Below, one piece after another: positions 1 through 36,985 of a stretch of 36,985 nucleotides of DNA. The notes beneath the pieces are model-generated. The model saw nothing but the letters and a program-made list of their open reading frames with translations. It did no database searches and was not told the origin of the DNA. The stretch's first letter is position 1. Each line of letters begins with the position of its first letter. The translations under genes and the position numbers were made by a program. Source of the DNA: Micromonospora phytophila (GTDB lineage: Bacteria > Actinomycetota > Actinomycetes > Mycobacteriales > Micromonosporaceae). The stretch lies in assembly GCF_023656545.1 (NCBI RefSeq), contig NZ_JAMOKF010000020.1:1-36985 (forward strand), read 5' to 3'.

Positions 1-734
1 CCGGCGGTCAGGTAGGCGAACGCGACCAGCACCGTGCCGACCGCGCCGGTCGCGCCGTTGACCAGCGGCGGATGCCCGCGCCAGCGGGCCAGCCCGCCGG
101 TCGCCGCGCCGATGAGCAGGGCCACCGCCGGCAGAATCAGGATCGCCTGCCGCTGCGCCGCGTCGGCGTCGAGCCCGGCCGGCTCCAGCACACCGAGCCG
201 TAGGGCGGGCAACGGCCCGGCGGATGTGAGCGACGGGACGACCGAGACCAGCGCCAGCAGCCAGACCGCGCCGCCCACCGCCGCCATGTTCCAGCCCAGC
301 GGCGGCTTCACCAGGACGGCGATCCCGGCACCCGCGCCGACCAGCGCGCCGAGGGTCGCGCAGATGCCGACGGCCAAGATCGGGTCCACAGAGAACCGCA
401 AGGCGGCCTGGGCCGGCCGGATGCAGAGCGGCGCCACGACGGTGGCGCCCAGCGCGGCAGCGGCGGCGACGGCCACCAGGCTGCCCGTGCTCCCCAACAC
501 CCCGTACCGGCGGGCCAGGCGTGCGGTGACGACGGTGCCGGCTACGGCGGCGTGTGCCGCGAACCAGCCCACCCAGACGAGCTGGGCCGGCCACTGGTTG
601 ACGGTGGCGCCGGTGGAGGCGCCGGTGAGCTGGACGATGCCGAAGCCGAACGCGATGCCGAGCTGACCGGCACCGGCGAGCACGCCCATGCCGAGCGCTG
701 TGAGCAGCAGGTTACGCCAGGTGCGAAAGACCAT
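1..734 (-). CDS. polytopic membrane protein, 3' end outside window
   Basis: On the minus strand the frame stays open from an ATG at 734-732 to the window edge, so the C-terminus is missing. The protein starts MVFRTWRNLLLTALGMG and is rich in Ala, Gly, Val and Leu. Several hydrophobic stretches of about 20 residues alternate with short Arg-containing loops, so it is an inner-membrane protein with at least six likely spans. I recognise no catalytic motif or transporter signature; such proteins in actinomycetes are usually annotated as hypothetical. It lies 50 bp downstream of the cupin gene on the same strand, so the two may be co-transcribed. In-frame GTG codons further upstream (for example near 786) could also serve as start, because the frame is open into the end of the cupin gene. 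Confidence 0.7.
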   Translation of the reverse strand, partial: MVFRTWRNLLLTALGMGVLAGAGQLGIAFGFGIVQLTGASTGATVNQWPAQLVWVGWFAAHAAVAGTVVTARLARRYGVLGSTGSLVAVAAAAALGATVVAPLCIRPAQAALRFSVDPILAVGICATLGALVGAGAGIAVLVKPPLGWNMAAVGGAVWLLALVSVVPSLTSAGPLPALRLGVLEPAGLDADAAQRQAILILPAVALLIGAATGGLARWRGHPPLVNGATGAVGTVLVAFAYLTA

Positions 735-784
735 GTCCGGCACGCTACGCAACTTATGCACTATTTGTGACCGGAGTGCAGGAT

Positions 785-1054
785 TCACGTCGCACCGCCC
801 TGCCAGCGGTTCGACCAGGCGCGCGAGGTACGCGTCCCGCCCACATTGGTGAACATGTGGATGGTGCCCGGGTTGCGATAGACCACGCCGCCGGTCGGCT
901 CGTCCGCGTCAATCCGGGTGCCGTCGACCGTCTGCACCAGGTTCTCCGCGTCCTGCACCGCCACCACCAGGTAAGGGTGGTCGTGCCGGTGCAGCGGCTG
1001 GGACTCGCCCGGCTCCAGCGCACACGTACGGATCATGGCCTCGTGCGCGGACAA
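785..1054 (-). pseudogene. cupin-domain protein, probably frameshifted near its C-terminus
   Basis: The 89-residue frame carries a clear cupin core: LEPGESQPLHRHDHPYLVVAV contains the metal-binding HxH region, and NPGTIHMFTNVGGTR is the second cupin motif. After TNVGGTR the frame turns to low-quality sequence and stops. The next frame reads YLARLVEPLAG, which is what cupin C-termini look like, so one base is probably missing near 830-835. The N-terminus is also short: the only starts are TTG at 1054 or ATG at 1036, directly in front of the cupin fold. Cupins of this size bind a metal or small ligand; no substrate can be named. It could be a decayed gene or an assembly error. Confidence 0.6.
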
Positions 1055-1419
1055 CGATCATGCCGCAGGCCAACCAGCATCCAGATGAGACATGCCCAGG
1101 GTGCGGCAGTCGCCGGCTGAGATCTTGCTCCTGAGCAGGGGTGGACGCGAGACGCCCCACGTGATCGTCTGAGCATTGTGGCACGGCGAAGGCCGTTGAC
1201 GTTCTTGACCGTGGTGGCCACCTGTCTCGCCCTCGCCGCCTGACCCCAGGCGGGCAGTAGCGACGGCGTCTGTTCGGAGTTGCCTGCCGGGCAGACCGAC
1301 TGCCCCGATCACTCCAACGTCGAGGAAGGGCGGCCGACGGCGTCGCTGCCGCTGGTGGTCGCCCCTTTCGTGATGCATCATGCGCCGCCAGGATCCGCCT
1401 TCCTTGCTGAAACGGAAAC
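1055..1419. other. non-coding stretch, nothing recognised
   Basis: Open frames are present on both strands but none has a recognisable domain, a ribosome-binding site or codon use like its neighbours. I see no RNA gene or repeat here. It leads into the operator-rich promoter of the exporter gene at 1557. Confidence 0.5.
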
Positions 1420-1541
1420 TACCCCAGGGGGGTATGTGTCGCAAGGGGTGGCCTGTCCGGTTGTCGTTGACGTGGATCACTTGACAAGGTATACCCCCAG
1501 GGGGTACACCTTCACCACTTACCCATACCCCCCAGGGGCAT
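1420..1541 (+). promoter_or_regulatory. three tandem CsoR-like palindromic operators
   Basis: Three near-palindromes of the type TACCCCC-A-GGGGGTA lie at 1420-1434 (TACCCCAGGGGGGTA), 1491-1507 (ATACCCCCAGGGGGTAC) and 1525-1541 (ATACCCCCCAGGGGCAT). G/C-tract palindromes flanked by TA are characteristic of binding sites of the CsoR/RcnR (DUF156) family, which senses copper, nickel/cobalt or persulfide. The middle site sits between a TTGACA box and a TACACC box, the third just before the ribosome-binding site, so binding should block initiation. No csoR-like gene is in the window. The family assignment is inference from operator shape. Confidence 0.6.
1481..1510 (+). promoter_or_regulatory. sigma-70-type promoter of the DHA2 exporter gene
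   Basis: TTGACA at 1481-1486 matches the -35 consensus exactly. TACACC at 1505-1510 is a plausible -10 at 18 bp spacing. The best of the three palindromes fills the spacer, as expected for a metal- or thiol-responsive repressor. It is the only good promoter match in front of the gene at 1557. Confidence 0.5.
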
Positions 1542-1556
1542 AAAGGAGTGGTTGTG

Positions 1557-2981
1557 ATGTCTCACGGAACCAAGCGGTGGTGGGCCCTCGGCCTCATCGC
1601 GCTCGCCCAGTTCATGGTCATCATGGACACCTCGATCATCGGCGTCGCCCTACCTCGGATGCAGACGGATCTCGGCTTCTCACCGGAGAACCTGTCCTGG
1701 GTGTTCAACGCCTACGTGGTCGCCTTCGGCGGCCTGCTGCTGCTCGGCGGCCGGTTGTCCGACCTGTTCGGCGCCCGCCGCATGTTCACCGCCGGCTGGC
1801 TGATCCTCCTGGTCGGCTCGGCCGCGGCGGGCCTGGCCGACAACGTCGCCGTCGAGCTGGCCGCCCGCGCCGTCCAGGGCACCGGCGCCGCCCTGATCGC
1901 ACCCTCGGCGCTGACGCTGCTGATGATGCTCTTCGGCGCCGAGCCGCGGGAGCTCACCCGGGCCCTCGCCCTCTACGGAGCTGCCGCCCCGGCCGGTGGC
2001 ACCGCCGGCGTCTTCCTTGGCGGCGTGATCACCGAGTACGTCAGCTGGCCCTGGGTCTTCTACATCAACATCCCGATCGCCCTGCTCGCCGTCCTCGCCA
2101 CCCCGGCGCTGATGCCGGCAGGCGACGCGCGGCGCGGCTCCCTTGACGTCGCGGGCGCCCTGACGGTCACCGCCGGTCTCGGCGCCGCCGTGTACGCCAT
2201 CGTCCGTGCCCCTGAGGTCGGCTGGACCTCCGCCCAGACCTGGCTGGTCCTCGCCGGTGCGGTCGCCGCACTGGTCGCGTTCGTCGCCATCCAGGCGGCG
2301 CGCCGTGAGCCGCTGATGCGACTGTCTATCTTCCGCGCCCCGAACCTCGCCGCCGCGAACGTCGCCCAGCTCCTGCTCGGCGCGGCGTGGATTCCGATGT
2401 GGTTCTACCTGAACTTGTACCTGCAGCAGGTCCTCGGCTACAGCGCCTTCCCCAGTGGCGCCGCGCTGCTGCCGATGACCGTCCTCATCATGGTCGGGAT
2501 GATCGCCGTCGCACCGCGGGCCATCAACCGGTTCGGACCCAAGCCCATGGCGGTGACGGGACTCGCGGTCCTCGCCGCTGGCCTCGGGTGGCTCGCCCTG
2601 ATCCGTCCCGATGGCACGTTCGTGGCGGACGTCCTGCCCGCCTCGCTCGTCGCGGCGCTGGGCATGTCGCTGGCCTTCATCCCGTCGCTGGGCACGGCGA
2701 TCTCCAGCGCCCGGCCCGAGGAAGGCGGGCTTGCCTCCGGCATCGTCAACACCAGCTACCAGGTCGGCTCCGCTCTCGGTCTGGCCGCCATGACCGCCGT
2801 CGCCGCCTCCTACGGCGCCGACCAGCTCGGCGATCTGCCGGCTCTGACCGACGGCTACTCGGCCGCCTTCATCGGCGCCGGCGTCATCGCCGCCGCCGGA
2901 GCTGTCATCGCCGCGATCACCCTGCGCACCCGCGCACCCCAACCGGAAACCACCGCCACCGAGACCGTCCGGGTCGGCTGA
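1557..2981 (+). CDS. DHA2 (EmrB/QacA) family MFS exporter
   Basis: A 474-residue major facilitator of the drug:H+ antiporter-2 family, expected to have 14 transmembrane segments. The N-terminus has the family signature with the conserved membrane aspartate (AQFMVIMDTSIIGVALP). Motif A is GGRLSDLFGARR, and motif C-like sequence is at GTGAALIAPSA. The preferred start is the ATG at 1557, 8 nt after GGAG (1545-1548); GTG codons at 1548 and 1554 are possible but overlap or crowd the ribosome-binding site. Such proteins export cationic drugs, dyes or own-made metabolites; the substrate cannot be read from sequence. The upstream CsoR-like palindromes suggest induction by a metal or reactive sulfur species, unusual for this family. 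It is monocistronic, followed by a strong terminator. Confidence 0.9.
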   Translation: MSHGTKRWWALGLIALAQFMVIMDTSIIGVALPRMQTDLGFSPENLSWVFNAYVVAFGGLLLLGGRLSDLFGARRMFTAGWLILLVGSAAAGLADNVAVELAARAVQGTGAALIAPSALTLLMMLFGAEPRELTRALALYGAAAPAGGTAGVFLGGVITEYVSWPWVFYINIPIALLAVLATPALMPAGDARRGSLDVAGALTVTAGLGAAVYAIVRAPEVGWTSAQTWLVLAGAVAALVAFVAIQAARREPLMRLSIFRAPNLAAANVAQLLLGAAWIPMWFYLNLYLQQVLGYSAFPSGAALLPMTVLIMVGMIAVAPRAINRFGPKPMAVTGLAVLAAGLGWLALIRPDGTFVADVLPASLVAALGMSLAFIPSLGTAISSARPEEGGLASGIVNTSYQVGSALGLAAMTAVAASYGADQLGDLPALTDGYSAAFIGAGVIAAAGAVIAAITLRTRAPQPETTATETVRVG

Positions 2982-3016
2982 CCTGGCTCTTCCCGCGGCG
3001 TGATCCCGCCTGACGA

Positions 3017-3059
3017 GTCTGCGGGGCGGTCGGCCGTCACGGCCGACCGCCCCACAGAC
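3017..3059 (+). terminator. long stem-loop terminator after the exporter gene
   Basis: Positions 3017-3036 and 3040-3059 form a 20-bp stem with one mismatch and a TCA loop. There is no T-run, as is usual in actinomycetes. It lies 36 bp after the exporter stop codon. Confidence 0.85.
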
Positions 3060-3247
3060 GAGCAAGGGGAGTAGGAGGTGCAGCCGGCCGGTTGCGGACG
3101 ACCCAACCCTCGAACGGGGCCTTGGTGGAAGGACCTTCCGGGTCTCGCCGTCGCCGGCCAACCGGACCCCTGCCGAGACCGATCGAGGTGTCAGCTCCGA
3201 CAGACGAGCGGAATCCTGCCCCTACGGTCGCCGGCCGATTGATTCCT

Positions 3248-3271
3248 CTAGGGGCTGTATCGAAGTCGCTC
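3248..3271 (+). repeat. IS-end-like repeat, copy 1
   Basis: This 24-nt segment, starting CTAGGGGCTGTATCGAAGTC, matches 5186-5209 with three differences and the same orientation. The CTAG at its edge fits the YTAR-type target of IS5 elements. Together the two copies bracket the lysR/phzF pair. Confidence 0.5.
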
Positions 3272-3313
3272 CGGGTCCGGCCGCAGCTTCGAGCCCAGTA
3301 CCAGGCAGAGGGG

Positions 3314-4222
3314 TCACGGCTCCTGCTGTGAGCCCGGGTTCCATGACGCGCGGAGCTGGTCGAGGACGACCGTGCTGCCGGCGCTGAGCGTGCGATCGGG
3401 GTGCGTGACGAGGTGGACGGCCGGCGCAGGTGGGAGCGGGCCGGGAACGGCAATGAGCGCGCCTGCCCGCAGCTCGGCGGCGGCGGTGGCGGTGGGAAGC
3501 ACCGCCCAGCCGAGCCCGGCCGCGACGCAGCGCTTGACGGCTTCAATGCTGCCGAACCGGACGCGGCGAAAGTCCGGTTGCCCGACGGCGAACAGGCTGC
3601 GGGCCACCTGGTCGCTGTAGCTGCAGCCGTCCTCGAGCAGGAGTACGTCGTGCTCGGCCAGCTGCGCCCAGGTGACTGTCCCTGCCGGCAGGTCGAGGTC
3701 GGGCCCGGCGACAATGGTGAGTTCTTCGGCGCCGAGGACCTGCAGATGGAGGTCAACGGCGGACATGTCGGGTTCGAGGAGCAGAGCAGCTTCGGCGGTG
3801 CCGGCGCGTACGGCTTGGAGGGCCTGCGCGGTGCCCCCTGGTACGAGCGACAACCGGATCTGGGGCGCCAGGAGGCGCAGCTTGCCGAGCACGGCGGGGA
3901 GTCGGTAGGCGCACAGGGACTCGGGGGCCATGAGCCGCACCCGGCCAGAGGGTCGGCCGTCTCGGGCGGGCACCTCGGAGGCAAGGCGGCCCTCCAGATC
4001 GAGCAGCTGGGTCGCGTACGACAGGAGCCGGGTGCCGGCGTCGGTCAGCGCAGCCCCGGACGGAAGCCGGTCGAACAGTCGGACGCCCAGGTGCCGCTCG
4101 AGGGCCTGCACATGCCCGGTCACGGTGGACTGCACGTAGCCCAGTTCCCGCCCCGTCGCGGTGAAACTGCCGGTGCGGGCCACGATGGTGAAGGTCCGCA
4201 GCAGGTCCGTCTCCACTGCCAT
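3314..4222 (-). CDS. LysR-family transcriptional regulator
   Basis: A 302-residue protein of normal LysR length. The N-terminal winged helix-turn-helix covers about residues 1-60 (FTATGRELGYVQSTVTGHVQ is the recognition region). A periplasmic-binding-protein-like effector domain follows from about residue 90. The ATG at 4222 follows AGGAAAGGA closely, which supports this start. It is divergent from the phzF-like gene, the classic arrangement in which a LysR protein controls its neighbour and itself from a shared intergenic region of 82 bp. The inducer is unknown. The pair is bracketed by IS-end-like repeats and may have moved as a unit. Confidence 0.9.
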   Translation of the reverse strand: MAVETDLLRTFTIVARTGSFTATGRELGYVQSTVTGHVQALERHLGVRLFDRLPSGAALTDAGTRLLSYATQLLDLEGRLASEVPARDGRPSGRVRLMAPESLCAYRLPAVLGKLRLLAPQIRLSLVPGGTAQALQAVRAGTAEAALLLEPDMSAVDLHLQVLGAEELTIVAGPDLDLPAGTVTWAQLAEHDVLLLEDGCSYSDQVARSLFAVGQPDFRRVRFGSIEAVKRCVAAGLGWAVLPTATAAAELRAGALIAVPGPLPPAPAVHLVTHPDRTLSAGSTVVLDQLRASWNPGSQQEP

Positions 4223-4304
4223 TCCTTTCCTCGATTTGTTCCATCATGATTCATCGTTGGACTTGATGGGGCTACGCGGCGAGACTACCCCTCGGAGGTG
4301 CTCG
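4223..4304. promoter_or_regulatory. shared lysR/phzF divergent control region
   Basis: The 82-bp gap holds an interrupted inverted repeat, CCATCA (4241-4246) and TGATGG (4264-4269), around the small palindrome ATCATGAT. LysR proteins bind interrupted dyads in such positions. The ribosome-binding site GGAGG of the phzF-like gene is at 4294-4298. Confidence 0.4.
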
Positions 4305-5189
4305 ATGACTGACATCGTTGACATGACGGTTGCGCGGCCCGGAGCCGCTGGGATGGAGGTGCTGCGCTACGCCGCCTTTCCGGACGGGGCCGTCGGCGGA
4401 AACCCCGCGGGTGTCGTGCTGGACGCGACCGGGCTCGACGACGCCGCCCGCCTGGCCGTCGCAGCCTCGGTGGGCTATTCCGAGACGGCGTTCCTCGAGC
4501 CCAGCAGGCGGGACGGGGAGTTCCGGGTGCGGTATTTCAGCCCACTGGCTGAGGTGGCGTTCTGCGGACACGCGACGATTGCCGCCGCCGTCGCCCTGGC
4601 CGAACGCCGCGGTAGCGGGCCGCTGCTGTTTCAGACTCTCGCCGGCGCGGTCGAGGTGAGCACCGATGAGAGCGATGCGGGCCGGACCGCCACGCTCACC
4701 AGCGTCCCCACCCGTACCCGGCCCGCCTCGGGCGAGGAGCTCGCCGCCGCTCTCGCAGCGCTACGCTGGCGCTCCGCCGACCTGGACCCCCGGTACCCCG
4801 TACACGTCGCGTACGCCGGCAACAACCACCTCGTACTCGCCGTGTCGGACCGCGCCCGCCTGGCGGACCTCAACTACGACTACGACACGCTGGCAGCCCT
4901 GATGGCCGAGCGCGGCTGGACCACGCTCCAACTCGTACACGCCCACACGCCGCTGCTGTTCTCTGCCCGCAACCCCTTCCCGCCCGGAGGTGTCGTGGAG
5001 GACCCCGCCACCGGAGCGGCCGCGGCCGCCTTCGGCGGCTACCTACGGGCACTCCACTTCGTGGACCCTCCGGCGCAGATCACGCTCCTGCAGGGCGCGG
5101 ACATGGGCAGCCCCAGCCGCCTGCTCGTTGACGTGATGGGCGACGACGACCGGGTGCAAGTGACCGGCAGCGCCAGATCGATTCGCTAG
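4305..5189 (+). CDS. PhzF-type isomerase/epimerase-fold protein
   Basis: A 294-residue protein of the PhzF family, which shares the diaminopimelate-epimerase fold. PhzF itself isomerises trans-2,3-dihydro-3-hydroxyanthranilate in phenazine synthesis, but most family members have no known substrate. Visible signatures are VGGNPAGVVLDATG at the N-terminus, YSETAFLEP with the catalytic Glu, CGHATIAAAVAL, and the glycine-rich VVEDPATGAAAAAFGGYL in the second half. The start at ATG 4305 follows GGAGG by 6 nt; an upstream in-frame extension to 4161 would overlap lysR and lacks a ribosome-binding site. No phenazine genes are nearby, so a role in phenazine synthesis is not supported. It is likely controlled by the divergent LysR protein. 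Confidence 0.88.
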   Translation: MTDIVDMTVARPGAAGMEVLRYAAFPDGAVGGNPAGVVLDATGLDDAARLAVAASVGYSETAFLEPSRRDGEFRVRYFSPLAEVAFCGHATIAAAVALAERRGSGPLLFQTLAGAVEVSTDESDAGRTATLTSVPTRTRPASGEELAAALAALRWRSADLDPRYPVHVAYAGNNHLVLAVSDRARLADLNYDYDTLAALMAERGWTTLQLVHAHTPLLFSARNPFPPGGVVEDPATGAAAAAFGGYLRALHFVDPPAQITLLQGADMGSPSRLLVDVMGDDDRVQVTGSARSIR

Positions 5190-5209
5190 GGCCTGTGTCG
5201 AAGTCGGTC
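5186..5209 (+). repeat. IS-end-like repeat, copy 2
   Basis: This 24-nt segment, starting CTAGGGCCTGTGTCGAAGTC, is the second copy of 3248-3271. It begins within the phzF-like stop codon region and runs directly into the transposase fragment at 5195-5425, so it probably is the terminal repeat of that element. Confidence 0.5.
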
Positions 5210-5425
5210 AGAGCCACTCGACGTGTACGCCTTGCCGGCCAGGACCCGGTCCGGGCGGGTCCGCGGCCGACCGGCGCCCAGGCGGGGCACCCGGATGCCG
5301 TCGAGCACCGCGACGAACTGGGGACTGTCCCCGCGCTGCCCAGCGGTCAACACGATCGACAACGGCTTCTGTCCCTGCTCACAGGCCAGGTGCAGTTTCG
5401 TCGTCAGCCCGCCCCGCGACCGCCC
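5195..5425 (-). pseudogene. IS5-family transposase, internal fragment
   Basis: Reading the minus strand from about 5425 gives [20 protein letters not shown], then [11 protein letters not shown] and [20 protein letters not shown], typical of the middle of IS5-type DDE transposases of actinomycetes. The N-terminal part with the first catalytic Asp and the C-terminal part are missing. At its right edge (about 5425) it abuts coding sequence of a copper ATPase on the other strand. It ends at the repeat at 5186-5209. The element is therefore a deletion remnant, not able to transpose. Confidence 0.8.
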
Positions 5426-6065
5426 GCAGGAGGTGGAGAAGGCGGCGACCGCGGCGGAGGCTGCCGGCCGGACGGCCGTGCTGGCCGGCTGGGACGGTCA
5501 GGCTCGCGGCGTCCTCGCGGTGGCCGACGTGGTCAAGCCGACCAGCCGGGCGGCGATTGCTCAACTCCGAGGCCTTGGCCTGACCCCGGTCCTCCTCACC
5601 GGCGACAACACCACTGTCGCACAGGCAGTCGCCGCCGAGGTCGGCGTTGACCAGGTGATCGCCGAGGTCCTGCCGGCCGACAAGGTGGACGTGGTCGCCC
5701 GGCTCCAGGCCGAGGGGAAGGTCGTGGCGATGGTCGGCGACGGAATCAACGACGCCGCCGCGCTCGCACAGGCCGACCTGGGCCTGGCCATGGGCACCGG
5801 CACGGACGTGGCGATCGAGGCGAGCGACCTGACCCTGGTCCGAGGCGACCTGACCGCCGCCGTGGACGCGATCCGGCTCTCCCGGCGCACCCTCGGCATC
5901 ATCAAGGGCAACCTGTTCTGGGCCTTCGCCTACAACGTGGCCGCCCTGCCGCTGGCCGCCGCCGGCCTGCTCAACCACATGATCGCCGGGGCCGCGATGG
6001 CCTTCTCCTCGGTCTTCGTGGTCGCCAACAGCCTCCGGCTGCGCCGCTTCCGCGCCGTCAGTTAA
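5426..6065 (+). pseudogene. copA: copper-type P1B-ATPase, C-terminal third only
   Basis: The frame carries the hinge and ion-channel end of a heavy-metal P-type ATPase: [27 protein letters not shown] and [11 protein letters not shown], then two C-terminal membrane segments ([18 protein letters not shown] and the last helix with [13 protein letters not shown]). The metal-binding N-terminus, the CPC membrane motif and the phosphorylated DKTGT motif are absent. They were removed at the junction with the transposase fragment near 5425. Assignment to the Cu+ exporter branch rests on the last helix sequence. It cannot pump metal. A longer open frame starting at 5223 is only an artefact running through the IS fragment. 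Confidence 0.85.
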
Positions 6066-6070
6066 GACAG

Positions 6071-6107
6071 CGTCGAGGCGCACCTGCCAGGCAGGTGCGC
6101 CTCGACG
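6071..6107 (+). terminator. stem-loop terminator after the ATPase remnant
   Basis: Positions 6071-6107 form a nearly perfect palindrome centred at 6089 (CGTCGAGGCGCACCTGCC and its complement). It sits 6 bp after the TAA stop. Confidence 0.8.
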
Positions 6108-6212
6108 TGCACGTCGAAGAGGTCTTCTGACCGGTGAAACGGTCATCTGGTTCACAGCCGCGAGCCAGACTTTGGCAGCCCATCGGCAATGACGTCCCGG
6201 CAGAGCAAGGCG

Positions 6213-6371
6213 TTATCGCAGTTGGTCGCGCAGATTGTTCATCTCGCTAACGTCCCGAAGTTGCTCCTCGTGGATCTTCTTGCCGAGGTCCGCGGCCTCA
6301 CCGCTACCGGGGGCCAATTCCATGTCCGCCATCGTCTCGTCCGGCATCCCGGTGCCGTACTCAGTTGCGCT
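6213..6371 (-). pseudogene. DUF305-like C-terminal remnant
   Basis: The minus strand reads TEYGTGMPDETMADMEL, then EAADLGKKIHEEQLRDVSEM, and stops at TAA 6215-6213. The first part resembles the start of the DUF305 core and the second its final helix. The HH-containing middle is missing, so this looks like a DUF305 gene with an internal deletion and no start. DUF305 proteins often accompany copper-resistance genes, which fits the CopA remnant beside it. The match is short; low to moderate confidence. Confidence 0.4.
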
Positions 6372-6700
6372 TGGTGCGCGTGTCGGGTTTGGCGGGCAAA
6401 CACTCCGCCAAGCATGCCGTCGCTGGGGAGAGCCATCGGCCGCTTTCCGCCAATGCGATAGATGGCGGGTGCGGCCGGATGGGGCTGTCTGAAGGGGTTG
6501 ATTCTCCTCCTAGTCCGCGAGGATTCGCAGTGTTTTCACGAAACTGCGCCGGGTAATCGGTGGCCGAGAGCCCGGCGAGCCGGTCGTGAGGCCAGGAAGC
6601 CGGAAGTGTCCGAGGCACCGACGGCGTACCGCGGGCGTTCTCTCCCCGCGGTACCGCGCCTCCGACTTTCCGGAGGCGTCAACCCGATGGGAGCTTGACG
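6372..6700 (+). promoter_or_regulatory. leader region of the C39 gene with two adjacent hairpins
   Basis: No gene is visible here. Just before the ribosome-binding site GGGAG (6689-6693) there are two consecutive perfect stem-loops: GTACCGCGGG 6626-6635 with CCCGCGGTAC 6645-6654, and CGCCTCCG 6657-6664 with CGGAGGCG 6671-6678. They could be an attenuator or a structured 5' leader. I looked for c-di-AMP (ydaO), cobalamin and SAM riboswitch cores and found none. Confidence 0.4.
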
Positions 6701-7396
6701 ATGAAATCACGTTTCCGAAAGAGCACGCTGTCCGTTGCCCTCATGGTCACCGGTGGCGCTGTTGCCGCTCCGGCGATGGCCGCTCACGCCAGTCCGGCAG
6801 TGGACACGCCGGCCGTTACGGTGCAGCTATCGCACGAGTCGCAGCCGCCGCCGGAGCCGCCCAAACCGCCCCAGCCGCAGCCGCCTCCGGACGAAGACAA
6901 TAGGGTGCTGGAGCACGACTACCAGAAGCAGCCGAATGGCTACTACTGCGCCCCGGCGGCGACCCGGATCGCCCTGTCCACGCAGGGCAAGGTCCTGAGT
7001 CAGAAGGAGGTCGCCCAGAAGTTGGGCACGACCGAGGCCGGTACGAATTCTGCCAATGACACCACCCGGGTGCTGAACGAGATGACCGGTGGCGGCTACG
7101 AGACCACGGAGATCGGCGGAGTCAATGCCACGCCGGAGCAGGTCGACAAGCTAAGTGCCGACGTGGTTGAGGCGGTCGACGCCAAGCGGGGCGTAGTGGC
7201 CAACACCATGGGAACCGGGGTCGACACCGATGGTGAGCAGCATGTGTTCCCCGGCGGGCACTACGTGACCATCATCGGATATGACGACGACGGCGACAGG
7301 CTGAAGGTCGCCGACCCGTACGACCCGGAGAAGCACTACTGGATGACCGACCAGAAGATGGCCAACTGGATCGCCGCCCGCGGCTACTCCGGCTAA
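6701..7396 (+). CDS. secreted C39-like cysteine peptidase
   Basis: A 231-residue protein with an N-terminal signal peptide (residues 1-28, Lys/Arg start, hydrophobic core, APAMAAHA cleavage region). A Pro/Glu/Lys/Gln-rich linker follows (about 49-63), then a papain-like C39 domain. The catalytic Cys is C83 in NGYYCAPAATRIAL, the His is H187 in GGHYVTIIGYDDDGD and the Asp is D205 in VADP. Free-standing C39-like proteins are secreted by many actinomycetes; unlike bacteriocin-exporter C39 domains no ABC transporter is fused or adjacent. The ATG at 6701 has GGGAG 7 nt upstream; a TTG at 6695 is less likely. It appears to be a single-gene unit. The substrate is unknown. Confidence 0.85.
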   Translation: MKSRFRKSTLSVALMVTGGAVAAPAMAAHASPAVDTPAVTVQLSHESQPPPEPPKPPQPQPPPDEDNRVLEHDYQKQPNGYYCAPAATRIALSTQGKVLSQKEVAQKLGTTEAGTNSANDTTRVLNEMTGGGYETTEIGGVNATPEQVDKLSADVVEAVDAKRGVVANTMGTGVDTDGEQHVFPGGHYVTIIGYDDDGDRLKVADPYDPEKHYWMTDQKMANWIAARGYSG

Positions 7397-7639
7397 TACC
7401 CCTCGCGACACGGCCGCAGTCCGGGCTCGAACACCAGGGCCCGGCCAGCGGCCTTGTCGGACGTCGACGGGCCCGCCTGGGGTCCCCGCGTCAGCCACGG
7501 CGGCGTGCCCGACGGAGTTGTACCGCGTACGGCTAGGTTCGAGCGTCAAGATGGGATGCTCACCGGTCAGGATTGTCAGGCGGGCTTGGGCGCGGCGAGG
7601 TGTTGATGTGTGTGGCCGCTCGCTGTGTCGGTCGCCGGT

Positions 7640-8056
7640 TCACGCTGGTCTCGGTGCCCGCCGGTCGCGGCGGCGCTCGAGTTCGTCGGCGTCCACGAAG
7701 GTGACCATGGGTGCCCCGGGCACACCCCACATCACCACGACGAACCTGCTCGTCGCGTCCTCGAGATTGTTGGCGTCCTGGTAGTGAATCAGGTCTCCCC
7801 CGGGTTCCCAGAAGGCCTCACCTGCCCTAATGATCCGTTCGGGCTCGCCTTCGAGTTCGAACTTCATCTCCCCTTCGAGCATGTAGCCGAAGACGGGACC
7901 GGAGTGCCGGTGCGGCGGCAGACCGCGACCACCGGGCGGTATCTCGACTAGCAGCGTCGTGACCTGGGCGGGCTGCGGGACTGCCGGCCGGATCTGCTCG
8001 GACAGGGTCGTCAAGACCGAGGTGATTGGCCAGGCAGGTTGCGGTGAAGACGTCAT
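7640..8056 (-). CDS. small cupin-2 domain protein
   Basis: A 138-residue protein. The cupin barrel shows motif 1 GGRGLPPHRHSGPVFGYMLEG with the HxH pair and downstream Glu, and motif 2 GEAFWEPGGDLIHYQDANN with its conserved His. These residues usually bind one divalent metal. Small single-domain cupins act as isomerases, dioxygenases or ligand-binding sensors, and no specific reaction can be inferred. It runs divergently from the region before tetR's end, on the same strand as tetR and 58 bp downstream of it, so it may be in the TetR operon or have its own promoter. The start codon lacks a ribosome-binding site and is 6 nt after a TAGCGT box, consistent with leaderless transcription. Confidence 0.85.
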   Translation of the reverse strand: MTSSPQPAWPITSVLTTLSEQIRPAVPQPAQVTTLLVEIPPGGRGLPPHRHSGPVFGYMLEGEMKFELEGEPERIIRAGEAFWEPGGDLIHYQDANNLEDATSRFVVVMWGVPGAPMVTFVDADELERRRDRRAPRPA

Positions 8057-8062
8057 GAATGC

Positions 8063-8068
8063 ACGCTA
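8063..8068 (-). promoter_or_regulatory. putative -10 box for a leaderless cupin mRNA
   Basis: On the minus strand TAGCGT lies 6 nt before the ATG of the cupin gene, the usual distance for leaderless actinobacterial transcripts. No Shine-Dalgarno sequence is present. Confidence 0.4.
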
Positions 8069-8114
8069 GGCAAGCTCAGGTGCGGTGGCAGCCGTTTCTC
8101 TTGGGCTGGCGGTT

Positions 8115-8720
8115 TCAGGTGGGGACGCGACGTCCGGGCGGTGTGAAGGCGGCCAGGACGGTCGCTGTGATGAATCCTGCGGCCTGGTCGGGATCGAGGC
8201 GGCCGGCGTTGATTTCGTCGGCGGCGGTGTGCATCACATTGTGCATGACGCCGATCAGCCATGAGGTTGATAGGTCGCTCCGGAACACTCCGTCGTCCTG
8301 ACCGCGCTTCACGAGGCCTTCGACGCGCTCGACCGGGCCGGCGTGCAGGTCGCGGATCCGGCTTGGCGGGAGAACTGTCTGGGCCGCGAGCAGGAGTGAG
8401 CGGGACTGGTTGACCAGCAGCCAGCTGGAGTCGATCAGCCGGGTGAGTGCCTGCCGGGTGTCGCCGGTCAAGTCGACCGCGTCGAGTGCGGCGTGGCCCT
8501 GTTCGATGGCGTGGGCGAGCGCCGCCTCGACCAGGTCGGCGCGGTTCGGGAAGTGGCCGTAGAGCGTGACCCTCCCAACGCCGGCCGCCTTCGCGATCTC
8601 GCTGACGCTGGCATCCGGGTTACGGCTCAAGGCGTTTACCGCGGCCTCGAGTATCGCCGCGATGCTGCGCTGCGCATCCGCTCGCCTGGCCGACGACCTT
8701 CCCGACGTCGGTACCGTCAC
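8115..8720 (-). CDS. TetR-family regulator, divergent from an MFS exporter
   Basis: A 201-residue TetR protein. The N-terminal helix-turn-helix is clear: ASVSEIAKAAGVGRVTLYGH, followed by FPNRADLVEAAL. The remaining two thirds form the ligand-binding, dimerising domain. The GTG at 8720 follows AAGGGGG, which favours it over the longer frame starting at 8768, where there is no ribosome-binding site and which would eat into the intergenic region. It is divergent from the DHA2 exporter gene at 8805, the usual layout for a drug-responsive repressor and its pump. It probably represses both genes until the exporter substrate binds. Confidence 0.9.
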   Translation of the reverse strand: MTVPTSGRSSARRADAQRSIAAILEAAVNALSRNPDASVSEIAKAAGVGRVTLYGHFPNRADLVEAALAHAIEQGHAALDAVDLTGDTRQALTRLIDSSWLLVNQSRSLLLAAQTVLPPSRIRDLHAGPVERVEGLVKRGQDDGVFRSDLSTSWLIGVMHNVMHTAADEINAGRLDPDQAAGFITATVLAAFTPPGRRVPT

Positions 8721-8804
8721 CCGATCCCCCTTGTTGAACAGTGGTGTACGAGTTACTGTACCCGACACAAGTCAAACACTTCTGTTCGAATTGGAGGCGA
8801 CGCC
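8721..8804. promoter_or_regulatory. divergent tetR/exporter control region
   Basis: This 84-bp gap carries a wide inverted repeat, GAACAG (8736-8741) and CTGTTC (8782-8787), and a weaker dyad within GTGTACGAGTTACTGTAC (8744-8761). One of these is the probable TetR operator. The exporter ribosome-binding site GGAGG is at 8793-8797. Confidence 0.4.
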
Positions 8805-10217
8805 GTGTCCGCTCAGGCCGTCGACCAACCGGAAACCACTGCCACCGACCCACGCCGCTGGCGCCTGCTGGCACTGCTCGGCGTCGCCCAGTTCATGCTC
8901 ATCCTGGACGTCACCGTGGTGGCGATCGCGCTACCGCACATCGGCGCGGACCTCGGTCTGCAACGCGACACGCTGACCTGGGTGGTCAGCGCGTACACGT
9001 TGATGTTCGGCGGCCTGATGCTGCTTGGAGGGCGAGCCGCGGATCTACTCGGTTCCCGGCGTGTGGTGCTGCTCGGCCTGCTCGTGTTCACCGTCGCGTC
9101 GCTGGTCACCGGTCTGGCCGCAGGTGCCGCGATGCTGATCGGCGGCCGCGTCGCGCAGGGCGTCGGTGCGGCGATGCTGTCACCCGCCGCGCTGTCGGTG
9201 GTGACGAGAATCTTCCACGGAGAGGAGCGCAACAAGGCGCTCGGCATCTGGTCGGCGCTGGGCGGTGGCGGCTCGGCGATCGGTGTCCTGCTCGGTGGTG
9301 TCCTGACCGCCGGTCCTGGCTGGCAGTGGGTGTTCTACATCAACCTGCCCATCGGCCTGGTCCTGCTGGTGGCACTGGCCCGGCTGCTGCCCGCAGAGCT
9401 GCCGCAGGGAGCTCGGGCGCGCCTGGATGTGCCGGGCGCCATGCTTGTCACGGCCGCAACCGGCACGGCGATCTACGCGCTGATCAACGCGGGCGACCGG
9501 GGCTGGCTGACCGCCGCGACCCTCGGGACTCTGGCCGGTGCCGTCGTCCTGTACGTCCTGTTCGCCGTCGTGCAGCGCACGGTGCGGTCGCCGCTGATGG
9601 ACCTGCGGATCCTGACCCGACGGTCGGTGGCCGGCGGCACGTTCCTGATCCTGGTGGCGACCGCGCTGATGATCGCGGTGTTCTTCCTCGGCTCGTTCTA
9701 CCTGCAGCACCACAAGGGCTACGGCGCGCTGCGGACCGGTCTGCTGTTCCTGCCGGTCGCGGTGGCGACGATCATCGGCGCGCAAGTCGCCGGCCATCTC
9801 GTTGGCCGCCTCGGCGCCCGGCCCGTCGCGATGACGGGCCTTGCGATCGCTGCCGTCGGTACCGCGGTACCCGCCTTCTGGGACGGCCCGGTCTCGGTGG
9901 TGACCGGAATCAGCGTCGGCGCAGCGGGAATCGGCGCCGCCTTCGTCGCCGCCTCCACCACCGCGCTGGGACAGGTCGCTCACCACGAGGCGGGAATCGC
10001 GTCGGGTCTCCTCAGCACCTTCCACGAGTTCGGCGCCGCCCTCGGAGTCGCCGTCGTCTCCAGCATCGCGGCGGCGAGTATCGCCGGCAGCAGCAGCACC
10101 GGCTTCAACCGCGGCTTCACCTTCGCCGCCATCGTGGCCGCGGCTTCCGCTGTCCTGGCACTGCTCATCGTCCCGGCCGTGAAACCACCCGCAGGCGCTC
10201 AGGCCCACGCGCACTGA
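8805..10217 (+). CDS. DHA2 (EmrB/QacA) family MFS exporter, TetR-linked
   Basis: A 470-residue drug:H+ antiporter of the DHA2 branch with about 14 membrane segments. Signatures: AQFMLILDVTVVAIALP in the first helix with the conserved Asp, motif A GGRAADLLGSRR, and GVGAAMLSPAALS. GTG 8805 follows GGAGGCGAC by 7 nt; the much longer open frame starting at 8493 overlaps tetR and is not real. The divergent TetR regulator suggests substrate-induced expression. It resembles the exporter at 1557 in family and motifs but has a different control region. A perfect stem-loop terminator follows 63 bp downstream, so it is monocistronic. Confidence 0.92.
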   Translation: MSAQAVDQPETTATDPRRWRLLALLGVAQFMLILDVTVVAIALPHIGADLGLQRDTLTWVVSAYTLMFGGLMLLGGRAADLLGSRRVVLLGLLVFTVASLVTGLAAGAAMLIGGRVAQGVGAAMLSPAALSVVTRIFHGEERNKALGIWSALGGGGSAIGVLLGGVLTAGPGWQWVFYINLPIGLVLLVALARLLPAELPQGARARLDVPGAMLVTAATGTAIYALINAGDRGWLTAATLGTLAGAVVLYVLFAVVQRTVRSPLMDLRILTRRSVAGGTFLILVATALMIAVFFLGSFYLQHHKGYGALRTGLLFLPVAVATIIGAQVAGHLVGRLGARPVAMTGLAIAAVGTAVPAFWDGPVSVVTGISVGAAGIGAAFVAASTTALGQVAHHEAGIASGLLSTFHEFGAALGVAVVSSIAAASIAGSSSTGFNRGFTFAAIVAAASAVLALLIVPAVKPPAGAQAHAH

Positions 10218-10279
10218 ACAGCCGGCGTCCTGACGCAGCTGCAGCGACTGTCTGCGGTCGTCATCTCCTGAACACCCAT

Positions 10280-10320
10280 ACTCTGGCGTGGACGTCGGGT
10301 ACCTACGTCCACGCCAGAGT
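10280..10320 (+). terminator. perfect 16-bp stem-loop terminator
   Basis: ACTCTGGCGTGGACGT (10280-10295) pairs exactly with 10305-10320 around a 9-nt loop. It closes the exporter transcript. Confidence 0.85.
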
Positions 10321-10562
10321 CCGAGAGCGTGGCTCCCGCAGTTCTGGGTCCCGCATCAGGTAACAGTGCTGCTGCGACCAGCTGAAGTACTCGACAGTGA
10401 CTACCCTGCGCCGCGCCGTTAGGGCATCCCGAACGCTTGCCGTTCGCGTCGATGCAGGTTTGTTTTTTGCCGGGGGCTAGCGACAGCTGCAGGTATTTGA
10501 CACTGTGACATTCACTAGCGTGCTCGCACTACGTGGCGACACGTCCGACGCAAGGGGGCGCC
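10321..10562. other. intergenic stretch before the LVIVD-repeat gene
   Basis: No gene is seen. TTGACA (10497-10502) and TAGCGT (10516-10521) are both promoter-like but only 13 bp apart, so they are not a normal pair. The downstream gene has its ribosome-binding site AAGGGGG at 10552-10558. Confidence 0.4.
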
Positions 10563-11888
10563 GTGCGTAGACCTTCCCGAATCCGATCACTCGCCATCGC
10601 GGGCACCGCGATCCTGCTCGCCGTGATCTCATCTCCGGCGCAGGCGCACGAGCCGTGGGACGACGGGTCCGTCCCACCGCCCCCGCCGAGCAGCCCGGCC
10701 GACGGCTACAGCCAGAACATGCACTTGCTCTCCACTGCCAGCCACACCGGCGGCGTCAACTCCGACCTGGCCTTTGCCGGCGACCTCGTCTTCGCCGGCC
10801 ACTACGGCGGCTTCCGGATCATCGACATCTCTGAGCCGGGCGAGCCAGTGGAACTGGCCGACGTGCACTGCAACGGCCCCCAGGGCGACGTCTCCGTCTG
10901 GGGCGACCTGCTGTTCCTCTCGGTGGACACGCCGCAGAGCACGCCGGGCTGCGAAGGGTCGCGCAACGTCACCGCGACGGCGCCCGGCGCGTGGGAGGGC
11001 GTACGCGTCTTCGACGTCAGCGACCCGACGGCACCCGAGTTCCTTCAGGCGATCCGTACGGACTGTGGGTCGCACACGCACACGCTGGTACCCAGGGAGG
11101 ACGGCGGCACCTACATCTATGTCGCGTCGTACCCGCTCAGCGCGAGCAACATCGGGCCCGACTGTCAGGCGCCGTTCGAGCGGATCTCGGTGATCGACGT
11201 GCCGGGCGACGACCGTACCGCCGGCCTCGCCGCCAAGGTGGCCGCCGAACCGACGGTCAAGGGCGTCGACCTCTTCGCGGGGGCGTCCGGTGACTTCTTC
11301 GCCTGCCACGACATCCAGGTGCTCACCCCTCGCAATCTCGCCGCCGCGGCTTGCCTGTCCCAGGGGCAACTGTGGGACATCAGCAACCCGCTGGCGCCCC
11401 GGGTCACCGCCGACGTCGACACGCCTGACGTCGACATCTGGCACAGTGCCGCGTTCACCCACGACGGAAAGCACGTGACCTTCGGCGACGAGTACTTCGG
11501 CGCGCCGCAGGAGCCCTTCGGAGCGATCTGGACGTACTCCGTCGACAACCCGTCCGCGCCGCTGAGCCACCTGCGGATCCCACGCGACGAGCCGAGCACG
11601 TACCACAACTTCAACTACGTGCCGGTGGCCGGGCGCAACATCCTGGTCTCCTCGGCCTACGGCTCGGGCACCTCGGTGGTCGACCTGACCGATCCGGCCA
11701 ATCCGAAGGAGATCGCCTACTACGACATGCGGTCCAACCAGTGGTCCACCTACTGGTACAACGGCCTGATCATCGCCAACGACATCTCGCGCGGGGTCGA
11801 CGTGCTGCGGCTCAGCACCCCGCGGACAGCCGGTGCCCGCCACCTGCCGATGCTCAACCCGCAGACGCAGACGTTCCTGCTCCGGTGA
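10563..11888 (+). CDS. secreted LVIVD-repeat (beta-propeller-like) protein
   Basis: A 441-residue protein from GTG 10563, which has AAGGGGG 4 nt upstream; an in-frame GTG at 10533 is the alternative. Residues 1-28 are a signal peptide ending in SPAQAHE. The mature part has repeated blades with the pattern hydrophobic-x-D-(I/V)-S-(E/D)-P (IIDISEPGEP, VFDVSDPTAP, LWDISNPLAP, VVDLTDPANP), typical of the LVIVD repeat family. Conserved His/Cys/Asp clusters (SHTHTLVP, FFACHDIQV, STYHNFNYVP) suggest a metal-binding or redox-stabilised surface. The molecular function of the family is unknown. It is a single-gene unit with its own terminator. Confidence 0.85.
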   Translation: MRRPSRIRSLAIAGTAILLAVISSPAQAHEPWDDGSVPPPPPSSPADGYSQNMHLLSTASHTGGVNSDLAFAGDLVFAGHYGGFRIIDISEPGEPVELADVHCNGPQGDVSVWGDLLFLSVDTPQSTPGCEGSRNVTATAPGAWEGVRVFDVSDPTAPEFLQAIRTDCGSHTHTLVPREDGGTYIYVASYPLSASNIGPDCQAPFERISVIDVPGDDRTAGLAAKVAAEPTVKGVDLFAGASGDFFACHDIQVLTPRNLAAAACLSQGQLWDISNPLAPRVTADVDTPDVDIWHSAAFTHDGKHVTFGDEYFGAPQEPFGAIWTYSVDNPSAPLSHLRIPRDEPSTYHNFNYVPVAGRNILVSSAYGSGTSVVDLTDPANPKEIAYYDMRSNQWSTYWYNGLIIANDISRGVDVLRLSTPRTAGARHLPMLNPQTQTFLLR

Positions 11889-11899
11889 CCGTGCAATGA

Positions 11900-11935
11900 G
11901 AGAGCGGGCGGGTGCGACGAGGCCCGCCCGCTCTC
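11900..11935 (+). terminator. 13-bp stem-loop terminator
   Basis: GAGAGCGGGCGGG (11900-11912) pairs perfectly with 11923-11935 across a 10-nt loop, 12 bp after the LVIVD gene stop. Confidence 0.85.
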
Positions 11936-12260
11936 GTGTCGTATCAGCGAGCCGCTCCCGCTGTGCTGGGTGTACCTCCACGTGCTGCGCGAGCTCGCTC
12001 AGCACTGCGGGCACGCAGACATCCTGCGCGAGCAGCTGCTGAGCGAGTAGCGCGCGGGCGTCCGCGCATGCGGCCGACAGGGCGTTCACGTCCCATCCTG
12101 CTCTGCAGCCCGGGCATGAGGATCGTGGAGCGGGATGGGAGCAGACGGGCGCACTGAACGGCGGTCAACTGCACACAACGGCACCGAGCAGCCCTCAACG
12201 GCACCCGCGCCCACCTCCGGATCTGCGTATCCGCAGGTCCGGGTCGGCGCAGCATCCTGC
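11936..12260. other. non-coding stretch, nothing recognised
   Basis: Open frames on both strands lack recognisable domains and ribosome-binding sites. The stretch leads into the tRNA-like sequence at 12261, so it may contain the eroded edge of an inserted element. Confidence 0.4.
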
Positions 12261-12291
12261 TTCACACCGAAGAGGTCACTGGTTCGATCCC
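12261..12291 (+). other. tRNA-Val(CAC)-like 3' fragment, possible att scar
   Basis: TTCACAC (12261-12267) reads as a 7-nt anticodon loop with CAC. The anticodon 3' stem CGAAG, the variable region AGGTC, the T stem ACTGG and the T loop TTCGATC follow. The sequence then departs from a tRNA: the T stem cannot close and no acceptor stem follows. Anticodon-to-T-loop segments of tRNAs are the usual crossover core for actinomycete integrative elements and phages. It is not a functional tRNA. Confidence 0.5.
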
Positions 12292-12327
12292 GGGACTGGC
12301 TGCACCCCGGCGTTGGCAAAGATCCAC

Positions 12328-12333
12328 TAGCCT
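12328..12333 (+). promoter_or_regulatory. putative -10 box for a leaderless mRNA
   Basis: TAGCCT lies exactly 6 nt before ATG 12340, and no Shine-Dalgarno sequence is present. This matches the leaderless promoter layout common in actinobacteria. Confidence 0.4.
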
Positions 12334-12339
12334 CGGTTC

Positions 12340-13434
12340 ATGACTGAGCGGTGGTCCGTTGTGAAGGAATCCGAGGCGCTGTCGTACGCCGGAACGCAAG
12401 CGCAGACCCTGCCGGCAGAAAACGTCACCTACGTGATCGGGCCGTCGGCGACGCTCGTCATCCTGCAGGCCGGCGACCGGCCTGACGGCAACGCCGTGCA
12501 AAACGTCGACGTCCTGACGCTGCATGAGCCGTTTCCCGAGGCCGCGGAAGCGCGGCTGACCGGCTTCGACCTTCCGCTTCTAGGATTCGTTCGCGTGTCC
12601 GAGGGCTATGTGCCACTAGGGGAATTGCGGCATGTGGTCAGCCACTGCGGGCCCCTCTACGTACCTGACGGCAGTCCGGGGCCTTTCCGTGGTCAAAACG
12701 GACTTTCGTTTTGCAGACTGAGTATCGCGGACAGCCTGCCGTTCGACGTCCTTGACCAGGTGCGACCAACGCTGCAACATCCGCTTCCCAGTCTCGACTG
12801 GCTCGGGTTCCTGCCCCACGACCCTATTGCCGGGTTGCGAGACTTCGTGGCCGGTTGGTACGCCGACATCCCGACAGGCGACGACGAACTCGGCGACCCG
12901 GACCGGCCGCTTCCCGAACCGCTGCTCGCCTTCTACCGTGCCGCCGCCGGGCGCCGAGAGGTGTTCGGGTTGCACAACCGGATCCACACCGCCGACGAGT
13001 TGGAGGACGAGGACGACGGGTTGGTGGAGTTCGGGTCGGAGAACCAAGGGGTCTTCGGCATGTTGCTGGATCCGACCGAGGTGGACCCGACAGTTCAGTA
13101 CAGCGGACTTCACGCGGAACACGAGCGGGAGCCGCTGAGCGCCTTTCTGCTGCAGTTCCTCCTTTGTGAAGCGTCTTATTCCAGTCCCTTCTGCGGCTTC
13201 GCGACCGTGACCGCCGACCAGGCGCGGCGAATGGTTGAACCACTGCACCAGGTGCCCCTGCGACCCCTGCGATGGCCGGGTGACCCTACCCGGCACTACG
13301 TCGCCCCGGGCTTGGTCGTCGCGACCGCCACTTACGACGACGGCTCGGTCGAGGTGTATGCCGGAAGCCGGCATCGGTCGGCGCTCCGCCCACTGCGCAA
13401 TCCGGGCTTCGCCTGGGACCAGTTCGGCGGCTAG
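12340..13434 (+). CDS. SUKH (SMI1/KNR4)-like protein
   Basis: A 364-residue soluble protein without signal peptide. The second half (about 190-290) resembles SMI1/KNR4-type proteins: LPEPLLAFYRAAAGRREVFG, then HTADELEDEDDGLVEFGSEN with the characteristic acidic-hydrophobic run and ENQGVFGMLLDP. SUKH proteins are often immunity proteins against polymorphic toxins, or stand-alone proteins of unknown role. No toxin gene is adjacent, so immunity is only a possibility. The N-terminal 180 residues are unrecognised. The ATG has no ribosome-binding site but a TAGCCT box 6 nt upstream suggests leaderless expression. It lies just inside a tRNA-like scar, in an accessory block. Confidence 0.7.
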   Translation: MTERWSVVKESEALSYAGTQAQTLPAENVTYVIGPSATLVILQAGDRPDGNAVQNVDVLTLHEPFPEAAEARLTGFDLPLLGFVRVSEGYVPLGELRHVVSHCGPLYVPDGSPGPFRGQNGLSFCRLSIADSLPFDVLDQVRPTLQHPLPSLDWLGFLPHDPIAGLRDFVAGWYADIPTGDDELGDPDRPLPEPLLAFYRAAAGRREVFGLHNRIHTADELEDEDDGLVEFGSENQGVFGMLLDPTEVDPTVQYSGLHAEHEREPLSAFLLQFLLCEASYSSPFCGFATVTADQARRMVEPLHQVPLRPLRWPGDPTRHYVAPGLVVATATYDDGSVEVYAGSRHRSALRPLRNPGFAWDQFGG

Positions 13435-13605
13435 CAGACCCGCCACCCGCCGCCATGCCAGCAAGGCAGCGAAGAGGCAGCGAAACCGTCGGCGGCAGCC
13501 GACAACATGCGACAGCAGGCAGCAAGGCAGCCGCGCTTCGGGCTGCAAAAAGGCACCGGATGACATCAAACGGTGCCCCACACCCCGCGTTCGGGACGAA
13601 GCGCT

Positions 13606-13803
13606 CTAGCTCGCCGGCACGTCGTCAGGCGCCGGCGGCTGCCCCGCCTGTTCCTTGGCTAGGTCGTCGATGATCCATCGCAGCGCGGACACGGCGTTGG
13701 AGTACCGCAGGTAGCGTCGATTCTGGTTGGACTTGGGCTCGCACTTCTCCCGCATCCGTCGGAGCTCCTCAATCATCCGCTGCAACCGGTCCTCTTGAGT
13801 CAT
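13606..13803 (-). CDS. small basic/charged orphan protein
   Basis: A 65-residue frame starting at ATG 13803. The sequence MTQEDRLQRMIEELRRMREK is helical and highly charged, followed by QNRRYLRYSNAVSALRWIID and a Pro/Asp-rich tail. Composition suggests a short coiled-coil or DNA/RNA-associated protein. I recognise no family. A longer open frame reaches 14049 but has no better start. There is no clear ribosome-binding site; coding status is moderate. Confidence 0.5.
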   Translation of the reverse strand: MTQEDRLQRMIEELRRMREKCEPKSNQNRRYLRYSNAVSALRWIIDDLAKEQAGQPPAPDDVPAS

Positions 13804-13982
13804 GACCGAAAGCGTGCCCGGTAGCGATCTGGGCGGCAATAGGCAGTGGCCTCGGCAAGATCGCCTGGCACAAGGCGGGCACAAGTTACGCCGACATGGG
13901 CTGTCAACCGCTGTGAGGCAGCGGGAGAACTCGCCGAGGCCACGCGGCCGATCCGCCCGATTAGAGTTGATCAGAAGCACGC

Positions 13983-14015
13983 TGGAGGGGTTCAGGGTTC
14001 GAGTCCCCGCCTCCA
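13983..14015 (+). other. tRNA-like 3' minihelix (T arm and acceptor-like ends)
   Basis: TGGAGG (13983-13988) pairs with CCTCCA (14010-14015), enclosing a T-arm-like CAGGGTTCGAGTCCCCG. The TTCGAGT loop is typical of tRNA or tmRNA 3' ends, and TCCA could be the tail. No D arm or anticodon arm precedes it. It may be an att remnant or a tRNA-end duplicate. Low confidence. Confidence 0.35.
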
Positions 14016-14108
14016 TCGGCCTGCTACCAGCTGCGAACGTCGCGGGCATCGCCTCGACGGCAAGCGGTAGCCTTCGATCGGTCTGTTCCCAGAGGCGGAC
14101 GGAGAACG

Positions 14109-14330
14109 ATGTCGCAAACCGTTACTGTGGAAGTGATCAAAGCTGTTCCTGCCGTGCTCTGGGTTGCCTTCGCCCCTTTGGTTTACTTTACCCTGCGCAG
14201 CGCGCTCATCCCGCAGCTTGGTCGCCTCAACAGCGTGAAGACGCCAATGCTTGAGTTGGGCTTCGCCGAGCAGTTGCTCGATGAGGCGGCGGCCAAGTCG
14301 CAGGTAGGAACGCCACCCTCTGCTGCTGTG
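14109..14330 (+). pseudogene. 5' fragment of a membrane-anchored protein
   Basis: ATG 14109 follows GGAGAACG and begins a good reading frame: a transmembrane segment (about residues 8-30, AVPAVLWVAFAPLVYFTLRS) and a juxtamembrane region LGRLNSVKTPMLELGFAEQL. After TPPSAAV (about 14325) the frame becomes Arg/Gly-rich noise and stops at 14384, inside the 3' end of the convergent MFS gene. It looks like the anchor of a larger cytosolic-domain protein whose 3' part was deleted when the neighbouring operon arrived. The lost domain cannot be identified with certainty. Confidence 0.6.
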
Positions 14331-14363
14331 CGCCGCCGAGGACCCACAGCCGGTACGGGCCGA

Positions 14364-15620
14364 TCAAGCCGTAGTGGTAACTGAGCGTATTCGGCCACGC
14401 GAGAGGAGGGCGACTATCAGCAGGCCGACGGCGACCACCAGGAAGGTCTGGCGAACACCGATGGCGCTGGCGAGTGCCCCGAAGACCACTGATCCGACCG
14501 GTAGCGTGCACATGATCGCCACCCGGGCTGCGGCGTTGACTCGGCCGAGGAGTTCCGGTGGGGTGAGCCGCTGCCGCATGGTGACGAGCGTGATGTTGAT
14601 GAGCGGTCCGCTGAGTCCGAAGCAGAGTTGCGAGCCGGCGAACATCGCGAGGCCTCCGTAAGCGGGCGCCACGAACAGCAGCATCGCGCCTGCGGCCATG
14701 AGGCAGAATGAAGCGAACACGACTCCGCCCTCGCCGATGTGTCGGGTGAGCCGAGGCGCCGCCGCCGCTGCGGCGAGCGCTGCGACGCCTTCGGCGGCGA
14801 GAACAGCTCCGAGCTGTTGTGGCGACATGTCGAGCAGTTTGATGGCCAGCAGCACCTGCAGAGCCATGGCGCCGGAGATGAACAGGTTGCTGGCGGACGC
14901 TGCGACGATCACCGCGGTGATGTTGGCGTTCGTGCGAATGAACCCGATGCCCTCCCGCACGGAGGCGAGCAGTGCGCGGTTGTTGCGCTTGACGGCCGGC
15001 CCGCCTGCTCGGGTGCGCCACAGCGGCGCCAGCAGCAGTACTCCCACACCGAAGCTCGCGGCGTCGATGAGAAGCGCAGTCGGCGCGGAGAGCGCGGCGA
15101 TGAGCAGGCCGCCGACCGCCGGGCCGAGCAGCTGCGCCACTGACCTGCTCAGTTCGAGCCGGCTGTTCGCGGTGGCGAGGGCGTCCTCGGGAACGGTCTG
15201 CGGTAGATAGGTTTGGTACGACACGTCGAAGAAGACGGCGCCGATACCCACCACGAACGCGACGACGAGCAGGACCCCGATGTTGAGGCTCCCGGTGGCA
15301 TGGGCCAACGGTATGAGGGAGATGACAACGAGCCGAACGAGATTGGCGGTCGTCATGATGCGAATGGGCCGACCCCGGTCCACGTACGCGCCGACGAACA
15401 GGCCGAGGAGGGCGACGGGCAACCACCCGACTGCCGAGAGCAGGCCCATCATGAAGCCCGACGCTTGCAGCTGTTGCACGGCGACCAGTGGCACGGCGAT
15501 GAGCGTCACCTGCGTGCCGAAAAGGGACACGCTCTCGGCGCCCCAGAGCAGCCAGAATCGCCGAGAGATGTGACGTCGTCCGGGGTCCGTGCCCGCCGGG
15601 CTGACCGCGGATTCAGTCAT
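14364..15620 (-). CDS. MFS exporter (MFS_3/EntS-like branch)
   Basis: A 418-residue 12-segment major facilitator. The N-terminus RRFWLLWGAESVSLFGTQVT and the first loop GAYVDRGRPIRI are typical of the EntS/macrolide-efflux branch, which exports siderophores, macrolides or other secondary metabolites. The start ATG 15620 overlaps the end of the oxygenase gene by 8 nt (ATGACTGA), a sign of translational coupling. This places it last in the operon MurA-like remnant, oxygenase, exporter. It likely secretes the product, or a precursor, of the oxygenase pathway; that is inference from linkage. Confidence 0.9.
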   Translation of the reverse strand: MTESAVSPAGTDPGRRHISRRFWLLWGAESVSLFGTQVTLIAVPLVAVQQLQASGFMMGLLSAVGWLPVALLGLFVGAYVDRGRPIRIMTTANLVRLVVISLIPLAHATGSLNIGVLLVVAFVVGIGAVFFDVSYQTYLPQTVPEDALATANSRLELSRSVAQLLGPAVGGLLIAALSAPTALLIDAASFGVGVLLLAPLWRTRAGGPAVKRNNRALLASVREGIGFIRTNANITAVIVAASASNLFISGAMALQVLLAIKLLDMSPQQLGAVLAAEGVAALAAAAAAPRLTRHIGEGGVVFASFCLMAAGAMLLFVAPAYGGLAMFAGSQLCFGLSGPLINITLVTMRQRLTPPELLGRVNAAARVAIMCTLPVGSVVFGALASAIGVRQTFLVVAVGLLIVALLSRGRIRSVTTTA

Positions 15621-16260
15621 CGGCGCCTCTCCAGTACGTAAGATTGAGCGAGCATCGTGGAGCAACGCTGGCCGCGGATTCCTCCACCGAGTGCCAGGAG
15701 TCCTCGGAGCGCACGAGGATGGCGCTTGCGCCGAGGACCGGCGCGAGTGCAGTGACGGTGTCAGCCACGTCCGGCGTGTGTTGGATGCGGAGCCGGCCAC
15801 CGTTTCCTTCGGTCCATTCGCCGCTGAGATAGATGACCTGCGTCAACACCTTCTCTGCCTTGTCGACGTGAGGGGATAGGAAGTCGCCGCCCCGGTACTC
15901 CCAACATGTCAACGTTGTGGTCGCATCGGTAAGGTTGACGCCGCTGAGCCGGGCCAGCAGCGATCGGTACTCAGTGCTGGCCAAGGCCGCCAGCAGCTTG
16001 GCCCAGCCGGGGGTAAGGCCGGCGCGCAGCTCGTGATCCGTCAGGTCAGCCGACCACAGGCTGTAGTCCTTGTCCGAGTTGCTGCGGGCGCTGGGCGTGA
16101 GCCGTTCGCTGGGAAAGTCGGCGGAAAGTTCGCTCGCGTACTCGGCCGGCAGTGCATCCGCGACGTACAGGTGTGGCCAGGGAGTGCGGGTGAAGCGTTC
16201 CGCAGCGAGCCGGGTGGTGAGCAGAGCCACGACTGACTGGGTGTCAACGCCGAGCGTCAA
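15613..16260 (-). CDS. 2-oxoglutarate/Fe(II)-dependent oxygenase
   Basis: A 215-residue double-stranded beta-helix oxygenase of the prolyl-4-hydroxylase-like type. The iron triad is H131 and D133 in SPHVDKAEKVL and H190 in SWHSVEE; R202 in PRCSLNLTYW is placed to bind 2-oxoglutarate. Such enzymes hydroxylate or desaturate amino acids, peptides or small molecules using O2 and 2-oxoglutarate in the cytosol. The TTG start at 16260 follows GGAG by 6 nt and overlaps the MurA-like remnant by 17 nt. The stop overlaps the exporter start. The tight overlaps show an operon evolved for co-expression. The substrate is unknown. Confidence 0.88.
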   Translation of the reverse strand: MTLGVDTQSVVALLTTRLAAERFTRTPWPHLYVADALPAEYASELSADFPSERLTPSARSNSDKDYSLWSADLTDHELRAGLTPGWAKLLAALASTEYRSLLARLSGVNLTDATTTLTCWEYRGGDFLSPHVDKAEKVLTQVIYLSGEWTEGNGGRLRIQHTPDVADTVTALAPVLGASAILVRSEDSWHSVEESAASVAPRCSLNLTYWRGADD

Positions 16261-16480
16261 TGTCCACTCCTATACCTTGAAGCTTGCCGATGAGGCGGCT
16301 GTATCCGCGGCGCAGGTGTTGTGCGCCGGTGATGGTGGTGACACCGGGCACACGTAGCGCGGCAAGCAGGTAGGCAGCCGCGCAGCGCAGATCGGTGGCC
16401 TCGAGGACTTGGCTGGTAGTCCTCAGGTGGGCCGGGGCGCCGGTCCAATGGTTGTACTTGTGAAGCGCCGCTCCAAGAGC
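16244..16480 (-). pseudogene. MurA-like enolpyruvyltransferase, C-terminal remnant
   Basis: The minus-strand frame ending at TGA 16244 reads LEATDLRCAAAYLLAALRVP, then TTITGAQHLRRGYSRLIGKL and QGIGVDIDARR. It aligns with the last helices of UDP-GlcNAc/UMP enolpyruvyltransferases (ATDLRA..LVLAG and HIDRGYERI..KLRALGA in MurA). The catalytic Cys loop and N-terminal domain are absent. Homology fades near 16480, where the divergent Nudix gene starts. Besides cell-wall MurA, this fold includes NikO-type enzymes that make enolpyruvyl-UMP for nikkomycin/polyoxin antibiotics. Being first in an operon with an oxygenase and an exporter favours a biosynthetic rather than housekeeping origin. The remnant is probably inactive. 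Confidence 0.7.
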
Positions 16481-16485
16481 TCCAG

Positions 16486-17721
16486 GTGCGTACAGTGCCT
16501 CACCAGCCGGGCCCGTGGCCGCTGCGGGCGCTGGCCGAGTTGGAAAGCAGGCGGTACTCGATATCAGACAACCGCGTAAGGAAGGTCTTCGACGCAGCCG
16601 GCTGGGAAGGAACGCTGCGGAGGCTGTACCCCGAAACCCCGTTGGTGTCGCTGGGCGGCTTCACCTTCCCGATCTGGGCCGAGATCGCGGCACCCGAGTT
16701 CAGAGGCGACCTCGACTCAGCGATTGGAAACATCACCGATCACGTCCGGCCTGACAGGCGTCGGTACGACGCGGAAGGTCGTGGTTTCGACCACCGCGGC
16801 AGGGCAGAGTTCCGACGCACCTACTGGCGGCGCGACGAAGTTCGGCGGTTCAACGCGGAGACGTTCGCGCTCGACAAGATCGAGCGCCACCGGCCCGGCA
16901 GGTTCCGCATTCATGCTCGCTACGGCACCTACTTTCAGTCGGTGGCGACCTCGGAAATGCTTGAACGCGAGTTCATCAACGTCGTGAGTCGCCGGCCGAA
17001 TGCCGTGTGGTCGTTGAGCGACTTCCCGCGACGTGCCTGGCTGCGAGAACGGGCTGGCGGAAGCGAGCTCTTCAACGGCGCCCACCGGGCGGCCGCCTTG
17101 TCGGTGGCGGCAGTAATGATCGTGAAGGAGAAGCAGGGGTACAGCGCGCTGTTGAGCCGCAGATCCGGGCACGTCAAGACGCATCCGGGCTTCCAGCATG
17201 TCTTTCCCTCCGGAATCCTCGCGCCGACCAGCTCCCGGTACGGCAGTGAGCGCGCGGAGTACTCGGTGAAACGAGCCTTCCTTCGCGAGTTCGCCGAGGA
17301 GTTGTTCGGGTACGACGACCTGGCCTACGACAGCCGGGACCTCCGCGATCCGCTCGGCGGCATCTGGCCGATCCAGCACCTGCTCAACGCCACCCAGCCC
17401 GGACCCATGGGGGAGCCACCGGCGGTCGAGATCAGATATACCGGCATCTCGGTGCCGCTACTCACCCTCCGCCCCGAGGTGTACGTGCTCGTGCTGGTCC
17501 GTCAGCCAGGCTGGTTCGATGAGCTGGTGAGCGGAGCGGAGCTCAGGTGCCGACGGCACGGATTCAACCTGAACTGGGAGTTTGAGGACGACCGAGACGA
17601 CATCGACGGCAAGAGACTGGACTCGATCCGCGTTGAACTCGACGATCAGTTCGAGCTCACCGGCAGGCAGCGGCTCACTCCGCTCAACACCGTTCCTCAC
17701 GCCCGTGAGCCGCTTCGTTGA
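16486..17721 (+). CDS. Nudix-domain protein with a long N-terminal extension
   Basis: A 411-residue protein. A Nudix box is visible at residues 268-276 (REFAEELFG) with the upstream Gly-containing strand HVFPSGIL, matching GX5EX7REUXEEXGU apart from a longer insert. Nudix enzymes hydrolyse nucleoside diphosphates linked to other groups; some are regulators without catalysis. The first 200 residues contain conserved-looking blocks (RGRAEFRRTYWRRDEVRRFN, HARYGTYFQSVATSEMLERE) I cannot assign. The start is uncertain: GTG 16486 or 16495, neither with a good ribosome-binding site. The gene begins exactly where the MurA-like remnant ends, so a few N-terminal codons may have been replaced at the junction. 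Confidence 0.7.
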   Translation: MRTVPHQPGPWPLRALAELESRRYSISDNRVRKVFDAAGWEGTLRRLYPETPLVSLGGFTFPIWAEIAAPEFRGDLDSAIGNITDHVRPDRRRYDAEGRGFDHRGRAEFRRTYWRRDEVRRFNAETFALDKIERHRPGRFRIHARYGTYFQSVATSEMLEREFINVVSRRPNAVWSLSDFPRRAWLRERAGGSELFNGAHRAAALSVAAVMIVKEKQGYSALLSRRSGHVKTHPGFQHVFPSGILAPTSSRYGSERAEYSVKRAFLREFAEELFGYDDLAYDSRDLRDPLGGIWPIQHLLNATQPGPMGEPPAVEIRYTGISVPLLTLRPEVYVLVLVRQPGWFDELVSGAELRCRRHGFNLNWEFEDDRDDIDGKRLDSIRVELDDQFELTGRQRLTPLNTVPHAREPLR

Positions 17722-17914
17722 TGACATCCGCCAGGCTCAAGTTGCCTTCAGGCTTGGCGATCGCTTCCGTCCCAACGACGCCCGCCGGGCCTGTCCCGTT
17801 TGGGCAGACCACACCTATGGCGTCTTCCTGCCCAAGCATCGGCAGGGGAACCCCGGCGGCTACACCGCGTACTTTCTGCAGAACCCGGACGGCACCTACA
17901 GCCTGCTCGCTTGA
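17705..17914 (+). CDS. small orphan protein overlapping the Nudix gene
   Basis: A 69-residue frame from GTG 17705, overlapping the Nudix gene by 17 nt, so probably translationally coupled. It contains FRPNDARRACPVWADHTYGV and ends NPDGTYSLLA, with aromatic residues spaced as in a small beta protein. No family is recognised. Overlap and codon use support it as real. Confidence 0.5.
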   Translation: MSRFVDDIRQAQVAFRLGDRFRPNDARRACPVWADHTYGVFLPKHRQGNPGGYTAYFLQNPDGTYSLLA

Positions 17915-18088
17915 GCCGGGTCACCACGACCTACGCATCACGAGTCGGTCCCACCCTGCTGGTCCGCCGCCTGGTCCTCCTACTCGGCCTGGCACCCCAG
18001 TCCGCGATCGTCGGCTGCTGCTGCCGGTTTGGCTGCTCGGCGGGCCCGAAGGCTACCGGCCTTCCCTGCACGAGCCACGGACGGCAGT

Positions 18089-18409
18089 ATGTCCCGCGTG
18101 GCAACGACGACGAGACAACAGCAGGTCCTTCAAGCCCGAGGGGCCCTGATCATGGCAGCCCGGCGGCGCTCACTAGTGACGTACAAGGAGCTGGGTATAG
18201 CAATCGGCATGGTCGGCGTCCCTCTCGGTCACCAGATGCCACCAGTGCTCGATGAACTCTCGGATCTGTGCATCACCGCCGGTGAGCCCTCGCTGGCAGC
18301 CCTCGTAGTCAACGAGAAGACAGGGGCGCCGGGCAAGGGTTACGACGACGGCGGCGTTCCGTGGCACAGCTCGGTCCAGGAGGTATTCCGCTACTGGGCC
18401 AAGCAGTAG
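18089..18409 (+). CDS. conserved small actinobacterial protein, unknown function
   Basis: A 106-residue protein from ATG 18089. It has the layout of a small family I have seen repeatedly in actinomycetes: ARGALIMAARRRSLVTYKEL at the N-terminus (winged-helix-like), AGEPSLAALVVNEKTGAPGK in the middle, and SSVQEVFRYW at the C-terminus. These are sometimes found near restriction or mobile genes. No catalytic residues are evident. An in-frame extension to 18029 lacks support. Confidence 0.65.
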   Translation: MSRVATTTRQQQVLQARGALIMAARRRSLVTYKELGIAIGMVGVPLGHQMPPVLDELSDLCITAGEPSLAALVVNEKTGAPGKGYDDGGVPWHSSVQEVFRYWAKQ

Positions 18410-18875
18410 ACGTCCCACGCCCCTCAGCGCCCCGGGAACGTCGAACGAGCCCAGTGGGCACGGAAGCGGCGGACGTCTCGCTTACAAGCTCTGTGCGCTG
18501 CGTCCGCGCCCGTCCGGGAACGGCTGCACGCTCGGAGCTTCGTCCATGCCCACGCTCGTCAGTGTGCTGTCGTCCGGCGCGGTTGCTGTCAGCGTTGCTG
18601 TCGACAGCCATCTCACAGACGACCCAGGCTGACCCTTGCCGGGGGATGCGGTCTCAAGCTGTCGGCTGGTGCCGGCTGGTGACAAGCAGCACCGACGAGC
18701 AGGTGCGGCCGTCGTCGCTGTAACGGAGTCTGGCCCGGCGTCGCCATAAGGGGGACCGGCGTTGCCGAGCCGGTCAGGCCGGGGTGGGCACGTCCCCCCA
18801 AGAGTCGCCACAACCCGCCCCGGCCACCCCGCGACATCCCGGCTTGCTACCCCAGTACTGCCGCGTGGGGGCGCA
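18410..18875. other. non-coding stretch, nothing recognised
   Basis: Several overlapping open frames on both strands are Ser/Pro/Arg-rich and unlike real proteins. I see no domain, hairpin or repeat of note until the tRNA-like sequence at 18876. Confidence 0.4.
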
Positions 18876-18927
18876 CTGCAAATCCGTCGCGAAAGCTTCA
18901 GAGGTTCGAATCCTCTACCCGCCACCA
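18876..18927 (+). other. 3' half of a tRNA-Tyr-like gene, probable att site
   Basis: From 18876 the sequence reads as anticodon loop CTGCAAA, 3' anticodon stem TCCGT, a long variable arm CGCGAAAGCTTC, T arm AGAGG-TTCGAAT-CCTCT, acceptor ACCCGCC, discriminator A and encoded CCA (18925-18927). The long variable arm and layout fit tRNA-Tyr, but the anticodon position reads GCA instead of GTA, and the upstream 40 nt do not form the 5' half. A 3' tRNA half with CCA is the standard attachment-site product of integrative elements; SLP1 in Streptomyces integrates at tRNA-Tyr. Not a functional tRNA. Confidence 0.65.
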
Positions 18928-19281
18928 GGTGCGGGAACGGCCCCTGACCAGCAGGAATGCGGGTCGGGGGCCGATCTCGTTCGGTCCCGCTGAGTCCAGC
19001 CGTCGCCCGCCGTCGATCACAGTCCGGGGGCGTATCGGGGGGAGCAGTCGCGGCGAGGGTGCCGCCAGGGGCAGCGTAATGGTTCAGCGGCAGCTTGACG
19101 TGGCTCCGCTCAACGAGGGCTCCGTCTCGTCGCCGTGGCGGGGCGCGTACCGGACGTCATGGTCGTCGTGGTCAGCTACCCGAGCTGTGGGTTTGACGGC
19201 GGTTCTGCGCGCCTCCTGGCCTAGTTTCATCTCACCCGCCGCAGGCGCCAATAGTGGCGGAGGTACAACTACGATCCGGGG
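18928..19281. other. non-coding stretch before the phosphatase gene
   Basis: No gene, repeat or clear promoter is recognisable. If the att-like site at 18876 marks an island edge, this is the first backbone sequence. Confidence 0.35.
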
Positions 19282-20496
19282 GTGGTCCGCGCGGAGAGCA
19301 TGCGAGACGAGCAGCGGTTGAGCCGCATTGAGGCGGTGACCGATGCGGCCCTGTCTCGGCTCGATGCCGCCGACCTCTTCGACGAGCTACTGGACCGGGT
19401 CCGCGACCTGATGCAGGTTGACACGGCCGCCATCCTTCTGCTCGATGTACCCGCCCGGCAGTTGGTGGCCACTGCGGCTAAGGGACTGGAGGAGGAGGTC
19501 CGCCAGGGCGTCCGCATCTCGATCGGTCGGGGGTTTGCCGGCCGGATCGCCCTGACCCAGCAGCCAGTGATCATCGAGCAGGTCACCTCGGACAAGGTGG
19601 TGAACCCGATCCTGCTGCACACCGGTGTCCAGTCCCTGCTTGGCGTACCGATCATCGCCCGCGCCGAACTTGTCGGCGTTCTGCACGTCGGCACCCTCAC
19701 GCCGCGCCGATTCACCCCCGACGACGTCCACCTACTGGAACTGGTCGCCGATCGGGTCAGCCTGGCCAGCCGGGCCCGCGCGAACACGCTCAACCAGGCC
19801 ACCGCCCTGGCTCTGCAACATAGCCTGATCCCCACCGAACTGCCCGAGGTGCCCGGCCTTGAGATGGCCGGCCGATACGTGCCGGGTCACGCCTCCGGCG
19901 TCGGCGGTGACTGGTACGACGTGTTCACCCTTCCGTCCGGTTGGCTTGGCGTGGTCATGGGTGATGTGTCGGGTCATGGGCTGCAGTCCGCGGTGGTGAT
20001 GGGACGAGTCCGCAGTGCGCTTCGCGCGTACGCCCTGGTCTGCGACGACCCCGCGGAGGCACTGACCCTTCTCGATCGGAAAGTGGTTCATTTCGAGGCC
20101 GGCAGCCTGACCACCGCGTTGTACGCGATGATCTCTCCAGATGCCTCCACCGTGCACGTCTCCCTGGCCGGACACCCCCCGCCGGTCCTGGCCGTTCCCG
20201 GCGAGCCGACCACCATGCTTCGCGCGCACATCGACCCCCCACTGGGCACCGGCCCCCGGCAGCCGCAGCGGCACACGACCACCCTCGACTTTCCACCCGG
20301 CGCGGTCCTCGTCTCCTACACCGACGGGCTCGTCGAACGTCGCGGCGAACTGCTCGATGTCGGTTTGGCCCGTCTGATGGCCTCCGTTCCGCTGGCTCCC
20401 GTTGAGACCGTGTGTCAGACCGTCATGACGAACTTCGACACCGAGCACCCGGATGACGACATCGCCTTGTTGGCCATCCGCCGGCTAAACAACTAG
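19282..20496 (+). CDS. GAF-SpoIIE (PP2C-type) serine phosphatase
   Basis: A protein of 404 residues from GTG 19282, or 398 from ATG 19300, which has GGAG just upstream. The N-terminal GAF sensor covers about residues 20-165 (FDELLDRVRDLMQVDTAAIL, LLGVPIIARAELVGVLHVG). The SpoIIE/PP2C domain runs from about 195 to the end with the metal-binding motifs GVGGDWYDV, VMGDVSGHGLQSA, VSYTDGLVE and the final DDDIALLAIR aspartates, so catalysis should be intact. Such proteins dephosphorylate anti-sigma-antagonist (STAS) proteins in partner-switching stress pathways; the GAF domain would gate activity by a small ligand. No STAS or anti-sigma kinase gene is adjacent, so its partner is elsewhere. Confidence 0.92.
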   Translation: MVRAESMRDEQRLSRIEAVTDAALSRLDAADLFDELLDRVRDLMQVDTAAILLLDVPARQLVATAAKGLEEEVRQGVRISIGRGFAGRIALTQQPVIIEQVTSDKVVNPILLHTGVQSLLGVPIIARAELVGVLHVGTLTPRRFTPDDVHLLELVADRVSLASRARANTLNQATALALQHSLIPTELPEVPGLEMAGRYVPGHASGVGGDWYDVFTLPSGWLGVVMGDVSGHGLQSAVVMGRVRSALRAYALVCDDPAEALTLLDRKVVHFEAGSLTTALYAMISPDASTVHVSLAGHPPPVLAVPGEPTTMLRAHIDPPLGTGPRQPQRHTTTLDFPPGAVLVSYTDGLVERRGELLDVGLARLMASVPLAPVETVCQTVMTNFDTEHPDDDIALLAIRRLNN

Positions 20497-20704
20497 GAGC
20501 CTGCGCATGCCTGCGGTTCACCAACTGCAGGTAAGCGGGTGCCTCCGCGCCTGCTCGTCGCTGCCACTACGCCCTGTTAGCTGGGGAAACACGGGCACCA
20601 ACGGTCGTCGCTGGTTGCCAGTAGTCAGGCTGCGCGGCCTGGCGACGGCCTGGAGCTCAGGCGACCAGGCCCAGGGCCATAGAGCGCACGGTGAGGCCGA
20701 GTCG
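20497..20704. other. junction region, no gene recognised
   Basis: An open frame from 20507 runs into the DUF421 remnant, but its first 60 residues do not resemble the membrane domain that should precede it. Confidence 0.4.
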
Positions 20705-21022
20705 ATTACCGACGGTGTGGTGGTGGTTGCCGCGATCCCGTTCTGGAGTGTGGCGGTCGATGCCGTCGCGTACCGGTTTCCTCGGATGGCGGCGCTGCTG
20801 AAGGCCCAACCCAGGGCGCTGATCGAGAACGGCAAGCTGAACCGCAAGGTGATGCTGCGAGAGTTCATGACCGCGGAGAAGGTCCGCTCGCAGTTGCGGT
20901 TGCACGGCATCGAGGACATCGCCGTGGTCGACCGCGCGTACATCGAGCCCAACGGCATGATCAGTGTGATCCATCGAGATCGTGAAGAGACCGAACCGGT
21001 CGAGCGTCCCGAAGCCCTGTGA
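20705..21022 (+). pseudogene. DUF421 (YetF-like) protein, C-terminal fragment
   Basis: The frame reads VVVVAAIPFWSVAVDAVAYR, KAQPRALIENGKLNRKVMLR, then HGIEDIAVVDRAYIEPNGMI. This is the cytosolic C-terminal domain of DUF421 membrane proteins (YetF/YdfS-like), with the last part of the membrane region at the start. The N-terminal transmembrane helices are missing upstream. The reading frame is undamaged to its TGA at 21022, so the loss was a deletion or rearrangement rather than gradual decay. Confidence 0.75.
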
Positions 21023-21146
21023 CGGCCCGCCCGTAGTGTCCAGCGAAGGCGTCGCCAGCTTCGGGGTGTCGACACCGGCACGTTTGTGCCGGCCACGCTC
21101 CGATTCTCTCGGGGCTGCTGTAGGCGGCGCCGTGTGCGCCGGCGGT

Positions 21147-21272
21147 GACGACGACGGTATCGGCGCGGAAGAAATCACCCCCGGCCAGATGGCGCTGCGG
21201 GGGGTCCTGACCTTTGTGGTGGCAGTGGGAGCCAGCCTCGTGCTGATCGCTGCAGTCATCTGGCTTCCATGA
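21147..21272 (+). pseudogene. DUF421 N-terminal fragment fused to an IS5 transposase tail
   Basis: The frame reads DDDGIGAEEITPGQMALRGV, like the very start of a DUF421 protein (ITPGQMALRxVxxFVxAL), then changes to SLVLIAAVIWLP and stops. The last 30 nt (21243-21272) match the 3' end of the IS5-type remnant at 23521-23550 at 24 of 30 positions, so the tail is from a transposase gene. The N-terminal piece lies downstream of the C-terminal piece, the reverse of gene order. Confidence 0.55.
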
Positions 21273-21300
21273 TCGACAGCGCGCCACGGGCCGGACGCGG

Positions 21301-21345
21301 ACCGCCCCGGAGCCGTCGGCGAGGACCGGCGAGCTCCGGGGCGGT
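21301..21345 (-). terminator. 13-bp stem-loop terminator
   Basis: ACCGCCCCGGAGC (21301-21313) pairs perfectly with 21333-21345. It lies just after the stop of the minus-strand sigma-factor operon. Confidence 0.75.
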
Positions 21346-21356
21346 GACTGCGCGCG

Positions 21357-22563
21357 TCAGTCGGCCACCAGCGCGGGGCGCCAGTCCGGCGTGGCGCCGG
21401 CGAAAGCGAGTTGCTGGAGCAGGCCCTTGGTGCCCTGCTCATCGAGCGTCCCGCGGTGCGCATCGATCCTGACCGTCAACCCTTGCACGTCGTACACGGT
21501 CAGCAACTCAAGCCAGTCCGGATCACCGCCAGGGGTGAAGTACGCCTGATGACCATTAATGGTGGTGTTCGGCTGCGGGGGCTCCTTACCGTTGAGTTCG
21601 GCCCGGATCTTGTCGGTCATCTCGAAGTACGGGGAGAAGCTGACGTCCACTGTTTTCGCCCGCTGCGCGCCGGGATCCACAGCGGGGGATTCGGCGCTGT
21701 ACGTGACGCCGGCGTTCCACCGCCAGCCGTCGGAGGTCAGCGGTCCGGAGACGTTGGTCAGGATCGGCCGCAGGTTCTGCGGTACCCCCGTGACCTGGGC
21801 CGGCATCCGCACCCGGTCGGTCGTGCTGAACGTGAGCTTCTGCGCCACGTGCAGGGCGATCTCGCGGGCATCCTGCCCCGACGCCCAGGGCGCGACCCGG
21901 ACCTCGGCCCAGCCGTCCGGGGCGTACTGCCAGCGGAGGCAGAGCTGGTCGGTGCCGTCGACGTCGTACTGGGTGAAGGTCGCCGTTCCGCCCCGTACGT
22001 CGGGCGCGGGCGCCGTACTCACGGTGGGTGCCCGTTCGTCGATGCCGATGACCTGCGGTGAGGGCGGCGTCACCCCCTTCGGGTAGAGGTTGACCGATAC
22101 CCCCCCCTGACGATTTGGGGTTTGGCGAGCCGGCAGCGTGCCCGATCAGGGTGGCTCCCGGGCCGCTCAGCAGCAGACCGGCCTGGTACTGCACGCTGTC
22201 CAAGCCCGACGGCAGCCAGCCGAACCGAACGTACTGGACGGTCGGGTCGACCGTCTCCAACGCGGCCGGGATCCGGGACGAGTTGGGTGATGGCACCTCC
22301 CCGGTGTACGGCTCCAGCGGTGCCAGGGCGCCGACCAGGTCCAGCGACGGCGCCGACGGCTGGTCCGGCGCGACCAGACCCGGCACTGTGGCAGCGCCGA
22401 ACGCCAGTGCGGCCACCGCCAGTGCTGCACCCGCGCCGCGGGCGTACCAGCGCTGCCGCCGTCCGGTGGTCATCGCCCGTTCGATGTTCAGTACGGCCGA
22501 CGGCATCTCGGCCGACTCGACCTCGACGCGCATCAACCGCGCCACATCCATTTCCTCGATCAT
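21357..22563 (-). pseudogene. membrane-anchored partner of the ECF sigma factor, frameshifted at a G8 tract
   Basis: Two frames form one protein. The first, from ATG 22563, gives a cytosolic N-terminus (EEMDVARLMRVEVESAEMPS), one transmembrane helix (AGAALAVAALAFGAATVPGL) and an outer domain. It breaks at eight Gs (22107-22100 on the minus strand). Removing one G restores VSVNLYPKGVTPPSPQVIGI and continues to LVAD at 21357. The topology is that of an anti-sigma-factor-like protein, but I recognise no classical zinc motif. It starts 2 nt after the sigma gene stop, with GGGAG before it. It is either decayed, phase-variable, or an assembly error at the homopolymer. Confidence 0.7.
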
Positions 22564-22565
22564 CG

Positions 22566-23151
22566 TCAACTCCCGTGGGTCAACATGTTGGTCGGCGCGT
22601 CGCTCGCGTCGCCGGTCCGCAGGGCGGTCAGCACGTCATCTCGGCCGGGGGCGAGCAGGCGGCGCAGGGTCGCCAGCCCTTTGGCGGTCTGGCTCTTGAC
22701 GGTGCCGGGCGCGCAGTCCAGCGCCTGCGCCCGTCTCCTCCACCGTCAGGTCCTGGAAGAACCGCAGCACTAGGACGGCCCGCTGCCGCGGCGCGATCTG
22801 ACGCAGCGCCGCCACCAAGTCGAGCCGCTCGGTAGCATCCGCAGCGGTCGGTGCGGGCCGCTCCGGTAGCAGGTCGGTGAGCAATACTCGGGCCGAGCCG
22901 CGTCGCCGGTCGTCGATCAACCGCCGCAGCAGCATCGTCCGGACCAATGCGTTCAGGTTGTCGGCGCGCCGGGCCCGTGGCCAGTTGCGGTACAGCTCGG
23001 TGAGCACCCGCTGCACGATGTCGTCGCTCTGGTGCCAGTCGCCGCACATCAGATACGCCGTCCGGCGCCACTGCGGCGAAGCGGCGCGGACGTACTCGGT
23101 GTACTGGGCGTCGGCCGCGGCCCGCTCGGCGACTCCCCGGCTCAGCGGCAT
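22566..23151 (-). pseudogene. SigE-type ECF sigma factor, single-base frameshift
   Basis: From ATG 23151 the protein shows region 2 (AQYTEYVRAASPQWRRTAYL, GDWHQSDDIVQRVLTELYRN) and the beginning of region 4 (IAPRQRAVLVLRFFQDLTVE). Then one extra base near 22730-22733 shifts the frame. In the next frame region 4 continues as AQALDCAPGTVKSQTAKGLA and ends with THGS at 22566. With correction it is about 194 residues, normal for the SigE family. The downstream partner starts 2 nt later. As read, the recognition helix for the -35 element would be lost, so the product would be inactive. Confidence 0.75.
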
Positions 23152-23392
23152 CCTCGGACCTGTCCTCCCACCGACCACCGACCACATGGTGATCGTCCGC
23201 ACACCCGCATCTTCATTCCTCCCGTCGCTGTGCCTCCAACACCGCTATGTCGTGACCGGAGCAGCGCCAGGTTGCCCGTCGGGGGCGACCACCTCACCAG
23301 ACTGCTGCATCTCCTGCGCGCACAGCCCCTCTACCCGTTCGGCGGGCACGCTCGGACCAGGTAATCCGCCGCGCTGGTAAAAGCAGCGTCGG

Positions 23393-23550
23393 CGGGCATC
23401 CCCAGCCTTCGACAAGGCGATCTACCGCAAGCGCAACGTCGTGAAACGCTGCTTCAACCGCCTCAAACAGTGGCGCGACCTGGCCACCCGATACGCCAAA
23501 CCCGCATCCCTTCACGGATACTGATCGCTATCGTCATCTGGCTTTCGTGA
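23393..23550 (+). pseudogene. IS5-family transposase C-terminal remnant
   Basis: The frame reads ASPAFDKAIYRKRNVVKRCF, then NRLKQWRDLATRYAKPAS. This is the C-terminal region with the catalytic Glu context (RNVVERCFNRLKQWR; here Lys replaces that Glu). A frameshift near 23512 puts the end, LIAIVIWLS, in another frame. No start, no second terminal repeat and no upstream transposase are present. It is a dead IS scar next to the sigma-factor promoter. Confidence 0.75.
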
Positions 23551-23742
23551 TTCCACGGTGTCATCCAATCCATGGCGGTCAAGGTAACCAAGTGGGTGAA
23601 GTGATCGAGGGCGGCAGGTAGAGACCTCTGAGGTCTTCTGCGGGCCTGCCTGGTGGTGGCTGTGCGTGCGTTAAGAGCCTTATGCACCTTTCAACCGGTT
23701 AGGGTGGTGGCGCGGTCGGTGAGGTGAGCTGGGGAGGGCTGG
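23551..23742. other. non-coding gap between the IS scar and the GH15 gene
   Basis: No gene is recognised. The GH15 ribosome-binding site, GGGGAGG, is at about 23731-23737. Confidence 0.35.
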
Positions 23743-25573
23743 GTGGACTCGTACCCCGCGGTGGAGGCCCACGGCTTGATTGGTGATCTGCAGACCGCGG
23801 CGCTGGTGGCGATGGACGGGACGCTCGATTGGTTCTGCGCCCCTCGGTTCGACTCGCCGAGCGTGTTCGGTGGGCTGCTTGATCGGCGCAAGGGTGGGCA
23901 CTTTCAGGTGTCGCCGGATGGCGTCGAGTACGTGAGCAAGCAGTTGTACCTGCCCGGCACGGCATCCTGATCACCCGCTTTCTCAGCTCGGACGGCGTGG
24001 GTGAGCTGGTGGATTTCATGCCGGTCGCGGGGGATCAGCCCACTGACCGCCACCGCCTGGTGCGAGTGCTGCGGATGGTCCGGGGCACGATGCGGTTCCG
24101 GGTTGACTGCCAACCCCGCTTCAATTACGGGCGGGATCCGCACGAGCTCGACGATTACCCCGAGGGGCACGTTTTCCGCAGCTCTGCGCTCTCCCTCACC
24201 ACGAACATAGTTCGGTACCCCGAGACCCGGCCCGGCGAGCAGGGAGTCCGGCGTAAGGAGGGGGGCTGGTGGGCGATCGCCACGCTGCGCGAGGGCGAGT
24301 CCGGGGGTGTGGTTCTGGAGACAGGAGTGTCGCCTGAGCGGCCGCGCTTCTACACGCCGGGCGAGGTGCAGGAACTGCTGGAGCAGACCCGCGACTTCTG
24401 GCGGCGCTGGCTGGCCGCTCCCGTTACACCGGCCGCTGGCGGGAAATGGTCGAGCGCTCCGCGATCACGCTCAAACTCATGACGTACGCGCCGACCGGCG
24501 CGCTGATCGCCGCCCCCACCGCCGGGCTGCCCGAGCAGATCGGCGGGGAACGCAACTGGGACTACCGCTACACCTGGATCCGCGACGCGACAATCTCGCT
24601 ACACGCCCTGCTCGCCCTGGGCTTCACCGACGAAACGTGGCAGTACATGCACTGGGTCGACGACAGGGTCCGGGAGGCCAGGGAACGGGAGGTGCCGCTG
24701 CAGATCATGTACCGCGTCGACGGGTCACCCGATCTCAGCGAGGAGAGGCTCGACCACCTCGAGGGATACCGCGGATCAGCACCCGTACGGTTGGGCAACG
24801 GCGCCGCGAACCAGCTGCAACTCGACATCTACGGCGACCTACTCAACGGCCTCCATGAGGCCGACAGCCATGGTCTGCAGCTCTCTCGCCACTTGTGGCT
24901 GAACACCGTGCGACTGGTGGACTGGCTCTGCGAGCACTGGGACCAGCCCGAAGATGGGATCTGGGAAACCCGCGGTGGTCGCCAGGACTTCACCTACGGG
25001 CGCCTGATGTCCTGGGTAGCCCTGGACCGGGCTGTCCGCCTCGCGCAGCGACGCGGACGGCCGGGCGACACCGACCGGTGGGTGCGTGACCGAAACCAGA
25101 TCTACGAACAGGTCATGACCCGTGGCTTCCACCCCGGGCGCGGTGCCTTCGTGCAGCACTACGCGTGCGACGTCCTGGACGCGTCGCTGCTTACCATGCC
25201 CTCGGTCGGATTCATCGCGCCGACCGACCCCATGTGGCAGTCAACGTTGCGAGCCATGGACGCCGAACTGGTCTCCGACAGCCTCGTCTACCGGTACGAC
25301 CCGAACGCCTCGCCCGACGGCCTGCCCGGCCAGGAGAGCACCTTCAGCATGTGCACCTTCTGGTACGTCCGGGCTCTCGCGCAGTCCGGACGCCTCGACG
25401 ACGCCACGCTGACCTTCGAGAAAATGCTCACCTACAGCAGCCCCCTCGGCCTCTACTCAGAGGAAATCGCCCCCACCGGCGAGCAGACCGGCAACTTCCC
25501 GCAGGCGTTCAGCCACCTCTCTCTGATTGGCACCGCCGTGGACCTCGACCGCCTACTCGACGCCGCCCCCTGA
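23743..25573 (+). pseudogene. GH15 glucoamylase/trehalase-like gene with two frameshifts
   Basis: Three consecutive frames make one roughly 610-residue GH15 protein. Part 1, from GTG 23743, has VEAHGLIGDLQTAALVAMDG and TLDWFCAPRFDSPSVFGGLL. Near 23961-23965 one base is missing and the frame changes to ILITRFLSSDGVGELVDFMP. Near 24412-24418 it changes again to [20 protein letters not shown]. The catalytic (alpha/alpha)6 barrel then follows intact: [29 protein letters not shown] and [19 protein letters not shown], carrying the conserved acidic residues. The family releases glucose from alpha-glucans or splits trehalose. Without the two shifts it would be a normal full-length gene. Confidence 0.85.
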
Positions 25574-25695
25574 GCCCGACGTGGCGATATCCGGGCGGAG
25601 GCCGCAACCAGCTCACGCACCGCCACCAACTTCGACACACGCCCCTAGCGGCCTGGTTGCAGCTCTGAACCGCTTCAGACGGAGGAGTCCGGCCA

Positions 25696-26523
25696 ATGGC
25701 CTTTACCTACTCAACCCTGAGGACGGAACTCAGCAACGGCGTGCTGTGGGCCACGATCGACAACCCGCCGATCAACCTGATCGACGAACGGTTCGTCGCC
25801 GATCTCATCGCGCTGCTAGATGACACGCAGGCGACAGGCGACGTGCGAGTGGTCGTGTTCCGCAGCGCGGATCCTGACTTCTTCCTTCCACACGTCGACC
25901 TGACGCGGATCGCCGAATACACCGCCGTGGCCGCCACGTCCGGGGGACCCGACGACATCAGTCTCGGGGCGCTCTACCGGCGTCTGAGCGAGGCGCGCCC
26001 CGTGACCATCGCACTTCTCGAAGGTCGTGCCCGGGCAGCTGGCGGCGAGTTCCTCTACGCCTGCGACATGCGCTTTGCATCGCTCGAGCGCGCCGTTATC
26101 GGACAGCCCGAGGTGGGAACAGGGGTCTTCCCCAGTGCCGGAGCGGTCCAGCACATCGTGCGGCTCACAGGGCGGGGGCAGGCGATGCAGGTCATCCTGG
26201 GTGGCGAGGACGTGGACGCGCGAGAGGCGGAGCGGATCGGTCTGGTCAACCGGGCGCTCCCCGACGACGAGCTCATCGCGTATGTGAAGGCTCTCGCCGA
26301 GCGCATCGGCAGTTTCCCAGAGGCTGCGGTCCGCCTCGCCAAGCGCCGCATCAACGCCGCAGCACTACCGGCGAAGGAGGACGTGCAGGTCGACTCGGGA
26401 CTCTTCCAGATCCTCGCCCGCGACGGCTCGAGCACGTCGCGCCTGGCGGCGCTCATGGAGCGAGGACTGCAGCAGCGCTCCCGCACGGAACTCGAGTTCG
26501 GCGCCGCGCTGGGCGAGCTCTGA
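25696..26523 (+). CDS. enoyl-CoA hydratase/isomerase family protein
   Basis: A 275-residue crotonase-fold protein starting at ATG 25696 with GGAGGAG 8-9 nt upstream. The N-terminal strand region WATIDNPPINLIDERFVADL is typical. The CoA-binding/oxyanion loop is at ALLEGRARAAGGEFLYACDM, and the second oxyanion region at IGQPEVGTGVFPSAGAVQHI. The usual HXGAD loop (oxyanion) is replaced by DFFLPHVDL, and the classical hydratase Glu pair is not obvious. So a specialised or non-hydratase member is likely. It is a lone gene, convergent with the DJ-1 gene. A second, truncated crotonase gene is at 36212. Confidence 0.88.
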   Translation: MAFTYSTLRTELSNGVLWATIDNPPINLIDERFVADLIALLDDTQATGDVRVVVFRSADPDFFLPHVDLTRIAEYTAVAATSGGPDDISLGALYRRLSEARPVTIALLEGRARAAGGEFLYACDMRFASLERAVIGQPEVGTGVFPSAGAVQHIVRLTGRGQAMQVILGGEDVDAREAERIGLVNRALPDDELIAYVKALAERIGSFPEAAVRLAKRRINAAALPAKEDVQVDSGLFQILARDGSSTSRLAALMERGLQQRSRTELEFGAALGEL

Positions 26524-26529
26524 TCGCCA

Positions 26530-26630
26530 TGAGTCCTCCCGCAGAGCCAACCACGGGTCGGCCAGCTCCTCGATCAACTCGGCCAGGTGCTGACGGGAGA
26601 TGCCCGTGAAGACAGGCTCGCAGAGAGCCG
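26530..26630 (-). pseudogene. possible transposase N-terminal remnant
   Basis: The minus strand reads VFTGISRQHLAELIEELADP followed by WLALRED. This resembles the N-terminal segment of IS5-type transposases (TGxSxxHLxxLVxELAxPW). It has no start or continuation and lies between two convergent genes. The match is short. Confidence 0.3.
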
Positions 26631-26684
26631 GGCGGGCCCAGCCGGGCGAGGGCACCGCGGCGCCAAAGGTTTGATCGCGGGGCG

Positions 26685-27293
26685 TCAGCGCAGTGCAACC
26701 TCGCCCGTGTGGACGGCGCGCATGGCGCGCTCGACGGTCTCCTGGTTCTCGCCGACCGGAGCCACGTAGCCGATGACGTCGCGCGCGGCGTCCTGCCCGA
26801 GCATTCGGGTGATCACCCACGTCGCGAGATACTGGGATGCCAGGCAGCCGCCCGCCGTAGCGATGTTCCCCTCGGCGTGGAACGGCGCGTCCAGCACGGT
26901 GACGTCGCAGGCTTCGACAAAGGGCCGGCTCTTCATGTCCGTGCAGGCGGGCATGCCATCGAGCAACCCGAGCCGGGCGAGCACCAGCGCGCCGGAGCAC
27001 TGCGCACCGATCAGCTGTCGTGAGGGGTCGAGCCGCAGTCTGGAGATCAGCTGGTCGTCGGCGACCACGTCTCGCGCCTTCACCCCGCTACCGATCAGCA
27101 CGACGTCGGCTTCGGTCACGAACTCCATCGGGCGCTGCCCGGTCACCTCGACGCCGTTCATCGACGTGACCACCGGCGCCGGCGTCGTGACGAAGGCCTC
27201 CAAGCCGTCCTTACGGCACCGGTTGATCAGCGCGGAAGCGATGAAGCTGTCGAGCTCGTTGAACCCGTCGAAGGTGACCACGGCTACCTGCAT
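26685..27293 (-). CDS. DJ-1/PfpI family protein
   Basis: A 202-residue class I glutamine-amidotransferase-like protein. The nucleophile elbow is C99 in LIGAQCSGALVLARLGLLDG, the nearby acidic residue is E13 in FDGFNELDSF, and the supporting His is in PFHAEGNIATAGG. Such proteins act as chaperones, glyoxalases, isonitrile hydratases or the sensor part of AraC-type regulators; no DNA-binding domain is fused here. ATG 27293 follows AAGGAG by 6 nt. The neighbours give no functional link, so the activity is unresolved. Confidence 0.88.
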   Translation of the reverse strand: MQVAVVTFDGFNELDSFIASALINRCRKDGLEAFVTTPAPVVTSMNGVEVTGQRPMEFVTEADVVLIGSGVKARDVVADDQLISRLRLDPSRQLIGAQCSGALVLARLGLLDGMPACTDMKSRPFVEACDVTVLDAPFHAEGNIATAGGCLASQYLATWVITRMLGQDAARDVIGYVAPVGENQETVERAMRAVHTGEVALR

Positions 27294-27622
27294 GACAACT
27301 CCTTCAAGTACGGGATCAGATGCCAGTCTGCCTGACGCACCGGTTCAGGTCGGCAGCCAATCAGCGGCTGGTGGCCTGCCTACCGCGGTCTGCGTTTCGA
27401 GCTCCGAGCCTGAGTGCCGTACGTACTGTCCAGCCGTTCGGTGAAGCATCACGCTGACGGTTGCGCGAACGGGAACGCCTGGTGATTGTGGGGCTGCTGC
27501 GACGCGAGATCCAGGAGCTTGATCAATCTCAGGTTGGTGGTGACCAACTCGGCCCAGGGCCCGCCTGCTACGAGGCTACCGAGCCCACCGGTCCGCAGGG
27601 ATTAGAAACAGGCACTCACCGG
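27294..27622. other. non-coding stretch, nothing firmly recognised
   Basis: A short minus-strand frame (AELVTTNLRLIKLLDLASQQ, about 27560-27500) has protein-like composition but no start or family. No repeat or hairpin stands out. Confidence 0.35.
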
Positions 27623-27652
27623 GAGCACGATCGTGCTCGCCCTCGTTAGACT
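27623..27652 (+). promoter_or_regulatory. perfect 16-bp palindrome and leaderless promoter of the MarR gene
   Basis: GAGCACGATCGTGCTC (27623-27638) is an exact palindrome of MarR-operator size. TAGACT (27647-27652) lies 6 nt before ATG 27659 without a Shine-Dalgarno, the leaderless layout. The palindrome covers the spacer/-35 zone, so autorepression is likely. Confidence 0.55.
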
Positions 27653-27658
27653 CCGGGC

Positions 27659-28204
27659 ATGCCTGAACAGCCTCCACGCCCGAACGATCAGCCGCGCTGG
27701 CTGACTCGGGCGGAGCTGGAGACATGGCAGCAATTCGCCCTGATGCTGCTCAAACTGCCCATTGCCCTGGAAGCGCAGCTGCAGCAGGACGCGGACCTTA
27801 GTTATGTCGAGTACTACGTCCTCGCCGGACTGGCCGACCAGCCGGGCCGCCGCATGCGCATGAGCGACCTGGCCGTCCTCGCCAACGCCGAGCTGTCCCG
27901 TCTCTCCCACATGATCAGCAGGCTGGAGCGCCGGGGTTTCGTCCGCCGCGAACCAGACCCCACCAATGGCCGCTACACCCACGCGATCCTGACCGAAGCC
28001 GGCTTCGCCCATCTCGTCGAGGCCGCCCCGGGGCACGTGGCCCGGGTACGCGATCTGGTCTTCGACGTTCTCGACCCCGCCGAGCTGGACAGCCTGCGCA
28101 CCGCTGCCGAGAAGATCAGCGAGAGGATCGAGCGCTGGGAGCAGCAGAGCTGCCCCCGGACGGACACCGCCCCTCAGCTGCCACAGCGCAACGCCATGCC
28201 ATGA
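27659..28204 (+). CDS. MarR-family transcriptional regulator
   Basis: A 181-residue winged-helix protein. The DNA-binding core is at about residues 60-110: RMSDLAVLANAELSRLSHMI (recognition helix), then SRLERRGFVRREPDPTNGRY with the wing arginines and TNGRYTHAILTEAGF. MarR dimers bind short palindromes and release them on binding phenolics, antibiotics or oxidation. The 16-bp palindrome just upstream is its likely operator. No obvious target gene is divergent from it. The C-terminal 25 residues are Pro/Arg-rich and poorly conserved. Good length for the family. Confidence 0.9.
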   Translation: MPEQPPRPNDQPRWLTRAELETWQQFALMLLKLPIALEAQLQQDADLSYVEYYVLAGLADQPGRRMRMSDLAVLANAELSRLSHMISRLERRGFVRREPDPTNGRYTHAILTEAGFAHLVEAAPGHVARVRDLVFDVLDPAELDSLRTAAEKISERIERWEQQSCPRTDTAPQLPQRNAMP

Positions 28205-28206
28205 TG

Positions 28207-28227
28207 GGCCTCGATGGGAGCGAGGCC
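28207..28227 (+). terminator. short stem-loop after the MarR gene
   Basis: GGCCTCG (28207-28213) pairs with CGAGGCC (28221-28227), 3 bp after the MarR stop codon. The stem is short, so termination strength is uncertain. Confidence 0.45.
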
Positions 28228-28866
28228 GGGCATCTGGCGTCCCGCATGCCATCGCCGCCGGGTCGCGACCCCTGGCGTGGAATCTGCAGAAGCGGTCGCC
28301 TCGTGGGGACATTGACGCCGCGGCACCTCTGGTCACCGGCACCGACACGGTCCGGGACGGAGCTTCGTCCCTGAGAGGTGACATCTTTCCGGCGATATCC
28401 GCTCGCGTCGTCAGCACGCTGGGCGGCACTCCGCCCCGGACCCCCGCCCGTACCTGGTCAGGGCGTGAAGTCGACGATGCGCACCGGCTGGTCTCGCTGA
28501 CGGGCTGCCGCGTGGACAGGCATCCGCTGGGCCGACCGTCCTCGATCGGGGAGTTGGCGAAGGCTGCTACCTGGACGGGGCCGACTCGGTGGGCAAGTTC
28601 TCAGCGGTAGCGATAGCCGGGGGAACTGTGCTCAGGCGGGCCAGTCCTGAAGCACCCACCGTACACATACGCTTCTGCTTCTCTGGGCTCAGACGTTCCG
28701 CAGATAGTGGGCTCGGTGCGGTCCCGGAACCTGAACCTGTCCGTTCCGTTCCGGGACACGCCCGCTCCGCCTGTCGCCGACCGTCGCTGTACCAGCCCGC
28801 ACGGTGGCGATCCGACCTGGGTGGTGGCTCAGCGGCGACCGGCATCGCGGTTCCGCTGACCGGTGG
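28228..28866. other. non-coding stretch with one 10-bp hairpin
   Basis: No gene is recognised on either strand. GTCCCGGAAC (28720-28729) pairs exactly with 28747-28756 over a 17-nt loop. It is downstream of the minus-strand DUF6069 gene and may terminate it. Confidence 0.4.
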
Positions 28867-29277
28867 TCAGGGCTTCCGGCGGCTGAAAGCTGAGATCAAC
28901 ACGGCGGCGACCGCGATGTGCATCAGCGCCAGGATCGTCTTGGCTGCCCCGGTTGCCTGGAAGCTGAACAGGGGCAGGAAAGATACCAACAACACCAACA
29001 CGGCAAGGACCGTCCACACGATCGGTGCGCTGCGGGTAAACCGGTCCAGCAGCGCCCGCGCACCCCAGCCGAGCAGGCTGACGGCGAGCGTGAACGTGAC
29101 GGTGAGCGGCAGGCCAACCACTGAGGGGGCCTGGCCGTTACGGGGATCGACACGCAGCTCGATACCCAGAATCTGGGCGGCCGTCCAGAGCAGCGCGGCG
29201 GCCAGGACGGCACCGCCGACCGTGAGAGCGCCGACGCGCAGCCGTAAGGGTGTCGGGGAGACGGACTTGCTGGTCAT
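28867..29277 (-). CDS. DUF6069-like four-helix membrane protein
   Basis: A 136-residue protein. ATG 29277 has AAGGAG upstream. Four transmembrane segments are visible: LTVGGAVLAAALLWTAAQIL, VTFTLAVSLLGWGARALLD, IVWTVLAVLVLLVSFLPLFS and TILALMHIAVAAVLISAFSR. Length, topology and the ELRVDPRNG segment fit DUF6069, an actinobacterial family often encoded next to NAD(P)-dependent oxidoreductases. That matches the oxidoreductase remnant 12 bp upstream. The function is unknown. Confidence 0.8.
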   Translation of the reverse strand: MTSKSVSPTPLRLRVGALTVGGAVLAAALLWTAAQILGIELRVDPRNGQAPSVVGLPLTVTFTLAVSLLGWGARALLDRFTRSAPIVWTVLAVLVLLVSFLPLFSFQATGAAKTILALMHIAVAAVLISAFSRRKP

Positions 29278-29288
29278 CAGGGACTCCT

Positions 29289-29535
29289 TCATGGAACAAA
29301 GATGATCTTGCCGCGGGTGCGATCGGACTCGGCGTCGCGGTGCACGGCGGCCAGGTCGGTGAGCGGACGGGACGCGGTGATGTCGACCCGGACGGCGCCG
29401 GCGTCGACGAGCGCGACCAGTGCGGCGAGGTGGCTGGTGTCGTTGCGGGCCACGAAGTGCACCGCGTTGACCGGGGAGCCGGTGGGCACCTCGACCGGGA
29501 TGGTGACGGACACGACGACGCCACCTGCCTGAGGA
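29289..29535 (-). pseudogene. zinc-type alcohol dehydrogenase/quinone oxidoreductase, C-terminal remnant
   Basis: The minus strand reads GGVVVSVTIPVEVPTGSPVN, AVHFVARNDTSHLAALVALV, then ITASRPLTDLAAVHRDAESD and ends RGKIIFVP. This is the last 80 residues of an MDR-superfamily NADPH:quinone oxidoreductase (substrate-domain return and GKIIF end). The catalytic domain and Rossmann fold are missing upstream, where the FMN-reductase gene ends 41 bp away. The remnant still has an in-frame ATG-free GTG start at 29513 but would not fold as an enzyme. Confidence 0.75.
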
Positions 29536-29576
29536 TGGAGGTTTTCCCGTCGCCTGCCTTCCGGTGGGCGAGGGCG

Positions 29577-30140
29577 TCAGACCCGGACCGTCTTGAGGGC
29601 GCGGGCCCAGGATTCCAGTTGGTCGAACAGGGTGGTCGCGGCGGCGTCGTGCTGCTCTCCAGGCTTGAAGGCGGAGAAGTTCTCGAAGTCCGTGAACAGC
29701 GAAAAGGACAGCTGCTGACGTACGTGGGCCAGCTGCAGTTCGCTGGCCACGCCCCGCAGGTGCTCGATGGCCCGAGCGCCGCCGAGAGAACCGTAGGAGA
29801 CGAAGGCGGCGGCCTTGTTGTTCCACTCGCCGTACAGGTAGTCGATCGCGTTCTTGAGTACGGCGGAGGTGGAGTGGTTGTACTCGGGGGTCACGAAGAT
29901 GTACCCGTCGAACTCGGCGATCTTGGTCGCCCATGCCTTGGTGTGCTCACCCTGGTACTGACCCATGGCCGGCGGGATGGCCTCGTCAAGGTGGGGCAGC
30001 GGGTAGTCGGCGAGGTCGACCAGCTCGTACTCGACGCCGGTGCGGGCGCCGGACCGGTCCACCACCCAATCCGCGACAGCCTTGCCGTTGCGGCCGGGCC
30101 GGGTGCTGCCGAGGATGACGGCGATCTTCAGGTCACTCAT
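29577..30140 (-). CDS. NADPH-dependent FMN reductase-like flavoprotein
   Basis: A 187-residue flavodoxin-fold reductase. The phosphate-binding loop for FMN is VILGSTRPGRNGKAVADWVV at the N-terminus. The second signature, FVTPEYNHSTSAVLKNAIDY, binds the isoalloxazine ring, and FVSYGSLGGARAIEHLR completes the site. Family members reduce FMN, quinones, azo dyes or chromate with NAD(P)H in the cytosol. ATG 30140 follows GGAGAG. The twin palindromes at 30248-30297 lie about 110 bp upstream and probably control it. The downstream oxidoreductase remnant and DUF6069 gene suggest it once led a redox-stress operon. Confidence 0.9.
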   Translation of the reverse strand: MSDLKIAVILGSTRPGRNGKAVADWVVDRSGARTGVEYELVDLADYPLPHLDEAIPPAMGQYQGEHTKAWATKIAEFDGYIFVTPEYNHSTSAVLKNAIDYLYGEWNNKAAAFVSYGSLGGARAIEHLRGVASELQLAHVRQQLSFSLFTDFENFSAFKPGEQHDAAATTLFDQLESWARALKTVRV

Positions 30141-30247
30141 GCGGTTCTCTCCTTGATGGGCCGGCCGGTGCGAGGCCGAGCCGGCGGATGCGCGGCGGGC
30201 GCGGATGGTGGCGCTGAGCCACAGGTACCGGCCTGCCATTACCCTTC

Positions 30248-30297
30248 ACTTGAACGTTCAAGTCTTACCTTACCGCAACACATGAACGTTCAAGTGT
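30248..30297 (-). promoter_or_regulatory. twin palindromic operators upstream of the FMN reductase gene
   Basis: ACTTGAACGTTCAAGT (30248-30263) is a perfect 16-bp palindrome. ACATGAACGTTCAAGTGT (30280-30297) is a near-perfect copy sharing the core TGAACGTTCAAG. Centres are 32 bp apart, three helical turns, so two dimers would bind the same face. On the minus strand TTGAAC in the distal site could be a -35 element. TetR- or MarR-type repressors use such sites; a TetR remnant lies 570 bp away. Confidence 0.65.
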
Positions 30298-30867
30298 GAG
30301 CTGCGACGCTCGTGAACTTTGAGCCGTTGCTTGGGTGCGAAGTGCCCAACACGTCGGGATTCGGGCAGGCTGCAGGCATGCACCTGGGCTCACCCGACTG
30401 CTGCCGGACAGCTGCTGCCCCGGCGGGCAGCCGGCAACCGTCGGCGTAGACGCGATGGCCGCGATCTCCCTGCATCGGCTTCGTCAGGGCGAGGCCGCGC
30501 GGGCTGGTGTCACGCGGCGCGCGGCGACGGCGCCGGCCGCTGCTGTGGTTGTGCCGGTCGGGGCGTCGTCAAGTGGAACCAGCCGGCGAATCGGGTGGCC
30601 GGTGCGGCCACTCGTGCGTGGCCGAGGGCCAGCAGCGTGGGCGGGTGGGCGGTCAACGAGGCCGGTCCCGGCCCGGAGGCGACAGTCACCGCCCGCACCG
30701 TGGCCGAGCCGCGGGTGACCGTGACCGGCTCGTCGGCGACCGCCACCTCGGCGACCGTGACGTTCACCGTGGACGCCGGCGGTGGTCAGGCGACGTCTTC
30801 GGTCAGCACCCCGGGTGAGCTGGCGAAGTCGGGGAACTGCTCCAGCATCACGATGACCGGTGCCGGT
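30298..30867. other. non-coding or decayed stretch, no gene recognised
   Basis: Several long overlapping frames exist on both strands as expected at this GC content. A minus-strand frame (NVTVAEVAVADEPVTVTRGS, about 30767-30700) looks protein-like but matches no family I know. Confidence 0.4.
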
Positions 30868-31023
30868 GCGGTAGTCCCGGGCCACCTGGGCGGGCTCGTC
30901 CTCGTCCTCCAGGGACTCGGTGAGGTACATCCGGAACGCGCAGCCACGGAAGTCCGGCCGGGTGGTGCAGGCGGCGATCTCCGCGACGAGCGCGCGCAGG
31001 CGCGTGCCCCCGGATCGTCCGCC
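30868..31023 (-). pseudogene. TetR-family regulator, C-terminal-domain remnant
   Basis: The minus strand reads TRLRALVAEIAACTTRPDFR, then GCAFRMYLTESLEDEDEPAQ and VARDYR. The pattern LRALxxxxAxxxxxPxFRGCxFxNxxxE..D..HPAxxxxRDYR is typical of the ligand domain of a TetR subgroup. The helix-turn-helix is missing. The fragment continues directly from a recombinase remnant in the same frame. Confidence 0.5.
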
Positions 31024-31032
31024 AGGCCCGCC

Positions 31033-31125
31033 GTCATGATCGACGTCGTTGGCGAGGGCGTATTCCCGGGGGAAGCGGCAACGGTAGTAGGCGGCGCCGT
31101 GGTTGTACTGGCCTGCATAACGGGC
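31033..31125 (-). pseudogene. serine recombinase zinc-ribbon remnant
   Basis: The minus strand reads ARYAGQYNHGAAYYRCRFP followed by REYALANDVDHD. This matches the zinc-ribbon end of actinobacterial large serine recombinases (MQGSxNNGxxxYRCxFPxEYALANxxDHP). Catalytic and DNA-binding domains are missing. The fragment is sandwiched between CbrC and TetR remnants. Confidence 0.6.
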
Positions 31126-31300
31126 CCGAGGAAAGCGGCGCCGTCACCGCGGTGGTACAGCCACGACGGATGCTGCCATCCGTGGAAGCCCGGCGTTCGC
31201 TGTGTGACCTCGTCGACTACGTCGAGCGGCACGTCGTCCGGCACGTCGACGGAATCGCTGAACGGGGCGTTCAGCCCTCCGTCCGGCGCGGCGGCGGCGC
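31114..31300 (-). pseudogene. CbrC (UPF0167) family, internal fragment
   Basis: The minus strand reads APFSDSVDVPDDVPLDVVDE, then VTQRTPGFHGWQHPSWLYHR and GDGAAFLGPV. It matches the middle of CbrC-type proteins (VxxEVxxRTPGFxGWQxExWxxHCGDAAAFLG). The HCGD motif reads HRGD here, so a conserved Cys is lost, and the N-terminal Cys-rich part and C-terminus are missing. CbrC confers colicin E2 tolerance in E. coli; the actinobacterial role is unknown. Confidence 0.6.
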
Positions 31301-31339
31301 AGATCAGGAGGTGGCGACCGGATTGCGGTCGCCCGGTAC

Positions 31340-31370
31340 GGGGTGGGCGGCGGATCGGGCCGCCCACCCC
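31340..31370 (-). terminator. 12-bp stem-loop terminator
   Basis: GGGGTGGGCGGC (31340-31351) pairs exactly with 31359-31370 across a 7-nt loop, 10 bp after the phytase-like gene stop. Confidence 0.85.
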
Positions 31371-31380
31371 TGGCATCGGG

Positions 31381-32586
31381 TCAGTAGCGATGCAGGATGT
31401 GCTTGTCCGCGTCCAGGCCGCGGTCCAGCTTGATCACGATGAACTCGTTGTTGTCCGCCTGTCCGGCCGTCCGGCCCGCGGAGTACGGGAAGTTGTTGTC
31501 GTTGAGGACGGCCAGCGTGCGGTCGTCGAGGATCACCACGTCCTCGATCGTCTGGAACGGGAACGTGAAGGTGTCTCCGAACCCGCCGACGTGCCGCGGG
31601 TTGGCGATGTTCATCAGGTCGGCGACCAGCGTCTTGTCGAGGCGGCCGTCCCGGTTCCGGTCGCGCTTGTCCGCGAGGTAGATCCTCTTGACCTTTGCCG
31701 TGGCGCCCTGGCCGTTGTCCCGCTCGATGATCAGGAAACGGTTGCGGTCGACCATGATCGCGTCACCGATCGCGTGGCCGGGAGCGTCGAGCGCGTAGGT
31801 CCAGCGCCGACCGGTGTAGGTGTTCGTCTCGACGTCGAACTCGTTGAGCCGCAGGGTGCCCGCCGGGTCGCCGGCGACCGTGCCCTCGAGCAGCGGGTAG
31901 AGGGTGCCACCGTCGGGCGACTGGGCCATGCCCTCGAAGCCCTTGCTGCTACTGAGGTTGGCCGGGGTCGTGCCGCGGGTCGGGTTCTCGGGAGCGAACA
32001 CGCCCGGCACCGGCACCGGCGCCTGCAGTAGGCGGCCCGCCCGGTCGAAGTGCAGCAGGTACGGGCCGAATTCGTCACCGATCCAGTACGTGCCGTCGGC
32101 CGTCCGGGTGATCGACTCGACGTCGAAGTCGGCGCCGGTCAGCACGCGGTCGGCGCGGGTGAGCGGGGATGGCACCTTGCCGTACGGGTCGGTCAGGTTG
32201 ATGCCACCGACCACGTCGACGGCGCCGTTGGCGAAGTCGGGCGCGACCCGCTGGACACGCAGCAGGAAGTCGGCACTGTTGGCCTTGTTGCCGAAGCCGT
32301 TGTCGGACAGCACGTCGAAGGTGCCGTCGGTGTTGCGCAGGACGCCGCTGAACCCCTGGATCGGTTGGTCGGCGAACGGCGGGATGATGCCGTTGATGGG
32401 GGCAGTGCCGAGCGACGAGCCGGACGATTCGCTGCCGGGAACGAAGGTCGTTGCCGGCAGTGCGGCGAACTTCAGCAACTCGGCCCGGTCCCACGTGCTC
32501 CGCTCGGCTGCGGACGCGGCGCCCGGCAGCGTCAGGGTCAGGGCGGCCACCGCCGCACCCAGGCCCACCCGCTTGCTTATTGCCAT
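31381..32586 (-). CDS. secreted esterase-like protein of the phytase-like family
   Basis: A 401-residue protein with a Sec signal peptide (MAISKRVGLGAAVAALTLTL, cleavage after AASAAE). The mature part is the phytase-like (esterase-like activity) beta-propeller fold: QPIQGFSGVLRNTDGTFDVL near the start, DFDVESITRTADGTYWIGDE with the conserved acidic DE/EF residues in the middle, and GFEGMAQSPDGGTLYPLLEG. The family is thought to hydrolyse phosphate esters or act as an extracellular esterase. With PhoX and the EEP gene nearby, a phosphate-scavenging theme is plausible but not proven. ATG 32586 has GAGG upstream. It has its own terminator. Confidence 0.88.
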   Translation of the reverse strand: MAISKRVGLGAAVAALTLTLPGAASAAERSTWDRAELLKFAALPATTFVPGSESSGSSLGTAPINGIIPPFADQPIQGFSGVLRNTDGTFDVLSDNGFGNKANSADFLLRVQRVAPDFANGAVDVVGGINLTDPYGKVPSPLTRADRVLTGADFDVESITRTADGTYWIGDEFGPYLLHFDRAGRLLQAPVPVPGVFAPENPTRGTTPANLSSSKGFEGMAQSPDGGTLYPLLEGTVAGDPAGTLRLNEFDVETNTYTGRRWTYALDAPGHAIGDAIMVDRNRFLIIERDNGQGATAKVKRIYLADKRDRNRDGRLDKTLVADLMNIANPRHVGGFGDTFTFPFQTIEDVVILDDRTLAVLNDNNFPYSAGRTAGQADNNEFIVIKLDRGLDADKHILHRY

Positions 32587-33102
32587 CGATCCTCATCTCT
32601 TCAGAGAATGACCAGGGTTTCTCGGTCGTGACCCGATGGCAAGGTAGAGGGATGCAGTGAATTCGGATTGGCCAAAAGGGGATGCCGCCCAAACCGTACG
32701 GTTACCCTTCTCGGCCACCTCGGCTTCGCACCCGACCGAGCGGTCTGCGCCGTGATGGACGCGTCCTGAGGCCAGCCCGGGCCGAGAACGACGCCGGGTT
32801 GCGTCCACGGAAGTGGGGTACGGCTTGCCCGTGATGGGCGTGTTGGGTAGATAGGAGACGGCCACCGCGCGATCCTTCGAGACGGCTAAATCCGGGCGAT
32901 TGTCCGTTCCTGCCCGACGCGGCCCGACGCGGAGACCGCCGCGTCGAACCACGAGCGAACCACACACCGGGCCGTCGGCCGGCCAGTGCGGCGAGGCCGC
33001 ACCGGCCGCCAGCTGTCGGAGCGGCCCCGCTCGGTCGCCGCCCCGCGCCGGACCCAGTGGCGATGCTTGGCCTGTCGTGGTCGCGCAGGAAACGGCAGGG
33101 AA
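32587..33102. other. intergenic stretch, one unrecognised reading frame
   Basis: A minus-strand frame (32593-32967) contains SKDRAVAVSYLPNTPITGKP, which looks like genuine protein, but upstream and downstream parts are noise. It may be another remnant. No family is recognised. Confidence 0.4.
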
Positions 33103-33852
33103 TCAGCGGCTGAGGCCGACCTTCTGCCCGGGCAGGGCGAGGTCCGCGACCACCGGAAGGTGGTCCGAGGCGGCGGAGGCCAACGGCGAGGTGACGACGG
33201 CGATCGTGCGCACGACCACGTCGCCGGACTGAATGACGTAGTCGATCCGGTGGGTCGGGTTCTCGGCGGGGTGGGTGTGCCCCGCGCCGACACCCGCGGC
33301 CTCCCAGGCGTCGACGAGGTTGTCGACCAGGGTCCGAATCTCGGGCGTCTCCGGGGTCGCGTTGAGGTCTTCGAGCAGCACCACCGACTCGTCGGGAACG
33401 CCGATGAGCTGTGCGATCGCCTGCGCTTGGGCAACCCGCTCGGCGGCGTCGTTGTGCTGCCGGTGGCTGTTGTAGACCTGCACCGGTACGCCGCGCACAT
33501 TGACTCGAGCCCGCAGCAGGCCCCGCTGCTCGTGGTTGCCAAACCGGGGAAGCAGGGTGTTGTCCCAGTTTAGGATCGGGTGGTCGGAGAGTATGGCGGT
33601 GCCGTACTGGCGACGCGGTTGGTCGGGTGAGAGCGGGTCGAGATTGAGGTCGGCGCCGCAGACGACGTGCATGTTCAGCTCGCGGGCGAGCCAGGCGGCC
33701 TGGTCGACGAAGTTGGTGCGCTCGCCGAAGTGCCGGTCGACCTCCTGCAGACCGACCACGTCGAGATCGCTGTCCCGGATCACCTGGGCCACCCGCGCCA
33801 GATCCACCATGCCGTCGGTACCGGCGGCCTGGTGGATGTTGAAGGTCATCAC
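33103..33852 (-). CDS. endonuclease/exonuclease/phosphatase (EEP) family hydrolase
   Basis: A 249-residue EEP-fold protein. Metal-site motifs are visible: MTFNIHQAAG, LQEVDRH with the catalytic Glu, YNSHRQHND, LLEDLNATPETPEI (normally GDLNA; here EDLNA), HRIDYVI and the final SDHLPVVADL with the catalytic Asp/His. Members cut phosphodiesters of DNA, sphingomyelin or inositol phosphates. The start GTG 33852 is preceded by in-frame RRLRV and a TAG at 33899. Secreted members have a signal peptide before RLRVMTFN, so the export signal may have been lost. The unusual GDLN to EDLN and HLQHND to HRQHND changes may lower activity. Confidence 0.82.
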   Translation of the reverse strand: MMTFNIHQAAGTDGMVDLARVAQVIRDSDLDVVGLQEVDRHFGERTNFVDQAAWLARELNMHVVCGADLNLDPLSPDQPRRQYGTAILSDHPILNWDNTLLPRFGNHEQRGLLRARVNVRGVPVQVYNSHRQHNDAAERVAQAQAIAQLIGVPDESVVLLEDLNATPETPEIRTLVDNLVDAWEAAGVGAGHTHPAENPTHRIDYVIQSGDVVVRTIAVVTSPLASAASDHLPVVADLALPGQKVGLSR

Positions 33853-33980
33853 GCGCAGCCGTCGGTCCGGCGCCTGCGGCTCGGACGAGTCCGGCGGCTA
33901 CGCACGTCGCCGGTCGTTCGATGTAAGAGAGGCTTCCGCTCTCATTAGGGTCGACGTCACAGTGCGCCGACAGGCTCCGC

Positions 33981-34235
33981 ATGCAACTTCCACGGGTACT
34001 GGTCTCATTCCTCGCCCTCGCGGCCACGACAGCGGTCCTGGCCGCACCGACCACGGCGGCAGCCGCCGGGGCGACGGTCCGACGTGCCCCGACGCGACGG
34101 GTGGCCGCTCCGGCGTGCGGACCAACCACCCGTCGCGCTGGTGAAAACGTCCGTGCGTGTGCGGACCCGGCACCGGGTTGGAGAGCGTGCCCGGGTGTAG
34201 TCAGGCGCCGACCACACCCCCGTCTTCCCTGGTGA
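33981..34235 (+). pseudogene. 5' fragment of a secreted protein gene
   Basis: ATG 33981 opens a frame with a convincing signal peptide: MQLPRVLVSFLALAATTAVL followed by AAPTTAAAAG. The mature start PACGPTTRRAGENVRACADP and GWRACPGV resembles the short Cys-containing lead of actinobacterial secreted serine peptidases. From about 34195 the frame enters the 3' end of the convergent PhoX gene, turns Arg/Pro-rich and stops at 34235. The rest of the gene is missing. Which enzyme it encoded cannot be proven. Confidence 0.45.
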
Positions 34236-36066
34236 TGACGATCGTGGCCGACCGGGGACGGCCGGTGGCGCTGAAGTCGGGCCAGTTCGAGCTCACGCGA
34301 GGGTTCGCGGGCGTGCCCGAGTCACCGGGGTGCTGGATGTTCACGAACAGCGACCGGCCGTCAGGTGTGGAGGTGATTCCGGTGACCTCGCAGCGCGGCG
34401 GCCCGACCAGGAACCGCCGAATGTCGCCCGTGTCGGGGTCGGCCGCCAGCATCTGGTTGTTCTGGGGGGCACCGTTGACCATCGGCTGGGTGCCGTCGGT
34501 CTGGATCCACAGTCGCCCAGCGGCGTCGAACCAGAGGCCGTCGGGCGAGCCGAACGCCTGATCCGCGGGAACGGTGGCACCGCTGGCCTGATCCCCGGCG
34601 AGCAGGAAGACGTCCCAGGCGAACTTCTCCGCGCTGGGGTCGCCACCCTCGTCGATCTTCATGATGTGCCCGAAGCGGTTGTTCAGCCGTGGGTTGGCCG
34701 CATTCACCGACTCGGTTCGGGCGGTGTTGTTCGTACAGGTGAAGAAGACCGCGCCGGTTCCGGGCTGCACCGTGCACCACTCCGGGCGGTCCATCGGGGT
34801 CGCTCCCACCGCGTCGGCGGCCAGGCGCGTGCGGATCAGCACCTCGGCCTGATCGGCGAACCCGTCGGCCGCTGTCAGGCCCGGCTCGCCGTGCACCAGC
34901 GGCAGCCACCTTCCAGTGCCGTCCTCCTCGAACCGGGCGACGTACAGGGTGCCATCGTCGAGGGGACTGCGTCCGTGCTTGCGTGCCTTGTTGATCGGCT
35001 CCGCGCCCACGAACTTGTAGAAGTAGTCGAACTGTGTGTCGTCGCCCATGTAGACGACGGCCTCGCCGCGGCTGCCGCGCACGACGACGGCGTTCTCATG
35101 CTCCATGCGCCCCAGCGCGGTCCGCTTCTTCGGCGCCGACGAAGGGTCGAAGGGGTCGATCTCCACCACCCAGCCGAACCGGTTGTACTCGTTCGGCTCC
35201 GCCCTCATGTCGAATCGGGCGTCCGTGGTGTGCCACGGGTACGGATTCTCTGATCCAATGCCGTACCGGTCCTCGACCGAGCCGGCCGGCGGCGGCTCTT
35301 CGCCGAAGTAGAAGTACTTGTTGATCGTCTCTTCGCAGGTCAGGTACGTGTCCCAGGGCGTTGGTCCGCTGGCGCAGTTGTTCAGGGTGCCCAGCACCCG
35401 GACGCCGTCGGGGTCCGCGCTGGTGCGCAGCAGCGGGTGCCCGGCGGCGGGACCGGTGATCTCGGCAGGCGTGGTCATGGTCACCCGGCGGGCGAACCTC
35501 GACTCGACGAGGTGCCACTGGCCGTCGCGGTCCTGCTCGATTTCGATGACCGACACGCCGTGCGCGGCGAGCGACTTGGCGGTCTTCTCCGGCGACCAGT
35601 TGGCCCGGCCGTCGGGGTGCAGCAATTGCTCAGTCGTGCACTCGTGGTTCACGCAGAGCAGACCGGAGCGTTTGCCCTTGAGCGGAAAGAACCACATGCC
35701 GTCGTGTTGGTCACCCGCCTGCTGGGCTTGCTCTTCTGCGCTGTTGCTGGCGTCCTTGGTGAACGCGGGCCCGGACGGCACGATCGGGTGTCCCCAGGGG
35801 AACAGCAGCTGGTACTGATATCCGGGCGGCAGCACGACCTGGTCGGCGACACTCGGCGGGATCGCTGGGAACCCGAGCAGCCGCCGCATGCCGGGACCGC
35901 GGGTCGTGGCTCCCGCCTCGGCGGCAGCCGCTGGCTCGGGCCGGGCCACGGTGCCGAAGAACGATGCGGCGGCGGTGGCGAGCCCGCCGGCCAGCGCCGT
36001 CCTGCGGGACAGGCGGTGCTGGGCTAGCTCAGAGATCGAACGTGACGAGGTCCCGTCGGGACGCAT
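34201..36066 (-). CDS. phoX: PhoX-family alkaline phosphatase (DUF839), Tat-exported
   Basis: A 621-residue protein. The Tat signal is SRRTALAGGLATAAASFFGT (twin Arg at residues 21-22). The PhoX fold follows with VNHECTTEQLLHPDG, TYLTCEETINKYFYFGEEPP (Cys-Glu-Glu motif), GRMEHENAVV (EHEN), VYMGDDTQFDYFYKFVG (DD..F) and SPDGLWFDAAGRLWIQTDG; these bind the Fe/Ca cluster. PhoX releases phosphate from organic esters outside the cell. ATG 36066 follows GGAGG by 7 nt; the frame extends to 36360 but this region is a repeat-bearing promoter. PhoX genes are usually under PhoR/PhoP control. A 19-bp tandem repeat lies 62 bp upstream. Confidence 0.92.
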   Translation of the reverse strand: MRPDGTSSRSISELAQHRLSRRTALAGGLATAAASFFGTVARPEPAAAAEAGATTRGPGMRRLLGFPAIPPSVADQVVLPPGYQYQLLFPWGHPIVPSGPAFTKDASNSAEEQAQQAGDQHDGMWFFPLKGKRSGLLCVNHECTTEQLLHPDGRANWSPEKTAKSLAAHGVSVIEIEQDRDGQWHLVESRFARRVTMTTPAEITGPAAGHPLLRTSADPDGVRVLGTLNNCASGPTPWDTYLTCEETINKYFYFGEEPPPAGSVEDRYGIGSENPYPWHTTDARFDMRAEPNEYNRFGWVVEIDPFDPSSAPKKRTALGRMEHENAVVVRGSRGEAVVYMGDDTQFDYFYKFVGAEPINKARKHGRSPLDDGTLYVARFEEDGTGRWLPLVHGEPGLTAADGFADQAEVLIRTRLAADAVGATPMDRPEWCTVQPGTGAVFFTCTNNTARTESVNAANPRLNNRFGHIMKIDEGGDPSAEKFAWDVFLLAGDQASGATVPADQAFGSPDGLWFDAAGRLWIQTDGTQPMVNGAPQNNQMLAADPDTGDIRRFLVGPPRCEVTGITSTPDGRSLFVNIQHPGDSGTPANPRVSSNWPDFSATGRPRSATIVITREDGGVVGA

Positions 36067-36127
36067 GGATGGCCTCCAGTCAATATGTGAGCCGCGGGTT
36101 GCCGCGGTCAGCGCGGTGCAGCAGCGG

Positions 36128-36165
36128 TGTGCGGGCCGCAAACACTTGTGCGGGCCGCAAACACT
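36128..36165 (-). repeat. 19-bp perfect tandem repeat upstream of phoX
   Basis: TGTGCGGGCCGCAAACACT is repeated exactly twice without spacer (36128-36146, 36147-36165). A 19-bp period puts the copies nearly two helical turns apart, a geometry used by response regulators on direct repeats. The sequence does not match the usual PHO box core (GTTCA). Confidence 0.65.
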
Positions 36166-36211
36166 AGGGAGTGGAGGTGGCCCGATCTTCACGCGAATGT
36201 GAACGGAGGAG

Positions 36212-36365
36212 TACATCGTCCCGGTCGCCGCACCGGCGTGCGCGACCAAACCCGACGTCGGCAGGTCGAACAAGCGCAACGCCATCAACGCCGACCTGAT
36301 CGCCGAGCTGCACGCGGTCTGCGCCGAGCTGGAGACGCGCCCCCGGCTGCTGCTGCTCATTCGGA
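36212..36365 (+). pseudogene. enoyl-CoA hydratase, N-terminal remnant
   Basis: The frame reads VPVAAPACATKPDVGRSNK, RNAINADLIAELHAVCAELE, then TRPRLLLLI, after which homology stops. RNAINADLIAELxxVCAELE is the first helix region of crotonases. A strong ribosome-binding site GGAGGAG (36205-36211) precedes it, but the expected start 7 nt on is GTC instead of GTG. The oxyanion and catalytic regions are missing. A small internal deletion before RNAIN is likely. Confidence 0.5.
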
Positions 36366-36463
36366 ATCAGGTTCCTCGCAGGGTAAGTGGTCGGCGGTTC
36401 ATGGGACTCGTCATCGCGTGTGCGCCTGGCCCGGCGGTCATGCGGACAGGTGCCCAGTGCGGG

Positions 36464-36939
36464 TCACCGGTGGTGGACGATGACCTGCTGGGCGCGTGGC
36501 GGCAGCGGCGCACCGATCTCGGTGGCGAAGTCGAGGAAGCCGGTGTGTCCGGGCAGTAGAGTCAGGGCGTCGGCCACCAGAGTGCGGACGGTGTCCAGGT
36601 CACCGTGTCGGTGGGCCAGCCGCGCCGGAGGAATGTGTGTTCCGGGCCGTCCAGGGCCGGGTGGCTGGCCAGGCGGTCCAAGCAGTCCTCGGCGTCGGAA
36701 CCCATCAGGCGATCGATCAGCATTAGGTGCCAGGCGGCCAGGTTCTCGGCGCGGCGCGTCCGGTCCCGGTTGGCCGGTTGCCAGAACAGCGGCTCGGAGC
36801 GCTGTCGCGGCTTGGGGTTGGCTGGCGGCGGGAGCGGGGCGAGGGTGTCGAGGACGGCCAAGTAGTCCCCGTTGACTCTGTCGTGACGCCCGTGCCGTGC
36901 GTGAAAATCGGGGGTGGTCGCCCGCCGACGTCGTGCTTG
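36464..36939 (-). pseudogene. orphan soluble protein, frameshifted, no start in window
   Basis: Two minus-strand frames belong together. The upstream one reads ARHGRHDRVNGDYLAVLDTL, LPPPANPKPRQRSEPLFWQP, then AENLAAWHLMLIDRLMGSDA and HPALDGPEHTF. Near 36630 it shifts to ARLAHRHGDLDTVRTLVADA and LLPGHTGFLDFATEIGAPLP, ending at TGA 36464. The region has helical-repeat (TPR-like) character. No start codon precedes it in frame, so the 5' end is also lost. I do not recognise the family. Confidence 0.5.
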
Positions 36940-36985
36940 CTTGGTGCTTCGAGCTCGTCAAGTAGTCTGACGCTGGAAGTGTGAT

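Follow-up and report, generated by a model that had tools for sequence, protein, structure and literature searches.

What did a short operon in Micromonospora phytophila belong to before its first gene was broken, and what can still be done with the parts that are left? In the window, by which we mean the whole stretch of 36,985 nucleotides that was analysed, a first-pass annotation had seen three overlapping minus-strand frames and suggested that they may be the surviving edge of a small-molecule cluster, possibly one opened by an enzyme of NikO type. The features on which our argument depends are the following, where EPT stands for enolpyruvyltransferase and 2OG for Fe(II)/2-oxoglutarate oxygenase.

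14364..15620, minus strand: MFS exporter of 418 aa, closest to the models TIGR00900 and MFS_1/MFS_3
15613..16260, minus strand: Fe(II)/2-oxoglutarate oxygenase (2OG), 215 aa, intact, PolD/PasI-like (PF13640, PDB sequence and fold)
16244..16440, minus strand: EPT fragment (MurA/NikO superfamily paralogue), C-terminal end, 5' part missing
16408..16450, no strand: junction at which EPT homology stops and DNA common with a same-genus gene starts; both genes are without 5' ends
16486..17721, plus strand: neighbouring gene with a weak NUDIX match (15.9 bits against a Pfam cut-off of 21.1)
18866..18927, plus strand: 3' 62 nt of a tRNA-Tyr with downstream flank; lies outside the operon and may be what remains of the attachment site of an integrated island

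The overlaps of 17 and 8 nt between the three frames, reported earlier, are borne out by the coordinates. The EPT stop lies at 16244-16246 and the TTG start of the oxygenase, with AGGAG immediately 5' of it (by eye), at 16258-16260; the oxygenase stop lies at 15613-15615 and the ATG of the exporter at 15618-15620. In Pfam the oxygenase frame matches PF13640 (E 5.1e-9), the exporter frame matches MFS_1 (E 6.9e-35), and the EPT fragment covers positions 351-417 of the 417 of PF00275, with further NCBIfam matches to PRK09369 (E 1e-12) and TIGR01072 (3.5e-12). Since each of the three frames has separate homology of its own, their layout is not due to chance. The exporter frame at 14364-15620 is likewise confirmed, and its description as EntS-like holds in a broad sense only: the EntS model gives 69.8 bits against an NCBIfam cut-off of 324, and TIGR00900, the best NCBIfam model, scores higher, with 200.3 bits against a cut-off of 319.6. 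As a lead to a donor this protein was of no use, its family being too widespread (302 plasmid records, every one below 60% identity).

We consider it probable that the three frames are the 3' end of an operon that was acquired horizontally and came from a nucleoside antibiotic cluster of the octosyl-acid type, that is of the polyoxin, nikkomycin or malayamycin kind. The oxygenase carries most of the argument. Residues H131, D133, H190 and R202 are invariant in alignments of 4 and of 12 rows and make a complete metal and 2-oxoglutarate site, an HxD...H iron site with the distal Arg. A sequence search of the PDB returned two distinct matches only at E<=1, namely 9blq (3.4e-16), which by its title is PolD of Streptomyces cacaoi with iron and succinate, and 9ei6 (4.1e-14), PasI of Photorhabdus asymbiotica, solved according to the PDB title also with 5-amino-6-hydroxy-octanosyl acid 2-phosphate (9EI6/9EI7). 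The predicted structure (pLDDT 80.3, pTM 0.82) repeats this order in Foldseek, 9blq being the best match (TM 0.81/0.82) and PasI the second (near 0.80), while prolyl hydroxylases and other oxygenases trail in the fold list at TMq of about 0.6. The window enzyme has PolD as its best sequence and fold match and carries the HxD...H/Arg set, but identity to PolD is only about 25%. Its setting differs too, for it adjoins a cut EPT and an exporter, and the scanned neighbouring frames include neither a radical SAM nor a phosphatase or aminotransferase gene; to PasI, crystallised with an octosyl-acid derivative, identity is about 21%. A passage of PMC5365060 on polyoxin biosynthesis places the putative oxygenases PolD and PolK after octosyl acid, and for malayamycin PMC8724604 has the putative oxygenases MalM and MalI in the corresponding position.

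With oxygenases of such clusters the window protein shares 25-38% identity. Two oxygenases of a nikkomycin cluster match the same two PDB entries only (9blq and 9ei6), one being plainly PolD-like (2.7e-61) and the other closer to PasI (2.4e-22); gene letters in the nik cluster other than NikO (NikI, NikM, NikJ) are here those which we take to apply. In a tree of 19 rows a 100/99 split leaves the window oxygenase together with the second nikkomycin-cluster oxygenase, on a long branch among cluster rows and rows from Nostoc, Bosea and Amorphoplanes, the order within this group being not resolved. Not entered in this tree were the piece of a second oxygenase from Mesorhizobium, the copy of the first nikkomycin oxygenase in L050, the oxygenase of L120 and, from Nostoc, two plasmid rows and some further ones. 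A defence role for the oxygenase was considered and dropped, PADLOC having returned a generic 2OG model only.

The EPT fragment has about 65 residues (67 in the comparisons), some 15% of the protein, and is not a full-length enzyme. Its highest column identity, 32/67, is to a Streptomyces-like paralogue (L077 and L080), followed by 29/64 shared columns with NikO, 25/65 with the Mesorhizobium EPT, 23/66 with the EPT of L048, 22/64 with MurA of L066 and 19/65 with the K84 NikO protein; over 49 residues the C-terminus of NikO is 57% identical to it. PDB scores tie, at 42.0 bits for a MurA and 41.8 for NikO. A tree of 24 rows, from which 11 AroA-type rows (L001, L052-L061), the duplicates L076, L078 and L079 and the short L081 had been dropped, is divided by a split supported at 97/97: the fragment, L077/L080 and five NikO-type rows lie on one side, and 16 other MurA-type rows, the host's two among them, on the other. 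From this split, the identities and the PDB tie we conclude that the fragment, compared over 67 residues, is probably a non-housekeeping EPT, of the NikO or another subtype. The surviving-edge reading is on the whole borne out, but not in every part: the relatives of the oxygenase and a fragment that is not of the host's murA type speak for it; the fragment ties between NikO and MurA, no intact operon was found, relatives of the oxygenase also occur away from an EPT, and the other scanned frames of the window contain no genes of a nucleoside pathway.

Within the 97/97 group the tree joins the 67-residue fragment to L077/L080 at 85/80, and the Streptomyces-like loci of this EPT type have two dCTP-deaminase-like genes, a metallophosphatase and a glycosyltransferase as neighbours. 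Together with the 32/67 identity, these data might suggest that the fragment comes from this branch and that the nucleotide pathway of the donor lacked the octosyl-acid radical step and had recruited a PolD-like oxygenase. We hold this to be rather unlikely: the dCTP-deaminase-linked loci have no oxygenase relative in the 20 kb examined, and a clade of the fragment with the NikO-type rows, judged on 67 residues only, is not rejected (p-AU 0.193). Two of these loci (L082, L083), which carry an EPT nearest to the fragment in the tree, differ from the window also in having no MFS match to its exporter. There is a small chance that the donor had a hitherto undescribed nucleoside pathway, in which a non-NikO, dCTP-deaminase-linked EPT worked with a PolD-like oxygenase and an MFS pump of its own, with a product unlike polyoxin, nikkomycin and malayamycin; if this were true, the orphan oxygenase would be the first handle on its chemistry.

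For the octosyl-acid origin, which we prefer, the neighbourhoods of oxygenase relatives are informative. A plasmid search with the oxygenase gave 6 records, the best being two Mesorhizobium plasmids (L014, L027; 38% identity) on which the relative is accompanied by TruD, radical SAM, a second 2OG piece, a methyltransferase, EPT, a phosphatase, an aminotransferase and a carbamoyltransferase, a set matched by the malayamycin gene inventory as it appears in part of PMC8724604. One gene separates 2OG and EPT there; unlike in the window, TruD, radical SAM, carbamoyltransferase and other genes are present, the EPT frames are interrupted and no MFS is annotated in the examined stretch. Among 323 Streptomyces-like genomes, 5 have relatives of the oxygenase at E<=1e-12 (8 matches), and in 3 of these 5, which hold the six best of the 8 matches, the relatives belong to clusters with EPT, radical SAM and phosphatase; an aminotransferase was seen in 2 of the 3. 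A separate search at E<=1e-20 with the radical SAM protein of the Mesorhizobium cluster gave matches in 4 of 392 Streptomyces-like genomes. Three of these (47% identity) carry a cluster and the fourth (30%) does not; the three cluster genomes are common to both searches. The hypergeometric value for this association, 1.8e-6, is overstated, for two clusters hardly differ from each other, the cut-off chosen was 1e-12 and the 323 genomes were taken as lying within the 392. The two clusters are L049, whose EPT part is nearly identical to NikO of PDB 4fqd, and L050, nearly identical to L049, and they are therefore counted as one event and not as independent ones. This nikkomycin cluster has EPT and PolD-family oxygenases side by side and an MFS domain, as in the window; it differs in that NikO is read in one frame of 1075 aa with the MFS and a P-loop kinase-like part (below cut-off), in that radical SAM and phosphatase genes are present, and in its MFS part, which has no real similarity to the window exporter.

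Other members of the oxygenase family sit elsewhere. The only match in the class sample of 394 genomes apart from the own one is G750 (27%), added at 1e-8, with no EPT in the 3.4 kb examined. A relative in G990, 39% identical to the PolD-like nikkomycin oxygenase, lies near a PKS-like frame (by eye) with no EPT match, and the neighbourhood of G822 is like that of G990, also with no EPT match, the oxygenase frame being not among the genes picked there. Sixteen loci of a contig collection, mostly from Nostoc but also from Bosea and Amorphoplanes, gave no EPT or radical SAM match in stretches of which some span 4-9 kb, and neither did two Nostoc plasmids with relatives of the oxygenase. These loci came from a pattern search built on the 4-row alignment (39 pattern matches, 16 relatives), an earlier set of peptide patterns having given 52 matches and 0 relatives. 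Viral contigs and phages yielded no relatives. The host family, with 354 genomes, has the oxygenase at E<=1e-8 in the own genome and in one other (30%) only; the same gene lies at matching coordinates in the family genome G102 and in contig L029 of Amorphoplanes nipponensis. Six same-genus matches at 21-23 bits were rejected as short stretches inside much longer frames. Altogether the oxygenase was searched in samples of 61, 354, 394, 5 and 323 genomes with the first few candidates per genome scored, and the 5-genome family says little.

It could thus be argued that the substrate of the oxygenase has nothing to do with nucleosides and that the enzyme adjoins the EPT fragment by accident: family members without EPT neighbours occur in Nostoc, Bosea, Amorphoplanes and some Streptomyces-like genomes, identities of the window protein are low and its tree is unresolved. 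We find this unlikely in view of the 17-nt overlap with the EPT frame, of PolD and PasI as the only PDB sequence matches, and of the best-scoring relatives being tied to EPT clusters in the Streptomyces-like sample. The idea that the oxygenase would lead to biosynthetic clusters is accordingly upheld for relatives beside EPT in nikkomycin, malayamycin-like and similar clusters, and not for the others, which lack EPT. Intact three-gene operons, which it had been proposed to look for in related genomes, were not found: no EPT-2OG-MFS operon turned up in the searched contigs, plasmids (4 of the 6 matching records opened), phages, viral contigs and genomes, and no intact operon of clearly cell-wall-related nature, which would have spoken for another origin, was obtained.

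The point of breakage lies slightly to the left of where it had been put. The EPT frame is open as far as 16660, and its similarity to EPT proteins ends between about 16408 (phmmer) and 16438 (Pfam). In two genomes of the same genus, DNA homology to the neighbouring gene begins at 16435 and 16441 and extends rightward with 92-97% identity, so that past about 16440 the EPT frame reads the antisense of the plus-strand neighbour. The first-pass annotation was right that the gene is cut, and the cut lies near 16440, not at about 16480. The neighbouring gene is itself without the N-terminal 100-125 residues present in two same-genus homologues, a part which includes a membrane-like stretch there (by eye); a fuller same-genus copy matches no Pfam family at 0.01. 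As the EPT gene and its divergent neighbour are both 5'-less at the same point, one junction cost both of them their 5' ends.

The host assembly comprises 628 contigs and is 87.93% complete, so an assembly error at the junction is possible, and two genes losing their 5' ends at a single point is what a chimera at about 16440, with the operon intact in the organism, would look like. However, no other EPT piece occurs elsewhere in the assembly, and the missing 5' region of the neighbour is found there only as repeats of up to 84 bp; even allowing that the missing 12% could hide such pieces, we regard a chimera as quite unlikely. No full-length copy of the fragment exists elsewhere in this 87.93% complete assembly either, other PF00275 matches being three full-length genes.

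That the fragment is a broken duplicate of housekeeping murA is highly improbable, for although its only NCBIfam matches are MurA models (NCBIfam may hold no NikO model) and its PDB score ties with a MurA, it shares 20/64 and 17/64 identical positions with the host's two MurA-type enzymes, stands on the opposite side of the 97/97 split from them and adjoins a PolD-like oxygenase, so the closeness to housekeeping murA which had been named as an argument against a cluster was not observed.

A horizontal origin of the operon end is what we infer from the rarity of the oxygenase in the family and from the DNA at 14364-16434, which has no match among the matches listed for a 12-kb query against 37 genomes including the own one (8 candidates scored per genome); the flanking stretches match many of the 37 in the same search. 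Other scanned frames of the window match SpoIIE/GAF, MFS, LVIVD, DUF421 or glycosyl hydrolase 15 or have no match in Pfam, and nothing typical of nucleoside synthesis is found among them. In the donor, the EPT would have transferred enolpyruvate to a nucleotide, and radical SAM, kinase, phosphatase and aminotransferase enzymes would have assembled the high-carbon sugar. Oxidation of a late intermediate of octosyl-acid type would have fallen to the Fe/2OG oxygenase, and export of the product to the MFS pump.

A functional octosyl-acid cluster, with EPT, radical SAM, phosphatase, aminotransferase and 2OG together, was not found here. Phosphatase and aminotransferase genes are lacking among the scanned frames of the window, and the Mesorhizobium radical SAM query, at E<=1e-20, brought up no PolH/NikJ-like enzyme in the host genome or in the 353 others of its family. 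With the EPT cut and no close PolH/NikJ-like enzyme detected in an assembly that is 88% complete, the pathway is probably dead in this genome, and the operon has probably lost the ability to make such a product. We conclude that the operon end is an acquired piece in decay, in which oxygenase and exporter remain as orphans that conceivably are kept for self-protection or for another oxidation.

Polyoxin and nikkomycin are antifungal nucleosides, and octosyl-acid nucleosides are antifungal leads. In the searched samples, signature genes of this chemistry were rare: at E<=1e-20 a PolH/NikJ-like gene occurred in 4 of the 392 Streptomyces-like genomes, 3 of which have a cluster, and in none of the 354 from the host family. 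The cut EPT, the intact and very divergent PolD-like oxygenase and the pump suggest that such a pathway reached this family. We recognised no description of such a broken nucleoside-antibiotic operon remnant in the literature, and our search found no paper on PasI. The window oxygenase offers a new enzyme for substrate-range tests, and the remnant points to a donor cluster that did not turn up in the searched samples. Searches keyed to PolD/PasI-like oxygenases, and not to generic oxygenase domains, may reveal more cases.

The window contains no whole tRNA and no Rfam family. The tRNA-Tyr 3' piece at 18866..18927 suggests that insertions occurred in this region. T-arm-like motifs at 12281 and 13996 were also considered as tRNA remnants and found no confirmation, as the three loci examined for these repeats gave no tRNA. 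A further T-arm-like motif lies at 34522.

In both of the near-identical nikkomycin clusters compared (L049:3536-6763 and L050:13155-16382), a single frame of 1075 amino acids was found, in which an upstream MFS domain runs into the enolpyruvyltransferase (EPT) NikO. The same frame also gives a weak P-loop kinase-like match, and it is possible that it represents an exporter-kinase-EPT fusion.

Plasmid pAtK84c of Rhizobium rhizogenes K84 (L026:10584-17084) is a further case of an EPT accompanied by an exporter: a gene for a multidrug efflux pump is followed there by one annotated as NikO protein, after which come a hypothetical gene, asnB and one for a Cof-type hydrolase.

A malayamycin-like cluster is carried by plasmids of root-nodule Mesorhizobium, namely p_3 of M. 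huakuii 583 (L014) and p_2 of M. loti 582 (L027), and comprises TruD, a radical SAM protein, two 2-oxoglutarate oxygenases, EPT, phosphatase, aminotransferase and carbamoyltransferase, the EPT frame and one oxygenase frame being apparently interrupted. Another EPT locus is common to two Streptomyces-like genomes (L082:7368-13963 in G750 and L083:7387-14009 in G936); with its HTH regulator, ATPase, EPT paralogue, calcineurin-like phosphoesterase, two dCTP-deaminase-like proteins and glycosyltransferase, it looks like an uncharacterised nucleotide pathway.

Several smaller features were recorded in the window:

11952-12291, short repeat
13854-14007, short repeat
18472-18717, short repeat
14109-14384, plus strand, frame whose start, read by eye, resembles a membrane protein
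18866-18927, tRNA-Tyr, 3' part of 62 nt plus the flank downstream

The plus-strand frame terminates near the MFS gene's 3' end, and searches of Pfam and of the plasmids returned no match to it. Copies of the repeats are present in several genomes of the same genus, and two of the three repeats end in T-arm-like motifs. The tRNA-Tyr piece is likely a remnant of an integration site.
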